A stretch of DNA of 64,000 nt from an uncultured Oscillibacter sp. (lineage in GTDB: Bacteria > Bacillota > Clostridia > Oscillospirales > Oscillospiraceae), in NCBI GenBank assembly GCA_950097265.1, contig CATNDJ010000007.1, forward strand, positions 20,908 to 84,907, given 5' to 3'. A program made the translations under genes and the position numbers. Positions 1-64,000 of the stretch are shown piece after piece. The number at the start of each line of letters is the position of its first letter. Position 1 is the first letter of the stretch. Under the pieces are notes generated by a model, which saw only the letters and a list, made by a program, of their open reading frames with translations, was not told the origin of the DNA and searched no databases.

Positions 1-698
1 TTCAGAAAGTCCTGCTGGGTCTGCATCCGGCCGATGTCCTGGGAGGCGTAGCCCTCCCGGAAGCGGACCACCTTCAGCGCCTCGGCTCCGTTCAGGTGCC
101 GCATGCCCTTGGAGAAGTGGATGGAGAGATCCTGATAGGGGTCCTCATAGTCCATGTCGACGGGGATGTAGAAGTCCACGCCGCCGATGGCGTCCACCAG
201 GGCCTGGAAAGCCTTCAGGTCCACCAGCACCGTGTAATCCACCGGGATGCCCAGTTGGTCCGAAACCGTGTCCGCCAGCAGCTCCATGCCCCCGGCGTTG
301 TAGGCGAAGTTGATTTTGTGGTTTTTCCCCTGGATATAGGCCTTGGTGTCCCGGGGGATGCTGACGCCGTAAATGTAGCCGTTGGGCGAGTCCAGGGCCA
401 CCAGGATGTTCGTGTCCGTGCCGCCGTTGTCGTCGTCCCGCCCGGAGATCAGGATGGTGTAGAAATAGGGCTTGCGCTCGTAGTGGGAGCGCAGGGCCTC
501 CGCCTCCTCGTCGGAGAGGTCCTCGGAGATGACGGGACCGTTGACCCGCTGGATCATGACGGAGTCGTCGGCGGTCTTCTGGTCCGGGGCCCGGAAGTAG
601 ACCCGGACGACGGCGTAGCACAGACCGATGAGGATGAACAGCAGCAACAGGGTTACGAGCCAGGGACTGCGCTTCCGGCGGCGAAGTCTGGATGCCAT
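1..698 (-). CDS. LytR-CpsA-Psr (LCP) family cell-wall ligase-like protein, C-terminus truncated by window edge
   Basis: Minus-strand translation MASRLRRRKRSPWLVTLLLLLFILIGLCYAVV...YFYTILISGRDDDNGGTDTNILVALDSPNGYIYGVSIPRDTKAYI...INFAYNAGGMELLADTVSDQLGIPVDYTVLVDLKAFQALVDAIGGVDFYIP; N-terminal TM and LCP motifs; RBS AGGAGG upstream of 698. Confidence 0.9.
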   Translation of the reverse strand, partial: MASRLRRRKRSPWLVTLLLLFILIGLCYAVVRVYFRAPDQKTADDSVMIQRVNGPVISEDLSDEEAEALRSHYERKPYFYTILISGRDDDNGGTDTNILVALDSPNGYIYGVSIPRDTKAYIQGKNHKINFAYNAGGMELLADTVSDQLGIPVDYTVLVDLKAFQALVDAIGGVDFYIPVDMDYEDPYQDLSIHFSKGMRHLNGAEALKVVRFREGYASQDIGRMQTQQDFL

Positions 699-827
699 GG
701 GAAACCTCCTGTGCGCCCCCGTGAGGCGCTTATTGTCTAAAGTAGGCGCGGGGCGGGCCCGTCCAAAACCGGGCGTCCGACGGTGCGTCTGCTTCATTAT
801 AAGGCGGCCCCCGGAAAAAGACAAGAG

Positions 828-856
828 AAAAAATAGCGGCATCGCCGCTATTTTTT
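828..856. terminator. bidirectional intrinsic terminator
   Basis: AAAAAATAGCGGC-atc-GCCGCTATTTTTT perfect 13-bp stem with A/T tracts. Confidence 0.8.
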
Positions 857-917
857 CTGTCAAAATTTCGCCGTTTCTGTCATTTCTTACAAGGGATTTA
901 AAATATTTTCAGAAAGT

Positions 918-1247
918 TTACAACTTGGACAAATTCTCTCCACTCTTTTCCTGCTCCGCCGGCTTTTCCGCCGCCGGAGGAGCCGCCGTCAGAGTTTCCA
1001 GCAGGGTCTTGATGTCCGCCAGCAGCTGGTTTTGATAGGACAGGGCGCAGCGGATATAGTGCATCGCCGGCTCCGGCGCGGGGGAAGAGGGCGAGTCCTC
1101 CAGGGGGTGGGGCCAGCGGCGGACCTCCGGTTCCGTATAAACGGGCGTGCCCTCCCCGCCCCGGGCCGGGGACCGGGAGACGGGTACGGTCCGGGCGGCC
1201 CGCCCGCCCGCCGGGGTCCGGGGCCGTCCGTGTTGACGATTTGCCAT
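918..1247 (-). CDS. small hypothetical protein (109 aa)
   Basis: ORF with strong RBS (AAGGAGGAACCCCTT-ATG) and a downstream terminator. Confidence 0.6.
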   Translation of the reverse strand: MANRQHGRPRTPAGGRAARTVPVSRSPARGGEGTPVYTEPEVRRWPHPLEDSPSSPAPEPAMHYIRCALSYQNQLLADIKTLLETLTAAPPAAEKPAEQEKSGENLSKL

Positions 1248-1271
1248 AAGGGGTTCCTCCTTCCGCCGGCG

Positions 1272-1520
1272 TCAGCCGCCGCGGTATTTTTTGCGGGTGG
1301 CGATACCGCCCCGGATGTGCCGCTGGGCCTTGTTCACGTCCAGCACTTCCTTGACCTGCAGGTACAGCGGGCGGTTGAACAGGGGCAGCCGCTCGGAGAT
1401 GTCCTTATGCACCGTGGACTTACTGATGCCGAACCTCTGGGCGGCGGCCCGGACCGTGGACCGGTTCTCTATAATGTAAAGAGCCAGGCGCTCCGCCCGC
1501 TCCTCCATGTTTCCCTTCAA
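1272..1520 (-). CDS. spoIIID: stage III sporulation transcriptional regulator SpoIIID (probable TTG start)
   Basis: MKGNMEERAERLALYIIENRSTVRAAAQRFGISKSTVHKDISERLPLFNRPLYLQVKEVLDVNKAQRHIRGGIATRKKYRGG; matches the remembered SpoIIID pattern (VSKSTVHKD-ERLP, IRHLRGG.AT..KY). Confidence 0.9.
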   Translation of the reverse strand: MKGNMEERAERLALYIIENRSTVRAAAQRFGISKSTVHKDISERLPLFNRPLYLQVKEVLDVNKAQRHIRGGIATRKKYRGG

Positions 1521-1590
1521 AACATCCTCACTCCCTGCCTCTTGTTGGTCCATCCTATGCGCCGCGCCGCCGGGAAATGCGAAAAACTTC

Positions 1591-1621
1591 TTGACATGGA
1601 GTGGGCTCCACGTGTTATGCT
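1591..1621 (+). promoter_or_regulatory. MerR-type promoter/operator: TTGACA-N19-TATGCT with dyad TGGAG-TGGG-CTCCA in the spacer
   Basis: 19-bp spacer with central inverted repeat, directly upstream of the aldo/keto reductase. Confidence 0.65.
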
Positions 1622-1659
1622 GGAGGACGGACAAGTGAGAGAACAAGGAGGTACATGAC

Positions 1660-2808
1660 ATGCAATATCGTACGCTGGGCCGCACCGGCCTCCGGGTGGG
1701 CGAAATCGGCGTGGGCTGCGAGGGCTTTCTGGAAAAGACCCCGGAGCAGGTGAGGGAATGGCTGGACGTGTGCGAGGCGGCGGGGGTCAACTGCATCGAC
1801 CTTTACGCGCCCAATCCGGACTTCCGCTCCAGCCTGGGGCGGGCCCTCCGGGGACGGCGGGAACAGTTCGTCCTCCAGGCCCACCTGTGCTCCGTTTGGA
1901 AGGACGGGCAGTACAAGCGGACCCGGGACATCGCCGAGGTTCGGGAGGGCTTTGAAGACCAGCTCCGGCGGCTGGGGACGGACCGCGTGGAGATCGGCAT
2001 GGTCCACTACGTGGACTCCCTGGCGGACTGGGAGGAGGTCAAAAACGGCCCCGTGATGGCGTACGCCCTGGAGCTGAAGGCGGCGGGAACCATCGGCTGC
2101 GTGGGCCTCTCCAGCCACAATCCCCAGGCGGCTCTGGCGGCGGTGGAGAGCGGCCTTGTGGACGTGCTGATGTTCAGCGTGAACCCCTGCTACGACCTCC
2201 AGCCCGCCAGCGAGGACGTGGAGGAGCTCTGGGCCCCCAAGAACTACGCCGCCCCCCTTTTGAACATGGACCCGGAGCGGCAGAGGCTGTATGAGACCTG
2301 CCAGCGCCTGGGGGTGGGCGTTACCGTCATGAAGGCTTTTGGCGGCGGAGACCTGCTCAGCGATTCCCTCTCTCCGGCGGGGAAGGCCCTGACGGCCTTC
2401 CAGTGCCTCCAGTACGCCCTGGACCGGCCCGGCGTTGGCTGCGTCATGTCCGGGGCCCGGAGCCTGGAGGATTTGAAACAGAGCATCGCCTTCGAGGAGG
2501 CCCCGCCGGAGGAGCGGGACTACGCCGCCGCCCTGGCGGCCCTGCCCAAGATCAGCTGGAAGGGTCACTGCATGTACTGCGGCCACTGCGCCCCCTGCCC
2601 CCAGGGCGTCTCCGTGGCGGACGTGACGAAATTTTTGAACCTCTCCCTGGCTCAGAGAAGCGTCCCCGAGACTGTGCGGGAGCACTACGCCGCCCTGCCT
2701 CACGGGGCGGGAGAGTGCGTCCAATGCGGGGCCTGTGAGGCGCGCTGCCCCTTCGCCGTGCCCATCCGGGAGAACATGCGTAAGGCGGCGGAGCTGTTTG
2801 GGAGGTGA
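1660..2808 (+). CDS. aldo/keto reductase with C-terminal 4Fe-4S ferredoxin-like domain
   Basis: MQYRTLGRTGLRVGEIGVG...; C-terminal CMYCGHCAPCPQG and CVQCGACEARCPF cysteine clusters. Confidence 0.9.
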   Translation: MQYRTLGRTGLRVGEIGVGCEGFLEKTPEQVREWLDVCEAAGVNCIDLYAPNPDFRSSLGRALRGRREQFVLQAHLCSVWKDGQYKRTRDIAEVREGFEDQLRRLGTDRVEIGMVHYVDSLADWEEVKNGPVMAYALELKAAGTIGCVGLSSHNPQAALAAVESGLVDVLMFSVNPCYDLQPASEDVEELWAPKNYAAPLLNMDPERQRLYETCQRLGVGVTVMKAFGGGDLLSDSLSPAGKALTAFQCLQYALDRPGVGCVMSGARSLEDLKQSIAFEEAPPEERDYAAALAALPKISWKGHCMYCGHCAPCPQGVSVADVTKFLNLSLAQRSVPETVREHYAALPHGAGECVQCGACEARCPFAVPIRENMRKAAELFGR

Positions 2809-2812
2809 GGGT

Positions 2813-3238
2813 ATGAGCCGTATTCGCACGGTTTTGGTTCTGGACGGCCAGGGCGGCGGCGTGGGAAGCCAGCTGGTGAAACAGCTGAAGCCCCGGCTGC
2901 CCGGGGACTGCCGTCTGCTGTGCGTGGGGACCAACGTGGCGGCCACCGCCGCCATGCTGAAGGCCGGGGCCGTTCAGGGGGCCACGGGGGAGAACGCCGT
3001 GGTGTATAACGCTGCCCGGGCGGACCTGATTCTGGGCCCCATCGGCATGGTGCTGGCCAACGGCATCCTGGGGGAGGTGTCCCCCGCCATGGCCGCCGCC
3101 GTCTCCGGGTCCGGGGCGGTAAAGATTCTCATTCCCTCCTCCTCTTGCGGCGTGCGCGTGGCGGGAGCGGAGGAGCTCCGCCTGGAGGAGTATCTTCGCC
3201 GGGCCGTGGAGCTGGCGGCAGGGGAGCTGGAGCTGTGA
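2813..3238 (+). CDS. DUF3842 family protein
   Basis: MSRIRTVLVLDGQGGGVGSQLVKQLKPRLPGDCRLLCVGTNVAATAAMLKAGA..ATGENAVVYN, DUF3842-like; follows the reductase closely. Confidence 0.75.
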   Translation: MSRIRTVLVLDGQGGGVGSQLVKQLKPRLPGDCRLLCVGTNVAATAAMLKAGAVQGATGENAVVYNAARADLILGPIGMVLANGILGEVSPAMAAAVSGSGAVKILIPSSSCGVRVAGAEELRLEEYLRRAVELAAGELEL

Positions 3239-4287
3239 GCCGGGACTTTCTGGCCGCCGCCGGGGAGCACTGGGCCCGCTACCCCCTGATGGAGCCCCAG
3301 GATTTCGCTAAGCTGGCCTATCAGAGCGAGTTCGGCCCGGCCCACATGGCGCAGAGCCCGGATAAGGTCCTGGCGGCCCTGCTGGCGGAGCGGAAGGAGG
3401 CGGGGCCGGAGCCCCTGCCCCCGGAGCCCATCGGGAACGGCCTCTGCCGCCTCCACATCACCGGGGCTCTCTCCACGCTATGGGAGCTGCCGATGATTGG
3501 GCGGATGTTCCGGCGGACCATGGCTTTGACGGAGGGCACGGCGGCGGGACTCTCGAAGAAGCTGGAGGCCCTGGCCTCCCTCCCGGTCCCGGGCATGGGG
3601 GAATATCTGGAGCTCTGGCGGCGGGAGGGCTGCCCGCCGGTGCGGCACAGCGAGACCTACCGGAGGGCCTACAACCCCCATTACCGGGTGCTGCGGGCGG
3701 ACTGCGCCTGCTTCCTCCCGGCGCTGATTCCCCTGGAGAAGCTGGCCCGGGAGGACGGGCCCGCCGTCATCGCCGTGGACGGACGGTGCGGCAGCGGCAA
3801 GTCGGGCTTTGCCGGTCTGGCGGCGGGCGTGCTGGCCCGGGCGGCGAATCTGGTCCATATGGACGATTTTTACCTGGCGCCGGAGCGGCGGGGGGCGGAC
3901 TGGATGGAGGTCCCCGCCGGGAACATGGACCTGGAACGCTTCCGGGAGGAGGTTCTGCGCCTCGCCCGGGCGGGCCGCCTGGAGGCGTACCGTCCCTATG
4001 ACTGCCGGGCGGGCCGCCTGGGGGAGCCGGTGGAGCTGGACGGAAGCTCCCTGACCATCATAGAGGGCACCTACTCTCAGCACCCGTCTCTGAAGAAATA
4101 CTACGACTTAAAAGTTTTCCTCACCTGTGAGCGGGAGGAGCAGACCCGCCGCCTCCGGGCCCGGGAGGGGGACTACTACCCCACCTTCGACCGGGTGTGG
4201 CGGACTTTGGAGGAGCGGTATTTCGCCGCCTGCGGCACGGAGGAGGGGTCGGACCTGGCGGTGGACACCACCGGATTTTTCCATTGA
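3235..4287 (+). CDS. uridine kinase-like P-loop NTPase with an additional N-terminal domain
   Basis: GTG start overlapping the preceding stop (GTGA); Walker A VDGRCGSGKSGFAG, HMDDFYL, IIEGTYSQHP. Confidence 0.8.
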   Translation: MSRDFLAAAGEHWARYPLMEPQDFAKLAYQSEFGPAHMAQSPDKVLAALLAERKEAGPEPLPPEPIGNGLCRLHITGALSTLWELPMIGRMFRRTMALTEGTAAGLSKKLEALASLPVPGMGEYLELWRREGCPPVRHSETYRRAYNPHYRVLRADCACFLPALIPLEKLAREDGPAVIAVDGRCGSGKSGFAGLAAGVLARAANLVHMDDFYLAPERRGADWMEVPAGNMDLERFREEVLRLARAGRLEAYRPYDCRAGRLGEPVELDGSSLTIIEGTYSQHPSLKKYYDLKVFLTCEREEQTRRLRAREGDYYPTFDRVWRTLEERYFAACGTEEGSDLAVDTTGFFH

Positions 4288-4296
4288 AAAAGGGAC

Positions 4297-4326
4297 TTGG
4301 CAAACGCCAAGCCCCTGTGGTATACT
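4297..4326 (+). promoter_or_regulatory. sigma-A-like promoter TTGGCA-N18-TATACT
   Basis: hexamers with 18-bp spacing upstream of the ECF-S gene. Confidence 0.55.
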
Positions 4327-4403
4327 TTACAGGAAGCAACCCGCCGTCAGGAAGGCGGCGGACTGTCAGAAGACGGAAAAACTTATTTGAAGGAGTTTTT
4401 CCC

Positions 4404-4979
4404 ATGAACGAAACCAAGACCCAAAGACCCGCGAAGAACCTGGCCGCAGCCGCCATGCTCATGGCCGTGGGCTTCATCCTGCCCTTCTTCACCGGGCAGA
4501 TCCCCCAGATTGGAAGCATGCTCTGCCCCATGCACCTGCCGGTCCTGCTGTGCGGCCTCCTCTGCGGCTGGAAGTACGGCCTGGCCGTGGGCTTCGTCCT
4601 GCCGCTGCTGCGCAGCGTCACCCTGGGGATGCCCCCCATGTTTCCCACCGCCATCGCCATGGCCTTCGAGCTGGCGGCCTACGGCTTCCTGGCGGGCTTC
4701 CTCTACGCCCGGTCCCGCTGGCAGTGCGTCATTGCCCTTTACCGCTGCCTGATCGCCGCGATGCTGGGCGGGCGGCTGGTCTGGGCCCTTGTCCGGATCA
4801 TTCTTTCCGGCGTGTCCGGCCAGGCGTTCACCTGGCAGATGTTCCTTTCCGGCGCGTTTCTGACCGCCATTCCGGGCATTATCTTACAGCTGGTCTTTAT
4901 CCCCGCAGTGATGGTGGCCCTGGACCGGACCGGACTGGTCCGCTTCCGCCGGAGCGGGGAGACGGTTCAGGCGGTTTGA
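4404..4979 (+). CDS. ECF transporter S component-like membrane protein
   Basis: MNETKTQRPAKNLAAAAMLMAVGFILPFFTGQIPQIGSMLCPMHLPVLLCGLLCGWKYGLAVGFVLPLLRS, multi-TM, typical of ECF-S families. Confidence 0.8.
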   Translation: MNETKTQRPAKNLAAAAMLMAVGFILPFFTGQIPQIGSMLCPMHLPVLLCGLLCGWKYGLAVGFVLPLLRSVTLGMPPMFPTAIAMAFELAAYGFLAGFLYARSRWQCVIALYRCLIAAMLGGRLVWALVRIILSGVSGQAFTWQMFLSGAFLTAIPGIILQLVFIPAVMVALDRTGLVRFRRSGETVQAV

Positions 4980-4980
4980 G

Positions 4981-6363
4981 TCAGCGGGTCAGGAAGACCT
5001 CGCTGAGCAGCGCTTCCGCCTCGTCCAGCCGTTCCGGGTTCAGCCCCGCGTAGTTCACCACCAGCGTGTGGTCATAGGCGGGGTTGGGAACGGCGGCGTA
5101 TTCCGACAAAAAGCCTAGGCGCACCCCCAGGCCCTCCGCCCGACGGCGGAGGGCCTCGTCGTCTTCCTCCGTGTTCAGCCGGAGGAGGAAGTGAAGCCCC
5201 GCCCCCCGGTCGGTGAGGGAGGCGGCGAAGGGACAGAGGGCGAAGCGCTCCAGTACCGCCTCCCGCCGGAGGCGGTATTTTTTTCGGGTACGGGAGAGGT
5301 GCTGCTCATACCATCCGCCGCCCAGGAAACGGGCCAGGACCTGCTGTTCCAGGGTGGGGACGGTGGAGGCGTAAAAGCCCAGCTCCCGGCGGCAGCGCTC
5401 CAGCAGCCTGGGCGGAAGGACCATGAAGCCCACCCGCATGGAGGGGGAAATGGTCTGAGAGAAGGTGTTCATGTAGACCACCCGTCCCCGGGCGTCGATG
5501 CTTTGAAGGGTGGGTATGGGCCGCCCGGTGAAGCGGAACTCGCTGTCGTAGTCGTCTTCGATGATGATTCCATCCGCCTCCTCCGCCCAGCGGAGGAGGG
5601 CCTGGCGGCGGGCAATGGGGGTGACGATGCCCGTGGGGTAGTGGTGGGCCGGGGAGAGGTGGGCCGCCGTGGCCCCGGAGGCGTAGAGGGCCTCCGGATC
5701 CATGCCCTGGCCGTCCAGGGGGATAGGGCGGCAGGCCGCGCCCCACTTGCCGTAGACCTGGCGGATTTTGGGATAGCCCGGGTCCTCCAGGGCGATGACC
5801 GCTTCCCGGCCCAGGAGCTGGGCCAGGAGCAGGTACAGGTATTCCGCCCCCGCCCCCACTACGATCTGTTCCGGGGACACCGTCATGCCCTTGAAGTCCC
5901 GGAGGTCCCGGGCGATGGCCTCCCGCAGGACGGGGAGGCCCTGGTGAGGCGCGGGAGCCATGTGGCCCCCCTCGGAGAGAACCTGCCGGGTGAGCCGGGC
6001 CCAGAGGGCGGAGGGGAAGAAGGAGGGGTCCGCCTGGCCGCTCTTCAGGTCCAGCCGCCAGGAGCGGGGGGGCTCCTCCGCCGGGACGGGAGCTCCCTCC
6101 GGGGCCGCCGCCAGGCGGCGGTCCACCGGGGAGACGAAAAAGCCCAGCCGGGGCCGGGCGTCCACATAGCCCTCCGCCTCTAGCTGCTGGTAAGCGCCCT
6201 CCACGGTGACCACGGACACCCGCAGGTGCTCCGCCAGGGCCCGCTTGGAGGGCAGACGCTCCCACGCGGCCAGGGTCCCATTTAAAATGTCGTCCCGCAG
6301 GCGGCGGTAGAGGTACTCGTACAGCGGCAGACCCTCCCGGGCCTCTAAGTCATAGGTCAGCAT
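4981..6363 (-). CDS. MocR/PdxR-type regulator (GntR HTH fused to class-I aminotransferase fold)
   Basis: MLTYDLEAREGLPLYEYLYRRLRDDILNGTL..LPSKRALAEHLRVSVVTVEGAYQQLEAEGYV plus DYDSEFRF aminotransferase motif. Confidence 0.92.
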   Translation of the reverse strand: MLTYDLEAREGLPLYEYLYRRLRDDILNGTLAAWERLPSKRALAEHLRVSVVTVEGAYQQLEAEGYVDARPRLGFFVSPVDRRLAAAPEGAPVPAEEPPRSWRLDLKSGQADPSFFPSALWARLTRQVLSEGGHMAPAPHQGLPVLREAIARDLRDFKGMTVSPEQIVVGAGAEYLYLLLAQLLGREAVIALEDPGYPKIRQVYGKWGAACRPIPLDGQGMDPEALYASGATAAHLSPAHHYPTGIVTPIARRQALLRWAEEADGIIIEDDYDSEFRFTGRPIPTLQSIDARGRVVYMNTFSQTISPSMRVGFMVLPPRLLERCRRELGFYASTVPTLEQQVLARFLGGGWYEQHLSRTRKKYRLRREAVLERFALCPFAASLTDRGAGLHFLLRLNTEEDDEALRRRAEGLGVRLGFLSEYAAVPNPAYDHTLVVNYAGLNPERLDEAEALLSEVFLTR

Positions 6364-6413
6364 GGCTCCGTCCTCCTCTGGCCTGGTGAAAATTCGGAAT
6401 TGCCGGATTTCTA

Positions 6414-7034
6414 TCATATCACGTTGACGCCGCCGTGGCAATAGAGCTCCCGGGTCCGGCGGGTAAAGGTGTGGCGGGAAAGGCCCAGTTCCTTTCCCGC
6501 CTGGACGGCGCTGATCTCCCCATCCCGCCACCGGCGGGCCACGGCGTCAAAGCGCTCCGGCACCGGCAGGGGCCGCCGCCCGAACCGGACCCCCTTTTCC
6601 CGGGCGGCGGCGATGCCCTCCGCCTGGCGCTGGCGGAGGAACTCCCGTTCCGTCTGGGCCACGTAGCTCAAGAGCTGTAAAACGATGTCCGCCACCAGCG
6701 TCCCCGTCAGGTCCCGGCCCTCCCGGGTGTCCAGCAGGGGCATGTCCAGGACGACGACGGCCACCCGCCGCTCCCGGGTCAGGAGGGCCCACTGGGAGAG
6801 GATTTCGTCATAGTTCCGCCCCAGGCGGTCGATGCTCTTTACCACCAGCACGTCCCCGGGGCGGAGGCGGCTCCCCAGGCGCTGGTACAGGGGCCGCTGG
6901 AAGTCCTTTCCGGACCGCTTTTCCACCACGATGCGGTTCTCTTCCACGCCGAAGCTCCGCAGGGCCGCCACCTGGCGGTCCTCCTTCTGCTCCCGCGTGG
7001 ACACCCGGGCGTAGCCGAATAATCTCTCTGACAT
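6414..7034 (-). CDS. small serine recombinase (resolvase/invertase family)
   Basis: MSERLFGYARVSTREQKEDRQ...VKSIDRLGRNYDEI...ETEREFLRQRQAEGI-type motifs and C-terminal HTH; RBS AGGAGGAACC. Confidence 0.93.
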   Translation of the reverse strand: MSERLFGYARVSTREQKEDRQVAALRSFGVEENRIVVEKRSGKDFQRPLYQRLGSRLRPGDVLVVKSIDRLGRNYDEILSQWALLTRERRVAVVVLDMPLLDTREGRDLTGTLVADIVLQLLSYVAQTEREFLRQRQAEGIAAAREKGVRFGRRPLPVPERFDAVARRWRDGEISAVQAGKELGLSRHTFTRRTRELYCHGGVNVI

Positions 7035-7179
7035 TCCTGGTTCCTCCTCATTTGTAGAATGGCAGAATTGTAAAACAGATTTGCCTTCAATACAGCACCC
7101 GAAGGCGGTTTTATGTTTCCACCCGTGCAACTTTTTAGAAGCGGCTTTGGAAAATTTGGGATAATACACAAAAGGGAGC

Positions 7180-7203
7180 GCTCAGAAGGTATACTTTCTG
7201 AGC
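7180..7203. repeat. dyad element 1 (GCTCAGAAGGTATACTTTCTGAGC), embedded in longer 18-bp-arm palindrome 7170-7213
   Basis: direct inspection; 22/24 identical to 7295-7318. Confidence 0.85.
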
Positions 7204-7244
7204 GCTCCCTTTTGAATCCGTTCACCTATGTTATCGGTTGCGTT

Positions 7245-7271
7245 TTTTCAAAATTAAGCGGGTTTTGAAAA
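7245..7271. repeat. dyad element 2 (TTTTCAAAA-N9-TTTTGAAAA)
   Basis: perfect 9-bp inverted repeat between elements 1 and 3. Confidence 0.6.
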
Positions 7272-7294
7272 CTTTTTCTTCTTTGTGCAAATCT

Positions 7295-7318
7295 GCTCAG
7301 AAAGTATACTTTATGAGC
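7295..7318. repeat. dyad element 3 (GCTCAGAAAGTATACTTTATGAGC)
   Basis: imperfect palindrome, 22/24 identical to element 1; lies just upstream of csrA. Confidence 0.85.
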
Positions 7319-7347
7319 ATCCCGCGGCGGCTAAGGAGGAATGGAAC

Positions 7348-7584
7348 ATGCTGGTGCTGGCTGTCAAGCAAGGGGACTATCTGGTCCTTGGCGAAGACGT
7401 GGTGGTCCAGGTGGCCGAGATTGGAAACGTAATCCGCCTCGCCATCCAGGCCCCGAAAGATATGCCCGTCCTGCGGGGCGGGGTCTACGAGGAAACCTAT
7501 CCCACGCCGCCCTGCGTCGTCCGCCAGCGGCGGAAGCTGGCGGAACGGCAGGAGGAAGACCGCTTCTGGTATCTCAGCAAGTAA
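7348..7584 (+). CDS. csrA: carbon storage regulator CsrA
   Basis: MLVLAVKQGDYLVLGEDVVVQVAEIGNVIRLAIQAPKDMPVLRGGVYEE; RBS AAGGAGGA. Confidence 0.92.
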   Translation: MLVLAVKQGDYLVLGEDVVVQVAEIGNVIRLAIQAPKDMPVLRGGVYEETYPTPPCVVRQRRKLAERQEEDRFWYLSK

Positions 7585-7639
7585 CGGTTTCACTCTCCCG
7601 GCGGTGCGGTACCAACCGCCGGGGGATGAAATATACGGC

Positions 7640-7683
7640 ACGGGTGAAGGATTACCCGTATTATTTAAAGGAGGAACCTAAAA
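7640..7683 (+). promoter_or_regulatory. putative CsrA-binding leader of flagellin mRNA
   Basis: hairpin ACGGGT-GAAGGATT-ACCCGT with GGA in the loop (7649-7651) plus second GGA motif at the Shine-Dalgarno AAAGGAGGAACC. Confidence 0.6.
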
Positions 7684-9495
7684 ATGCGTATTCAACACAA
7701 CATCATGGCGATGAACGCCTACCGGAACTACAACAACAACACCGCGGCCCTGGCGAAAAACCTGGAAAAGCTGTCTTCCGGCTATAAGATCAACCGGGCG
7801 GGCGACGACGCCGCGGGCCTGGCCATTTCCGAGAAGATGCGCGCTCAGATCACCGGCCTGTCCGCCGCCCGGAAGAACGTTAAGGACGGCATCTCCCTGG
7901 TGAAGACCGCCGAGGGCGCGATGCAGGAAATCCAGGACATGCTCAACCGCATGGACTACCTGGCCACCCAGTCCGCCAACGGCACCTATGACGACCCCGT
8001 GGACCGCAAGAACCTCCAGAAGGAAGTCGACGCCCTGAAGACCGAAATTAACCGCATTGCGGATTCCGCGAACTTCAACGGCATCCAGCTCCTGGACGGC
8101 TCCCTGGCGGGCACCAGCTCCAGCTCCACCACCGCGGGCATCAAATAGTATGACCTGAGCGGCATCAACTCTAAGCTGACGGTTTCTACGAACGCGGGTC
8201 AAAAGGGCCAGTTTACTACCGCTGCGTTCTCCAGCGCTTCCGCCCTGGACGGCGCGGGCAAACTGGTGGAAACCACTGTGGTCAACGACGACACGATCAC
8301 CGTGAAATTTGACCTGACCGGAGCCGACGGAACCCGCCAGACGGTCGAAGTCAACCTGAAGGTCACCGGAGACGAGGACGCCCCCGCCACCAAGTTGGTG
8401 GACCAGTACGGAAACGAGACCTCTATTTCGAACGCCAGCGTGACCAGCGCAAATATCAGCGAAGCTGTGGCGGCTGCCCTGAAAAAGAACGACTTTGTCA
8501 ACCAAAACTTTAAGGTCACCGACCAAACCGGCAAAATTCAATTCGAGAGCAAGGAAAAGAGCGCCGTCGCGGGGCTGAACGGCGTTTCCATGAGCTCCAA
8601 TCTGGCCCAGGCCGCGCACACCAATACGAACTACAACCTGGGTGCGATTAAAGTGGACCGGGCCGGTGCGGATAACTTCAAGTATGTCAACCTCGCCGGC
8701 GCGGCTCTGGGCTGGGACGGCACGGCTTCCAAGCTGGAAGAGAATATCCTGACCGTGGACGGCAAGAAGTTCCTGTTCATTGACGGTTCCAAGGTCAGCG
8801 CGGCAAGCGACAAGAACTCCACCGCCGCCGGAACGGACGGCATCCCCACCTTTGACTATGCTCTGAAGCTGGCGAAGGAAGCCGGCATTGATATTGGGAA
8901 CATCGTGTTCACCAAGGGCGATACCGCCGATTCCTCCGAGGTGGCACAGATGGCCGCTACCATCGCCAGTAAGACCGGCCTGAGCGTGGAGCGCGGCGAC
9001 GACCCGACTAACACTGCGGGTGGCTGGGTCTCCACTGTCGGCGGCGGCACCTTTATCGCCATCAAGATGGGCGGAAGCACCACCACCTCCACCAGCGGCG
9101 GCCTGCGCCTCCAGATCGGCGACACGGCGGACGCCTTCAACCAGATGAACGTCCGGGTGGGCGACATGCACACCAAGGCTCTGGGAATCGACGGAATCGA
9201 CATCTCCAACCAGGAGGGAGCCGCGGCGGCCATCAAGACCATCAAGGCGGCCATCAACAGCGTGTCCGAGGTCCGCGGCGACCTGGGCGCCATCCAGAAC
9301 CGTCTGGACCACACGGCCAACAACCTCTCCGTCATGCAGGAGAACATCCAGGACGCCGAGTCCACCATCCGGGACACCGACGTGGCGGAAGAGATGATGG
9401 CCTACACCAAGAACAACATCCTGATCCAGTCCGCTCAGGCGATGCTGGCCCAGGCCAACGCTGTTCCTCAGGGCGTGCTGCAGCTCCTCGGTTAA
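7684..9495 (+). CDS. flagellin with in-frame amber codon at 8146-8148 (codon 155); otherwise continuous to codon 603
   Basis: N-terminal MRIQHNIMAMNAYRNYNNNTAALAKNLEKLSSGYKINRAGDDAAGLAISEKMRAQI and C-terminal NRLDHTANNLSVMQENIQDAESTIRDTDVAEEMMAYTKNNILIQSAQAMLAQANAVPQGVLQLLG lie in one frame, interrupted only by TAG. Confidence 0.93.
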
Positions 9496-9537
9496 TTCGC
9501 CGGAAGGTACGCACGCTAAAAAAGCAATCCCACACAT

Positions 9538-9565
9538 GGGGCGGGCGCAAGCCCGCCCCGTTTCC
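9538..9565 (+). terminator. intrinsic terminator after flagellin
   Basis: GGGGCGGGC-GCAA-GCCCGCCCC followed by short T tract. Confidence 0.65.
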
Positions 9566-9587
9566 CTGCCCGAAGTCCGGGCATGAA

Positions 9588-9622
9588 AAATCCCCAAGGC
9601 TCCAGCCCTGGGGATTTGCTTT
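9588..9622. terminator. bidirectional terminator
   Basis: AAATCCCCA...TGGGGATTT with A and T tracts on either side. Confidence 0.65.
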
Positions 9623-10435
9623 TTATCCGAGTCCGTCCGGGGCGTTCCACCCGGACCAGGAATCGGCCTGGGGCGGTTCCGCACCCCGGCCCACGCCGGA
9701 GGTCCGCTTGGCGGTTTCGAAGTAAGCGAGCTGAACGCAGATGTAATTGGGGAAGTAGAACAGGGCCACCAGGAGCTGCCAGAGGCCGGAAATGGCGTTC
9801 AGCGCGAAGATGGGAAGGCCGAAATAGGTCTCCGGGGCGGGGACGCCGTAAGCCATCAGCATGAACAGGTCCCGGCTCATCTGGAAGCTCAGAAGCAGGG
9901 CGGGGGCGGCGGCCAGCAGGTTCCAGCCGATGTAGCTCAGGTCCAGGACGAAGAGCTGGGACTTGTAGCCCAGGGTCTGCCGCTTGCTCATCTCCAGGGC
10001 CTCCATCACACCGATGCCGGGGTCCTCATAGAGGTTGTAGAAGGCGAAGCTGTAGCGGTAGGCGGCAATAATGCCGGGGATGAGGAACAGCAGGGACCAG
10101 AGAAAGATGAAGAGGTCCAGCACGATGCTCAGCAGAATCAGCTTTCCCACGAAGGAGAACCCGTCGAACAGGGTCAGGAACTCCGCCCGCTCTCCCCGGC
10201 GGACGGCCATGCAGTACAGGGAGAAGCCCGCCGCCAGGACGGTGCCGGTCAGGGAGACCAGGATGGTGATGAAGACGCTGAAAAACCCGGTGTCCGCCAG
10301 GGCGGAAAACAGGTTCAGCACAATGAGCAGGGCCATATACAAGGCGGTCATGGCCTTGGGGGAAACCTGGGCCTCCCGCAGGAGCTCCGCCGCCTCTTGC
10401 TTGCATTGCTTCCGGTCGATGTATTCAAACGTCAT
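9623..10435 (-). CDS. DUF975 family membrane protein
   Basis: multi-TM; FLIPGIIAAYRYSFAFYNLYEDPGIGVMEALEMSKRQTLGYKSQLFVLDLSYIGW, typical of DUF975. Confidence 0.85.
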   Translation of the reverse strand: MTFEYIDRKQCKQEAAELLREAQVSPKAMTALYMALLIVLNLFSALADTGFFSVFITILVSLTGTVLAAGFSLYCMAVRRGERAEFLTLFDGFSFVGKLILLSIVLDLFIFLWSLLFLIPGIIAAYRYSFAFYNLYEDPGIGVMEALEMSKRQTLGYKSQLFVLDLSYIGWNLLAAAPALLLSFQMSRDLFMLMAYGVPAPETYFGLPIFALNAISGLWQLLVALFYFPNYICVQLAYFETAKRTSGVGRGAEPPQADSWSGWNAPDGLG

Positions 10436-10542
10436 GATAGGGCCTCCTGAATAAATGGTTGTATCCTTTCCTCAGTGTAGCACAATCCGGCCCGGAAGGC
10501 AAGCGGGAAAACGGATCCGCCTCCTGGGCGGATCCGTCCTTT

Positions 10543-11517
10543 TCATGCCAATTCCCCCTGGGGGGCGTCCAGCAGGTCCAGCTCCTGGAAAATCTGGTCC
10601 TCCAGTTCCTCGTAAGCTCTGGGCCCCCGGGAACGGCGCATACGCCCCCCCAGGCGCTGGCCGTTTTCAAAAAGATGAATCAGGTAGAACCAGACCTCCT
10701 TCATCCGCTGGGAGGCCGGGGCGGCCTGCCCGTCGGGGGCGGCCTGGGCGTAAAACTCCTGATACGCCTGATAGAGCTCCCGGGTGAAGGATTGCAGTTC
10801 CTCCTTCGTGGCGGCGGGCCCGCCCTGGAGCCGCCGGAACAGCGCCGGGTCCGCAATGGCCCCCCGGCCGATCATGGCGGCGTGCAGATTGGGAAACCGG
10901 GTCTCCAGGGCCCGGACGCTTGCAACAGAGGTCAGGTCCCCGTTGTAGCAGACGGGGTTCCGGCTCTCTTCCATGGCTAGGGCGAACTGATCCATGTGCA
11001 CCGCGCCCCGGTACTTCTCCGGCCGGACCCGGGGGTGGACGGTGAGACAGGCGATGGGGTAGCGGTTGAAGATCTCCAGCAGCCGGGGGAACTCCTCCGG
11101 GACGTTGTAGCCCAGCCGGGTCTTCACGGAGACGGGGACCCTGGTGCCGGAGAACACCTGGTCCAGAAAGCGGTCCAGGCGGTCCGGGTCCATCAGCAAT
11201 CCGGAGCCCTTGCCCTTGGCGGTGACGGTGCCGGAGGGACAGCCCAGATTCAGGTTGACCTCCTCATAGCCCATGTCCGCCAGGGCCTCCGCAGCCCAGA
11301 CGAAATCCGCCGCCTGTTTGGCCATCACCTGGGGGACCAGGGGGAGGCCGTCGCTCTCCAGCTCCCGGCGGTCCCGGGGGGTGATGACGTGCTGGTCGGT
11401 GGGGGAGATGAAGGGGATAAAGCAGCGGTCCGCCCCGCCGAAACGCGCATGCCACACCCGGCGGAAGACCCGCTTGGTGATGCCGTCCAGGGGGGCGAGG
11501 TCAAGGCGGGCGATCAT
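10543..11517 (-). CDS. tRNA-dihydrouridine synthase
   Basis: MIARLDLAPLDGITKRVFRRVW...VNLNLGCPSGTVTAKGKGSGLL...VSVKTRLG...LTVHPRVRPEKYRG...MIGRGAIADP. Confidence 0.92.
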   Translation of the reverse strand: MIARLDLAPLDGITKRVFRRVWHARFGGADRCFIPFISPTDQHVITPRDRRELESDGLPLVPQVMAKQAADFVWAAEALADMGYEEVNLNLGCPSGTVTAKGKGSGLLMDPDRLDRFLDQVFSGTRVPVSVKTRLGYNVPEEFPRLLEIFNRYPIACLTVHPRVRPEKYRGAVHMDQFALAMEESRNPVCYNGDLTSVASVRALETRFPNLHAAMIGRGAIADPALFRRLQGGPAATKEELQSFTRELYQAYQEFYAQAAPDGQAAPASQRMKEVWFYLIHLFENGQRLGGRMRRSRGPRAYEELEDQIFQELDLLDAPQGELA

Positions 11518-11864
11518 CCCAGCTTCTCCTCCCACTCCTGGGGCTTGAAGCCGGTGAGGACGAAGCCGTCCCCCACCAGAATGGGCCGCTTCACCAGCAT
11601 GCCGTCCGTGGCCAGCAGGGCAAGTTGCGCCTCCTCGTCCATGCCGGGGAGTTTGTCCTTCAGGCCCAGGGCTTTGTACTGAAGGCCGCTGGTGTTGAAA
11701 AAGCGCTTCAGGGGCAGGCCGCTGGCCTGATGCCACCGGCGGAGCTCTTCGGCGCTGGGGTTTTCCAGCTTGATGTCCCGGACCTCCAGGTCCAGGCCCT
11801 TCTCGTCCAGCCATTTTTTCGCCTTCTGGCAGGTGGTGCACTTGGGATACCAGAGCAAGAGCAT
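11514..11864 (-). CDS. ArsC/Spx family (arsenate reductase-like) protein
   Basis: MLLLWYPKCTTCQKAKKWLDEKGLDLEVRDI...KRPILVGDGFVLTGFKPQEW. Confidence 0.9.
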   Translation of the reverse strand: MLLLWYPKCTTCQKAKKWLDEKGLDLEVRDIKLENPSAEELRRWHQASGLPLKRFFNTSGLQYKALGLKDKLPGMDEEAQLALLATDGMLVKRPILVGDGFVLTGFKPQEWEEKLG

Positions 11865-11879
11865 GGGGGATACCTCCTT

Positions 11880-12971
11880 TTAGAGAACCATCAATTCCTT
11901 GGGGGCCCTGGTGAGATTCCGGCGGCCCTCCGGGGTAATCAGAATCACGTCCTCGATGCGGACGCCCAGCTTGCCGGGGATATAAATGCCCGGCTCCGCC
12001 GAAATCACCGCCCCGGCGGGGAGGGGCTTTTCGTTGGAAGAGGCGGCGTTGGGAGCCTCGTGGATCTCCACGCCCACCCCGTGGCCGAAGCTGTGGGTGA
12101 AGTACTCCCCATAGCCCGCCTCCGCGATGACGGCCCGGGCGGCGGCGTCCACGTCCTTTCCGGGGACCCCGGCCCGGGCAGCGGCGATGCCCGCTTCCTG
12201 AGCGGCCAGGACGGTCCGGTAGACCCGCTCCATCTCCTCCGTCACGGACCCCACCGCCACGGTGCGGGTCATGTCGGAGCAGTAGCCGCCGTAAATGCAC
12301 CCGAAGTCCATGGTGACGAACTCCCCGGACCGGATTTCCTTTTCCGACGGCACGCCGTGGGGCAGGCTCCCGTTTGGTCCGGAGACCACGATGGGGTCGA
12401 AGGACATGTCCGACGCGCCGTAATGCAGCATCAGGTATTGGAGCCGGGCGGCGATTTCCTTTTCCGTCACCCCGGGACGGAGCTCCTTTAAAATGTCCTC
12501 CAGGGCCCGCTCGGCGATGCCCTGGGCGGCCTCCATGGCTTGGAGCTCTTCGGGGTCTTTGGTCTGCCGGAGCTTTAGTATGGGCTCGGAAGCGCCGGCC
12601 AGCTCGCAGGGGGGATGGCCCTCCTCGTCCAGGGCCTTTTCCAGCCGCCGGAAGGACTGGACGGGCATCACCGCGTCCTCGATCCCTAAGCGGCGGATGC
12701 CCTTCAAAAACACCAGCTCCTTGAGCTGGTCCATGAGGCCCTTCCCGGGCTTCACCTCCCGGAGCTCCGCCCCGTCCAGGCGGCGGGCGGCGGCCTCGGT
12801 GTACCGGGCGTCGGTGAAAAACACCGCGTCCTTCCGGGTGACGAGAGCCGTCGCGTCCGCGCCGGGGGTGAAGAAGCCGGTGGCGTAAAAGCGGTTGGCC
12901 TCCCCGGTGAGCAGGACGGCGTCCAGGTTTTCCGCCTCCAGGGCGGCGGAGATGGCGGGGTAGTGATTCAT
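11880..12971 (-). CDS. M24 family Xaa-Pro aminopeptidase
   Basis: DFGCIYGGYCSDMTRT, HSFGHGVGVEIHEAP, ISAEPGIYIPGKLGVRIED. Confidence 0.92.
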   Translation of the reverse strand: MNHYPAISAALEAENLDAVLLTGEANRFYATGFFTPGADATALVTRKDAVFFTDARYTEAAARRLDGAELREVKPGKGLMDQLKELVFLKGIRRLGIEDAVMPVQSFRRLEKALDEEGHPPCELAGASEPILKLRQTKDPEELQAMEAAQGIAERALEDILKELRPGVTEKEIAARLQYLMLHYGASDMSFDPIVVSGPNGSLPHGVPSEKEIRSGEFVTMDFGCIYGGYCSDMTRTVAVGSVTEEMERVYRTVLAAQEAGIAAARAGVPGKDVDAAARAVIAEAGYGEYFTHSFGHGVGVEIHEAPNAASSNEKPLPAGAVISAEPGIYIPGKLGVRIEDVILITPEGRRNLTRAPKELMVL

Positions 12972-13028
12972 AGAGCAACAGTCCTTCCGGTTTTGAACTG
13001 GGCGGGGAAAGTCCCCGCCCGGTTTGAT

Positions 13029-13454
13029 TTATCCCATGGACCCGCTGCCGCCCATGAGGGCGGTCATCTCCTCAATGCGCTCCAGCGGGAAGGGCGGGGC
13101 GCACAGGGGCTTCATGGCGATGCTCATGAGCTTCATGGGATTGTCGTCCGCTGCTACCCGGTTGGAGCTCAGGCTGCCGCAGCGGCGGCAGCGGTGGACA
13201 ATGGCCCACTCGCCCCCTTTGCGGACCCACACGGCGATGGGGTCCATGACTCCTCCGCAGTCCGCCGCCCGGTCCCCGGGATCCACGTCCAGGTGGACGC
13301 TGGAAAGGCAGTTGGGACAGTGGTTGCGGTGGTCCCCGCCCGCCCCCGCCGGGGTGACCAGGCGGCCGCAGACCCGGCAGGTGAAGGCGTCGTTACAGGG
13401 GTGGGTTTTGTAGTAGCCTTTTTCGTATAGCTTCCGTTTATTCTCACGGTTCAT
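13029..13454 (-). CDS. RNHCP domain protein (zinc-ribbon type)
   Basis: FTCRVCGRLVTPAGAGGDHRNHCPNCLSSVHLDVDPGDRAADCGG. Confidence 0.85.
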   Translation of the reverse strand: MNRENKRKLYEKGYYKTHPCNDAFTCRVCGRLVTPAGAGGDHRNHCPNCLSSVHLDVDPGDRAADCGGVMDPIAVWVRKGGEWAIVHRCRRCGSLSSNRVAADDNPMKLMSIAMKPLCAPPFPLERIEEMTALMGGSGSMG

Positions 13455-13583
13455 GATGAAGTTTCCTCCTGAAGATGGTTCCTATCTTCCGGGAGGAATG
13501 GCGGAATGTGATTTGCCAGCCTCCCGGTCAGGAGACACTTTCCGCCGCAAAGAAGTTCAGTTTCATAAGCGGTTCCTTTTTTA

Positions 13584-14312
13584 TTATTCAGCAGGGTGCG
13601 GCACCTCGTCTGGTTCCCAGGGGCGGCAGACCTCCCAGGCGGGGAAGCTGCCCTCCGCCCAGTACTGGGTCTCGAAGACGTAGAGCACGTCCGGGTCCGC
13701 CGGGTCCTGGAAAACCTCCCGGCCCGTCAGGGTGTGGCCGAAGCTGTCGCCCATGCCGTTGCACTCCAGGTTGGCCTCCGGCAGGGTATCTTCCCCCACG
13801 TATCGGAGGGTTCCGGCGGACACGCAGCCCTCCGGCAGTTCCTCCACGGGAGCGTCGCGGCCAATGGGAATCTGGAACAGCCGCCCGTCCCAGGCGATCA
13901 GGTTTTCCCCCAGATCCTCGCTCTCAAAGCGGACATAAGTATCCGTAAGCCAGTCGGTGGTGAGGTGGACGTAGATTACCAGGGGCCGGTCCGGATTTGT
14001 GAACACAACGCCGCTGGCGGCGAAGCCCGCCTGCATTTGAAGATCCTTTTCCGGCGGGTCCTTGGTGACGGGGCCCAGATCCCCGGCGGCCTCGTAGCCC
14101 TCGGGGAGATAGGTGGGGAGGATCAGGCCGTTCTCCGTCTCCAGAGGGACGCCGGTGCCGTTTAGCCGCGCCCAGCGGTAGAGGGCACCGTCCATCATCA
14201 GCACGGGCTCGATGCCGCCGGGCATGGTACCGCAGCCGCCCTCCCCCGGGGGCTCACTGCACGCTGTGAGGAGCAACAGGCAGAGAAGCGCCGCCGGGAT
14301 ACGCCGTTTCAC
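13584..14312 (-). CDS. hypothetical lipoprotein
   Basis: MKRRIPAALLCLLLLTACSE lipobox. Confidence 0.7.
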   Translation of the reverse strand: MKRRIPAALLCLLLLTACSEPPGEGGCGTMPGGIEPVLMMDGALYRWARLNGTGVPLETENGLILPTYLPEGYEAAGDLGPVTKDPPEKDLQMQAGFAASGVVFTNPDRPLVIYVHLTTDWLTDTYVRFESEDLGENLIAWDGRLFQIPIGRDAPVEELPEGCVSAGTLRYVGEDTLPEANLECNGMGDSFGHTLTGREVFQDPADPDVLYVFETQYWAEGSFPAWEVCRPWEPDEVPHPAE

Positions 14313-14313
14313 C

Positions 14314-15924
<1,611 letters not shown>

Positions 15925-16055
15925 CTATTCTTTCGTTCTGTCCGTCCGCCGGACTGCATATCCATTTCATATTAACATTTGCGGCACGGCTTGTCAACGG
16001 CGCGCCCCGGCCGCCGGCTCCCGAAATGCGGGTTTCTCCCCCCGGGGGGAATTTT

Positions 16056-17171
16056 TTATTTGGCCGGGCGCTCCAGCCCGCTCAGCTCCACACGGGTCCC
16101 GCCGATGTCCACCGCCGTCACCACGGCGGGGTCGATGGGGTAGGGGAAGCTCTGGCCTAAGTGACCTGTAATGGGATCCCCATTCGTCTCGGTCATTACG
16201 CCCTGAATCGAAAAACCGGAACAGGTCACATATTTGCCCTCCTTGGTCCAGACGCCCTCCAGCCGCATATCCAGGTCCTTGTCCATGTCGAGGTTCGTCG
16301 CCCCCGGCACGGGGTCCTGTCCCCGGTGGATCACGTTCACCGGACCCTTCACGTCCAGGGCATAGCCGGCGCTGATTTGAGTGGGGGAAATGCTGGCGGA
16401 GGTGATCCGCACGGGCATCTTTTTGATGGCCGCCTGGAGGTCTCCCTCGTACTTCACAGACGAGAGCACCTTATCCAGCGTGAAGGTGAAGTCAAACGGC
16501 CCCTTTAACAAGTATTCGCCCGACCTGGTGCCGGGCTGCTCCGTGCCTTGGCCCGTAATTTCCACATTTTCAATGTGCAGCGTGATCTCCGGCTTTTCCA
16601 GATAGGCATCCAGGAGCATCGACGCCGAAAGCTGGACGGCGTCTCCCTCCCGGCTGACAAGGTGGAGACTCGGGCGCAGTTCTCCCGTCTGCCCCTGCCC
16701 CTCCTTCAGGTACTGGAACCACTGGTCCCGCTTTTCCTTGGAGAGACCGGCGGACTCGCTCTCGACCTTGTTTTCCGCGTAGGCCTTCCACTGCTCCTCC
16801 GGCATCCTGGCGGTGCACCCTTCCGAGCTGAGCCAGGTATATTGGCCTGCCTCCTTTGGGAAGTTCGGGCTCTTGGCGGTGAGAGACAACCGCACAGAGC
16901 CCCCGTCCCACACCGCGGCGTTCAGGGTCAGCGTCTCGCCGCCCACGGTTTTCGTCTGCTGGATGGCCGTGCCCATCCGGGCCAGGACGGCCTCCGACGC
17001 CTCCGGATCCTCCGGGTTCACCCCCATACCGGGGAACCACTGGGAGAACTGCCCGGCGGGCTTGGGGGCTTCCTTCTCCGTTTTCGCCTCCGCCGCCAGG
17101 GCGGCGCAGCTCAGAGAGGCCAGCAGGACCAGGGCGAACAGCCCGGACGCCAATCGTTTCCAAGTTTTCAT
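16056..17171 (-). CDS. secreted DUF4179-like protein, paralogous to the ectodomain of the adjacent anti-sigma factor
   Basis: signal peptide MKTWKRLASGLFALVLLASLSCAALA; QWFP..G...PEASEAVLARMGTAI....LTLNAAVWDGGSVRLSLTAKSP resembles the 17293-18582 product. Confidence 0.75.
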   Translation of the reverse strand: MKTWKRLASGLFALVLLASLSCAALAAEAKTEKEAPKPAGQFSQWFPGMGVNPEDPEASEAVLARMGTAIQQTKTVGGETLTLNAAVWDGGSVRLSLTAKSPNFPKEAGQYTWLSSEGCTARMPEEQWKAYAENKVESESAGLSKEKRDQWFQYLKEGQGQTGELRPSLHLVSREGDAVQLSASMLLDAYLEKPEITLHIENVEITGQGTEQPGTRSGEYLLKGPFDFTFTLDKVLSSVKYEGDLQAAIKKMPVRITSASISPTQISAGYALDVKGPVNVIHRGQDPVPGATNLDMDKDLDMRLEGVWTKEGKYVTCSGFSIQGVMTETNGDPITGHLGQSFPYPIDPAVVTAVDIGGTRVELSGLERPAK

Positions 17172-17292
17172 AGGGAATACCTTCCTTTCTTTTCCGGCGG
17201 GAAGGGAGAAGCCCTCCCCGCTCCGTTCTGCCAGGTAAACGGAGGGGGAGGGCTTCGCATTTCATTCTTTTGAAAATTTCGGAAAAATTTTT

Positions 17293-18582
17293 TTACTCGT
17301 CCAGGCGGGTCAGCTCGCTCAGCTCCACCCGCTTCCCGCCGATGTCCACCGCCGTTACCGCGGCGGGGTCTACCACGTGGCGCGGCGAGCTGTACATCTC
17401 CCCGTCGGCCCGTCCGTCCGGCAGGGGGCCCATCGTCGCGCCGCCGAGGCATTCCACGTATTCGCCGTCCTCCGTCCAGAGGCCGTTCAGGCTCATGGCG
17501 AGGTTTTGCTCAAAGCTGATGTGCAGCTTGTCCGGGTCCTCCCCGGTGAGGTCTACCTGGTCCAAGACCTCAAAGTTGGCCCGGATCTGGAAGGCCATGA
17601 CGGTGATTTTTGAGACCCGCAGGGGGATATTCTCATAGGTCGCGTCGATATCTCCCACATAGCTGATGGGCGAGAGCTTCTTGTCCAGGGTGAAGGCGAA
17701 ATCGAAGGGGCCCTTGAGAAACGGCTCGTTCAGCTCCTGGTCGGTGGTGACGGTTCCGTCGGGGCCAATCTGCGAGGTGAAGACGCGGAAGGGTTCGTCA
17801 CTGTCCTCCTCTTTGTAGGTAGCGAGGTTTTCCACATGCAGCGTCAGCTCCGGCTTTTCCACAAAGTCGTACAAAGTCGCATACACCTGTATGATAAGGG
17901 TCCCGTCCTCCTGGCGGGCTGCCCGGACAGCCGAATGGATTTCGGGCTCATAGGGGTCCTCCAGGTAAGACCGAACCAACTCCTCCAGTTCCTCCTCGGT
18001 GAGGTCTAAGTGGCTGTTGGCGTGGGTCTGGACGATTTCCTTCCGCAGGTACACTTCCCGCTGGTCCTCCGCCAGGGTGAGGCGGCACTCCAGGTCGTAG
18101 AACGGGGCGTCGGAGCTGAAGTCTTCCGGCAGGTCTGGGACCTCCGCCGTCAGGGACAGCCGCAGCTCCTGCCCGTCCCACACGGCGGCGTTCAGGGTCA
18201 TGGACGCGCCGTCCACGGTCTGGGGCTCCCCGATGACGGTGCCCATGCGGCTTACGATTTCCTCCGAGACCTCCGGGGCCTTGGGGTCCATCCAGATTGT
18301 GGGGAACCACTGGGCAAACTGCCCCGTGGCCACGGCGTAGGCGCAGGCAGAGAGGAGCAGCAGCGCCGCTGCAATGGCAATCATCCGCCAGTCCAGCCGT
18401 TTCCGGCCCCCGGACCGCCGCCGTTCCCAACCCTGGGGGTCCGCCAGCACCCGCGTCCGCTCCCGGAGATACCCGGGGGAGAACTCCGGCTCCCGGGCCT
18501 CCGCGCTTCGGAGGGCCCGTTCATACTGCGCCAGGTTGGCGTCCATCAGCGCCCGGCGCAGGAGAATGTCAAACTGCGTCAT
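17293..18582 (-). CDS. anti-sigma factor-like membrane protein with DUF4179-like ectodomain
   Basis: single TM (MIAIAAALLLLSACAYAVA), gene immediately downstream of and overlapping the sigma factor gene. Confidence 0.75.
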   Translation of the reverse strand: MTQFDILLRRALMDANLAQYERALRSAEAREPEFSPGYLRERTRVLADPQGWERRRSGGRKRLDWRMIAIAAALLLLSACAYAVATGQFAQWFPTIWMDPKAPEVSEEIVSRMGTVIGEPQTVDGASMTLNAAVWDGQELRLSLTAEVPDLPEDFSSDAPFYDLECRLTLAEDQREVYLRKEIVQTHANSHLDLTEEELEELVRSYLEDPYEPEIHSAVRAARQEDGTLIIQVYATLYDFVEKPELTLHVENLATYKEEDSDEPFRVFTSQIGPDGTVTTDQELNEPFLKGPFDFAFTLDKKLSPISYVGDIDATYENIPLRVSKITVMAFQIRANFEVLDQVDLTGEDPDKLHISFEQNLAMSLNGLWTEDGEYVECLGGATMGPLPDGRADGEMYSSPRHVVDPAAVTAVDIGGKRVELSELTRLDE

Positions 18583-19102
18583 AGGTATACCCCTCCTTTT
18601 CCAGGCGTTCCTTCAGCAGGGTCCGGCCCCGCATCACCCGAACCCCCACGGTGGACTCCTTGAGACCCAGCCGCCGGGCAATCTCCTGGTTGGTCTGCTC
18701 CTCCACCAGCTTGAGCTCCAAAATCCGGCGGTAGTTCTCCGGCAGGGACCGGATGAGGGAGACGAGGTAGTCGTACTCCTCCTGGCGCTCCTCCTGGGCG
18801 GGCGGGTCCCAGTCCTCGGGGAAGGCGACGGTTTTCCGCTCCGCCCGAAGGATATCCAGGGCGCAGTTCTTGGCCACGGTGACCACGTAGCCCTCCGTCT
18901 CCCGCCAGGGCAGGGCGGACACCCGGTCCCAGTTCTGTATGAGCTTGAGCCAGGTCTGCTGGGCGGCGTCCTCCGCCCTGTCCGGGCTTCCCAGGATCCG
19001 GAGGGCCACCGCGTAGATTTTTTTCTCGTGAGCCTCGAACAGCCGCGTGAACCGCCGCTGGTCCTGTTCGGTTTCCAGCATGGCGAGGTAAATCGCAAGC
19101 AT
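18569..19102 (-). CDS. RNA polymerase sigma factor, sigma-70/ECF type
   Basis: MLAIYLAMLETEQDQRRFTRLFEAHEKKIYAVALRILGSPDRAEDAAQQTWLKL...LPENYRRILELKLVEEQTNQEIARRLGLKESTVGVRVMRGRTLL. Confidence 0.88.
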   Translation of the reverse strand: MLAIYLAMLETEQDQRRFTRLFEAHEKKIYAVALRILGSPDRAEDAAQQTWLKLIQNWDRVSALPWRETEGYVVTVAKNCALDILRAERKTVAFPEDWDPPAQEERQEEYDYLVSLIRSLPENYRRILELKLVEEQTNQEIARRLGLKESTVGVRVMRGRTLLKERLEKEGYTYDAV

Positions 19103-19355
19103 GAAAGGTCTCCTCCTTCTTTGTTGAATTGGCGCCGATTCACTTGGTAAACGGCGGGAGGGCGGAAAGTATTACACGGCTGAAAAAAGTTTTCAACTTT
19201 TTTGCGGTACGGTATAACGGTATATTTGTAGCACACAGAGGGGAAAAAGGCAACTCCGCCTCCCCGCGGCCTGTGACATCCGCCATTGACATTTCCGCGC
19301 CGTTTTGCCATAATGCCTTCATCAAAGCACATCTGCACGAAAGGAGGCGCTGGGG

Positions 19356-19766
19356 ATGAAGCCGACCGACGAACTGGAACAGGAGATTCGGGAGGCCGGT
19401 TCTCCCTCTTCGCTGGCGGCGGACGGGTTCGGCCTGCCGCCGCTGCCGGAGTATCTGCGGGGCCTGCTGGCGGAGAAAGGTGCCACCGTGGGAGATATCA
19501 TCGTCCGCTGCGGCCTGGACCGGAGCTACGCCTACCAGCTCTTCAACGGCACCCGCCGTCCCACCCGGGACTTTCTGGTCCTGCTGTCCCTGTCCCTGGG
19601 CCTGGAGGAGGCGGAGGCCCAGCGGCTCTTGAAAATCGCGGGCCGCCCGCCCCTCTACGCCCGGGACCGCCGGGACGCGGCGGCGCTCTACGCCCTGAGC
19701 CACGGTCTGTCTCCGGAGGAGGCGGACGGCCTCTTCCGGGACCTGGGCCAGGAGGGCCTGTTTTGA
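19356..19766 (+). CDS. HTH (XRE-like) regulator
   Basis: EYLRGLLAEKGATVGDIIVRCGLDRSYAYQLFNGTRRPTRDFLVLLSLSLGLEEAEAQRLLKIAGRPPLYARDRRDAAALYAL. Confidence 0.75.
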   Translation: MKPTDELEQEIREAGSPSSLAADGFGLPPLPEYLRGLLAEKGATVGDIIVRCGLDRSYAYQLFNGTRRPTRDFLVLLSLSLGLEEAEAQRLLKIAGRPPLYARDRRDAAALYALSHGLSPEEADGLFRDLGQEGLF

Positions 19767-21619
19767 CCGGCGCGCCTCTGGAGGACCTGCCGGACCGGCT
19801 CTCCCTGGCTTACGAGACGGAAGCCTGCCTCTCCTCCCGGGAGGGGCGGAGCGTCTGGCGGATGCGCCGCCGGGCCGACGGGGAACCCTTCGTGCTGAAG
19901 CTCTCCCTGGAGGGGACGGAGGATCTGGCGGAGGAATTTCAGCTCCTGAAGCGCCTGGCCCGGCGGCTCCCCGGCGCGGTCCCCGCCCCGGTGGACTATT
20001 TCCGGGAGGACGGGACGGACTACCTTCTGCGCGCCTGGCTGCCCGGCGAGACTCTGGAGCAGTACCGTCTGCGGACCGGGGGCTGCGGGGCGGGGCGCTG
20101 CGCGGAGATCGGCCGGAAGCTCTGCGCCCTGCTGGGGGCGCTCCACGGCCTGGATCCGCCCATCATCCACCGGGACGTGAAGCCGGAAAATATCATCCTC
20201 CTCCCGGACGGCGGCGTGGGGCTCATCGACTTCGGCATCGCCCGGCAGTACAAGCCGGAGCAGGATCGGGACACCCGGCACCTGGGCACCCGGTCCACCG
20301 CCGCGCCGGAGCAGTACGGCTACGCCCAGACGGACTGCCGGACGGACCTCTACGGCCTGGGCATGACGCTGATCTGGCTGCTGACGGGGGACTACGACCG
20401 GGACGGCCTGGACCAGGCCCCCCGGGTCCCCCGCCGGCTGGGGCAGGTCCTGAAAAAGGCGGCGTCCTTTGCGCCGAAGGACCGCTATCAAAACGCCGCC
20501 GACTTCTCAGCGGCCCTGGCCGGACCCGGGAGGCGGAAATGGCTGCTTCTGCTTCCTCTTCTGCTGGCGCTGGCGGCGGGCCTTTGTCTCCGGGCTTGGG
20601 GAACGGGGAGCCGGGAGGTGCCCTTTGCCTCCCGGAGCCTGGAGCTGGCGGTGCGGGCGGAGCTGAACCGGCCCTCCGGGCCCATCGTTTACCGGGACCT
20701 GGAACAGATTGAGCGGCTGGCGGTGGTGGGGACGGTCCCCTTTTCCCGGGAGGAGGACTTCGACTACCGCATCGCCTGCTATATCGGCCGGGACTACCAG
20801 GGGGACGCGCCCTGGGGGGACGCCTCGGACCTCTCCCTGCTGGCCCGGATGCCCAACCTGCGGGAACTGTACCTCTGCCGCCAGGGGATTGAGGACCTGT
20901 CTCCCCTGGAGGGACTGCCCCTCACCGCCCTGGCCCTGTGCGAGAACCGGATTTCCGACCTCACCCCCCTGGCGGGCATGACGGGGCTGGAGACTCTGTA
21001 CCTGGGGGGCAACCCCATTGCGGACTGCGGTCCGCTGTCCGGCCTCACCGGGCTGCGGCTTTTGAACCTGGACGGCACGGTTACCGGCCCCGCCGCCCCG
21101 GAGAGCCTGGGCTTTTTGAACGGGCTGGCCCTCCGGGAGCTGAGCCTGGGGCGCGTCCTCCCCCGGGACGGGGACTGGTCGCCCCTGGCCGTGCAGACGG
21201 GCCTGGAGACCCTCTCCCTCTGGGAGCCGCCGAAGACGGCGCTGGGGGAGGCCGCCTCCCTGAACCGCCTCCGGGTGCTGAAAATCGGGAACATCACCTG
21301 CCCGGATTTGACGCCCCTGTCGGGCCTGGAACATCTGGAGGTGCTGAGCGTGTACTCGGGCCTGGAGCGGCTGGACGGCATCGGAGGGATGAAGCGCCTG
21401 CTCACCCTGTCGCTGGGGCAGAGCGAGGTATCGGACCTCACGCCGCTGAAGGAGCTGGAGAGCCTGAACTGGCTGCACCTGACGGAAGTCGCCGTGAAGG
21501 ACTTCTCCCCCCTGGCGGAGATGCCCGCCCTGAACGATGTTCTGGTGGACGGGGACCAGGTGGAGGCGGTGGAGGCCGCCTGCCCCGGGCACGGCTTCCG
21601 GCTGGAGCGGAACGGCTGA
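19763..21619 (+). CDS. membrane Ser/Thr protein kinase with C-terminal leucine-rich repeats (TTG start overlapping upstream stop)
   Basis: HRDVKPENIILL, LIDFGIARQYK, TAAPEQYGYAQTDCRTDLYGLG; TM KWLLLLPLLLALAAGLCLRAW; LRRs LRELYLCRQGIEDLSPLEGLPLTALALCENRISDLTPLAGMTGLETLYLGGN. Confidence 0.9.
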   Translation: MTGAPLEDLPDRLSLAYETEACLSSREGRSVWRMRRRADGEPFVLKLSLEGTEDLAEEFQLLKRLARRLPGAVPAPVDYFREDGTDYLLRAWLPGETLEQYRLRTGGCGAGRCAEIGRKLCALLGALHGLDPPIIHRDVKPENIILLPDGGVGLIDFGIARQYKPEQDRDTRHLGTRSTAAPEQYGYAQTDCRTDLYGLGMTLIWLLTGDYDRDGLDQAPRVPRRLGQVLKKAASFAPKDRYQNAADFSAALAGPGRRKWLLLLPLLLALAAGLCLRAWGTGSREVPFASRSLELAVRAELNRPSGPIVYRDLEQIERLAVVGTVPFSREEDFDYRIACYIGRDYQGDAPWGDASDLSLLARMPNLRELYLCRQGIEDLSPLEGLPLTALALCENRISDLTPLAGMTGLETLYLGGNPIADCGPLSGLTGLRLLNLDGTVTGPAAPESLGFLNGLALRELSLGRVLPRDGDWSPLAVQTGLETLSLWEPPKTALGEAASLNRLRVLKIGNITCPDLTPLSGLEHLEVLSVYSGLERLDGIGGMKRLLTLSLGQSEVSDLTPLKELESLNWLHLTEVAVKDFSPLAEMPALNDVLVDGDQVEAVEAACPGHGFRLERNG

Positions 21620-21655
21620 CAATTTCACAGGGAAAGTGTGCAGCCCTGCACACCA

Positions 21656-21700
21656 AAAGGGACCGAAGCTGTGATACACTCAGCTTCGGTCCCTTTCTTT
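21656..21700. terminator. bidirectional terminator between convergent genes
   Basis: AAAGGGACCGAAGCTG...CAGCTTCGGTCCCTTTCTTT, 16-bp perfect stem. Confidence 0.85.
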
Positions 21701-22043
21701 AATTGCCGGGAAGGGTCGTCAATTCCAGGACCCGGTCTATGACCTCCCGGACCACCTGGAACTGTTCCGGGGGAAGCTGGCGCAGGCGGACGGCGATAGA
21801 CTCCACCTCGTTGTCCCCCAAACCGCCGTCCATCAGAAGCGTGTCGCTGGGCACCGAGAGGATCTGACACATCCTCCTGAGCACCGTCAGCGATACGCCC
21901 GCCAGCCCCCGCTCCACACAGGAGACATTCTGGGGCGAAATGCCCACCAGCTCGGCAAAGCGCTCCTGGGTCAGCCCGGCGGCCTCCCGGGCCCGGCGGA
22001 CCCTGCGTCCTACCTCGATGTTGATTTCCTTTTTTTCCCGCAA
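21699..22043 (-). CDS. XRE family transcriptional regulator (probable TTG start; longer ORF to 22097 possible)
   Basis: VGRRVRRAREAAGLTQERFAELVGISPQNVSCVERGLAGVSLTVLRRMCQIL; GGAGGTGAT precedes TTG. Confidence 0.85.
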   Translation of the reverse strand: MREKKEINIEVGRRVRRAREAAGLTQERFAELVGISPQNVSCVERGLAGVSLTVLRRMCQILSVPSDTLLMDGGLGDNEVESIAVRLRQLPPEQFQVVREVIDRVLELTTLPGN

Positions 22044-22059
22044 CGCCGCATCACCTCCC

Positions 22060-22079
22060 GCACTTAGTTTATCCAATGC
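22060..22079. promoter_or_regulatory. candidate operator copy 2 for the divergent XRE regulator
   Basis: reverse complement GCATTGGATAAACTAAGTGC matches GCATTATAATAACTAAATGC at 15/20. Confidence 0.45.
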
Positions 22080-22084
22080 GGGAC

Positions 22085-22125
22085 TTGACGAAAACAATAC
22101 GTTGCATTATAATAACTAAATGCAA
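22085..22125 (+). promoter_or_regulatory. promoter TTGACG-N17-TATAAT with overlapping operator dyad TTGCATT-N10-AATGCAA
   Basis: near-consensus sigma-A promoter; 7-bp inverted repeat around the -10. Confidence 0.8.
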
Positions 22126-22172
22126 TACATGAATTTGGCAAACAGCCACACAAGAGAAATGGAGGAACGAGA

Positions 22173-24848
22173 ATGAAACAAGCGAGAAAATGGCTGGCGG
22201 CCCTGCTGTCGGCGGTGCTGATCCTGGGCGCTCTGCCCATGGCGGCCCTGGCGGAAGACGTCTGGGCCGGCGCGGCGGACGTCTCCAGCTTCCAGGAGCT
22301 CCAGGAAGCCCTGGCGGACGACGAGGTGAAAAGCATCCTGATTGTCGGCGACGTCACGGTCACCGGAGGCACGATGGAAGCGCCGCTGGAGGCGGACAAG
22401 CCCATCCTGGTGACGGAGGAGGGCAGTCTGAGCCTGGCCCCCGGCGCGGTGATGACCAGCGACGTGCCCATGGGACAGTTCTCCTATGAGAGCGAGTACC
22501 AGGATCTGATATGGACCATGATCGCGCATGGAATGGACACCTTCCTGCTGTGGAATAACGGCGGGAGCTGCCACCGTCTTCTCTGCGGTTCCAGGCCGGC
22601 TGATCTGGAGGAGCTGCTGAGCTCCAATGAGTACGGCGCTTTGTCGACGGTCATCCTGAACGGAGCCCTGACGCTGAACAGCGCGGTTTCCGCGGATATG
22701 CTTCTGATCTTCGGCGAGGGCATCAGCCTGACCCTCGCGGAGGGCGCCGATCTGACGGTAAGCGGCTTCATGATGGTAAACGGCGACGTGACGGTGGAAT
22801 CCGGCGCCGGCCTGACGAACCGCGAATATCTTTCTGTGTATGGTGACCTGACCGTAGAAGACGGCGCTTCCCTGGGGCTGACCGAGGGCTGGGCCGAGGG
22901 CAACATCAACCTTTTGGACCCCTCCATGTCCCTGCCGGAGGGGGTGGAATGCGACGGCGTCCGGGGCTATACCCACCTGGTGGTCCGCTGGGACGACGAA
23001 AATTACAGCGACGAAATCGTCATGACCCCCTATGACGAATATGAAATCACCTTTGCCATGATGGAGTACAGCGGAGGGAGCTGGACCTATCGCGACGTGA
23101 CTCCCACGGCCTCCGCGCCCCTGGTTTACGGGGCCAACGAGGACCATGAGGGGCGGCAGACCCTGACGGCGAAAAACGCGGCCTGGGGACGGACCTACAC
23201 GGTTACCTGCGACGGGTATTCCCTGCCCGTGCGCATCGAGCTGCCGGAGCTGGGCTGCTACAGCACCCCCAGCGCCACGACGGACGGCTATCTGCCGAAC
23301 CTGCCCGCCTCGCCCCTGAAGGACAGTGAGTTTTACGTGTGCGTCAATCCGGAGGCCTGGTTCATGCAGGATGAGCGCTGGACGGTCTCCTCGGACCTTG
23401 CCTGCATGGTCAGAGATGGCAGAGGCAGCGTTTCAAGCCAGTCCGCCGGGAAGGGCGTCTGGAAGGTGACGGCGGAGGGCTGTGAGTTCGGCGCGGAATT
23501 CCGGACGGAGGCGTCCAGAACGGATCGCGATTACAGCTTTGAGATTGGGGCCGGTATCTGGATTTACGCGGAGGAATGGCTGGTTTGCAGCGACGCGCCC
23601 CTGGACGCAGAGGACAACGGCTGGGGCATCCCCTGGAAGAACAGCTACAAGTCCACCCTGCGGGACACCCTCTCCCTGAAGGCTGGAGACAGCAAGGACC
23701 TGGCGCTGTATCTGCTGGTGTACCACTCCGAGCCGGAAGATGGCAGGGCCTCCGGCTGGTACTGCGAGCCCGTGAGCGTCAGCCAAATCCGGGCCGAGGG
23801 CGTGACCATCGCCCAGGGCAAAGAGGACGACGACCATGTCATCCGCGTCACCGCCGGGTCCGCGGGGACCCATAAGGTGATTCGGATGCAGGAAGAGGAG
23901 CAGGGACCGGACAATTGGGTCCTCGTTCCCGGCACCACTCGGGGCGTGCCCCTGACGGTGACCGTCACCAGCTCCGGCGGCTCCTCCGGCGGCGGAAGCT
24001 CCAGCGGAGGCGGCAGCAGCTCCGGTGGAAGCTCCTCCGGCAAGCCCGCCGGAAATTCCAGCTACGATATTTCCGCACCCTCCGATGTCCTGGGCGGAAC
24101 GGTGTCCGTCCAGCCCCAGAACGCCAAGCAGGGGGAGACGGTGACCGTCACCGTCCGCCCCGAGGAGGGCTACGCGCTGAAAACCCTGAGCGTCACCACC
24201 GCGGCGGGCCGAAAGATTGAGACCGCCGAGGCCGGAGACGGCCGCTACACCTTCACCATGCCCGGCGCCAAGGTGACGGTGCGGGCCTCCTTCACCAAGA
24301 TCCAGGCGGAGACCCTGGCGGGGAGCTTTGCGGACGTGGCCCCCGGCGCGTATTACTACGACGCGGTCCAGTGGGCCGTGGAGAAAGGGATTACCGGCGG
24401 CACCGCCGCTGGCAGCTTCAGCCCCGACGCGCCCTGCACCCGGGCCCAAATCGTGACGTTCCTGTGGAGGGCGGCGGGCTCCCCGGTTCCCTCCGGCAAA
24501 GAGAATCCCTTCACGGACGTGGCCCCCGGCGCGTATTACCATGACGCCGTGCTGTGGGCCGTGGAGCAGGGGATTACCGGCGGGACCTCGGCGAAGACCT
24601 TCAGCCCCGAGGCCGTTGTAACCCGGGGCCAGACGGCGGCTTTCCTCTACCGCGCGGCGGGCTCTCCCGCGGCGGGCGGCTCCGCCTCCTTCACGGACGT
24701 GCCCTCCGGCGCGTATTACGCGGCGGCGGTTCAGTGGGCCGCGGAAAAGGGCGTTACCGGCGGCACCGGCGGCGGGCGGTTTGACCCCGGCGCGCCCTGC
24801 ACCCGGGCGCACATCGTGACCTTCCTGTACCGGGATCAGAAGAGCTGA
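22173..24848 (+). CDS. secreted surface protein with three C-terminal SLH domains
   Basis: signal peptide MKQARKWLAALLSAVLILGALPMAALA; Ser/Gly linker; three copies of FADVAPGAYYYDAVQWAVEKGITGGT...FSPDAPCTRAQIVTFLWRAAGSP. Confidence 0.92.
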   Translation: MKQARKWLAALLSAVLILGALPMAALAEDVWAGAADVSSFQELQEALADDEVKSILIVGDVTVTGGTMEAPLEADKPILVTEEGSLSLAPGAVMTSDVPMGQFSYESEYQDLIWTMIAHGMDTFLLWNNGGSCHRLLCGSRPADLEELLSSNEYGALSTVILNGALTLNSAVSADMLLIFGEGISLTLAEGADLTVSGFMMVNGDVTVESGAGLTNREYLSVYGDLTVEDGASLGLTEGWAEGNINLLDPSMSLPEGVECDGVRGYTHLVVRWDDENYSDEIVMTPYDEYEITFAMMEYSGGSWTYRDVTPTASAPLVYGANEDHEGRQTLTAKNAAWGRTYTVTCDGYSLPVRIELPELGCYSTPSATTDGYLPNLPASPLKDSEFYVCVNPEAWFMQDERWTVSSDLACMVRDGRGSVSSQSAGKGVWKVTAEGCEFGAEFRTEASRTDRDYSFEIGAGIWIYAEEWLVCSDAPLDAEDNGWGIPWKNSYKSTLRDTLSLKAGDSKDLALYLLVYHSEPEDGRASGWYCEPVSVSQIRAEGVTIAQGKEDDDHVIRVTAGSAGTHKVIRMQEEEQGPDNWVLVPGTTRGVPLTVTVTSSGGSSGGGSSSGGGSSSGGSSSGKPAGNSSYDISAPSDVLGGTVSVQPQNAKQGETVTVTVRPEEGYALKTLSVTTAAGRKIETAEAGDGRYTFTMPGAKVTVRASFTKIQAETLAGSFADVAPGAYYYDAVQWAVEKGITGGTAAGSFSPDAPCTRAQIVTFLWRAAGSPVPSGKENPFTDVAPGAYYHDAVLWAVEQGITGGTSAKTFSPEAVVTRGQTAAFLYRAAGSPAAGGSASFTDVPSGAYYAAAVQWAAEKGVTGGTGGGRFDPGAPCTRAHIVTFLYRDQKS

Positions 24849-24869
24849 GAGAGGCGAGAAAAAAGAGCA

Positions 24870-24906
24870 AAAGAGCAGCCGGCCGATTTTCGGCCGGCTG
24901 CTCTTT
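24870..24906. terminator. bidirectional terminator
   Basis: AAAGAGCAGCCGGCCGA-TTT-TCGGCCGGCTGCTCTTT. Confidence 0.85.
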
Positions 24907-24939
24907 ACTTTAATTGCGCCAGGTTTGCTCAGGGGGGCC

Positions 24940-26559
24940 TCAGCACTCCAGGCTTCCGAAAGCCACGCACTTGCCGCTCTTCCGGTCGAAGAGCATGATG
25001 TTGTCCCCGGAGATGTCCACGTGGACCTGAGTCCCGATGGTGAACAGCGTGCTGCCGAACACCACGCCGGTGAGCAGGAAATCCCCGATGCGGACCTTGA
25101 TGGTGGATTCCATGCCGGTGGGCATGGCGCCGTAGATTTCCCCGGCCAGGGCCCCGCTGTCCGCGATGCCAATGAACTCCGGGCGGATGCCCAGCACCAG
25201 GTCCTCGTTGGTCAGCACCGGCTCCTCCTGCAGGGAGAGGTCCTCTTCCTCCACCTTGGCGATGTGGTAGCGGAAGGTCTCGTCCTTGTTCCCCTTTTCC
25301 ACGAAGCCCTTTTCCGCGGATTTCTTTTTGTGCTCCTCCGCGAGAAGCGCGTCGTGCTCGTCCCGGGCCTGGAACCAGCCGGGGAGGTCCAGGGGCTGGG
25401 CGGGCTTAAAGACCGCCTTCTTGTCCCCCAGCAGGCGCAGCTCCACGGCCCCGTCGGGGCGCTGGGCTCCCTTGGCCTCCACAAAGTTGATGGAGGGGTT
25501 GCCCACGAAGTCGGCCACGAACAGGTTTTGGGGCCGGTTGTAGACGGTCAGCGGCGCGTCGTACTGCTGCAAAACGCCGTTGTTGATGAGGCAGATTTGG
25601 GTGGCCAGGGTCATGGCCTCCATCTGGTCGTGGGTGACGTAGACAAAGGTGGACCCGGTCTCCACGTGGAGGCGCTGAAGCTCGTAGCGCATCTCCAGGC
25701 GCAGCTTGGCGTCCAGGTTGCTCAGGGGCTCGTCCATGAACAGCACCGAGGGCTCCGGGGCCAGGGTCCGGGCGATGGCCACCCGCTGCTGCTGGCCGCC
25801 GGAGAGCTCCGCCGGGTAGCGGTCCATGAACATGCCGATTTTCACGATGCGGGACACCCGGCGGACGGAGAGGTCGATTTCTTCCTTGGTGAGCTTCCGG
25901 GTCTCCAGGACCGCCTGGCCGTCCCGGACGGCCTCAAAGCTGTCGTTGAGCCCCTGGGACTTTTTCGCATTCTCCGCCTTCTCCCGGAGGGCGGCGGCCT
26001 CGGCGGACATGTCCTTCCCGGATTCCAGATGGTAGCCGTAGAGCTTTTTGGCGGTGTACATGGAGATGGTGAAGGCGTCGATGAGCTTGATGTAGGCCTT
26101 TTTCTCGTCGATTTTCCCGGTCTTGTCCCGGCAGTCCTCCAGGACCTTCACCACCTCTCCGGGGGCCTCCAGAATCTCCGCCAGGCGGGCGGCGTTTCTG
26201 GCCTCGAAGTCCACCTTGGGCAGGGGCTCCTTGATGTTGGAAAGGCCGAAGGAGATGTTTTCGTAAACGGTCATGTTGGGCCACAGGGCGTAGTTCTGGA
26301 ACAGGAAGCCGACTTTGCGCTTGTTGGCCGGGATGTTGATGCCCAGGGCGCTGTCGAACACCACCTTGTCCCCGATGGTGATCCGTCCGCTGGTGGGAGT
26401 CTCCAGCCCGGCGATCATCCGCAGGGTGGTGGTCTTGCCGCAGCCGGAGGGGCCCAGCAGGGTGACGAAGGAGTTGTCGGCGATGACCAGGTCCAAATCG
26501 TCCACGGCGTAGAACTTGCCCCACCGCTTGGTCACGTGTTCTAATCGGATTTCAGGCAT
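24940..26559 (-). CDS. ABC transporter ATP-binding protein (539 aa, with large insertions)
   Basis: [18 protein letters not shown] (Walker A), [11 protein letters not shown] (Q-loop), [20 protein letters not shown] (signature), [13 protein letters not shown] (Walker B). Confidence 0.95.
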
Positions 26560-26562
26560 AAT

Positions 26563-28392
26563 TTAACCTCCAATTCCCTTGTCCAGGCTGGCGCCGGTGA
26601 CCTTGTTGACCAGCGTGTTGCAGACCAGGATGGTGATGATCAAAATCAGGTTGATGCCGCTGGAGAAGGCGTACAGGCCCATTTCGTCGAAGTAGTCCAG
26701 GGTGGTGGAGAGAATGAAGCCCTGGGTGCACAGGAGCATGAACAGGCTCAGCTCCCGCAGGCAGGTCATGAAGGGCAGCAGGTAGCCGCTGATAATGGAC
26801 GACTTCTGAATGGGGATGATGATGCGGGTCATCCGTTTGATCCAGGGGATGTCCTGGATAATGGCCGCCTCCTCGATCTCGCCGGAGAGCTGAAGCATGG
26901 AGTTCAGGGAGCTCCGGGAAGCGAAGGGAATGTATTTGATGGTGCCGGTGATAATCAGCAGGGTATAGGTGTTGAAGAGGTTTACGTACTGGTTGGAGAA
27001 CAGGATGAAGAAGGCCACGCCCACGGCGATGGAGGGCATCAGATATGGGAGGAAGGCCACGCTGTTGACGTAGTTGGCCCATTTACTTCGCCGGTTCTTG
27101 GAAACGGCGTAGCCGATCAGGGTGCCGATGGTGCCGGCAATCAGGGAGCAGCAGACGCTGACCCAAATGGTGCCTTTGAAGGCCCGCCAGATGGTTTCGT
27201 TGTGCAGGATGCCCTTTTGCCCGTACATGCCGTTTTCCGAGACGTTCTCGTCCGTCACCCACCATTTGGTGGTAAGGTTGTCCGCATCGCCGGTGTAGAG
27301 GAAGGAGTAGTCCCCGGGGTTGGGCAGGAAGGTCTCGAAGGCGAAGGAGACGATGGGGAAGATGCTGGTGAAGAAGGTGATGATGACCAGCGCCAGGGCG
27401 ATGACGTACTTTCCCGCCCGGCCCAGGTTGATCTTGGAGATTTGACCGGACTTGCCGGTGACGGTGGTATAGCTCTTCCGGCTGGTGAGGGAGAGCTGGT
27501 TTAAAAGCATGATGGCCACGCCGAAGAACATCATGATGATGGCCAGGATGCTGGCTTCGCCGGTGTACTTGGAGTTCAGGGAGACGTACTTGGTGGACAG
27601 GGTGGTGAGCCCCAGGTAGTGGGGCACGGGGTAGGAGCCCATAGAACTGCCGAAGACCAGCAGGATGGTGGAGAGAATGGCGGGCTTCACCATGGGCAGG
27701 GTGACCTTGGTCATGATGCGCCATTTCGGGGTGTCCAGGATGGTAGCGGCCTCCTCCAGGTTGGCGTCCATGTTGCGGAAGATGCCGCCGATCAGGATGT
27801 AGGCGAAGGGCGCGTAGTGCAGGCCCAGCACCACCAGGCTGGGGAAGAGGCCCTGGCACCACCAGAGGGGCATGTTGATCCCCGCCGTGGCGGCCAGAAG
27901 GCCGTTGGACGTGCCGGTGACGGCGTTGGAGTTGAAGAGGTTCTGCCACACCACGGCCAGGGTCCACTGGGGCATGATGTAGGGGAAGATGAAGATGGAG
28001 CTGAGGTACTTCCGCCAGGCCAGGTTGGTCCGGGTAATCAGGAAGGCGAACACGCCGCCGAAGAGAATGGACACCACGCAGGTGCCGACGGCCAGCAGCA
28101 CGGTGTTCAGCAGGGGGGTCCAGAGGTTGGTTTTCGCCAGGCGGCTGGTGAAGAGGTCCACGTAGTTGACCACGGTGTAGCCCGCCGCCTGTCCGGTGAG
28201 GTGGGCGTCGATGGTGCCGGGATGGATTTTAAAGGTGTCCTCCACGATGGCCACGATGGGGGCCACGGTGGTCACCGTCAGCACGATGCCCATCAGCACC
28301 AGAATGACGTTGTGGGGCTTGGAAAAAAAGGTTTTGACCTTATTGAAGAAGATGGTGGACTTGCTGGCCTGGAGGGCGGTGGGTTCATTCAT
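26563..28392 (-). CDS. ABC transporter permease, two fused permease domains (iron/thiamine-type)
   Basis: 609 aa, about twelve TM segments, two EAA-like motifs (NLEEAATILDTPKWRIMTKVTLPM; EIEEAAIIQDIPWIKRMTRIIIPI). Confidence 0.92.
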   Translation of the reverse strand: MNEPTALQASKSTIFFNKVKTFFSKPHNVILVLMGIVLTVTTVAPIVAIVEDTFKIHPGTIDAHLTGQAAGYTVVNYVDLFTSRLAKTNLWTPLLNTVLLAVGTCVVSILFGGVFAFLITRTNLAWRKYLSSIFIFPYIMPQWTLAVVWQNLFNSNAVTGTSNGLLAATAGINMPLWWCQGLFPSLVVLGLHYAPFAYILIGGIFRNMDANLEEAATILDTPKWRIMTKVTLPMVKPAILSTILLVFGSSMGSYPVPHYLGLTTLSTKYVSLNSKYTGEASILAIIMMFFGVAIMLLNQLSLTSRKSYTTVTGKSGQISKINLGRAGKYVIALALVIITFFTSIFPIVSFAFETFLPNPGDYSFLYTGDADNLTTKWWVTDENVSENGMYGQKGILHNETIWRAFKGTIWVSVCCSLIAGTIGTLIGYAVSKNRRSKWANYVNSVAFLPYLMPSIAVGVAFFILFSNQYVNLFNTYTLLIITGTIKYIPFASRSSLNSMLQLSGEIEEAAIIQDIPWIKRMTRIIIPIQKSSIISGYLLPFMTCLRELSLFMLLCTQGFILSTTLDYFDEMGLYAFSSGINLILIITILVCNTLVNKVTGASLDKGIGG

Positions 28393-28429
28393 GATAAGCT
28401 CTCCTCCTAACGTTCCAGGGTATTAAGAG

Positions 28430-28463
28430 AGGTCCGGGGCGCGCGTCCGCCCCCCCCGGACCT
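28430..28463. other. stable intercistronic hairpin
   Basis: AGGTCCGGGG...CCCCGGACCT, 10-bp stem. Confidence 0.6.
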
Positions 28464-28510
28464 GCTTGGGCCGTTTGCTCAGGGATTCAAAACTCTCGTC
28501 TCCCGTATCT

Positions 28511-28543
28511 CCCGCCGCAAACCAGCGCAGCGTTTGCGGCGGG
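28511..28543. other. stable intercistronic hairpin between binding-protein and permease genes
   Basis: CCCGCCGCAAAC-N9-GTTTGCGGCGGG, 12-bp perfect stem. Confidence 0.7.
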
Positions 28544-28616
28544 AAGAGCCGGAGGAAACGGAGCGGCAGAAGGAATCGGCGAAGCCGGTTCCGACGTAAG
28601 CGTAGTTTTCGACGGC

Positions 28617-30044
28617 TTAACCTGCACTGTACTTGGTCAGCATTTCAACCCAGCTGCCCACGGTGAAGGCCACGTCGGCGCAGTACTCGGGATCCTCCAG
28701 CACCAGCTTGCCGTCGGTGGTCCACCAGTCGTAACCCCGGTCGTTCTTGGCCTCAAATTCCACGGTGGTTCCGTCCTCGGCCATGCCGCCCTTGGAGTGG
28801 CCGTACTGGGCCTCGGTGCCCTCGGCCACGGTGGGGTTGGAGGAGTAGCCGCCCATGTCCTTGCCCCAGGCGGAGAAGCCGTCCACGGTCTCGGTCATGT
28901 AGGCGATGAAAGCGCAGGCGGTCCAGGGCAGGGGCGAGTTGTCGGTGACAAACAGGTAGTGGCAGTAGCCATAGCCGCCGATTCCGGTGTACCCGTCGTC
29001 ATAGGCCGCCACATTGATGTTATTCACGGAGACGGAGCTGGACTCCTCCACGGAACGCAGCTTGGAGTACACCAGCAGACCGAACTGGTCGGTGGCGGAC
29101 TTGTCTACCAGGGTGTTGCAGATGGGGCCGTCGTCGGTCTGGGCATTGTAGGACTCCACCCACAGCTTGATCCAGGCCAGGGCATACGCGCCGTCGGCAC
29201 CCAGGCCCAGATCGGCGGCCTCAGACTCCATGGCCTTGATGGTGGGCTGGAAGTAGGCCTGCTCGTCGGCGGAGAGGGCGTTGAAGGCGTCCTTCAGCCA
29301 GCCGGCGTAGGTGTCCTCGGTGAGCATGTACAGGAAGTTCTTGCCCACGATTTCGGAGTCGATGTCCATGTACAGGCCGTGCTCGCCCTCGGCTACGAAG
29401 TCCCAGCAGTTGTCATAGGACTTGGAGCCGGTGTTGTTGTACATAAAGACCTTGTTCAGGGTCTGGAGGGCCAGATAGCCGTCATAGGCGTCGGGGGAGG
29501 TTCCGTTGGCCTCGGCCCACTCCTTGGGGATGAAGGTGTCCAGAATCCCGGTCTGGACCATTTTGCTCTCAATTTGGTTGCCGTCCTGAATCAGGGTCAT
29601 GGCAAAGGTTCCAGTGTCCTTCAGGGAGTCGGCGGTGAGCTGGTCGAAAATCTTGTTGTTCTTGGGCTGCTGCCACTCGAACTCCATGCTGTAGCTGGAG
29701 TCGATGGACTGTAAGTACTCGATGAACAGGGGCAGGGCGCTCTTGCCGCGGCTGGAGTTGCCCACGCCGTAGAACATCTTGCCGTTGGATTCCTCGATGG
29801 CCTTTTTGGCCAGCTCCTCCAGGCTCATGCCCTCGGCCTCTTTGATGATTTTCTGCGTCTCGGTCAGGTCCGCGTCGTCCGCGGGGGCGGGCGTCTCGTC
29901 CTTGGGAGCCGGGGCGGCGTCTCCGCCGGTCTGGGCGGGAGGCGTGCTGTCGGCAGGGGGCGTGGCGCCGCCGTTTCCTCCGCCGCAGGCGGTCAGGGCA
30001 AACAGCATGACCAGGGTCAGCAGCAGTGCAGAGATTCTTTTCAT
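28617..30044 (-). CDS. ABC transporter extracellular solute-binding lipoprotein
   Basis: MKRISALLLTLVMLFALTACGGGNGG lipobox; operon order binding protein-permease-ATPase. Confidence 0.88.
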   Translation of the reverse strand: MKRISALLLTLVMLFALTACGGGNGGATPPADSTPPAQTGGDAAPAPKDETPAPADDADLTETQKIIKEAEGMSLEELAKKAIEESNGKMFYGVGNSSRGKSALPLFIEYLQSIDSSYSMEFEWQQPKNNKIFDQLTADSLKDTGTFAMTLIQDGNQIESKMVQTGILDTFIPKEWAEANGTSPDAYDGYLALQTLNKVFMYNNTGSKSYDNCWDFVAEGEHGLYMDIDSEIVGKNFLYMLTEDTYAGWLKDAFNALSADEQAYFQPTIKAMESEAADLGLGADGAYALAWIKLWVESYNAQTDDGPICNTLVDKSATDQFGLLVYSKLRSVEESSSVSVNNINVAAYDDGYTGIGGYGYCHYLFVTDNSPLPWTACAFIAYMTETVDGFSAWGKDMGGYSSNPTVAEGTEAQYGHSKGGMAEDGTTVEFEAKNDRGYDWWTTDGKLVLEDPEYCADVAFTVGSWVEMLTKYSAG

Positions 30045-30266
30045 GTCTAGTCCTCCTTCGGTATTTTTGACAAAACCCGGCGCATCCAATCCTGCGCCAT
30101 TGTCTTTATTGTACAGGCGGATGGCAGAAAATAACAGGGGGCAAATCTGCGTTTTTTTGTTTCCCTCTGAGATTTTTGTCAGATTTAGATGAAACCGTCC
30201 CGCCGGATGTGGTATACTGTAAGCCAAGATGGACAAAGGCAAGACGCCCGGAAAGGAGGGACCGCG

Positions 30267-31292
30267 GTGAAGAGAAAACGCCTGGCGGCGCCGCTGTGCG
30301 CCCTGCTGCTGCTTCTGGCGGGCTGCGGCGCGGAAGCGCCGGAAACCGCCGCCTACGCTCCGGCGGAGGAAGAGCGGCTGGTGATTTACACTTCTCATAA
30401 GGAGGAGGTCTACCAGCCCATTGTCAAGGAGTTCGAGGAGCGCACCGGCATTTGGGTGGACGTGGTGGCCGGAGGGACCAACGAGCTTTTGGAGCGCATC
30501 CGCTCGGAGGCGGACCACCCGGCGGCGGACGTGATGTTCGGCGGCGGCGTGGAGAGCCTGGCGTCCTATCGGGACTGCTTCGCCCCCTACGCCTGCGAAG
30601 GGGCGGAGAGCATCGAGGCCCGCTTCCGGGACGGGGAGGATTTGTGGACCCCCTTTTCCGCCCTGCCGGTAGTGCTGGTCTACAACACCAAGCTGGTGCG
30701 CCCCGGCCGGGTGACGGGCTGGGGGGACCTGCTGTCCCCGGAGCTCCGGGGGCGGATTGCCTTTGCGGACCCGGCGGTGTCCGGCTCCGGCTTCACCGCC
30801 CTGGCCACCTTCCTGCTGGCGGCGGACGGCGGGGAGGAAGCGCTGCTCCGGGCTTTCGCGGAGAATCTGGCCGGGAAGCAGCTGGAGGGCTCCGGCGAGG
30901 TGCTGGGAGCCGTGGCCGGGGGCGGGGCCCTGGTGGGCGTGACCCTGGAGGAGACGGCCCTGAAGCGCATCGCCGCCGGGGACGACGTGGCCCTGGTCTA
31001 CCCCGCAGACGGCACCAGCTGCGTCCCCGACGCCAGCGCTTTGATCCGGGGGGCCGCCCATGAGGAGAACGCCAAAGCCTTTTTGGATTTCACCGTCAGC
31101 GAGGCGGTGCAGCGCCTGCTGGCGGAGCAGTTCTGCCGCCGCTCCGTCCGGGGGGACGTGGAGCCCGCCGGGGAGCTGCCCGCCCTGGAGGACATTGCCC
31201 TAGTGGACTACGACGTGGAACAGGCCAGCGGCCGCCGGGACGGGCTGCTGATGACCTGGGCCTTTTACCTGGGAGAGGAGGAGGAGAAATGA
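30267..31292 (+). CDS. periplasmic-binding-protein-like lipoprotein (iron(III)-type SBP fold), probable sensory component
   Basis: GTG start; LCALLLLLAGCGAEAPE lipobox; LVIYTSHKEEVYQPIVKEFEERTGIWVDVVAGGTNELLERIRSEADHPAADVMFGGG; overlaps kinase gene. Confidence 0.88.
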   Translation: MKRKRLAAPLCALLLLLAGCGAEAPETAAYAPAEEERLVIYTSHKEEVYQPIVKEFEERTGIWVDVVAGGTNELLERIRSEADHPAADVMFGGGVESLASYRDCFAPYACEGAESIEARFRDGEDLWTPFSALPVVLVYNTKLVRPGRVTGWGDLLSPELRGRIAFADPAVSGSGFTALATFLLAADGGEEALLRAFAENLAGKQLEGSGEVLGAVAGGGALVGVTLEETALKRIAAGDDVALVYPADGTSCVPDASALIRGAAHEENAKAFLDFTVSEAVQRLLAEQFCRRSVRGDVEPAGELPALEDIALVDYDVEQASGRRDGLLMTWAFYLGEEEEK

Positions 31293-32983
31293 GCCGCGTG
31301 GCGAGGCCCTCCTTCCGCCGGAGGCTGTTTGCCGGGTTCCTGGCGGCGTCCCTGATTCCCCTGCTGGCCTGCTCCGCCATGCTGCTTCAAATCTTCCGCC
31401 TCCGCCTGGCGGCCGACGCGGAGCGGGAGACGGCGGAGCAGCTGGATCTGGTTTCCCGGTCCCTGGACGGGGCCTTCGACGCCTTTTCCCAGGCCGCCGG
31501 GCGGCTCCGGGGAAATCCCATCATCGCAAGGGCCCTGGCCGGAGAGGCCGGAGAGGATACCCTGGTGAACAACGAGCTGTTCAACGCCGCCGGGGAGGCC
31601 CGGAGCTATGGGAGCTTCGCCCTGTACGACCTCCAGGGGGCGCGGCGGTACTCCACCCGGCGGGATCCCTTGGAAGAGCAGCTGTCCCCGGAGTGGGGGG
31701 CTCTGTACGCCGCGCCGGAGGGGGGCGTGCGCTTCACGGCCTGCGAGGACGCGGGGAGTTCCGGCGGGCCGCTGCTGCGGGGCGCGGCCCGGCTGAGCGA
31801 CGGCATGGGCCGTCCGGTGGGCTATCTTTTAATCAGTATGTACTACGACGATTTCCGCCAGCTGCTGGAGGGCAAGTACGGCGCCCGGAACGAGCTGATA
31901 GTCCTCAGCCCCTACTGGCGGCCGGTGTACTGCGCCCAGCCCTCCCTGGCGGAGTCCCTGGCCCCCCGGCTCCGGAGCCGCCTGCTGGCGGGCCGGGGGC
32001 TGGACGACTCGGAAGAGGGCTTCCAGTACGCCGCGGCCCGCCACGAGGCCAGCGGGCTGTGCCTGATTCTCCAGAGGCCCCGGACCTTCACCGGGGAGAC
32101 TATGCGGCTTTTGTACACCGTCAGCTTCGGCTGCGCGGTGGTGTGCGTGGCCTTGTCCGTGCTGATGAGCTTCAAGCTCAGCCGCCAGATGTTCCGGCCC
32201 ATCCAGCGGCTGCGCCAGGGCTTCGGCGAGGTGGGGCACAATAACCTGGACATCTGCGTCCCGGCGGAGCGGGAGGACGAGCTGGGGGAGCTGGCCCGGC
32301 GGTTCAACGAGATGGTGGAGGCCCTGAAGCGGAACCAGGAGGCTCTGGTGGCCAACCAGCGGGAGCTGAACCAGGCCCAGATTCGGATGCTCCAGGCCCA
32401 GCTGAATCCCCACTTCCTCTGCAACACTCTGGACACTATGAAGTGGATCAGCAAAATCAACAAGGTGCCCCAGGTGGCGGTGATGTCCACCAATCTGGCA
32501 GACATCCTGCGCTTCTGCATCTCCCCGGAGGAGTTCGTGCCCCTGGGGCGGGAGGCGGAGATTTTAGAGCGGTACATTGAGATTCAGAAAATCCGCATGT
32601 CCGGGGCCTTCTCCTTCCGGGTGGACCTGCCGGAGGAGCTGAGGGACTGCCTGATCCCCAAGATGATCCTCCAGCCCCTGGTGGAAAACGCCGTTCTCCA
32701 CGGCCTGGAGGGCGTGGAGAACGGCGCGGTGGAGGTGACGGCCCGGGAGGAGGCCGGGATGCTCCGCATCACGGTGCGGGACAACGGCTCGGGGCTGCCC
32801 CCGGAGCTGGCGGTGGGGCGCTACCGGAGCCGGGGGGGTAAGCACCTGGGCCTCTACAACGTGAACACGATTCTGACCAAGTACTACGGGGACGGCTGCG
32901 GGCTGTTCCTGGAAAATGAGCGGTCAGGAGCTGCGGTGACAGCGGCCCTGCCCATCCGCCGGGAGGAGGAAGAGACATGCTGA
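31289..32983 (+). CDS. LytS/YesM-type sensor histidine kinase
   Basis: extracellular sensor region, HAMP, QAQLNPHFLCNTLDTMKWI, LVENAVLHGL, DNGSGLP. Confidence 0.93.
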   Translation: MSRVARPSFRRRLFAGFLAASLIPLLACSAMLLQIFRLRLAADAERETAEQLDLVSRSLDGAFDAFSQAAGRLRGNPIIARALAGEAGEDTLVNNELFNAAGEARSYGSFALYDLQGARRYSTRRDPLEEQLSPEWGALYAAPEGGVRFTACEDAGSSGGPLLRGAARLSDGMGRPVGYLLISMYYDDFRQLLEGKYGARNELIVLSPYWRPVYCAQPSLAESLAPRLRSRLLAGRGLDDSEEGFQYAAARHEASGLCLILQRPRTFTGETMRLLYTVSFGCAVVCVALSVLMSFKLSRQMFRPIQRLRQGFGEVGHNNLDICVPAEREDELGELARRFNEMVEALKRNQEALVANQRELNQAQIRMLQAQLNPHFLCNTLDTMKWISKINKVPQVAVMSTNLADILRFCISPEEFVPLGREAEILERYIEIQKIRMSGAFSFRVDLPEELRDCLIPKMILQPLVENAVLHGLEGVENGAVEVTAREEAGMLRITVRDNGSGLPPELAVGRYRSRGGKHLGLYNVNTILTKYYGDGCGLFLENERSGAAVTAALPIRREEEETC

Positions 32984-33723
32984 AGGTCCTGGTAGTGGAG
33001 GACGAGGAGATGATCCGCAAGGGCATCGTCCTGGCGGTGGACTGGGCCGCCCTGGACTGCGTGGTGGTGGGAGAGGCCGCCAACGGCCTGGAGGCCCTGG
33101 ACGCCGTGGAGCGGCTGGACCCCTCCTTGATCATCACCGATTTGAAAATGCCTCAGATGGACGGCATCGAGATGCTCCGGCAGCTGCGGGAGCGGGGGAA
33201 CAACGCCTACGTCATCATCCTCACCGCCTACGACAGTTTTACCTATGCCCAGAGCGCCCTGCGCCTGGGGGCGGTGGATTTTCTGCTTAAGCCCTTTCAC
33301 GACGGGGACCTGGAGCGGGCGGTGACCGCCCTGCGGCGGCGGATGAGCCCCGCCCCGGGGCTCGGGGAGGCGGCCTTCCCGGGGCTGAAAAAAGGGGACA
33401 AGAGCAAATATGTGCTGGAGGCCATGGATTACATCGGGGAGCACTACAACGACCCCAATATCGGCATCGGGGCCATCGCCCAGCACCTGGGGCTCAGCGA
33501 GGGGCATTTGAGCCACACCTTTAAAAAGGAGACGGACTACACCCTGCTGAACTACCTGACCCGCTACCGCATCCACAAGGCCATGGAGCTGCTGCGGGAC
33601 TGCCGGGTGAAGGTCTACGAGGTGGCGGAACAGGTGGGCTACCGGGACATTACCCATTTCTCCGCCACCTTCAAGAAGCTGGCGGGGATGTCTCCCTCGG
33701 AGTACCAGGACACCTGCCGCTGA
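32977..33723 (+). CDS. response regulator with AraC-type DNA-binding domain (YesN-like)
   Basis: MLKVLVVEDEEMIRKGIVLAVDWAALDCVVVGEAANG...LIITDLKMPQMDGIEML...; C-terminal AraC HTH. Confidence 0.95.
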   Translation: MLKVLVVEDEEMIRKGIVLAVDWAALDCVVVGEAANGLEALDAVERLDPSLIITDLKMPQMDGIEMLRQLRERGNNAYVIILTAYDSFTYAQSALRLGAVDFLLKPFHDGDLERAVTALRRRMSPAPGLGEAAFPGLKKGDKSKYVLEAMDYIGEHYNDPNIGIGAIAQHLGLSEGHLSHTFKKETDYTLLNYLTRYRIHKAMELLRDCRVKVYEVAEQVGYRDITHFSATFKKLAGMSPSEYQDTCR

Positions 33724-33743
33724 GGAGGGGCCGTATAAGAGCG

Positions 33744-33778
33744 GGAGGCCCGGCTTTTCAGCCGGGCCTCCGTTTTTC
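33744..33778 (+). terminator. intrinsic terminator
   Basis: GGAGGCCCGGCT-TTTC-AGCCGGGCCTCC-GTTTTT. Confidence 0.85.
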
Positions 33779-33783
33779 CTTTT

Positions 33784-34029
33784 TCAATGGGGCCGCCGGG
33801 CGGAGCCGATCATGTAGTCCAAAAACGCGGGCACGTCCCGGGCGTCGGACAGGCTGATGCAGAGCCCCTCCTCTTTGGGGCGCATGGCCCGGAGCATCTG
33901 GCGGGCGGTGTTGTCCCGCTTCAGGTCGCACCGGCTGTTGTCCGGCAGGTGGAGCAGCACCTGTCCATAGCTGCGGGCCACCACATTCAAAAAATTCTCC
34001 GCGTCGGGAAGCATCATAATCTGAAACAT
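33784..34029 (-). CDS. small hypothetical protein (81 aa)
   Basis: MFQIMMLPDAENFLNVVARSYGQVLLHLPDNSRCDLKRDNTARQMLRAMRPKEEGLCISLSDARDVPAFLDYMIGSARRPH; RBS AAGGAGG. Confidence 0.65.
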   Translation of the reverse strand: MFQIMMLPDAENFLNVVARSYGQVLLHLPDNSRCDLKRDNTARQMLRAMRPKEEGLCISLSDARDVPAFLDYMIGSARRPH

Positions 34030-34170
34030 AAGCGTCCTCCTTCTCAAAAACCGGGGGTTCCCCCTTGCGCGCCGCGCCTCTTTCTGATAGGATGATACCA
34101 TCAAAAACGCAGAGGCGGTAGAAGGAAAGCGCCAGCTTTCCAGTACAAAACCGTCAGAACGGAGGAAGCC

Positions 34171-35073
34171 ATGGCTTTGAGCATCTGCCGCTCCACCACG
34201 GACGGGCGGAGCCGGGAGCTGGTCCGGCACGGCACGCCGCCCTTTCCCCTGGCCTGCTACCGGCACGACGGAGAGACGGTGAACGCGGTCCCCTGGCATT
34301 GGCACGACGAACTGGAGACCGTGCTGGTCCTGGAAGGGCGGATTCGCGTCTCTGTGGAGGGCGAGAGCCGGGAGCTGGGCCCCGGGGAAGGCTGCTTCAT
34401 CGCCGCCGGAGCCCTCCACCACGTCTGGCGGGAGGAGGAGGGGCCGGTGGAGCTCCACTCCATGGTCTTCCACCCCCGGCTGGTGGGCGGCAGCGTGGAG
34501 AGCGTCTTCTGGCAGGACTATCTGCTGCCCTTGCTGTCCGCCAACCGCCGTGTATGGCTCGCGGAGGCCGTCCCCTGGGAGCGGGAAGCCCTGGAGGCCA
34601 TGGAGGCGGCCTGGCGGGCCTGCGGCGGGAAGCCGCCGGGCTTTGAGTTCCTGGCCCGGGAGGGTTTGTCCCGGCTGGTGTTCCTCCTCTCCGCCCACCG
34701 TCCGGCGGAGAAGAAGCCCCCCTCGGAAAAGGCCCTCCGGGACGGGGAGCGGATCAAGACCATGCTTCGCTTCATCCAGGAGCACTATTCCGAGGAGCTG
34801 ACGGCGGCCCGCATCGCCGGGAGCGCCGCCGTCAGCGAGAGCGAATGCCTCCGCTGCTTCCGGGGCATGGTGGGGACTACGCCCATGCAGTACGTGAAAC
34901 AGTTCCGGGTCCAGCGGGCGGCGGAGCTGCTGGAAACCACGGAAGAGAGGGTGTCCGACGTCGGCGAAGCCTGCGGCTTCCAGGAGATGAGCTATTTCGC
35001 CCGGACCTTCCGGGCGCTGAAGGGGAAAAGTCCCAGGGAGTACCGGCTGGAGCGGCGGGCCGCATCCGGCTGA
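34171..35073 (+). CDS. AraC family regulator with N-terminal cupin
   Basis: WHWHDELETVLVLEGRIRVSVEGE...; C-terminal AraC HTH VSDVGEACGFQEMSYFARTFRALKGKSPREYR. Confidence 0.92.
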   Translation: MALSICRSTTDGRSRELVRHGTPPFPLACYRHDGETVNAVPWHWHDELETVLVLEGRIRVSVEGESRELGPGEGCFIAAGALHHVWREEEGPVELHSMVFHPRLVGGSVESVFWQDYLLPLLSANRRVWLAEAVPWEREALEAMEAAWRACGGKPPGFEFLAREGLSRLVFLLSAHRPAEKKPPSEKALRDGERIKTMLRFIQEHYSEELTAARIAGSAAVSESECLRCFRGMVGTTPMQYVKQFRVQRAAELLETTEERVSDVGEACGFQEMSYFARTFRALKGKSPREYRLERRAASG

Positions 35074-35098
35074 GTCCCGGCGGAAAAACCCGCCGCGG

Positions 35099-35926
35099 TC
35101 AGGCCCTGTGCCGCCGCCGGTACTCCAGGGGGCTGACGCCCTCCACCCGGCGGAAGCACTGGGAAAAGTAGCTCAGGGAAGAAAAGCCCAGGGTCTGGGC
35201 GATGAGGGACAGGGTATGGTCCGTCTCCCGGAGGAGGAAGCGGCTCTCCTCGATGCGGCGGGAGATCAGATAGTTGATGGGGGACACGCCGAACTCCCGG
35301 CGAAAGGCGTGAGCCAGGTAGTATTTGTTCAGATGGGCCAATTGAGCCAGCTGGTCCAGGCTCAGGTTCTCCTTGAAGTGGTTGTCGATGTAGCGCCGGA
35401 CCAGGGCGCACTCCTGGCTGGACCGGGCGCCGGAGGACTCGCCGGAGAGGGCGGCGTCCTGCTGGCGGTTCAGCCGGACCAGCACCACCTCCAGCAGGCT
35501 CCGGCAGACCCGCTCATAGCCCGGCAGGGCCCCTTCCGCCTCCTGGAGCATCAGCCGGAGGCAGCCCATCAGCTCCTCCCAGCCGGTGTGGAGGTGCAGC
35601 AGGGCATAGCCCTCGGCTCCGGCCATGGTCTCCAGGCCCTCCACCCCCAGGACGGTGTATTCCAGGGGGCTGTCCAGCTGGCTGACCTCCGTGTGGGGTA
35701 CGTTGGCGTTGACGATGACCGCGTCGTGGATGGCCACGGGGAACTCCTCCTCCCGGGTGCGGAAGCGGCCGTGGCCCCCGGTGATGAAGAACAGCTCGGC
35801 ACAGCCGTGGGTGTGCAGGCTGGAATTCCACTCGCTGCTGTACTGGGCCCGGGAGACGTAGGCCAGCCGGGGCGGCCCGCCGGGCGGGGCGGCCTCCCGC
35901 TGAAAGGCGTACTGGCGCTGGCTCAT
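35099..35926 (-). CDS. AraC family regulator with N-terminal cupin
   Basis: HTHGCAELFFITGGHGRF...; SLIAQTLGFSSLSYFSQCFRRVEGVSPLEYRRRHR. Confidence 0.92.
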   Translation of the reverse strand: MSQRQYAFQREAAPPGGPPRLAYVSRAQYSSEWNSSLHTHGCAELFFITGGHGRFRTREEEFPVAIHDAVIVNANVPHTEVSQLDSPLEYTVLGVEGLETMAGAEGYALLHLHTGWEELMGCLRLMLQEAEGALPGYERVCRSLLEVVLVRLNRQQDAALSGESSGARSSQECALVRRYIDNHFKENLSLDQLAQLAHLNKYYLAHAFRREFGVSPINYLISRRIEESRFLLRETDHTLSLIAQTLGFSSLSYFSQCFRRVEGVSPLEYRRRHRA

Positions 35927-36189
35927 GGACATTCCTCCTCCCGGGGCGCAATTTTTTGAAAATTGGCAGCACCCCGGCCTGTTCCCCATTATAGCGCCTC
36001 CGCTCCGGCGGCGCAACTTCCTATAAAATATTTTTCCCATCCCGCCGGGATTTTGTCGAGGAGACGGGAACCGGGAAAGGGGAAACGGTGAAATTATTAG
36101 TTTTGCCCAAAACCCGGCGGGGTATCCCCTGAAAATTGGGATAAAATGCAAATAGAGCAAGATATCTAAAAAGTTCCGCAAGAAAGGGA

Positions 36190-36219
36190 TTGCTTTGCCA
36201 GCGGCTAACTCGCTATACT
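36190..36219 (+). promoter_or_regulatory. promoter TTGCTT-N18-TATACT
   Basis: upstream of sugar ABC operon. Confidence 0.55.
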
Positions 36220-36279
36220 AAATTTTACAAGGCCGGAAACCGGCCTGCGGAAGCCCCTATATTATAAGGAGGTAGACTT

Positions 36280-37671
36280 ATGAAGAAGTTTTTCAGTCTC
36301 TTGCTGACTCTGGCGCTGGTGCTGTCTCTGGCCGCCTGCGGCGGCGGGAACGGCGGTTCCGACGCCGGGACCACCGCCCCGCCCCCTGCCGACTCCGGCA
36401 GCAGCGATACCCAGACCCCGCCGCCCGCCGAGGATGTGACCATCACCGTGGCCGCCCTGGCCTCCGGCTATGAGGAAGCCTATCCCGGCATGTGGCAGGA
36501 GGTCTGCGACGCCTTCACCGCCGAGACCGGCGTGAAGGTCAACCTGATCTGCGACAAAAACCTGGAAGACGTCATCGGGCCCTCCATGCAGGGCGGCGAC
36601 TTCCCCGACGTGATCCACTTGGCCACCGGCCGTGAAAAAGGCCTCACCGAGCAGTTCATCAAGGACCGCAACATCGCCGAGCTGACGGACGTGCTGTCCA
36701 TGACCATCCCCGGCGAGAGCGCCAAGGTTTCCGACAAAATCGTCGGCGGCTTCACGGACACCTCCGTGACGAACCCCTATGGCGACGGCGTGACCTATCT
36801 GGCCCCCATGTTCTACTCCCCCTGCGGCCTGTTCTACAACGCGGGCCTCTTCGAGGAGAAGGGCTGGACCGTACCTACCACCTGGGACGAGATGTGGGAG
36901 CTGGCCGAGAAGGCCCAGGCCGAGGGCAGCTACCTCTTCACTTATCCCACCACCGGCTACTTTGACGCCTTCCTGTACGCCCTGATGTATTCCGTGGGCG
37001 GCGCCGACTTCTTCAACAAGGCCACTACTTACGCCGAGGGCATCTGGGACACCCCTGAGGCTCAGCAGTGCTTCGACATCATTGCCAAGCTGGCCTCCTA
37101 CACCAACCCCGTCACCCCCGCCCAGGCCAACGACCAGGACTTCACCCAGAACCAGCAGCTGGTCCTGGACAACAAGGCCCTGTTTATGCCCAACGGCACC
37201 TGGATCGTCGGCGAGATGGCCGAGGCTCCCCGGGCCGAGGGCTTCAAGTGGGGCATGACCGCCCTGCCCGCCGCCAAGGCCGGCGGAAACGGCGCCAGCT
37301 ACTGCTGGCTGGAGCAGGCCTGGATTCCCGCCGCCGCTCCCAACCTGGACGCGGCCAAGCAGTTCGTGGCCTTCCTGTACTCCGACGCGGCCTGCGCCAT
37401 CTTCGCCAAGGGCGGCGCGGTGCAGCCCGTTCCCGGCCTGACCGACAACCTGGAGGGCGACAACAAAATGTTCTACGCCATCTATGACAACGGGGCCGAC
37501 GCGGCCATGGGCAACTTCGCGGCCTACAACGCCGTGGCGGGCCTGGGCACCGTCCGCGAGGTCTTCCTGGATCCCGTCAACGGCCTGGTGAACGGCTCCC
37601 TGACCAAGGACCAGTGGGTCTCCGACGTGAAGGCCGCCAGCGACCAGATGCGGGCGAACATTATGGGATAA
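36280..37671 (+). CDS. carbohydrate ABC transporter substrate-binding lipoprotein
   Basis: MKKFFSLLLTLALVLSLAACGGGNGG; family-1 SBP features; precedes two MalF/MalG-like permeases. Confidence 0.92.
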   Translation: MKKFFSLLLTLALVLSLAACGGGNGGSDAGTTAPPPADSGSSDTQTPPPAEDVTITVAALASGYEEAYPGMWQEVCDAFTAETGVKVNLICDKNLEDVIGPSMQGGDFPDVIHLATGREKGLTEQFIKDRNIAELTDVLSMTIPGESAKVSDKIVGGFTDTSVTNPYGDGVTYLAPMFYSPCGLFYNAGLFEEKGWTVPTTWDEMWELAEKAQAEGSYLFTYPTTGYFDAFLYALMYSVGGADFFNKATTYAEGIWDTPEAQQCFDIIAKLASYTNPVTPAQANDQDFTQNQQLVLDNKALFMPNGTWIVGEMAEAPRAEGFKWGMTALPAAKAGGNGASYCWLEQAWIPAAAPNLDAAKQFVAFLYSDAACAIFAKGGAVQPVPGLTDNLEGDNKMFYAIYDNGADAAMGNFAAYNAVAGLGTVREVFLDPVNGLVNGSLTKDQWVSDVKAASDQMRANIMG

Positions 37672-37704
37672 GCGCCCCGCAAAAAACCGCATAGCTCCTA
37701 ACCC

Positions 37705-37738
37705 GGCGGCGGCGAGCAGGAACCTGCCCGCCGCCGCC
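37705..37738 (+). other. stable intercistronic hairpin after sugar-binding protein gene
   Basis: GGCGGCGGCG-AGCAGGAACCTGCC-CGCCGCCGCC. Confidence 0.65.
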
Positions 37739-37775
37739 TCCGAATTTGTGACCCGCACCCGAAAGGAGTGATTCC

Positions 37776-38651
37776 ATGCGCAGCAGCAAGAGCCGGGGGC
37801 GCTTCCTGGCCCTGTGCGTCGCCCCGGCGGCGATCCTCTATTTCGTCTTCATGATTCTGCCCACCCTGAACGTCTTCCGGATGTCCCTCTTTGAGCGGGG
37901 GGCCTACTCCCCCACGGAAACCTTTGTGGGCACGGCAAACTTCAAGGCGCTGTTCAGCGATGTGAAGTTCATCACGGCCATGCAGAACACCATCCTGCTG
38001 ATTGTCACGGTGACCATCATCACCTTTTTCTTCGCCATTGTCTTCGCGGCGATTCTGACCCGGGAAAAAATCAAGGGGCAGAACTTCTTCCGCATCGTCT
38101 TCTACATCCCCAATATCCTCTCCGTGGTGGTCATCGCGGGCATTTTCTCCGCCATCTATAAGCCGGAGAACGGCATGCTGAACAGCATTCTCTCCTTCTT
38201 CAAGGGGGAGACCGTCATGGTCCTCTGGAAGGACCAGCCCATGGTCATCGTCAGCGTGATCATCGCCATGGTCTGGCAGGCCATCGGCTACTACATGGTG
38301 ATGTATATGGCCTCCATGTCCGCCGTGCCCGAGAGCCTCTACGAGAGCGCCGGGCTGGACGGCGCGGGGCGGCTGACCCAGTTCTTCCAGCTGACCCTGC
38401 CCCTGATTTGGACCAACATCCGCACCACGCTGACCTTCTTCATCATCTCCACCATCAACATGGCCTTCCTGTTCGTCAAGGCCATGGTGGCCAAGGGGAT
38501 GGCCGACGTGGGATTGAGCTTCATGTACGCCCAGAAGGACGCGGGCCTCTACGGCTATTCCATGGCGGCGGGCGTGGTGATCTTCCTGTTTTCCTTCCTG
38601 CTGTCCGCCCTGGTGAACTGGGTGACCCGGCGGGAAGTCCTGGAAATGTAA
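37776..38651 (+). CDS. sugar ABC transporter permease (MalF-type)
   Basis: multi-TM; ESAGLDGAGRLTQFFQLTLPLI EAA motif. Confidence 0.93.
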   Translation: MRSSKSRGRFLALCVAPAAILYFVFMILPTLNVFRMSLFERGAYSPTETFVGTANFKALFSDVKFITAMQNTILLIVTVTIITFFFAIVFAAILTREKIKGQNFFRIVFYIPNILSVVVIAGIFSAIYKPENGMLNSILSFFKGETVMVLWKDQPMVIVSVIIAMVWQAIGYYMVMYMASMSAVPESLYESAGLDGAGRLTQFFQLTLPLIWTNIRTTLTFFIISTINMAFLFVKAMVAKGMADVGLSFMYAQKDAGLYGYSMAAGVVIFLFSFLLSALVNWVTRREVLEM

Positions 38652-38663
38652 GGGGGCGAGGGT

Positions 38664-39554
38664 ATGACGAAAGAAAAGAAAGGCATGTCCGGCGAGACCC
38701 TGTACAAGATTTTCATCTACGTGGTGCTGATCACCCTGGCCGTGGTCATCCTCGTGCCGGTGGCCTGGGTCTTCCTGGCCTCCATCAAGCAGAACAGCGA
38801 GTTCTACGGCAACCCCTGGGCCCTGCCCGCCGGCATTTACTGGCAGAACTTTGTGGACGCCTGGAACTCCGCCAGTATGGGAAGCTACATGCTGAACTCT
38901 GTCCTGGTAACGGCCTTGTCCCTGCTGCTGCTGCTGGTGATTGCCCTGCCTGCGGCCTACTGCCTGGCCCGGTTCCGGTTCCGGGGGAGCCGCTTCCTGA
39001 ACACCTGCTTTATGGCGGGACTGTTTATCAACGTGAACTATATCGTGGTGCCCATCTTCCTGATGCTCCGGGACGGGGATATGTGGCTGAAGAACCTGAT
39101 GGGGAACGGCTTTTTGCTGAACAACCTGGTGGTCCTGGCGGTGGTGTACGCCTCCACGGCCCTGCCGTTTACCATTTACCTCCTCTCCGGCTACTTCGCA
39201 ACGCTGCCCCACGACTTTGAGGAGGCCGCCTACATCGACGGCGCGGGCTATGGGCAGGCCATGATCCGCATCATCTTCCCCATGGCCCAGCCCTCCATCA
39301 TCACCATCATCCTGTTCAACTTCCTCTCCTTCTGGAACGAGTACATTATCTCCATGACGCTGATGAGCAATGCCCAGGGCCAGAAGACCCTGCCCGTGGG
39401 CCTTTTGAACCTGATGCAGGCCCAGCAGTCCTCGGCGGAGTACGGCATTTTGTACGCGGGCCTGGTGCTGGTGATGCTGCCCACGCTGATCCTCTATATG
39501 TGCGTGCAGAAGAAGCTGACCCAGGGCATGACCGTGGGCGGCCTGAAAGGATAA
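38664..39554 (+). CDS. sugar ABC transporter permease (MalG-type)
   Basis: multi-TM; EEAAYIDGAGYGQAMIRIIFPMAQPSI EAA motif. Confidence 0.93.
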   Translation: MTKEKKGMSGETLYKIFIYVVLITLAVVILVPVAWVFLASIKQNSEFYGNPWALPAGIYWQNFVDAWNSASMGSYMLNSVLVTALSLLLLLVIALPAAYCLARFRFRGSRFLNTCFMAGLFINVNYIVVPIFLMLRDGDMWLKNLMGNGFLLNNLVVLAVVYASTALPFTIYLLSGYFATLPHDFEEAAYIDGAGYGQAMIRIIFPMAQPSIITIILFNFLSFWNEYIISMTLMSNAQGQKTLPVGLLNLMQAQQSSAEYGILYAGLVLVMLPTLILYMCVQKKLTQGMTVGGLKG

Positions 39555-39563
39555 GGTGACGGC

Positions 39564-39770
39564 ATGAAATTTTGGAAAGAGCACACCGGCCTCCGGGCGC
39601 TGTTTATCGCGGGCTTCTTTTTCCTGGGGCTGTTCCTGGTGATTGCCGGCTGGAAGCAGACGGGGCAGCTGCCCGGCCTGGGGCTGATGATCCTGGGGGT
39701 CGTCCTGCTGCTGGCGGCGCTGATGATTTACAACAAGCCCTTTGAAGGAGATAAAGGCCCCGGGCTCTAA
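39564..39770 (+). CDS. small two-TM membrane protein (68 aa)
   Basis: in-operon ORF, two hydrophobic segments, between permease and GH112 genes. Confidence 0.65.
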   Translation: MKFWKEHTGLRALFIAGFFFLGLFLVIAGWKQTGQLPGLGLMILGVVLLLAALMIYNKPFEGDKGPGL

Positions 39771-39782
39771 GGAGTGTAACGC

Positions 39783-41951
39783 ATGACAGATTTACAGAAC
39801 AAGGGCCGGGTGACCATCCCCACGGACGTGGACGTGGTCCCCGAGACCCTGGCCCTGCTGGAGCGCTGGGGGGCGGACGCCATCCGGGACTGCGACGGCA
39901 CAGACTACCCCGAGGAGCTGAAATCCGCCGACGCCAAGGTCTACGCCACCTACTACACCACCCGGAAGGACAACGCCTGGGCGAAAGCCAACCCCGACGA
40001 GGTACAGCAGTGCTACATACAGACGTCCTTCCACACGGCGGCGGGAGGCCCCCTGACCATCCCGCTTTTGAAGGGGGTCAGCGGGGAACTGCTGAAGGTC
40101 AACGACCGGGACGACGTGAAGCGCTGGTGGGAGGTCATGGACCGGACCACAGGCCGGCCCCTGGACCCGGGAGCCTGGGACTACGACGCGGGACGGGGTT
40201 CCGTGGTCATCCCTGCGCCGGAGGACTTTCACGACTACACCGTCAGCTTCCTGGCCTACCTCATCTGGGACCCGGTTCACATGTACAACGCCGTCACCAA
40301 CGGCTGGAAGGACTTCGAGCACCAAATTACCTTCGACGTACGCCAGCCCAAGACCCGGAAGTTTACTATGGAGCGGTTGCGGCGTTTCATCCAGGAGCAC
40401 CCCTATGTGGACGTGATCCGCTACACCACCTTCTTCCACCAGTTCACCCTGATCTTCGACGAGCTGCGGCGGGAGAAGTACGTGGACTGGTACGGCTACT
40501 CCGCCTCCGTGTCCCCCTATATCCTGGAGCGCTTCGAGAAGGAGGCGGGCTACAAATTCCGGCCGGAATTTATAATCGACCAGGGGTATTATAACAACCA
40601 GTATCGGGTTCCCTCCAAGGAGTACAAGGATTTCTGCGCCTTCCAGCGCCGGGAGGTGGCGCTTCTCGCGAAGGAGATGGTGGATCTCACTCATGAGCTG
40701 GGCAAAGAGGCCATGATGTTCCTGGGGGACCACTGGATCGGCACGGAGCCCTATCTGGAGGAGTTCAAGTCCATCGGCCTGGACGCGGTGGTGGGCAGCG
40801 TGGGCAACGGGTCCACCCTGCGCCTCATCTCCGACATCCCCGGGGTGAGGTACACCGAGGGGCGCTTCCTGCCCTACTTCTTCCCGGACACCTTCCACGA
40901 GGGAGGGGACCCGGTGGGAGAGGCCCGGGAAAACTGGGTCACCGCCCGGCGGGCCATCCTGCGCAAGCCCATTGACCGCATTGGCTACGGCGGTTACCTG
41001 AAGCTGGCCTGTGGGTTCCCGGAGTTCGTGGATTACGTGGAGTCCGTGTGCCGGGAGTTCCGGGAGCTGTACGGGCGCATCGGCGGGGCCAAGCCCTACT
41101 GCGCCAAGACGGTGGCGGTGCTGAACTGCTGGGGCCGGTCCCGGTCCTGGGGCTGCCACATGGTGCACCACGCCCTGTACCAGAAGCAGAACTACTCCTA
41201 CGCCGGGCTGATCGAGGCCCTGTCCGGTGCGCCCTTCGACGTGCGCTTTTTGAGCTTCGACGACCTGAAGGCCAACCCTCAAGCCTTGGACGGCGTGGAC
41301 GTGCTGCTGAACATCGGCGGTGGGGACACGGCCCACACCGGCGGGGCCGTCTGGGAGGACCCGAACGTGTCCTCCGCCGTGAAACGGTTCGTCTGGAACG
41401 GCGGCGGCTTCATTGGCGTGGGCGAGCCCTCCGGACACCAGTACCAGGGACGCTATTTCCAGATGGCCCCCGTACTGGGAGTTGAAAAGGAGACGGGCTT
41501 TACACTGGGCTACGACAAGTACAACTGGGAGGAGCACCCTGACCACTTCATCCTGGCGGATGCGGAGGGGCCCGTGGACTTCGGCGAGGGCCAGCGGAGC
41601 GTCTACGCCCTGGAGGGGGCGGAAGTGCTGGTCCAGCGGGACCGGGAGGTCCAGCTGGCGGTGAACGCCTTCGGCTCCGGCCGGGGGGTGTATGTCTCGG
41701 GTCTGCCCTATTCCTTCGAGAACTGCCGCCTGCTCCACCGGGCCATCCTGTGGGCCGCCCACGGGGAGGCGAACCTGGAGAAGTGGTTTTCCTCCAACTG
41801 CCGCGCGGAGGTGCACGCCTATGTGGAGAGCGGGCGCTTCTGCGTGGTGAACAACACCTACGAGTCCCAGAGCACCACGGTCTTCCGCGGAGACGGGTCC
41901 GGTTTCCCCCTGGAGCTGGCCCCGGGGGAAATCTGCTGGTACGAGATTTGA
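39783..41951 (+). CDS. lnpA: GH112 1,3-beta-galactosyl-N-acetylhexosamine (galacto-N-biose/lacto-N-biose) phosphorylase
   Basis: MTDLQNKGRVTIPTDVDVVPETLALLERWGADAIRDCDGTDYPEEL...YGYSASVSPYILERFEKEAGYKFRPEFIIDQGYYNNQYRVPS...FLGDHWIGTEPY; GH112-like throughout. Confidence 0.92.
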   Translation: MTDLQNKGRVTIPTDVDVVPETLALLERWGADAIRDCDGTDYPEELKSADAKVYATYYTTRKDNAWAKANPDEVQQCYIQTSFHTAAGGPLTIPLLKGVSGELLKVNDRDDVKRWWEVMDRTTGRPLDPGAWDYDAGRGSVVIPAPEDFHDYTVSFLAYLIWDPVHMYNAVTNGWKDFEHQITFDVRQPKTRKFTMERLRRFIQEHPYVDVIRYTTFFHQFTLIFDELRREKYVDWYGYSASVSPYILERFEKEAGYKFRPEFIIDQGYYNNQYRVPSKEYKDFCAFQRREVALLAKEMVDLTHELGKEAMMFLGDHWIGTEPYLEEFKSIGLDAVVGSVGNGSTLRLISDIPGVRYTEGRFLPYFFPDTFHEGGDPVGEARENWVTARRAILRKPIDRIGYGGYLKLACGFPEFVDYVESVCREFRELYGRIGGAKPYCAKTVAVLNCWGRSRSWGCHMVHHALYQKQNYSYAGLIEALSGAPFDVRFLSFDDLKANPQALDGVDVLLNIGGGDTAHTGGAVWEDPNVSSAVKRFVWNGGGFIGVGEPSGHQYQGRYFQMAPVLGVEKETGFTLGYDKYNWEEHPDHFILADAEGPVDFGEGQRSVYALEGAEVLVQRDREVQLAVNAFGSGRGVYVSGLPYSFENCRLLHRAILWAAHGEANLEKWFSSNCRAEVHAYVESGRFCVVNNTYESQSTTVFRGDGSGFPLELAPGEICWYEI

Positions 41952-42006
41952 CGGCCCGCCCGGCGTTTCCGATTTTGGAAGCGCCGGGCGGTTTTGCGCA
42001 TAGCCC

Positions 42007-42035
42007 TTGTAAAAGGCCGTCGCCTGTGGTAGAAT
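42007..42035 (+). promoter_or_regulatory. promoter TTGTAA-N17-TAGAAT
   Basis: hexamer spacing upstream of 42069. Confidence 0.5.
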
Positions 42036-42068
42036 AGAAGAGAAATTTTGAGAGGAAGCGGTGGCCCT

Positions 42069-42698
42069 ATGGAAAATTATTCCTTTAAAAGCGTGGCCTT
42101 CGGCGGGTTCGATAAGCAGGACGTGGTGCGGTATCTGGAGCAGGCTTCGGAAAAGTCCGCCGCCGCCCAGCGGGAGCTGGAGACGGAAAACAAGACCCTG
42201 CGCAAACAGGCGGAGGAGCGGGCGGAGGAGCTGGAGCGCCTCCGGGCCCAGGTGGAGGAGCTGACTGCGGAGCGGGACGGGCTCCGGGAGAAGCTGGAGA
42301 CGGAATCCGCCGCCCGGGCGGATCTGGAGCCCCTGCGGGCCCTGGAGCAGGACGTGGCCCGGCTGACTGCGGAGCGGGACGCCCTGAGGCCCGACGCGGA
42401 GAGCTACGCCCGGTTTCGGGAGCGCCTGGGGACCATCGAGTGCGAGGCCCGGAACCGGGCCGACGACCTGGAGGAGGAGGCCGCCGCCCAGACCCGCCGG
42501 ACGCTGGCGGAGTTCCAAAGCCGCTATCAGCGGCTGATGAGCGCTTTCGAGTCCACTGCCGGGCACGTGAACGGCGAGCTGCGGAAGATTGAGGTGACCC
42601 TCAGCCAGCTCCCCCGGGCCCTGGACCAGACGGGGGCGGAGCTGAACGAGCTGGCCGCCCGGCTGGAAAAGAAGCCGGAGGAGAAGGGCCGGGAATGA
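42069..42698 (+). CDS. coiled-coil protein with DivIVA-like N-terminus
   Basis: MENYSFKSVAFGGFDKQDVVRYLEQASEKSAAAQRELETENKTLRKQ... Confidence 0.7.
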   Translation: MENYSFKSVAFGGFDKQDVVRYLEQASEKSAAAQRELETENKTLRKQAEERAEELERLRAQVEELTAERDGLREKLETESAARADLEPLRALEQDVARLTAERDALRPDAESYARFRERLGTIECEARNRADDLEEEAAAQTRRTLAEFQSRYQRLMSAFESTAGHVNGELRKIEVTLSQLPRALDQTGAELNELAARLEKKPEEKGRE

Positions 42699-42749
42699 AA
42701 AAGCGCGCCCTGGGAAAGCTACTCCAAACCTTTGGAAGGAGAGATTCCC

Positions 42750-42968
42750 ATGGCACATTTGAGCACTTATTTTTCCCTGGAGAACGCCGGGGACAAGCAC
42801 GACGAGAAGCTTTTAAAGCAGGGGCTGGACATGCTGCCCGGCGTCACCTCCGTCAGCCTCAGCGACCGGGGCTGCGTGGCGGTGGACTACGATTCCACCG
42901 GCGTGCGCCAGGAGCAGATCCGCCGGAAGGTCGAGGAGCTGGGCTACCAGCTCAAGGCCGAAGACTGA
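42750..42968 (+). CDS. HMA-like (heavy-metal-associated fold) small protein lacking the CxxC motif
   Basis: LENAGDKHDEKLLKQGLDMLPGVTSVSLSDRGCVAVDYDSTGVRQEQIRRKVEELGYQL. Confidence 0.65.
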   Translation: MAHLSTYFSLENAGDKHDEKLLKQGLDMLPGVTSVSLSDRGCVAVDYDSTGVRQEQIRRKVEELGYQLKAED

Positions 42969-42974
42969 AAAAAC

Positions 42975-43003
42975 TTGACACGGCGGACAAGTCCTGCTAA
43001 TAT
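42975..43003 (+). promoter_or_regulatory. promoter TTGACA-N17-TAATAT for the T-box transcript
   Basis: consensus hexamers and spacing. Confidence 0.75.
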
Positions 43004-43009
43004 ACTGAG

Positions 43010-43240
43010 AGAGTCAAGTGAATAACTGCGATGATCGGAAAGAGTAACGGTCACCCCGAAGAACAGAGAGGGCGCGTCACCGGCTGCAAGCGCGCCTGCG
43101 GAGGGAGCCGTGAAGTGCGTCCGTGAGCGAGAGGGGGAAAGCCCCTCCGCCCGGCCCCCGTCAAGGGCCCCTTGAGTGATAAATGAGAGTGGAACCGCGA
43201 TTCGTCGCCTCTCGTACTTCGGTACGGGAGGCGCTTTTCA
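43010..43240 (+). promoter_or_regulatory. T-box leader, probable Cys specificity (specifier TGC 43116-43118)
   Basis: AGAGAGG element, GAGTGGAACCGCGATTCGTCGCCTC (T-box AGNGTGGNACCGCG), followed by terminator; upstream of cysE-cysS. Confidence 0.88.
43206..43238 (+). terminator. T-box attenuator terminator
   Basis: CGCCTCTCGTAC-TTCG-GTACGGGAGGCG-CTTTT. Confidence 0.85.
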
Positions 43241-43272
43241 CTTCCTCCCGGCCCGGCAAGGAGTGATGTTGG

Positions 43273-43938
43273 ATGTATTTGACTCGCCTGGGGGGCCTGC
43301 TGGCCGCCTACCAGCGCCGGGACCCCGCGGCCCGGAGCAAGCTGGAAGTTTTTCTGCTCTACCCCGGGGTGCATGCGCTGCTGTGGCACCGGGCGGCCCA
43401 CTGGCTGTATCTCCGCCGCCGGTATTTCCTGGCCCGCTGGATTTCCCAGCATGCCCGGAATAAGACCGGCATCGAAATTCACCCCGGGGCCACCATCGGG
43501 CGGCGGCTGGTCATCGACCACGGGATGGGCATCGTCATCGGCGAGACCGCCGAAATCGGGGACGACTGCCTGCTCTATCAGGGGGTGACCCTGGGGGGCA
43601 CCGGGAAGGACCAGGGAAAGCGCCATCCCACCCTGGGGAACAACGTAATGGTAGGGTCCGGGGCCCGGGTGCTGGGGCCCTTCAAGGTGGGGGACAACGC
43701 CCGCATCGCCGCCGGGGCGGTGGTGCTGCGGGAAGTGCCCCCGGGGTCCACCGCCGTGGGCGTTCCGGCCCGGATTGTCCGGGTGGACGGCTGCCCCGTG
43801 TACTACGCCGACGACGTGGACCAGATCAGCGTCCAGGACCCGGTACGGGAGGAGCTGGAACGGCTGGCCCGGCAGGTGGAGAAGCTGGAGCGGTCCCTGG
43901 AGGGCCGAAAGGAGACCGGCCGGAAGCGGCCCGCGTAG
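43273..43938 (+). CDS. cysE: serine O-acetyltransferase
   Basis: hexapeptide repeats; [69 protein letters not shown]. Confidence 0.93.
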
Positions 43939-43993
43939 CCAACGGTAAAAAGAGGGCCGCCGGAAACGGCCCCATAAAATGGAGGATGAAACC

Positions 43994-45436
43994 ATGTATC
44001 TATACAATTCCGCGACCCACAAAAAAGAGGAGTTTAAAACCCACACCCCCGGCCGGGTGGAGATGTACACCTGCGGCCCGACGGTTTACCACTTCGCCCA
44101 CATCGGGAACCTCCGGAGCTATATCATGGAGGACGTGCTGGAAAAATACCTCCGCTTCGCCGGGTACGACGTGAACCGGGTCATGAACATCACGGACGTG
44201 GGGCACCTCTCCAGCGACGCCGACACCGGAGAGGATAAAATGCTCAAGGGCGCGAAGCGGGAAAACAAGACGGTGATGGACATCGCCAAATTTTACACCG
44301 ACGCGTTCTTCGACGACTGCCGGAAACTAAACATCAAGACTCCCGACGTGGTCCAGCCCGCCACGGGGTGCATCGGCGAGTATATCAAAATCATCTCCAA
44401 GCTGGTGGACACCGGCTACGCGTATCTTGCCGGAGGGAACGTGTACTTCGACAGCTCCAAGCTGGAACGGTACTACATTTTCAACGACCACGACGAGGAG
44501 GACCTGGCCGTGGGCGTCCGGGAGGGCGTGGAGGAGGACTCCAACAAGCGGAACAAAAACGACTTCGTCCTCTGGTTCACCAAGAGCAAGTTTGAGGATC
44601 AGGCCCTCAAATGGGACTCCCCCTGGGGCGTGGGTTACCCCGGCTGGCACATCGAGTGCTCCGGCATCTCCATGAAGTACAACGGGGAATACCTGGACCT
44701 GCACTGCGGCGGCGTGGACAACGCCTTCCCCCACCACACTAACGAAATCGCCCAGTCGGAGAGCTACCTGGGCCACCCCTGGTGCCCCCACTGGTTCCAT
44801 GTCCACCACCTGAACGACCCGGCGGGAAAGATGTCCAAGTCTAAGGGGGAGTTTCTGACCGTCTCCCTGCTGGAGGAGAAGGGCTACGACCCCTTGGCCT
44901 ACCGCTGGTTCTGCCTCCAGAGCCACTACCGGAAAACGCTGGTATTCTCTTGGGAGAACCTGGACAATGCCGCTGCCGGCTATACCAAGCTCCTCAGCCG
45001 CATCGCGGCGCTGAAGCCCGAGGGAGACGTGGACCAGGCGGTGTTCGGCGAGTGCCGGGCGAAGTTCCTCCAGCAGGTGGGGAACGACCTGAACACCTCC
45101 ATGGCCGTGACGGCGGTCTTTGACGCGCTGAAAGCGAAGACCAACGACGCCACGAAACTGGCCGTCATCGGGGAGTTCGACAAGGTGCTGTCCCTGAGCC
45201 TGCTGGAGAAGGCGGCGGCCCTCCGGGAGAAGGCGGCCCAGATGGTCCAGACCGGCGGCGGGGATTACGTCATCACCGGCGAGGGAGACCCGGACGTCGA
45301 CGCCAAGGTCCTGGCCCGGTACGAGGCCAAGAAGGCCAAGAACTTCGCCGAGGCGGACCGCATCCGGGATGAGCTGAAGGCCCAGGGCATCGAGGTCACC
45401 GACGTGAAGGGCGGGGCCTCCTGGAAGAGAGTGTAA
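43994..45436 (+). CDS. cysS: cysteinyl-tRNA synthetase
   Basis: MYLYNSATHKKEEFKTHTPGRVEMYTCGPTVYHFAHIGNLRSY...; KMSKSKGEF. Confidence 0.97.
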   Translation: MYLYNSATHKKEEFKTHTPGRVEMYTCGPTVYHFAHIGNLRSYIMEDVLEKYLRFAGYDVNRVMNITDVGHLSSDADTGEDKMLKGAKRENKTVMDIAKFYTDAFFDDCRKLNIKTPDVVQPATGCIGEYIKIISKLVDTGYAYLAGGNVYFDSSKLERYYIFNDHDEEDLAVGVREGVEEDSNKRNKNDFVLWFTKSKFEDQALKWDSPWGVGYPGWHIECSGISMKYNGEYLDLHCGGVDNAFPHHTNEIAQSESYLGHPWCPHWFHVHHLNDPAGKMSKSKGEFLTVSLLEEKGYDPLAYRWFCLQSHYRKTLVFSWENLDNAAAGYTKLLSRIAALKPEGDVDQAVFGECRAKFLQQVGNDLNTSMAVTAVFDALKAKTNDATKLAVIGEFDKVLSLSLLEKAAALREKAAQMVQTGGGDYVITGEGDPDVDAKVLARYEAKKAKNFAEADRIRDELKAQGIEVTDVKGGASWKRV

Positions 45437-45447
45437 GCGAAAATAGG

Positions 45448-45480
45448 AGCGCCCCCGTCGAAAGACGGGGGCGCTTTTTT
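45448..45480. terminator. intrinsic terminator
   Basis: AGCGCCCCCGTC-GAAA-GACGGGGGCGCT-TTTTT. Confidence 0.85.
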
Positions 45481-46990
45481 AGTTTCGTCCAACCGCTCCG
45501 GCGGAGTCCTTGAGGAGCACGTCGTGGGCCCCTCCCTCCACGATGGAGACGGAGCTGACCAGGGTCAGCTTGGCCTTCTCCCGGAGTTCGGGGATGGTCA
45601 GCGCGCCGCAGTTGCACATGGTGGAGCGAATCTTGGCCAGGGTGGTGGCCATGCCGTCCGCCAGGGCGCCGGCGTAGGGGACGTAGGAGTCCACGCCCTC
45701 CTCAAAGGAGAGCTTGGCCGCGCCGCCCAGGTCGTAGCGCTGCCAGTTCCGGGCCCTGGCGCTGCCCTCACCCCAGTACTCCTTCATATAGCTGCCGCCG
45801 ATGAGGATTTTGCTGGTGGGGGACTCGTCAAACCGGGAGAAGTACCGGCCCAGCATGCAGAAGTCCGCGCCCATGGCCAGGGCCAGGGTGATGTGGTAAT
45901 CCTGGACGATGCCGCCGTCGGCGCAGATGGGGACGTAGACGCCGGTTTCCTCGAAGTAGCGGTCCCGCTCCGCCGCCACGTCGATGACCGCCGTGGCCTG
46001 GCCCCGGCCGATGCCCTTGGTCTCCCGGGTAATGCAGATGGAGCCGCCGCCGATGCCGATTTTCACGAAGTCCGCCCCGGCGTCCGCCAGGAAGCGGAAG
46101 CCCTCGCCGTCCACCACGTTGCCCGCGCCCACCTTCACTGTGTCGCCGTAGCGGTCCCGGATCCACTTCAGAGTCCGGGCCTGCCACTCGGAGTAGCCCT
46201 CGGAGGAGTCGATGACCAGCACATCCACCCCGGCGTCCACCAGGGCGGGGACCCGCTCGGCATAGTCCCGGGTGTTGATGCCCGCGCCCACCACATAGCG
46301 CTTCCGGCTGTCCAGCAGCTCCAGGGGGTTGCCCTTGTGGGAGTCGTAGTCCTTCCGGAAGACGAAGCTGACCAGGCGGCCGTCCTTGGAGACGATGGGC
46401 AGGGCGTTGAGCTTCCGATCCCAGATGATGTCGTTGGCCTCCTTCAGGCTGGTGCCCTCCGGGGCGTAGATGAGCTTGTCAAAGGGAGTCATGAAGTCCG
46501 TGACGGGAGTAGCGGGGTCCAGGCGGCTGACCCGGTAATCCCGGCTGGTGACCAGGCCTAAGAGTTTTCCCGTGCCGGTGCCGTCGCCGGTGACGGCCAT
46601 GGTGGAGTGGCCGGAGCGGGCTTTCAGGGCCAGCACGTCCGCCAGGGTGTCCCCAATCCGCAGATTGGAGTCGCTGGTGACGAAGCCCGCCTTGTAATTC
46701 TTCACCCGGCGGACCATCTCGGCCTGCTGCTCCACGGGCTGGGAGACGAAGATGAAGGCGATGCCGCCTTCCCGGGCAAGGCCGATGCCCATCTGCTCGC
46801 CGGAGACCGCCTGCATGACGGCGGAGACCATGGGCACGTTCATGGTCAGGGGGCACTCTTCGCCCTTCTTGAACTTCACCACCGGCGTTTTCAGGGTCAC
46901 GTTGGCGGGGATGCACTCGGCGGAGGAGTAGCCGGGGACCAGCAGATATTCGCTGAAGGTGTGGGAGGGCTCGGAGAAAAAGTAGGCCAT
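45479..46990 (-). CDS. guaB: IMP dehydrogenase
   Basis: TBS/CBS domain and [24 protein letters not shown] catalytic loop. Confidence 0.94.
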
Positions 46991-47143
46991 GGCGGACACC
47001 TCGTTTCTATAAATTTTAGGCAGTATACAGGATATCAAAGAGATTGTCAACCCCTGATTTTATGAGCTTTTCGTTGCCGTCGTTTTGGCTTGGTATATTA
47101 CCAGGCGCCAGAGCGAGTGAAAGTTCTTTTGGTTACTTTTTTT

Positions 47144-50100
47144 TCAAGAAAAGTAATCCTTTGCGGATTCAAAGAGATGGAGGTCGTAATTACCGGGAAC
47201 GTTCCGGTACAGCCCGGGTCCCACCCGCTCGGCGTGGCCCATCTTGCCGAAGACCCGCCCGTCGGGGGAGGTGATGCCCTCCACGGCCCAGGCGGAGCCG
47301 TTGGGGTTGAAGTCCGGATTCATGGTGGGCAGGCCGTCTGGTCCCGCGTACTGGGTGGCAATCTGGCCGTTCTCCGCCAGCTTTTTCAGCAGCGGCCGCG
47401 GGCAGAGGAAGCGGCCCTCGCCGTGAGAGATGGGGACGGCGCAGACCTCTCCGGGCTGCACCCGGGCCAGCCAGGGGGATTTGTTGGAGACGATGCGGGT
47501 GCCGACAATCTTGGACTGGTGCCGCCCGATGACGTTAAAGCTCAGGGTGGGGCTGTCCTCGCCGCAGTCCACAATCTCGCCGTAGGGCACCAGCCCCAGC
47601 TTGACGAGGGCCTGGAAGCCGTTGCAGATGCCCAGGGCCAGGCCGTCCCGGTTCTGAAGAAGGTCCATGACGGCCTGGGAGGTCTCCGGGCCCCGGAGGA
47701 AGGCCGTGATGAACTTGCCGGAGCCGTCGGGCTCGTCGCCGCCGGAGAAGCCGCCGGGGAGGAAGAGAATCTGGCTCTGCCGGAGCTTCCGGGCAAAGGC
47801 GGCGGCGGACTCGGCCACGTCCCGGGCGGACTGGTTGTTGATCACGAAAATCTCCGTCTCCAGGCCCGCTCGCCGGGCGGCCCGGGCGCTGTCGTACTCG
47901 CAGTTGGTGCCGGGGAAGACGGGGATGAGGATTTTGGGTTTCGCCGCGCCGGTCTTGGGAACAGGGCGGACAAAGGCGGGGCAGTCCAGGACCGGGGCCT
48001 CGCCCTCTACAGGAGCGCGGTTGGGATACACGTCCTCCAAAACGGCCTCGTTCAGGGACAGGAGCTCGTCAATGGAGGCGGAGTCCTCGCCGATGGTAAC
48101 GGTGGGTTCTAATGTGGTGACGCCGATGCGCTTGGCGCAGGGGAAGTCAACATCCTCCGTCAGCTCCGCCACAATGGTGCCCCGGTTCAATCCATACCAG
48201 CGGTGGGGGACGGCGGCGCCGGCGGCAAAGCCGATCCGGTTGCCGAAGGCCATGTTCATGACCGCCTCCGCCGTGCTGTGCTCCACCGCCCAGGCGGCTT
48301 TGACCCTGCCGCTTTGGGCCAGCTCATGGAACGCCGCCCAGGCGGCTTTCAGGTTCTCGGCATTGTTGCCGCCGAAGCAGTACACCGGGTGGCCGGCCTC
48401 CTTGAACTCCGGCGTGACGACCTCGCTGGCCTTAATCGGGGCGATGGCAAAGGAGATCAGCGTGGGGGGCACGTCCAGGTCCAGGAAGGAGCCGGACATG
48501 GAGTCCTTGCCGCCGATGGCCGCCGCGCCGAAGTCCATCTGGGCCTCCAAGGCTCCCAGGAGGGCGGCGAAGGGCTTGCCCCAGCGGTCCGGGTCCGTCC
48601 GCAGCTTCTCGAAGTACTCCTGTAAGGTGAGGTATGCGGCCTTGTAGTCCGCGCCGGAGGCAACCAGCTTGGCAAGAGAGATCACCACGCTGCTCCGGGC
48701 CCCGGTATAGGGGTCCTCGCTCATGATTTCCGGGTCGAAGCCCCAGGCCATGACGCTGGCCTGTTCCGTCTCCTGACCGGGAAGCACCGGCAGGAGGGCG
48801 GTCATGGACTGGGCGGGGGTCCGCTGCGTCCTGCCGCCGAAGGGCATGGTGACGCTGCCCGCGCCGATGGTGGAGTCGAAGCGCTCCACCAGTCCCCGGC
48901 GGGAGGCGCATTTCAGGCTGGAGGCCGTCTCCCGGAGGCTGCCGGGATCGCCGATGGGGAGAGTGCGCCGGGCTTCGGGGACGGAGACCTTGGCGTGCTT
49001 GACCGCGCCGTTGGAGTCCAGGAACTCCCGGCTCAGGTCCACGATGGTCTCTCCCTGCCAGCGCATGACCATGCGGGGGGATTCCGTGACCGCGGCCACT
49101 TGGTAGGCCTCCAGGTTCTCGGCCCTGGCGGCGGCGATGAACTTGTCCGCATCCTGGGGGGCCACGACCACGGCCATGCGCTCCTGACTCTCGGAGATGG
49201 CCAGTTCCGTGCCGTCCAGTCCGTCGTACTTCTTCCGCACCGCGTCCAGGTCGATAGTCAATCCGTCCGCCAGCTCGCCGATGGCGACGGACACGCCGCC
49301 CGCGCCGAAGTCATTGCAGCGCTTGATGAGGCGGGTAACGTCGCCGTCCCGGAAGAGGCGCTGAATCTTCCGCTCCTCCGGGGCGTTGCCCTTCTGGACT
49401 TCGCTGGCCATGGTTTGGAGGGATTTCTGGTTATGGCTCTTGGAGGAGCCCGTGGCTCCGCCGATGCCGTCCCGGCCCGTGCGGCCCCCCAGGAGGATGA
49501 CCACGTCGCCGGGGGCGGGGCGCTCCCGCCGGACGTTCTCCGCCGGGGCCGCGCCGACAACCGCGCCCACCTCCAGGTGCTTGGCAACGTACCCCGGGTG
49601 GTAGACCTCGGCAACATGCCCGGTGGCAAGGCCGATCTGGTTGCCGTAAGAGCTGTAGCCCGCGGCCGCCGTCTGGCAGAGCTTCCGCTGGGGGAGCTTG
49701 CCGGGAAGGGTTTTCTCAATGGGCGTTCTGGGATCGCCGCAGCCGGTGACGCGCATGGCCTGGTGGACGTAGGCCCGACCGGACAGGGGATCCCGGATGC
49801 AGCCGCCGATACAGGTGGCCGCGCCGCCGAAGGGCTCGATTTCCGTGGGGTGGTTGTGGGTCTCGTTTTTGAACATCAGGAGCCAGTCTTGGACTTTGCC
49901 GTCCACCACCGCCGGGACGTGGATGGAGCAGGCGTTGATCTCCTCGCTCTCGTCCAGCTCCGGGAGGAGGCCCCGCTTTTTCAGGGCCTTCGCGGCGATG
50001 GTGGCGACGTCCATCAGAGTCTCGGGCCGGGTCTCGGCCCGCTCACCGTATACTTCCCGGCGGAGGGCCTGATAGCGCTCGTAGGCGGCTTGGACGGCGG

Positions 50101-50848
50101 GGTCGGAAATCTCCACACCGTCAATATGGGTGGAGAAGGTAGTGTGGCGGCAGTGGTCGGACCAGTAGGTGTCCACCACCCGGACCTCGGTGACGGTGGG
50201 ATCCCGGCGCTCCGTGTCCCGGAAGTAGGCCTGGAGGAACTTCAGGTCGTCCAGGTCCATGGCCAGGCCCAGGCGGTCCAGCAGGGCGCTGAGGGCCGCC
50301 TCGTCCATGGCGGTGAAGCCTGCCACCGTGTCCACGCGGTCCGGAAGCGGGTGCTCCTGCACCAGGGTCTCGGGCTTCTCCGAGGAGGTCTCCCGGCACT
50401 CCACGGGATTGATGAGGTGGCGGCGGATCTTCTCCTGGTTCTCCTCCGTGAAGGGGAAGGGATCCTCCCCGGCGCTCTCGAAGAGGTAGACTGTGGCGGC
50501 CCGGACCAGGGGCCGCTCGCCGCCGGTCATGAGCTGGATGCACTGGGCGGCGGAGTCCGCCCGCTGGTCAAACTGGCCCGGCAGGGCCTCCACCGCCAGG
50601 GACCACTGGGGGCGGTCCCCGGAGACGGGGACCGTCTCGTCCCAGACAATATCCACCTGGGGCTCGGAGAACACGGTGCGCCGGGCCTCGTCAAAGGCGG
50701 CGCCTTCCAGGTTCTCCACGTCGTAGCGGCGGAGGATCCGCACGCCGGTAATGCCCCGGATGCCCAGGAAGTCCCGCAGGTCCGTCAGGAGCCCGCCGGC
50801 CTCGGGGCTGAGGCCGGGGCGCTTTTCCGCATAGATACGCCGTACCAT
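47144..50848 (-). CDS. purL: phosphoribosylformylglycinamidine synthase, single-chain
   Basis: MVRRIYAEKRPGLSPEAGGLLTDLRDFLGI...; C-terminal GATase FPGTNCEYDSARAA...GICNGFQALVKLG. Confidence 0.97.
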   Translation of the reverse strand: MVRRIYAEKRPGLSPEAGGLLTDLRDFLGIRGITGVRILRRYDVENLEGAAFDEARRTVFSEPQVDIVWDETVPVSGDRPQWSLAVEALPGQFDQRADSAAQCIQLMTGGERPLVRAATVYLFESAGEDPFPFTEENQEKIRRHLINPVECRETSSEKPETLVQEHPLPDRVDTVAGFTAMDEAALSALLDRLGLAMDLDDLKFLQAYFRDTERRDPTVTEVRVVDTYWSDHCRHTTFSTHIDGVEISDPAVQAAYERYQALRREVYGERAETRPETLMDVATIAAKALKKRGLLPELDESEEINACSIHVPAVVDGKVQDWLLMFKNETHNHPTEIEPFGGAATCIGGCIRDPLSGRAYVHQAMRVTGCGDPRTPIEKTLPGKLPQRKLCQTAAAGYSSYGNQIGLATGHVAEVYHPGYVAKHLEVGAVVGAAPAENVRRERPAPGDVVILLGGRTGRDGIGGATGSSKSHNQKSLQTMASEVQKGNAPEERKIQRLFRDGDVTRLIKRCNDFGAGGVSVAIGELADGLTIDLDAVRKKYDGLDGTELAISESQERMAVVVAPQDADKFIAAARAENLEAYQVAAVTESPRMVMRWQGETIVDLSREFLDSNGAVKHAKVSVPEARRTLPIGDPGSLRETASSLKCASRRGLVERFDSTIGAGSVTMPFGGRTQRTPAQSMTALLPVLPGQETEQASVMAWGFDPEIMSEDPYTGARSSVVISLAKLVASGADYKAAYLTLQEYFEKLRTDPDRWGKPFAALLGALEAQMDFGAAAIGGKDSMSGSFLDLDVPPTLISFAIAPIKASEVVTPEFKEAGHPVYCFGGNNAENLKAAWAAFHELAQSGRVKAAWAVEHSTAEAVMNMAFGNRIGFAAGAAVPHRWYGLNRGTIVAELTEDVDFPCAKRIGVTTLEPTVTIGEDSASIDELLSLNEAVLEDVYPNRAPVEGEAPVLDCPAFVRPVPKTGAAKPKILIPVFPGTNCEYDSARAARRAGLETEIFVINNQSARDVAESAAAFARKLRQSQILFLPGGFSGGDEPDGSGKFITAFLRGPETSQAVMDLLQNRDGLALGICNGFQALVKLGLVPYGEIVDCGEDSPTLSFNVIGRHQSKIVGTRIVSNKSPWLARVQPGEVCAVPISHGEGRFLCPRPLLKKLAENGQIATQYAGPDGLPTMNPDFNPNGSAWAVEGITSPDGRVFGKMGHAERVGPGLYRNVPGNYDLHLFESAKDYFS

Positions 50849-50849
50849 A

Positions 50850-52130
50850 TCAACCCTCCATGGCGGCCAGCGCCCGTTTCCCGATGTCGCGGCGCAGGTA
50901 TTTTCCCTCAAAGCCGATTTCCTCCGCAGCGGCGTAGGCGTCCTTCAGGGCGGCCTCCAGGGCGTCTCCCACGGCGGTGACCCCCAGGACCCGGCCCCCG
51001 CTGGTAACCAGGGTTCCGTCCTCCGCCAGCTTGTCCCCGGCGTGGTAGACGGTGACGTTTTCCGGGAAGGCGGCGGGCAGGGAGATGGCCTTGCCCTTCT
51101 CATAGTGCCCGGGGTAGCCGCCGGAGGCCAGGATGACGCAGGCGGCGGCTCCGCCGTGCCACTCCACCTTCAGGTCTCCCAGGGTTTCGTTCTCCACCGC
51201 CTGCATGACGGTCAGCAGGTCCGTCTTCAGCAGGGGGAGGACCACCTGGGTCTCCGGGTCGCCGAAGCGGCAGTTGTACTCGATGACCTTGGGCCCGTCG
51301 GGAGTAAGCATCAGGCCGAAGTACAGGCAGCCCTTGAAGGGGCAGCCTTCGGCCCGCATGGCGGCCAGGGTGGGGAGGAAGATGTTCTCCATGCACTCCG
51401 CTGCAACTTGCGGCGTGTAGCAGGGATTGGGGGCTATGGTGCCCATGCCGCCGGTGTTCAGGCCCGTGTCGCCCTCCCCGGCCCGCTTGTGGTCCATGGA
51501 GGAGACCATGGGGGCGATGGCGGTCCCGTCGGTGAAGGCAAGGACGCTGACTTCCGGGCCGGTGAGGAACTCCTCGACGACGATTTCGTTTCCGGAGTCT
51601 CCGAAGGCCCGGTCCTCCATGATGGTCTTCACGGCGGCCTCGGCCTCCTGAAGATTCTGGGGGATGAGCACGCCCTTGCCCAGGGCCAGGCCGTCGGCCT
51701 TGACCACGATGGGGAAAGAGGCGGTTCTTAAATAGGCCAGGGCCTTGGCGGGGTCGTCAAAGACCTCATACCGGGCGGTGGGGATGCCGTATTTTTTCAT
51801 CAGGTTCTTGGAGAAGACCTTGCTGGCCTCGATGCGGGCGGCTTTCGCGTCCGGCCCGAAGCAGGGGATTCCGGCCTCGTGGAGCCGGTCCACGCAGCCC
51901 AGGGCCAGGGGGTCGTCCGGGGCGACGACGGCGAAGTCAATGGAATGGGACTTGGCGAAGTCCACGATTTTGCCGATGTCCTTGGCCCCGATTTCCGGGA
52001 CGCAGACCGCGTCGGCGGCGATGCCGCCGTTGCCGGGGAGGGCGTAGATGGTCTCCGCTTGGGGATTCTCTTTCAGTTTTTTGATGATGGCGTGTTCGCG
52101 GCCTCCGCCGCCGACAACGAGTAAGTTCAT
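50850..52130 (-). CDS. purD: phosphoribosylamine-glycine ligase
   Basis: MNLLVVGGGGREHAIIKKLKENP...ATP-grasp. Confidence 0.97.
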   Translation of the reverse strand: MNLLVVGGGGREHAIIKKLKENPQAETIYALPGNGGIAADAVCVPEIGAKDIGKIVDFAKSHSIDFAVVAPDDPLALGCVDRLHEAGIPCFGPDAKAARIEASKVFSKNLMKKYGIPTARYEVFDDPAKALAYLRTASFPIVVKADGLALGKGVLIPQNLQEAEAAVKTIMEDRAFGDSGNEIVVEEFLTGPEVSVLAFTDGTAIAPMVSSMDHKRAGEGDTGLNTGGMGTIAPNPCYTPQVAAECMENIFLPTLAAMRAEGCPFKGCLYFGLMLTPDGPKVIEYNCRFGDPETQVVLPLLKTDLLTVMQAVENETLGDLKVEWHGGAAACVILASGGYPGHYEKGKAISLPAAFPENVTVYHAGDKLAEDGTLVTSGGRVLGVTAVGDALEAALKDAYAAAEEIGFEGKYLRRDIGKRALAAMEG

Positions 52131-52140
52131 GGAAGCCTCC

Positions 52141-53319
52141 TCAATGATGGAATAAGCGCATTCCGGTAAAGCACATGGTCATCCCGTATTTATCGGCGGT
52201 CTCAATCACGTGGTCGTCCCGGATGGACCCGCCGGGCTGGACGATGCACTGGACGCCGCTTTTCCGGGCCCGTTCCACGTTGTCCCCGAAGGGGAAGAAC
52301 GCGTCGGAGCCGCAGGTGACGCCGGTGAGCTTGGCGATCCAGTCCTTTTTCTCCCTCTGGCTCAGGGGCTGGGGGCGTTCTTTGAAAACCCGCTGCCATT
52401 CGCCGTCCGCCAGCAGGTCCTCCCACTCGTCGGAGAGGTACACGTCGATAGCGTTGTCCCGGTCCGGGCGGCGGATGTTGTCGATAAAGGGCAGGGCCAG
52501 CACCGCCGGGTGCTGCCGCAGCCACCAGTTGTCCGCCTTGGTGCCCGCCAGACGGGTGCAGTGGATGCGGCTCTGCTGGCCTGCGCCCACGCCGATGGCC
52601 TGGCCATCCTTCACATAGCAGACGGAGTTGGACTGGGTGTATTTCAGGGTGATGAGGGCCACCATCATATCGGTCTTCGCCGCGCCGGGCAGGTCGTGGC
52701 AGCGGGTGACGATGTTGGTCAGCAGGGACCCGTCGATTTTGTACTCGTTCCGGCCCTGCTGGAAGGTGACGCCGAAGACGTCCTTGTACTCCTGGGGGGC
52801 GGGTTTGTAGTCCGGATCGATTTGGACCACGTTGTAGCCGCCTTTTTTCTTGGTTCTCAGAATCTCCAGGGCCTCCTCCGTGTAGCCGGGGGCGATGATC
52901 CCGTCGGAAACTTCGGCCTTGAGGTATTGGGCCGCCGCCGCGTCGCACACGTCGGAGAGGGCGGCCCAGTCGCCGTAAGAGCAGAGGCGGTCCGCTCCCC
53001 GGGCCCGGATATAGGCGCAGGCGATGGGGGAGAGGTCCGCGTCCGGGTCCACGAAGTAGAGCTTCCGGTCCGTCTCGCTGAGAGGCAGGCCCACGGCGGC
53101 CCCGGCGGGGGAGACGTGCTTGAAGCTGGCGGCGGAGGGAAGGCCCGTAGCGGCTTTCAGCTCCCGGGCCAGCTGCCAGGAGTTCAGGGCGTCCAGGAAG
53201 TTGATATAGCCGGGCTTGCCGTTCAGGACGGCCAGGGGCAGGTCCCCGCCGTCCTTCATGAAGATGCGGGAGGGCTTCTGGTTGGGGTTGCAGCCGTATT
53301 TCAGTTCCAGCTCGTTCAT
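52141..53319 (-). CDS. purH: AICAR transformylase (stand-alone PurH AICARFT domain)
   Basis: ELKYGCNPNQKPSRIF...SFKHVSPAGAAVG...; 392 aa, no N-terminal IMP-cyclohydrolase (MGS-like) domain. Confidence 0.93.
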   Translation of the reverse strand: MNELELKYGCNPNQKPSRIFMKDGGDLPLAVLNGKPGYINFLDALNSWQLARELKAATGLPSAASFKHVSPAGAAVGLPLSETDRKLYFVDPDADLSPIACAYIRARGADRLCSYGDWAALSDVCDAAAAQYLKAEVSDGIIAPGYTEEALEILRTKKKGGYNVVQIDPDYKPAPQEYKDVFGVTFQQGRNEYKIDGSLLTNIVTRCHDLPGAAKTDMMVALITLKYTQSNSVCYVKDGQAIGVGAGQQSRIHCTRLAGTKADNWWLRQHPAVLALPFIDNIRRPDRDNAIDVYLSDEWEDLLADGEWQRVFKERPQPLSQREKKDWIAKLTGVTCGSDAFFPFGDNVERARKSGVQCIVQPGGSIRDDHVIETADKYGMTMCFTGMRLFHH

Positions 53320-53363
53320 GATCCGCGCTCCTTTATAGGTTGATTCGGGTCCTCCGGGACCCG

Positions 53364-54479
53364 TTAGTTTTCCGTCAGCTCGAAAGGCTCCGGACGGAAT
53401 TTCCCGTCCTCCCCCCGGACGAAGGCGCTCCGGTAAGGGGCGGCCAGCAGGGGGATGATTTCAGGATCCAGGTTGCAGGCGGTGTTCAGATCGTAAATTC
53501 CGGTGTGTCCGATGTCGGCGATGTATTCCTCGCTTTCGTCCCCGGAGAAGAAGCGCCAGCCGCTGTCGGGGAAGCTGGTCTCCGGCTCCTCCCGGTAGCA
53601 CCAGCCGATTTCACAGCCGTCCACGGCGACGCGGTCCGTGAGGAAGCAGCCGTTGGGCCCCTCCCAGTCGGGGAGATACAGCTTCATCTCCGAGGGCCAG
53701 AGGCGGTATTCCTTTTCCCGCCTGGGGACGTACCAGAAGCCGCTGTCCCAGGCGGCGTCGTTGGCCAGCAGGTTCCGCACCAGGTCCATCCAGAGCCGCT
53801 GGGCTTTCCGGAGCTCCGGCAGAGGCGTTCCCTGGCGGAAGTCCCAGTACAGCGCGCCGCAGACCAGGCTGGCGGCGTACTCCTCCCAGCTTCCAAAGGC
53901 CTGGGCCTGGATGATCTGTTCCTCTGCCAGCCGGTCGAACTCCTCCCGGGTCAGCAGGCCGCAGGCCAGCGCCGCCCGGAGGTGGCCCATGCGCTCGCTG
54001 ATATCCCAGGCCAGGTAGCCGTGATGGCCCACCAGGGGGTAGAACTGGGCGGAGAAGTCCCGGGCCTGGGCGAAGAATCCGGCGGCCTCGGGCTTCAGGG
54101 AGGCGGCGTCAAAGAGGGGGCGGCCCTCCCAGACGGCCTCGAAGTCCAGGTAGTGGTCCTGGCAGCGGAAGTGCCGGCCGCAGAAGTCCAGGAGGCTGTC
54201 CTGATCCTTAATGCCGTAAGTGGTTTTCAAATGCGCCCGGCAGAGGGCGGCGTCCGCCTCGGAGGCGCAGAGGGGCAGGGTGGTGAAATAGTCCGCCCCC
54301 TTGATCTCCGGGAGGCCGGGGGTCTTCCGCAGGGCGGGGACGCCCGCCAGCAGGGCGATGAAGGCGTCCCGTTCACAGGGCCGCCGCTCCCGGCGGGCCC
54401 GGGACAGCAGGGCCTGGACGTCCCGGTCCAGGCCGCCGGCGTAGGGGTGGAAGTCGTGGAGTTGAGAGCGGTCCATCAT
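53364..54479 (-). CDS. uncharacterised protein, DUF1266-like plus DUF2185-like C-terminus
   Basis: WDISERMGHLRAALACGLLTREEFDRLAEEQIIQAQAFGSWEEYAASLVCGALYW; SGWRFFSGDESEEYIADIGHTGIYDLNTACNLDPEIIPLLAAPYRSAF; ATGA overlap with purN. Confidence 0.75.
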   Translation of the reverse strand: MMDRSQLHDFHPYAGGLDRDVQALLSRARRERRPCERDAFIALLAGVPALRKTPGLPEIKGADYFTTLPLCASEADAALCRAHLKTTYGIKDQDSLLDFCGRHFRCQDHYLDFEAVWEGRPLFDAASLKPEAAGFFAQARDFSAQFYPLVGHHGYLAWDISERMGHLRAALACGLLTREEFDRLAEEQIIQAQAFGSWEEYAASLVCGALYWDFRQGTPLPELRKAQRLWMDLVRNLLANDAAWDSGFWYVPRREKEYRLWPSEMKLYLPDWEGPNGCFLTDRVAVDGCEIGWCYREEPETSFPDSGWRFFSGDESEEYIADIGHTGIYDLNTACNLDPEIIPLLAAPYRSAFVRGEDGKFRPEPFELTEN

Positions 54480-55090
54480 AAAGCGTTTCCTTTCTCCGTC
54501 AGCCTTTGGGCGGTCAGCTCCGCCGCCTGGGGCAGCAGCAGCCATTCCGCCTGTTCCATCACCCGGCGCTGGAGAATCTCCGGCGTGTCGCCGGGGAGGA
54601 TCTCCACCGCTTTCTGGAGGAGGATTTCTCCTCCGTCGGGAATTTCATTTACGAAGTGCACCGTGGCCCCGGTAACCTTCACTCCCCGGCGCAGGGCCTC
54701 CTCGTGAACCTTGAGCCCATAGTACCCCTTGCCGCAGAAGGCGGGGATGAGGGAGGGGTGAACGTTCAGAATGCGGTCCGGCCAGCGCCTCACAAAGTCC
54801 TCGGAGAGGATGGAGAGGAAGCCCGCCAGGACGATCATGTCCGCCCGGTACTCAGAGAGCTTTTCCGTCAGCCCGGCTTCAAACTCCTCCTGGGTGCTTC
54901 CCTTCCGGGGGACGGCGAAGCCGGGGACGCCGTGGTTTTTCGCCCGCTCCAGGGCGTAGGCCCCGGGATTGCTGGCTAAGACCACCACGATCTCGCCGTG
55001 AGGGATCTTGCCCGCCTCCTGGGCGTTTAACAGGGCCTCCAGATTCGTTCCGCCGCCGGAGACCAGGACGGCGATTCTAGCCTTGCTCAT
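54476..55090 (-). CDS. purN: phosphoribosylglycinamide formyltransferase
   Basis: MSKARIAVLVSGGGTNLEALL...ILNVHPSLIPAF. Confidence 0.96.
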   Translation of the reverse strand: MSKARIAVLVSGGGTNLEALLNAQEAGKIPHGEIVVVLASNPGAYALERAKNHGVPGFAVPRKGSTQEEFEAGLTEKLSEYRADMIVLAGFLSILSEDFVRRWPDRILNVHPSLIPAFCGKGYYGLKVHEEALRRGVKVTGATVHFVNEIPDGGEILLQKAVEILPGDTPEILQRRVMEQAEWLLLPQAAELTAQRLTEKGNAL

Positions 55091-56154
55091 GGGACAGGGG
55101 GGCAAACTTCCGCGAAGGAGACACCGGCGTCTCCCCGGACCACATGGCCGACCTCCGCCGCGTCCGCCTCTCCGGCGGCGCGGAGCAGGGCCAGGGCCTT
55201 TTCCGCTTCCGCCTGGGGCACGGCCAGCACCATGCCAAGGCCCATGTTGAAGGTGTTGTACATGTCGTGGTCCGAGATGTTTCCCCGCTTTTGGATGAGG
55301 CCGAAAATGGGCTGCTTCGGAATCGCGCTGGGTATGATCCGCGCGCCCAGCCCCTTGGGCAGCATCCGGGGCACGTTTTCGAAGAAGCCGCCGCCGGTGA
55401 TGTGGGACGCGCCGTGGAGGTCCACGCCGCCGTCCAGCAGGGTCTGGACGGCCTTGACATAGATTTTCGTGGGGGCCAGCAGGACCTCGCCCAGGGATTT
55501 GCCCTCCAGCTCGTCCATGGGGGCGGTCAAACCGGCGTGCTCGATGTCGAAGACCTTCCGCACCAGGGAGAAGCCGTTGGAGTGAACGCCGGAGGAGGTC
55601 AGGCCGATGAGGGCGTCCCCCTCATGGACGCGGCTGGGATCCATCATTTTCGGCTTGTCCACCACGCCCACGGCGAAGCCCGCGATGTCGTAGTCCGACC
55701 GGGCCATGACCCCGGGGTGCTCGGCGGTTTCGCCGCCGATGAGGGCGCAGCCGGACTGGACGCAGCCTTCCGCCACGCCGGAGACGATGGAGGCCACCTT
55801 TTCCGCCTCGTTCTTTCCGATGGCGATGTAGTCCAGAAAGAAGAGGGGCCGGGCCCCGCAGCAGATGATATCGTTGACGCACATGGCCACGCAGTCGATT
55901 CCTATGGTGTCGTGTCTGCCCAGCAGCTGGGCCAGGCGGAGCTTGGTGCCCACGCCGTCGGTGCCGGAGACCAGGACGGGCTCCGTCATGCCCGAGAAGT
56001 CCGGGGCGAAGAGCCCGCCGAAGCCCCCGATGCCGGAGACCACGCCGGGAATTTTGGTGCGCTCCACAAAGGGCTTCATCAGCCTCACGCCCTCATAGCC
56101 GGCGGTGATGTCCACCCCGGCGGCGGCGTAGGCGGCGGAATGGGAGTTTTCCAT
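55087..56154 (-). CDS. purM: phosphoribosylformylglycinamidine cyclo-ligase
   Basis: AYAAAGVDITAGYEGV...VSGTDGVGTKL. Confidence 0.97.
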   Translation of the reverse strand: MENSHSAAYAAAGVDITAGYEGVRLMKPFVERTKIPGVVSGIGGFGGLFAPDFSGMTEPVLVSGTDGVGTKLRLAQLLGRHDTIGIDCVAMCVNDIICCGARPLFFLDYIAIGKNEAEKVASIVSGVAEGCVQSGCALIGGETAEHPGVMARSDYDIAGFAVGVVDKPKMMDPSRVHEGDALIGLTSSGVHSNGFSLVRKVFDIEHAGLTAPMDELEGKSLGEVLLAPTKIYVKAVQTLLDGGVDLHGASHITGGGFFENVPRMLPKGLGARIIPSAIPKQPIFGLIQKRGNISDHDMYNTFNMGLGMVLAVPQAEAEKALALLRAAGEADAAEVGHVVRGDAGVSFAEVCPPVP

Positions 56155-56169
56155 GGTGTACCTCCTGTG

Positions 56170-57591
56170 TTATTCTTTTCCGGTCCAGCAGTAGGTGCAG
56201 ATTTTATCCTTGTCAATGCCGATGGCCTCCAGCAGGCCGTCCAGGGACTGGTAGCCCAGGGAGTCGAAGCCCATCTCCTGGCAGATGGTTTTCAGCATGC
56301 ACTGTCCCCGCTTCGTGGAGGCGTCGGCGTACTCCTCCAGGTGCTGCTGCCCCTCGTCCCCCTCCAGGGCCTGGATGGTCTTCCGGCTTAAAAGCTCCAT
56401 GTCGGAGTTGCTGCGGGAGAAGTTCAGGTACTTGCAGCCGTACATAATGGGGGGACAGGCGGAACGCATGTGGACCTCCTCCGCGCCGGACTCGTAGAGA
56501 AATTCCACCGTCTCCCGGAGCTGGGTGCCCCGGACGATGGAGTCGTCCACGAAGAGGAGCTTCTTTCCCTTGATGAGGTCGTGGACGGGGATCTGCTTCA
56601 TTTTGGCCACCTGGTTGCGCACGTCCTGGCTCTCGGGCATGAAGGACCGGGGCCAGGTGGGGGTGTACTTCACGAAGGGCCGGGCGAAGGGCTTGCCGCT
56701 GCGGTTGGCGAAGCCGATGGCGTGGGGCAGGCCGGAGTCCGGGACCCCCGCCACGTAGTCGACTTTCGGGAGCTGGCCCCGCTGGACCTCGTCCCGGGCC
56801 ATGATCTCGCCGTTGCGGTAGCGCATCACCTCCACGTTCATCCCCTCGTAGCAGGAGTTGGGGTAGCCGTAGTAGGTCCAGAGGAAGGCGCAGATGCGCA
56901 TGTCCTTCCCGGCGGGGGAGAGGGTCTCCCAGCCCTCGGGGGTGATCTTCACGATCTCCTGGGGGCCCAGCTCGTAGGCGTCCTCGTAGCCCAGCTTCTG
57001 ATAGGCGAAGGACTCAAAGGACACGCAGCAGCCCTCGCCGTTCTGCCCGATGAGCACCGGCAGGCGGCCCAGGCGGTCCCGGGCGGCGTAGATGCCCTCC
57101 GGGGTGAGGATGAGGATGGTCATGGACCCCTCAATCTGCTCCTGGGCGTAGCGGATGCCCGCCACTAAGTCGTCCTTCTGGTTGATGAGGGAGGCCACCA
57201 GCTCCGTGGCGTTGACCTTGCCGGAGCTCATGGCCATGAACTGGTGCCCGTGGTCGGAGAAGTACCGCTCCACCAGCTCCTCGGCGTTGTTGATAATGCC
57301 CACGGTGGAGATGGCGTACAGCCCCAGGTGGGAGCGCATCAGCAGGGGCTGGGGATCCGTGTCGCTGATGCAGCCGACCCCCGCGCAGCCCCGGAACTCC
57401 GCCAGGTCCTTCTCGAACTTCGTGCGGAAGGGTGTATTTTCGATGTTGTGAATCTGCCGGTGGAAACCGGCTCCGGCGTCACAGACGGCCATGCCGCCCC
57501 GGCGGGTGCCCAGGTGGGAGTGGTAGTCCGTGCCGAAGAACACGTCCAGCACCACGTCCCGTTTCGAAATCGCGCCAAAAAAACCGCCCAT
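56170..57591 (-). CDS. purF: amidophosphoribosyltransferase
   Basis: glutaminase-like N-terminus, PRTase motif KLLFVDDSIVRGTQLRE. Confidence 0.95.
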   Translation of the reverse strand: MGGFFGAISKRDVVLDVFFGTDYHSHLGTRRGGMAVCDAGAGFHRQIHNIENTPFRTKFEKDLAEFRGCAGVGCISDTDPQPLLMRSHLGLYAISTVGIINNAEELVERYFSDHGHQFMAMSSGKVNATELVASLINQKDDLVAGIRYAQEQIEGSMTILILTPEGIYAARDRLGRLPVLIGQNGEGCCVSFESFAYQKLGYEDAYELGPQEIVKITPEGWETLSPAGKDMRICAFLWTYYGYPNSCYEGMNVEVMRYRNGEIMARDEVQRGQLPKVDYVAGVPDSGLPHAIGFANRSGKPFARPFVKYTPTWPRSFMPESQDVRNQVAKMKQIPVHDLIKGKKLLFVDDSIVRGTQLRETVEFLYESGAEEVHMRSACPPIMYGCKYLNFSRSNSDMELLSRKTIQALEGDEGQQHLEEYADASTKRGQCMLKTICQEMGFDSLGYQSLDGLLEAIGIDKDKICTYCWTGKE

Positions 57592-58310
57592 TACAGCGCC
57601 TCGTTCATCCGGCGCATGACCTCGGCGTAGGCGTCCTCCACGCCGCCCAGGTCCCGGCGGAAGCGGTCCTTGTCCAGCTTCTCGTGGGTCTTAGAGTCCC
57701 ACAGGCGGCAGGTGTCGGGGCTGATCTCGTCTGCCAGGACGATGGTCCCATCCTCCAGGCGGCCGAACTCCAGCTTGAAGTCCACCAGGGTCACGCCGCA
57801 GGAGGCCCAGAAGTCCTTCAGGAAATCATTGACCTGGAAGGCGTACTTCTTGATGGTCTCAATCTCCTCCGGGGTGGCCAGCTTCAATGCCAAGGCGTGG
57901 TAGGCGTTCAGCAGGGGGTCCCCCAGATCGTCGTTTTTATAGGAGAACTCGATGGTGGGCGCGTCAAAGACAATACCTTCCTCCACACCGTAGCGCTTGG
58001 CGAAGGACCCGGCGGAGATGTTGCGGATGATGACTTCCAGGGGGACGATGGAGACCTTTTTCACCACGGTTTCCCGCTGGCTGAGCTCCTCCACGAAGTG
58101 GGTGGGGACCCCGGCCTTTTCCAGCTTGGCCATAAAGCGGTTGGTCATTTGGTTGTTGATGACGCCTTTTCCCACGATGGTGCCTTTTTTCAGCCCGTTG
58201 AAGGCCGTGGCGTCGTCCTTATAGTCCACGATGTACAGATTGGGGTCGTCGGTTTGGAAGACCTTTTTGGCCTTGCCCTCGTAGAGCTGCTCCAGCTTCT
58301 GCATATTCAA
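57591..58310 (-). CDS. purC: SAICAR synthase
   Basis: [31 protein letters not shown]...[22 protein letters not shown]. Confidence 0.97.
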
Positions 58311-58351
58311 ATTCCTCCGTCAAGTAAAATATGGATTACGAAAACATCAGG

Positions 58352-58840
58352 TCAGATTTCCGCCTGCAGGGCGGCATCCTTCTCCTCTATCTGAGCGGCC
58401 ATGTCCCGGCGGGCGGCGTCCAGCCAGGAGGCCAGGTTCTGGTCCTCCACCGCCAGAATCTGGGCGGCCAGGATGGCGGCGTTTTTGGCCCCGTTCAGGG
58501 CCACTGCGGCCACGGGGATGCCGCTGGGCATCTGGACGGTGGCCAATAAAGCGTCCAGCCCGTCCATAGCGCCCCCTTTCATGGGGATGCCGATGACGGG
58601 CAGGGTGGTGTTGGCGGCCACGGCCCCCGCCAGGTGGGCGGCCAGGCCGGCGGCGCAGATAATGACGCCGAAGCCGTTCTTCCGGGCGTAGGAGGCGAAC
58701 TCCGCCACCTGGGCGGGAGTGCGGTGGGCGCTCATAATGTGGGCCTCATAGGGGATGCCGAAGGCGTCCAGCTGGGCGCAGGCGGACCGGACCACCGGCC
58801 AGTCGGAGTCGGAACCCATGAGCACGGCTACTTTTTTCAT
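58352..58840 (-). CDS. purE: 5-(carboxyamino)imidazole ribonucleotide mutase
   Basis: VAVLMGSDSDWPVV...HIMSAHRTP...AGLAAHLAG. Confidence 0.96.
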   Translation of the reverse strand: MKKVAVLMGSDSDWPVVRSACAQLDAFGIPYEAHIMSAHRTPAQVAEFASYARKNGFGVIICAAGLAAHLAGAVAANTTLPVIGIPMKGGAMDGLDALLATVQMPSGIPVAAVALNGAKNAAILAAQILAVEDQNLASWLDAARRDMAAQIEEKDAALQAEI

Positions 58841-58859
58841 GGTAAAATCTCCCTTCCAA

Positions 58860-59588
58860 TTACAATTTCTTTCGCAAAACCGTGTGGCGGAAAATGCCGT
58901 CGGCGAAGTATTCGGCGGAGCAGAACACCGGCTTGCCGTCGATGTCGAAGTCCACCTCCTCCATGTACAGCAGGGGCGCGCCTACGCCGACCTGGAGGAG
59001 CACCGCCAGCTTCTCGTCGGCCGGGACGGCCCGGAGATCCGTCAGGTCCAAATAGGGGTACACGCCGCAGGACTGCTGAAGGAAGTGGAAAATGGGGGGC
59101 TTCAGGTCCTCCTCCGTGTAGTCCTCCCGGATGAGGGCCTTTTCGATCACGTCCTCGCAGTAAATGGCGGGGCGGCCGTCGGCGGTGCAGAGGCGGGAGA
59201 CCCGGAGCATGGGGGTCCCCTCCGGGAGCTGGAGCTGAGCGGCGGTCTTCTCGTCCGCGGGCTCCTCCCAGAAGCGGATGGAGGCCACCGCCGGTTCAAA
59301 GCCGTTCTGCCGGATCATGTCCAGGAACTCCACCTCAATGTCCATCCGGGTGTGGACGTCCAGTACGTGGCGGTTGATGATGGTGCCAACGCCGTGGCGG
59401 CGGGTGATGAAGCCTTCCCGCTCCAGGGAGGCCAGGATGTCCCGGAGCTGGGTGCGGCTGATGCCCAGCTTGACGCAGAGCACGCTTTCCCGGGGCAGGC
59501 GCTCCCGGTGGGCATACTCGCCGGTGCGCATGTCCGCCAGGAGCTGGGCGCGGATGGCCTTGGTGTGGGAGATGTGACTGTTGTTCAT
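58860..59588 (-). CDS. GntR family regulator with UTRA domain
   Basis: RAQLLADMRTGEYAHRERLPRESVLCVKLGISRTQLRDILASLEREGFITRRHGVGTIIN; first gene before purE. Confidence 0.92.
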   Translation of the reverse strand: MNNSHISHTKAIRAQLLADMRTGEYAHRERLPRESVLCVKLGISRTQLRDILASLEREGFITRRHGVGTIINRHVLDVHTRMDIEVEFLDMIRQNGFEPAVASIRFWEEPADEKTAAQLQLPEGTPMLRVSRLCTADGRPAIYCEDVIEKALIREDYTEEDLKPPIFHFLQQSCGVYPYLDLTDLRAVPADEKLAVLLQVGVGAPLLYMEEVDFDIDGKPVFCSAEYFADGIFRHTVLRKKL

Positions 59589-59647
59589 TCCAAGCACCTC
59601 GTTGTGTAAGAAGAGTCCGGGAAAAAGGCTTCCCGCCCGGCTGCGGG

Positions 59648-59689
59648 ATAGGTCATACCTATTGTATCGGTTTCCGGGCCGGACCGCAA
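59648..59689 (-). promoter_or_regulatory. promoter TTGCGG-N17-TACAAT (minus strand) plus dyad ATAGGT-N3-ACCTAT (59648-59662), candidate GntR operator
   Basis: perfect 6-3-6 inverted repeat abutting the -10 of the promoter for GntR-pur operon. Confidence 0.65.
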
Positions 59690-59766
59690 TTGACAAAATT
59701 GACAGTTCCCAGGGGAGTTCCGCCCCCGGTTTGTGATGGATTCGCAAAGCGGTTCCAGGAACAGGA

Positions 59767-59795
59767 AAAGCCCCCGGCTTTTCAGCCGGAGGCCT
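59767..59795 (-). terminator. intrinsic terminator for the 3D-domain gene
   Basis: minus strand GCCTCCGGCT-GAAA-AGCCGGGGGC-TTTTCC. Confidence 0.7.
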
Positions 59796-59804
59796 TCGCA
59801 GAAA

Positions 59805-60887
59805 TCACTCCAGAATGTAGACGGTGCAGGAACGCCTTCCAAACTGGATGCACTCGTCGTAGGTGTCGTAGTAGAGGTCGATTTTGTTGCCCTTGACCCC
59901 GGTATCCTCCGCCACGGCCAGGCCGTAGACCACATTGCCCCCGGCGACGATATACATCCGGGTGCCCAGGGGGATAACGCTCTTGTCCACGGCCACGGAG
60001 CCCACGTGGACTGCGGTGCCGCTGGCGGTTCGGGTGCCCACGCCGCCGTGTCCCGTGGTGTAGGCCGTAGCCGTCATGGAACGGACGCCGGAGTAGTTCA
60101 GCACCGTGCCGTCCTTCAGGGTCAGGGTTCCGCTGCCGTCGGCGTTTTCCGAGACGTTGGCGATTCCGCCGCCGGTCTCTCCGTGCTCCGCCAGGATGCT
60201 GTCCGGGTCCTTCTTGACCTCGGAGGGCTTCGGCTTGGGCTTGGCGGTGCCGTATTCCACGATTTTGTCCACGGCGGTGGTGTCCAGCTCTTCCACGAAC
60301 TGGCGGGAGAGCTGGGCCCCGTTGGACCAGACCACCTCGTAGACGGAGGAGCGCACGCCGTCGGCCCCCTCCTGGACCACCTTTTCCTCGCCTTCCAGCA
60401 TATCGGGGTTGGCTACCCGCTGGGTGGAGAAGGGGGCGGTTTCGGTGACGTAGTCATAGTAGGTCAGCTCGGAGGCGACGTTGATATCCACGCCGTTCCC
60501 CGACAACTTTACGCCGATCATCTCCAGGGGACTGGGGTAGACGTGGAGCCGGGAGAGAAGGGAGGAAATGCTTTCCTTGTGGGACTGGACGGTGACGACG
60601 AAGCCCTCGTGCCGGACGGTGACGGTGGTATCTTCCTGCAGGGTGATGTCATAGCCTTTGCTGCCGTTGGAGACATAGACCATCTTGGAGGACAGGTCCG
60701 GGGGGTCCTTCTGCTTGGGGTCCAGGATGATGGCGGCCTCGTCCTCCGTTCCAGTGATGAGGAACAGGGAGTCGGCCCAGCCGGTGGCCGAGAGGCCGGT
60801 GACGGCGGCGACAAACAGGCAGAACAGCATCATGCCGCCTCGTCTGCACAAACTGTATAATACGCTTGGTCGTTGGTCGGTGTTCAC
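59805..60887 (-). CDS. G5 / 3D domain protein (YabE/Rpf-like cell-wall protein)
   Basis: DUF348-like N-terminus, G5 region VVWSNGAQLSRQFVEELDTTAVDKIVEYGT, 3D domain MTATAYTTGHGGVGTRTASGTAVHVGSVAVDKSVIPLGTRMYI. Confidence 0.9.
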   Translation of the reverse strand: MNTDQRPSVLYSLCRRGGMMLFCLFVAAVTGLSATGWADSLFLITGTEDEAAIILDPKQKDPPDLSSKMVYVSNGSKGYDITLQEDTTVTVRHEGFVVTVQSHKESISSLLSRLHVYPSPLEMIGVKLSGNGVDINVASELTYYDYVTETAPFSTQRVANPDMLEGEEKVVQEGADGVRSSVYEVVWSNGAQLSRQFVEELDTTAVDKIVEYGTAKPKPKPSEVKKDPDSILAEHGETGGGIANVSENADGSGTLTLKDGTVLNYSGVRSMTATAYTTGHGGVGTRTASGTAVHVGSVAVDKSVIPLGTRMYIVAGGNVVYGLAVAEDTGVKGNKIDLYYDTYDECIQFGRRSCTVYILE

Positions 60888-61325
60888 TTGGATACCCTCC
60901 TATAAGGTGATTTCACGGCGCGCGAAAAGCCCAGGCCCCGGGCCGCGCCCGGGAAGAGGCGGAAGAGCGCCGTGCTGGTCCCGCGGGGGAGTATTGGGCG
61001 GCCGCCTCCGGTGAAAAGGCGGCTTGTAACTTTTGTTACCAATCGGAAACTGCGCTTAGTATACACCCTTAGCCCCACTTTTGTCAAGCCTTTTGGGCTC
61101 TGTCGGTACAATTATCCCCACTTTTGACCCATTTGGACAAGAATTGACTGGAAAACATTCGGGAAGCGGGGCGGGAAAAGGTTACAAAACGGTAACGGAG
61201 GAGGGGGCGGCCCTGTCGTTTTCTGTGGGATTTCCCACTTTGAAAAGGCGGAAGTGGACTTTTTTCGGAAGCTGTGCTATGATGCAAGGGCAAAAGGATT
61301 TTCCGGGAGAGAGGAGCCATGGCCT

Positions 61326-62318
61326 ATGAACATTGGAAACGTGTCCATTCCCTCGAAGCTGGCGCTGGCCCCCATGGCGGGCGTCACCGACGCGGCCTTC
61401 CGCCGGCTCTGCGCGGAGCTGGGGGCGGGCTATACCTGCACGGAGCTGATCTCCTCCAAGGCCCTCTGCTACAAGGACAAGAAGACCTTCTCCCTCCTGC
61501 GGCAGTTCCCGGGGGAGCACCCCGCCGCCGTGCAGATTTTCGGCAGCGACCCGTCCTGCATGGCGGAGGCCGCCCAAATCGCCATCGAGCACACGGGAGC
61601 GGATATCCTGGATATCAACATGGGCTGTCCCATGGGGAAAATTGTCAACAACGGAGATGGCGCGGCGCTGATGCGGGACCCGGAGAAGGCGGGGCGCATC
61701 GTGGAGGCCGTGGTGAAGGCCCTTCCCGGGGTCCCGGTGACGGCCAAGTTTCGCCGGGGCTGGGATTTGGGGAGCTGCAACTGCGTGGAGTTCGCCCGGG
61801 GCCTGGAGCAGGCCGGGGTTTCCGCCGTGGCGGTCCATGGCCGGACCCGGGCCCAGGTTTACGGCGGGGAGGCGGACTGGAACTGCATCCGGGCCGTCAA
61901 GGAAGCGGTGTCCATTCCCGTCATCGCCAACGGGGACGTCTGGAAACCGGAGGACGCGGCCCGGATTTTACAGCACACCAAGGCGGACATGGCCATGATC
62001 GGCCGGGGCTGTTTCGGGAACCCCTGGATTTTTCAGCAGGCCAAGGCCCTGCTGGAGGGCGAGCCGGTCCCTCCCGTGCCGCCCCTGGCGGAACGGTGCG
62101 ATTTGGCCGTGCGCCAGTTCGAGCTGGCGGCGGAGTATAAGGGAGAGCGGCTGGCCGTCCTGGAGGCCCGGCGGCATTACTGCTGGTATCTCAAGGGCGT
62201 GCCCTACGCCAATTATTATAAGGAACAGATCGTCCGGATGAACACATTAGAAGATGTATACCGGGTGACCCGGGGCATCAAGCGGGACCTTCGGGACGGA
62301 GAGGGGGGACGCCTGTGA
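61326..62318 (+). CDS. dusB: tRNA-dihydrouridine synthase B
   Basis: MNIGNVSIPSKLALAPMAGVTDAAFR...DINMGCPMGKIVNNGDGAALM...MIGRGCFGNPW. Confidence 0.95.
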   Translation: MNIGNVSIPSKLALAPMAGVTDAAFRRLCAELGAGYTCTELISSKALCYKDKKTFSLLRQFPGEHPAAVQIFGSDPSCMAEAAQIAIEHTGADILDINMGCPMGKIVNNGDGAALMRDPEKAGRIVEAVVKALPGVPVTAKFRRGWDLGSCNCVEFARGLEQAGVSAVAVHGRTRAQVYGGEADWNCIRAVKEAVSIPVIANGDVWKPEDAARILQHTKADMAMIGRGCFGNPWIFQQAKALLEGEPVPPVPPLAERCDLAVRQFELAAEYKGERLAVLEARRHYCWYLKGVPYANYYKEQIVRMNTLEDVYRVTRGIKRDLRDGEGGRL

Positions 62319-62923
62319 CGGATTTGCGGGAACAGAAGTGGATCGCCGCCGCCCGGGAGGGGGACCAGGGGGCCTTCGAGGAGTTGGTCCGGCTCTATGA
62401 AAAGCGGGTGCTGGCCCTGACCCAGCGGATGTGCCGGAATCCGGAGGACGCCGCCGAGGCCGCCCAAGAGGCGTTTTTCGCCGCCTGGCAGGGGCTGAAG
62501 AGCTTCCGGGGGGACAGCAGCTTTTCTACCTGGCTCTACCGGCTGGCCTCCAACGCCTGCGTAGACCTGCTCCGGCGGGAGGGGAAGCGGCAGGCCGACG
62601 TCTCCCTGGACGGCGAGGATTTGAATCTGGACCTTCCGGCCTCCATTCCCTCTCCCCAGGAGGAGGCGGAGCGCCGGGAGCTGCGGGAACAGATCGAAGA
62701 GGGGCTCCGGGCCCTGCCGGCGGAGTACCGGGCGGCGCTGGTGCTGCGGGAGATCCAGCAGCTCCGCTATGACGAGATCGGTGAAGCGTTGGCTTTGGAC
62801 ATTGGGACGGTAAAGTCCCGCATCAGCCGGGGGCGGAAAAAGCTGCGAAGTTTTTTGCTGGCGCAGGGGAACTTTTCTCCGCCGCCTCCGTCTAAAGAGA
62901 CAGGAAAGGAGGGCCGTTTATGA
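62315..62923 (+). CDS. ECF-type RNA polymerase sigma factor
   Basis: sigma-70 r2 (ALTQRMCRNPEDAAEAAQEAFFAAWQGLKSFRGDSSFSTWLYRLASNACVDLLRRE) and r4 regions. Confidence 0.95.
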   Translation: MTDLREQKWIAAAREGDQGAFEELVRLYEKRVLALTQRMCRNPEDAAEAAQEAFFAAWQGLKSFRGDSSFSTWLYRLASNACVDLLRREGKRQADVSLDGEDLNLDLPASIPSPQEEAERRELREQIEEGLRALPAEYRAALVLREIQQLRYDEIGEALALDIGTVKSRISRGRKKLRSFLLAQGNFSPPPPSKETGKEGRL

Positions 62924-63771
62924 AATACTGCGAGGAATACGCGGCCCTGTTGGACCTGTTCGTGGACGGCGAGCTGGCGGGGCCCGAGATGGAGCGGGTG
63001 CGGGACCACCTGTCGGAGTGCCCCGGCTGCCGGGCCTATGTGGACGACGCGCTGGCCATCCGGGCGGGCTTTCCGGATGTGGAAGAGACGGCTGTGCCGG
63101 AGGGCTTCGCCGGGGGCGTGATGGAACGGATTCGAGAGGCTTCCGCCAAGGATAGGAAAATCGTGGAGCTGAAGCGGCGGGGAGTCCGGCGCTGGCTGGG
63201 GACGGCGGCGGCTCTGGCGGCCTGCTGCGCCCTGGTCATTCTGGTGCGGACCGGCAACGGCGCCGCCGTACCCACCGGGGGAGACCGTGGCGCGGATTAC
63301 TCCTCTTATAATAATGGTCCGGCGGACGGCGCAGCCGATGTGATTGGCGGCGAAGAGGCGGGAATCGCCCTCCAGGCGGCCCCGGAATCGAAAGAAGAGC
63401 CGGCGGAGAGCGCGCCGGAGGAGGCCCAAGCGGCGCCGGTGGTGCGGTCGAAAGCGGCGGAGCTTTATAATGACGAAGAGGCGCTGAAGGCGGCTCCGGC
63501 GGAAGCGGCCCCGGAAGCAGCAATGGACAGCGGGCAATTCTCCGCCTGTCCCTCTGCGCCGGAGGAGCAGCCCGCTTTGTGCCTGACCGCAGAAGAGGCC
63601 GGGGACCTGCTGGACGGATTTACTGTGGTATGGGAAAACGCTGTGGAATGGCGTTATAAGCTGAGCAGGGAAGAGTATCAGACGCTGCTGGAGGCGCTGG
63701 GCCGTCAGGAGGAGCTGCCGGAGACGGAGGAGGGGCCTTTCCTGGTGGCGGTGTCGGGGCCTTTGGAATAG
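62920..63771 (+). CDS. anti-sigma factor with zinc-finger (zf-HC2) domain
   Basis: CEEYAALLDLFVDGELAGPEMERVRDHLSECPGCRAYVD; TM; overlaps sigma gene. Confidence 0.92.
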   Translation: MKYCEEYAALLDLFVDGELAGPEMERVRDHLSECPGCRAYVDDALAIRAGFPDVEETAVPEGFAGGVMERIREASAKDRKIVELKRRGVRRWLGTAAALAACCALVILVRTGNGAAVPTGGDRGADYSSYNNGPADGAADVIGGEEAGIALQAAPESKEEPAESAPEEAQAAPVVRSKAAELYNDEEALKAAPAEAAPEAAMDSGQFSACPSAPEEQPALCLTAEEAGDLLDGFTVVWENAVEWRYKLSREEYQTLLEALGRQEELPETEEGPFLVAVSGPLE

Positions 63772-63925
63772 GAACGATCGCCGTCAGGCCGGTTTTCCAC
63801 GGAGAACCGGCCTGACGTTTGGGCGCGGAGGGAGCCGGTGTTGTTGGAACTGCACAGAGGTCGTACCGGGCTGTGGGCATTTCGCCGTTATTTTACAAAA
63901 AGAGCAAAAAAAGGAGAAAAAGGTG

Positions 63926-63954
63926 TTGACAAACTGAGAGTTCCATGGTAATCT
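63926..63954 (+). promoter_or_regulatory. strong promoter TTGACA-N17-TAATCT near window end
   Basis: consensus -35, 17-bp spacer, near-consensus -10; transcript leaves the window. Confidence 0.7.
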
Positions 63955-64000
63955 AACAAAGCTGTCCGGCACGGGAGACGGGAGGCAAGCTCGAAAGAAA

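What the first reader, a model, noticed from the sequence alone, without database searches (positions are those of the whole stretch)
8146..8148. In-frame amber codon interrupting an otherwise intact flagellin
The frame that starts at 7684 reads a canonical flagellin N-terminus, hits ATC AAA TAG TAT GAC CTG at codon 155, and continues open in the same frame for 449 codons to a canonical C-terminal D1/D0 domain. There is no frameshift and no good re-initiation site just after the stop. Options: fixed nonsense mutation in a non-motile strain, read-through or amber suppression (including pyrrolysine-like decoding), nonsense-based population heterogeneity, or a base error. TAG is used as an ordinary stop elsewhere in the window (cysE, and the anti-sigma gene ending at 63771), so global TAG reassignment is unlikely.
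Basis: partly seen in the sequence, partly recalled or inferred. Interest (0 to 1): 0.72.

Follow-up and report, generated by a model that had tools for sequence, protein, structure and literature searches.

The report
Broken flagellin behind a flip-switch promoter
A spare flagellin gene in a gut bacterium has an ordinary nonsense mutation in its middle, and it sits behind an invertible DNA switch of a recently described kind that is in the OFF position in this assembly, so the broken gene was probably already silent when it broke.

Summary
The flagellin frame 7684-9495 carries one in-frame TAG at 8146-8148 (codon 155); both conserved flagellin domains are intact and nothing else is broken. 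It is best read as a recent nonsense mutation, not recoding. A second flagellin in the same genome is identical for 429 bp and then diverges; its aligned codon is TAC (Tyr), one base change away. RF1 is present, no tRNA-CUA or PylS was found, and TAG ends other genes here.

Upstream lie a serine recombinase (6414-7034, minus strand), two 24-bp inverted palindromic sites (7180-7203, 7295-7318) flanking a FliA-type promoter, and csrA (7348-7584). Sister loci show the same promoter segment flipped between collinear flanks. This is a Hin-like inverton of the kind published in 2026 for csrA-tldR-flagellin loci, here without tldR. As assembled, the promoter points away from csrA-flagellin (OFF).

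Of 88 complete flagellins surveyed, only two have a premature in-frame stop with an intact C-terminus: this one and L101. Both are TAG and both lie behind OFF-oriented invertons (suggestive only, n=2). Most likely: tolerated loss of a silent, phase-variable flagellin while the paralogue, with its own FliA promoter, remains intact.

The parts
6414..7034 (-). Serine recombinase (206 aa), Hin/Sin/resolvase type, putative invertase of the promoter segment
   Evidence: Pfam Resolvase PF00239 E=8e-29; best solved relatives Sin/Bin3 (1e-29) and gamma-delta resolvase; serine motif YARVST and KSIDRLGRN present on inspection
7180..7203 (.). Left inverted palindromic site GCTCAGAAGGTATACTTTCTGAGC (recombination site, inferred); core of a 46-nt hairpin 7169-7214 followed by Ts on the minus strand
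   Evidence: inverted repeat 92% with 7295-7318; 0 expected by shuffling; unique pair in the genome; hairpin -34.9 kcal/mol, z -9.9
7231..7257 (-). FliA/sigma28-type promoter TTAATTTTGAAAAAACGCAACCGATAA, pointing away from csrA and flagellin (OFF as assembled)
   Evidence: sequence; same motif class lies upstream of the paralogue on C3, pointing at it; motif match only, not tested
7295..7318 (.). Right inverted palindromic site GCTCAGAAAGTATACTTTATGAGC (recombination site, inferred)
   Evidence: homologous sites beside related recombinases in G105, G104, G084, G005
7348..7584 (+). csrA-like translational regulator (78 aa)
   Evidence: Pfam CsrA PF02599 E=4e-15
7640..7659 (+). Stem-loop in the flagellin leader with GGA in the loop; second GGA in the Shine-Dalgarno: probable CsrA site
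   Evidence: fold of 7585-7700, z -4.5; CsrA role inferred from known GGA-in-loop targets
7684..9495 (+). Flagellin gene interrupted by the amber codon
7684..8112 (+). Tract 100% identical in DNA to the C3 paralogue (gene-conversion tract, inferred)
8146..8148 (+). In-frame TAG, codon 155; aligned codon in the paralogue is TAC (Tyr)

Best explanation
The TAG is a recent loss-of-function nonsense mutation (most simply TAC Tyr to TAG) in an accessory, phase-variable flagellin gene. Transcription of the csrA-flagellin unit depends (inferred) on a FliA promoter on a ~90-bp segment between two inverted sites, flipped by the adjacent serine recombinase. In the assembled DNA the promoter faces away, so the gene is silent and a stop codon costs nothing while it stays so. 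If switched ON, the cell would make csrA and a 154-residue N-terminal flagellin stub with no C-terminal D1/D0, which should not polymerise. The filament can be made from the second flagellin on contig C3, which has its own fixed FliA promoter. Shown: the TAG, both flagellins, the sites, the promoter orientation, inverted segments at sister loci. Inferred: the recombinase flips this segment, silence in OFF, relaxed selection as the cause, and the state of the C3 gene's missing 3' end.
For: TAC at the aligned codon of the paralogue, gaps only in whole codons, Ka/Ks 0.38 after the stop, both domains intact: a young lesion. RF1 over cut-off, no CUA tRNA, no PylS over cut-off, TAG ends other genes. 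Site pair unique in the genome and absent from shuffles. Recurrent [recombinase]-[inverted sites round a FliA promoter]-[tldR optional]-[csrA]-[flagellin] modules in related genomes. Direct inversion evidence: L188 (ON) and L201 (OFF) have collinear flanks with the middle 157 nt reversed at 82%; L070 and L106 (ON) against L101 (OFF) likewise at 87-90%. Both truncated flagellins among 88 complete ones are OFF loci. FliA is encoded. The same switch is described in PMC13418256.
Against: Silence in OFF is not measured; csrA-flagellin might have another promoter. The OFF/nonsense link rests on two genes: Fisher p=0.005 against all flagellins, but 0.27 among the invertons classified, and L101's state was read by hand after the script missed it. 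One contig shows one orientation; a population may hold both. No same-species genome or reads were available to date the mutation. The C3 paralogue is cut by the contig end, so its C-terminus is unseen.
Confidence: 0.78

Rival explanations
1. Sequencing, assembly or strain-mixture artefact: most cells have a sense codon and the TAG is a consensus error or minor allele.
For: The assembly looks like a draft or metagenome bin (139 contigs, 91.5% complete, 4.8% contamination) and the gene has a near-repeat elsewhere in the genome.
Against: The TAG lies 33 bp past the identical tract, in sequence unique to this gene and with flanks unlike the paralogue's, so mixing the two copies cannot create it. 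No other breakage in the gene.
Confidence: 0.12
2. Amber suppression or read-through (tRNA suppressor, pyrrolysine or leaky termination) makes a full-length flagellin.
For: The frame downstream is intact and looks constrained; TAG is a rare stop in the window, 2 of 43; a second flagellin, L101, also has TAG.
Against: RF1 present; no CUA tRNA in the set found (set incomplete); PylS hits far below cut-off; the two TAGs share neither position nor context (AAA TAG TAT against CAG TAG AAT); no other gene interrupted in 107 kb.
Confidence: 0.03
3. The amber gene is a silent cassette: gene conversion with the C3 copy can repair it or pass its variable domain to the expressed gene.
For: A 429-bp tract starting exactly at ATG is 100% identical while the rest has Ks 0.64, so conversion has happened recently; the C3 contig ends inside another conserved block, as expected if the 3' ends are near-identical too.
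Against: Shared flagellin ends are expected from ordinary concerted evolution; no donor-recipient mosaic of the variable domain was seen.
Confidence: 0.07

Closest known systems
hin - FliA-promoter inverton - tldR - csrA - fliC loci of Oscillibacter and Flavonifractor (PMC13418256, 2026)
   Same: Serine recombinase beside a ~120-bp inverting segment with a FliA promoter, then csrA and flagellin; GGA stem-loop in the flagellin leader
   Different: No tldR here or elsewhere in the assembled genome; csrA starts 30 bp after the right site; recombinase is divergent; the flagellin is broken by an amber codon
Salmonella hin-hix-fljBA phase variation
   Same: A serine recombinase next to a flagellin promoter between inverted sites; alternative flagellin elsewhere
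   Different: Recombinase lies outside the inverted segment; csrA in place of fljA; sites have a palindromic core; no Fis enhancer looked for
Clostridioides difficile flagellar switch (RecV)
   Same: Invertible DNA controlling flagellar expression in a Clostridia gut bacterium
   Different: RecV belongs to the tyrosine recombinases (own knowledge) and the switch controls the flgB operon, not a flagellin
Ordinary flagellin pseudogenes (for example broken accessory flagellins in other motile bacteria)
   Same: A single nonsense mutation in one of several flagellin copies
   Different: Here the copy is linked to a promoter inverton in the OFF state

Membership tests
Hin-type flagellin promoter inverton (csrA-flagellin type of PMC13418256) | serine recombinase adjacent | tested here: met
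   Resolvase domain, 6414-7034
Hin-type flagellin promoter inverton (csrA-flagellin type of PMC13418256) | inverted sites flanking a FliA-type promoter of ~120 bp | tested here: met
   24-bp sites 115 bp apart, 0 expected by chance; promoter motif between
Hin-type flagellin promoter inverton (csrA-flagellin type of PMC13418256) | both orientations found | tested here: inconclusive
   Shown between sister loci; for this locus only one orientation, one assembly
Hin-type flagellin promoter inverton (csrA-flagellin type of PMC13418256) | csrA and flagellin downstream | tested here: met
csrA-tldR-flagellin locus | tldR present | tested here: not met
   none between site and csrA; no match in own genome to a sister TldR
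Amber recoding (Pyl or suppressor) | CUA tRNA | tested here: not met
   none among the 30 tRNAs found; draft genome, some tRNAs missing
Amber recoding (Pyl or suppressor) | PylS | tested here: not met
   best hit 25.5 bits against cut-off 178
Nonsense pseudogene | one-step change from a sense codon in an intact homologue | tested here: met
   TAC in the C3 paralogue
Nonsense pseudogene | no full-length product | not testable with these tools
   needs proteomics

The most novel reading that the evidence does not exclude
Phase-variable flagellins collect nonsense mutations while switched OFF and are rescued by gene conversion from their paralogues, so that a promoter inverton and a conversion-fed silent gene pool work together to diversify the filament.
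Probability: 0.07. Interest if true: 0.6.

Novelty: new member of a known kind. Interest (0 to 1): 0.36.

Why it matters
The amber codon itself is ordinary. It does illustrate a testable idea: genes held OFF by an inverton are shielded from selection and can decay unseen, which would turn reversible phase variation into permanent loss. The locus also adds a tldR-less version of the recently described csrA-flagellin invertons of gut Oscillospiraceae and shows that such switches recur in the genus with and without the RNA-guided repressor.

Tried and rejected
Pyrrolysine or suppressor decoding: no PylS, no CUA tRNA, RF1 present. Global TAG reassignment: TAG ends a CysE-like gene at 43938 and an anti-sigma-like gene at 63771, and a gene junction in L007. 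Mix-up with the paralogue in assembly: the TAG is beyond the identical tract. A tldR elsewhere in the genome: none found, though the search has no positive control in that genome. Same-species DNA across the TAG in viral contigs: none. Reading the ancestral codon from wider homologues failed because the central domain is too variable.

Full report
The observation. The frame from ATG 7684 reads a flagellin N-terminal domain, meets TAG at 8146-8148 as codon 155, and continues in frame for 448 codons through a complete flagellin C-terminal domain to TAA at 9493-9495. Openness by itself would be weak evidence, since the opposite strand is also open for 668 aa in this GC-rich DNA; homology on both sides is what makes the case. 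In 107 kb of this genome it is the only in-frame stop between two coding-like stretches that is not followed by a close restart.

What the codon was. The genome (G000; 2.49 Mb, 139 contigs, 91.5% complete) has a second flagellin at the end of contig C3, with no stop in its 508 available codons. The first 143 codons of the two genes are identical in DNA, starting exactly at ATG, while the leaders differ. Beyond codon 143 they diverge (Ks 0.64, Ka 0.25, Ka/Ks 0.38, gaps only in whole codons). The codon aligned to the TAG is TAC (Tyr) in the context TAC TAT GAC against TAG TAT GAC. Because the TAG lies 33 bp beyond the identical tract, confusion of the two copies by the assembler cannot explain it.

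Recoding. RF1 is present and over its cut-off. The best PylS-model hits are 25 bits against a cut-off of 178. ARAGORN on the 30 tRNA loci gives no CUA anticodon, but the set is incomplete (for example no Trp, Asp, Asn or Phe tRNA), so absence is not proof. TAG is a rare but real stop: 2 of 43 plausible genes in the window, one of them CysE-like.

The surroundings. Directly upstream is a serine recombinase gene on the minus strand (6414-7034) with its catalytic motifs intact by inspection; its nearest solved relatives are Sin/Bin3 and gamma-delta resolvase. Two 24-bp palindromic sites at 7180-7203 and 7295-7318 form an inverted pair that no shuffle reproduces and that occurs nowhere else in the genome. 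Between them lies a FliA-type promoter on the minus strand (7257 to 7231), pointing away from csrA (7348-7584) and the flagellin. The C3 flagellin has a similar promoter pointing at it. The flagellin leader folds into a stem with GGA in its loop next to a GGA in the Shine-Dalgarno, a likely CsrA site. The left site is the centre of a 46-nt hairpin (-34.9 kcal/mol) that could end transcripts from the promoter in the OFF orientation.

Is it a switch? Related genomes of the same genus carry many relatives of this recombinase (50 of 86 genomes), often with a palindromic site of core AAAGTATACTTT beside the gene, and often followed by csrA and a flagellin. Many of these loci also hold a TnpB-like gene whose RuvC motifs look degenerate by inspection, so probably TldR. 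The inversion itself is visible between sister loci: L188 and L201 align collinearly on both sides while 157 nt between run in reverse at 82% identity, with the promoter ON in L188 and OFF in L201. L070 and L106 (ON) against L101 (OFF) show the same at 87-90%. A 2026 paper reports hin genes, ~120-bp inversions with a FliA promoter, tldR, csrA and flagellin in Oscillibacter and Flavonifractor (PMC13418256). The window locus is of that kind but lacks tldR, and no tldR was found elsewhere in the assembly. Other loci lack it too, for example L191, L134, L143 and L091.

Amber codon and switch together. Among 88 flagellins with both ends present, only two have a premature in-frame stop followed by an intact C-terminus: this one and L101. 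L101 also has TAG, at a different place and in a different context, and it too lies in an inverton locus in the OFF orientation. With 7 OFF loci among the 88, Fisher's exact p is 0.005; within the 13 classified invertons it is 0.27. The comparison was made after the fact, has n=2, and L101's state was read by hand, so it is only suggestive. FliA and the C3 flagellin suggest that the cell need not be non-motile.

Verdict. A young nonsense mutation in a spare flagellin that is held silent, as assembled, by a promoter inverton of a known kind. The interest lies in the switch and in the possible link between OFF state and decay.

Noticed in passing
window 7169-7214: The left recombination site is the centre of a near-perfect 46-nt hairpin with a T run, so the site may double as a terminator for the OFF-oriented promoter; the related site in L187 (G084) has the same extended form.
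   Followed up: partly
L188, L189, L190, L194, L196, L198, L201: TnpB-like ORFs of ~400 aa with degenerate RuvC motifs (GLKYS in place of GIDLG; NREINAA in place of DRDxNAA) sit between inverton and csrA: probable TldR RNA-guided repressors.
   Followed up: partly
G076:C81, G097:C13, G032:C25, G084:C24, G104:C53, G081:C26: Several relatives of the recombinase carry one internal stop codon (TAG, TAA or TGA), so some of these switches may be locked.
   Followed up: no
L192 (5620, 5797) and L193 (5002, 5151): The same palindromic sites flank segments of ~150-180 bp next to recombinases with no flagellin nearby, so this switch family controls other genes too.
   Followed up: no
window 7684-8112 and G000:C3 1096-1524: 429 bp from the start codon are identical between the two flagellins although the rest has Ks 0.64: recent gene conversion.
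   Followed up: yes
L030 (G018:C19), L011 (G019:C22): Two further flagellins look damaged: TGA near codon 4, and a probable frameshift with a stop at codon 206.
   Followed up: no
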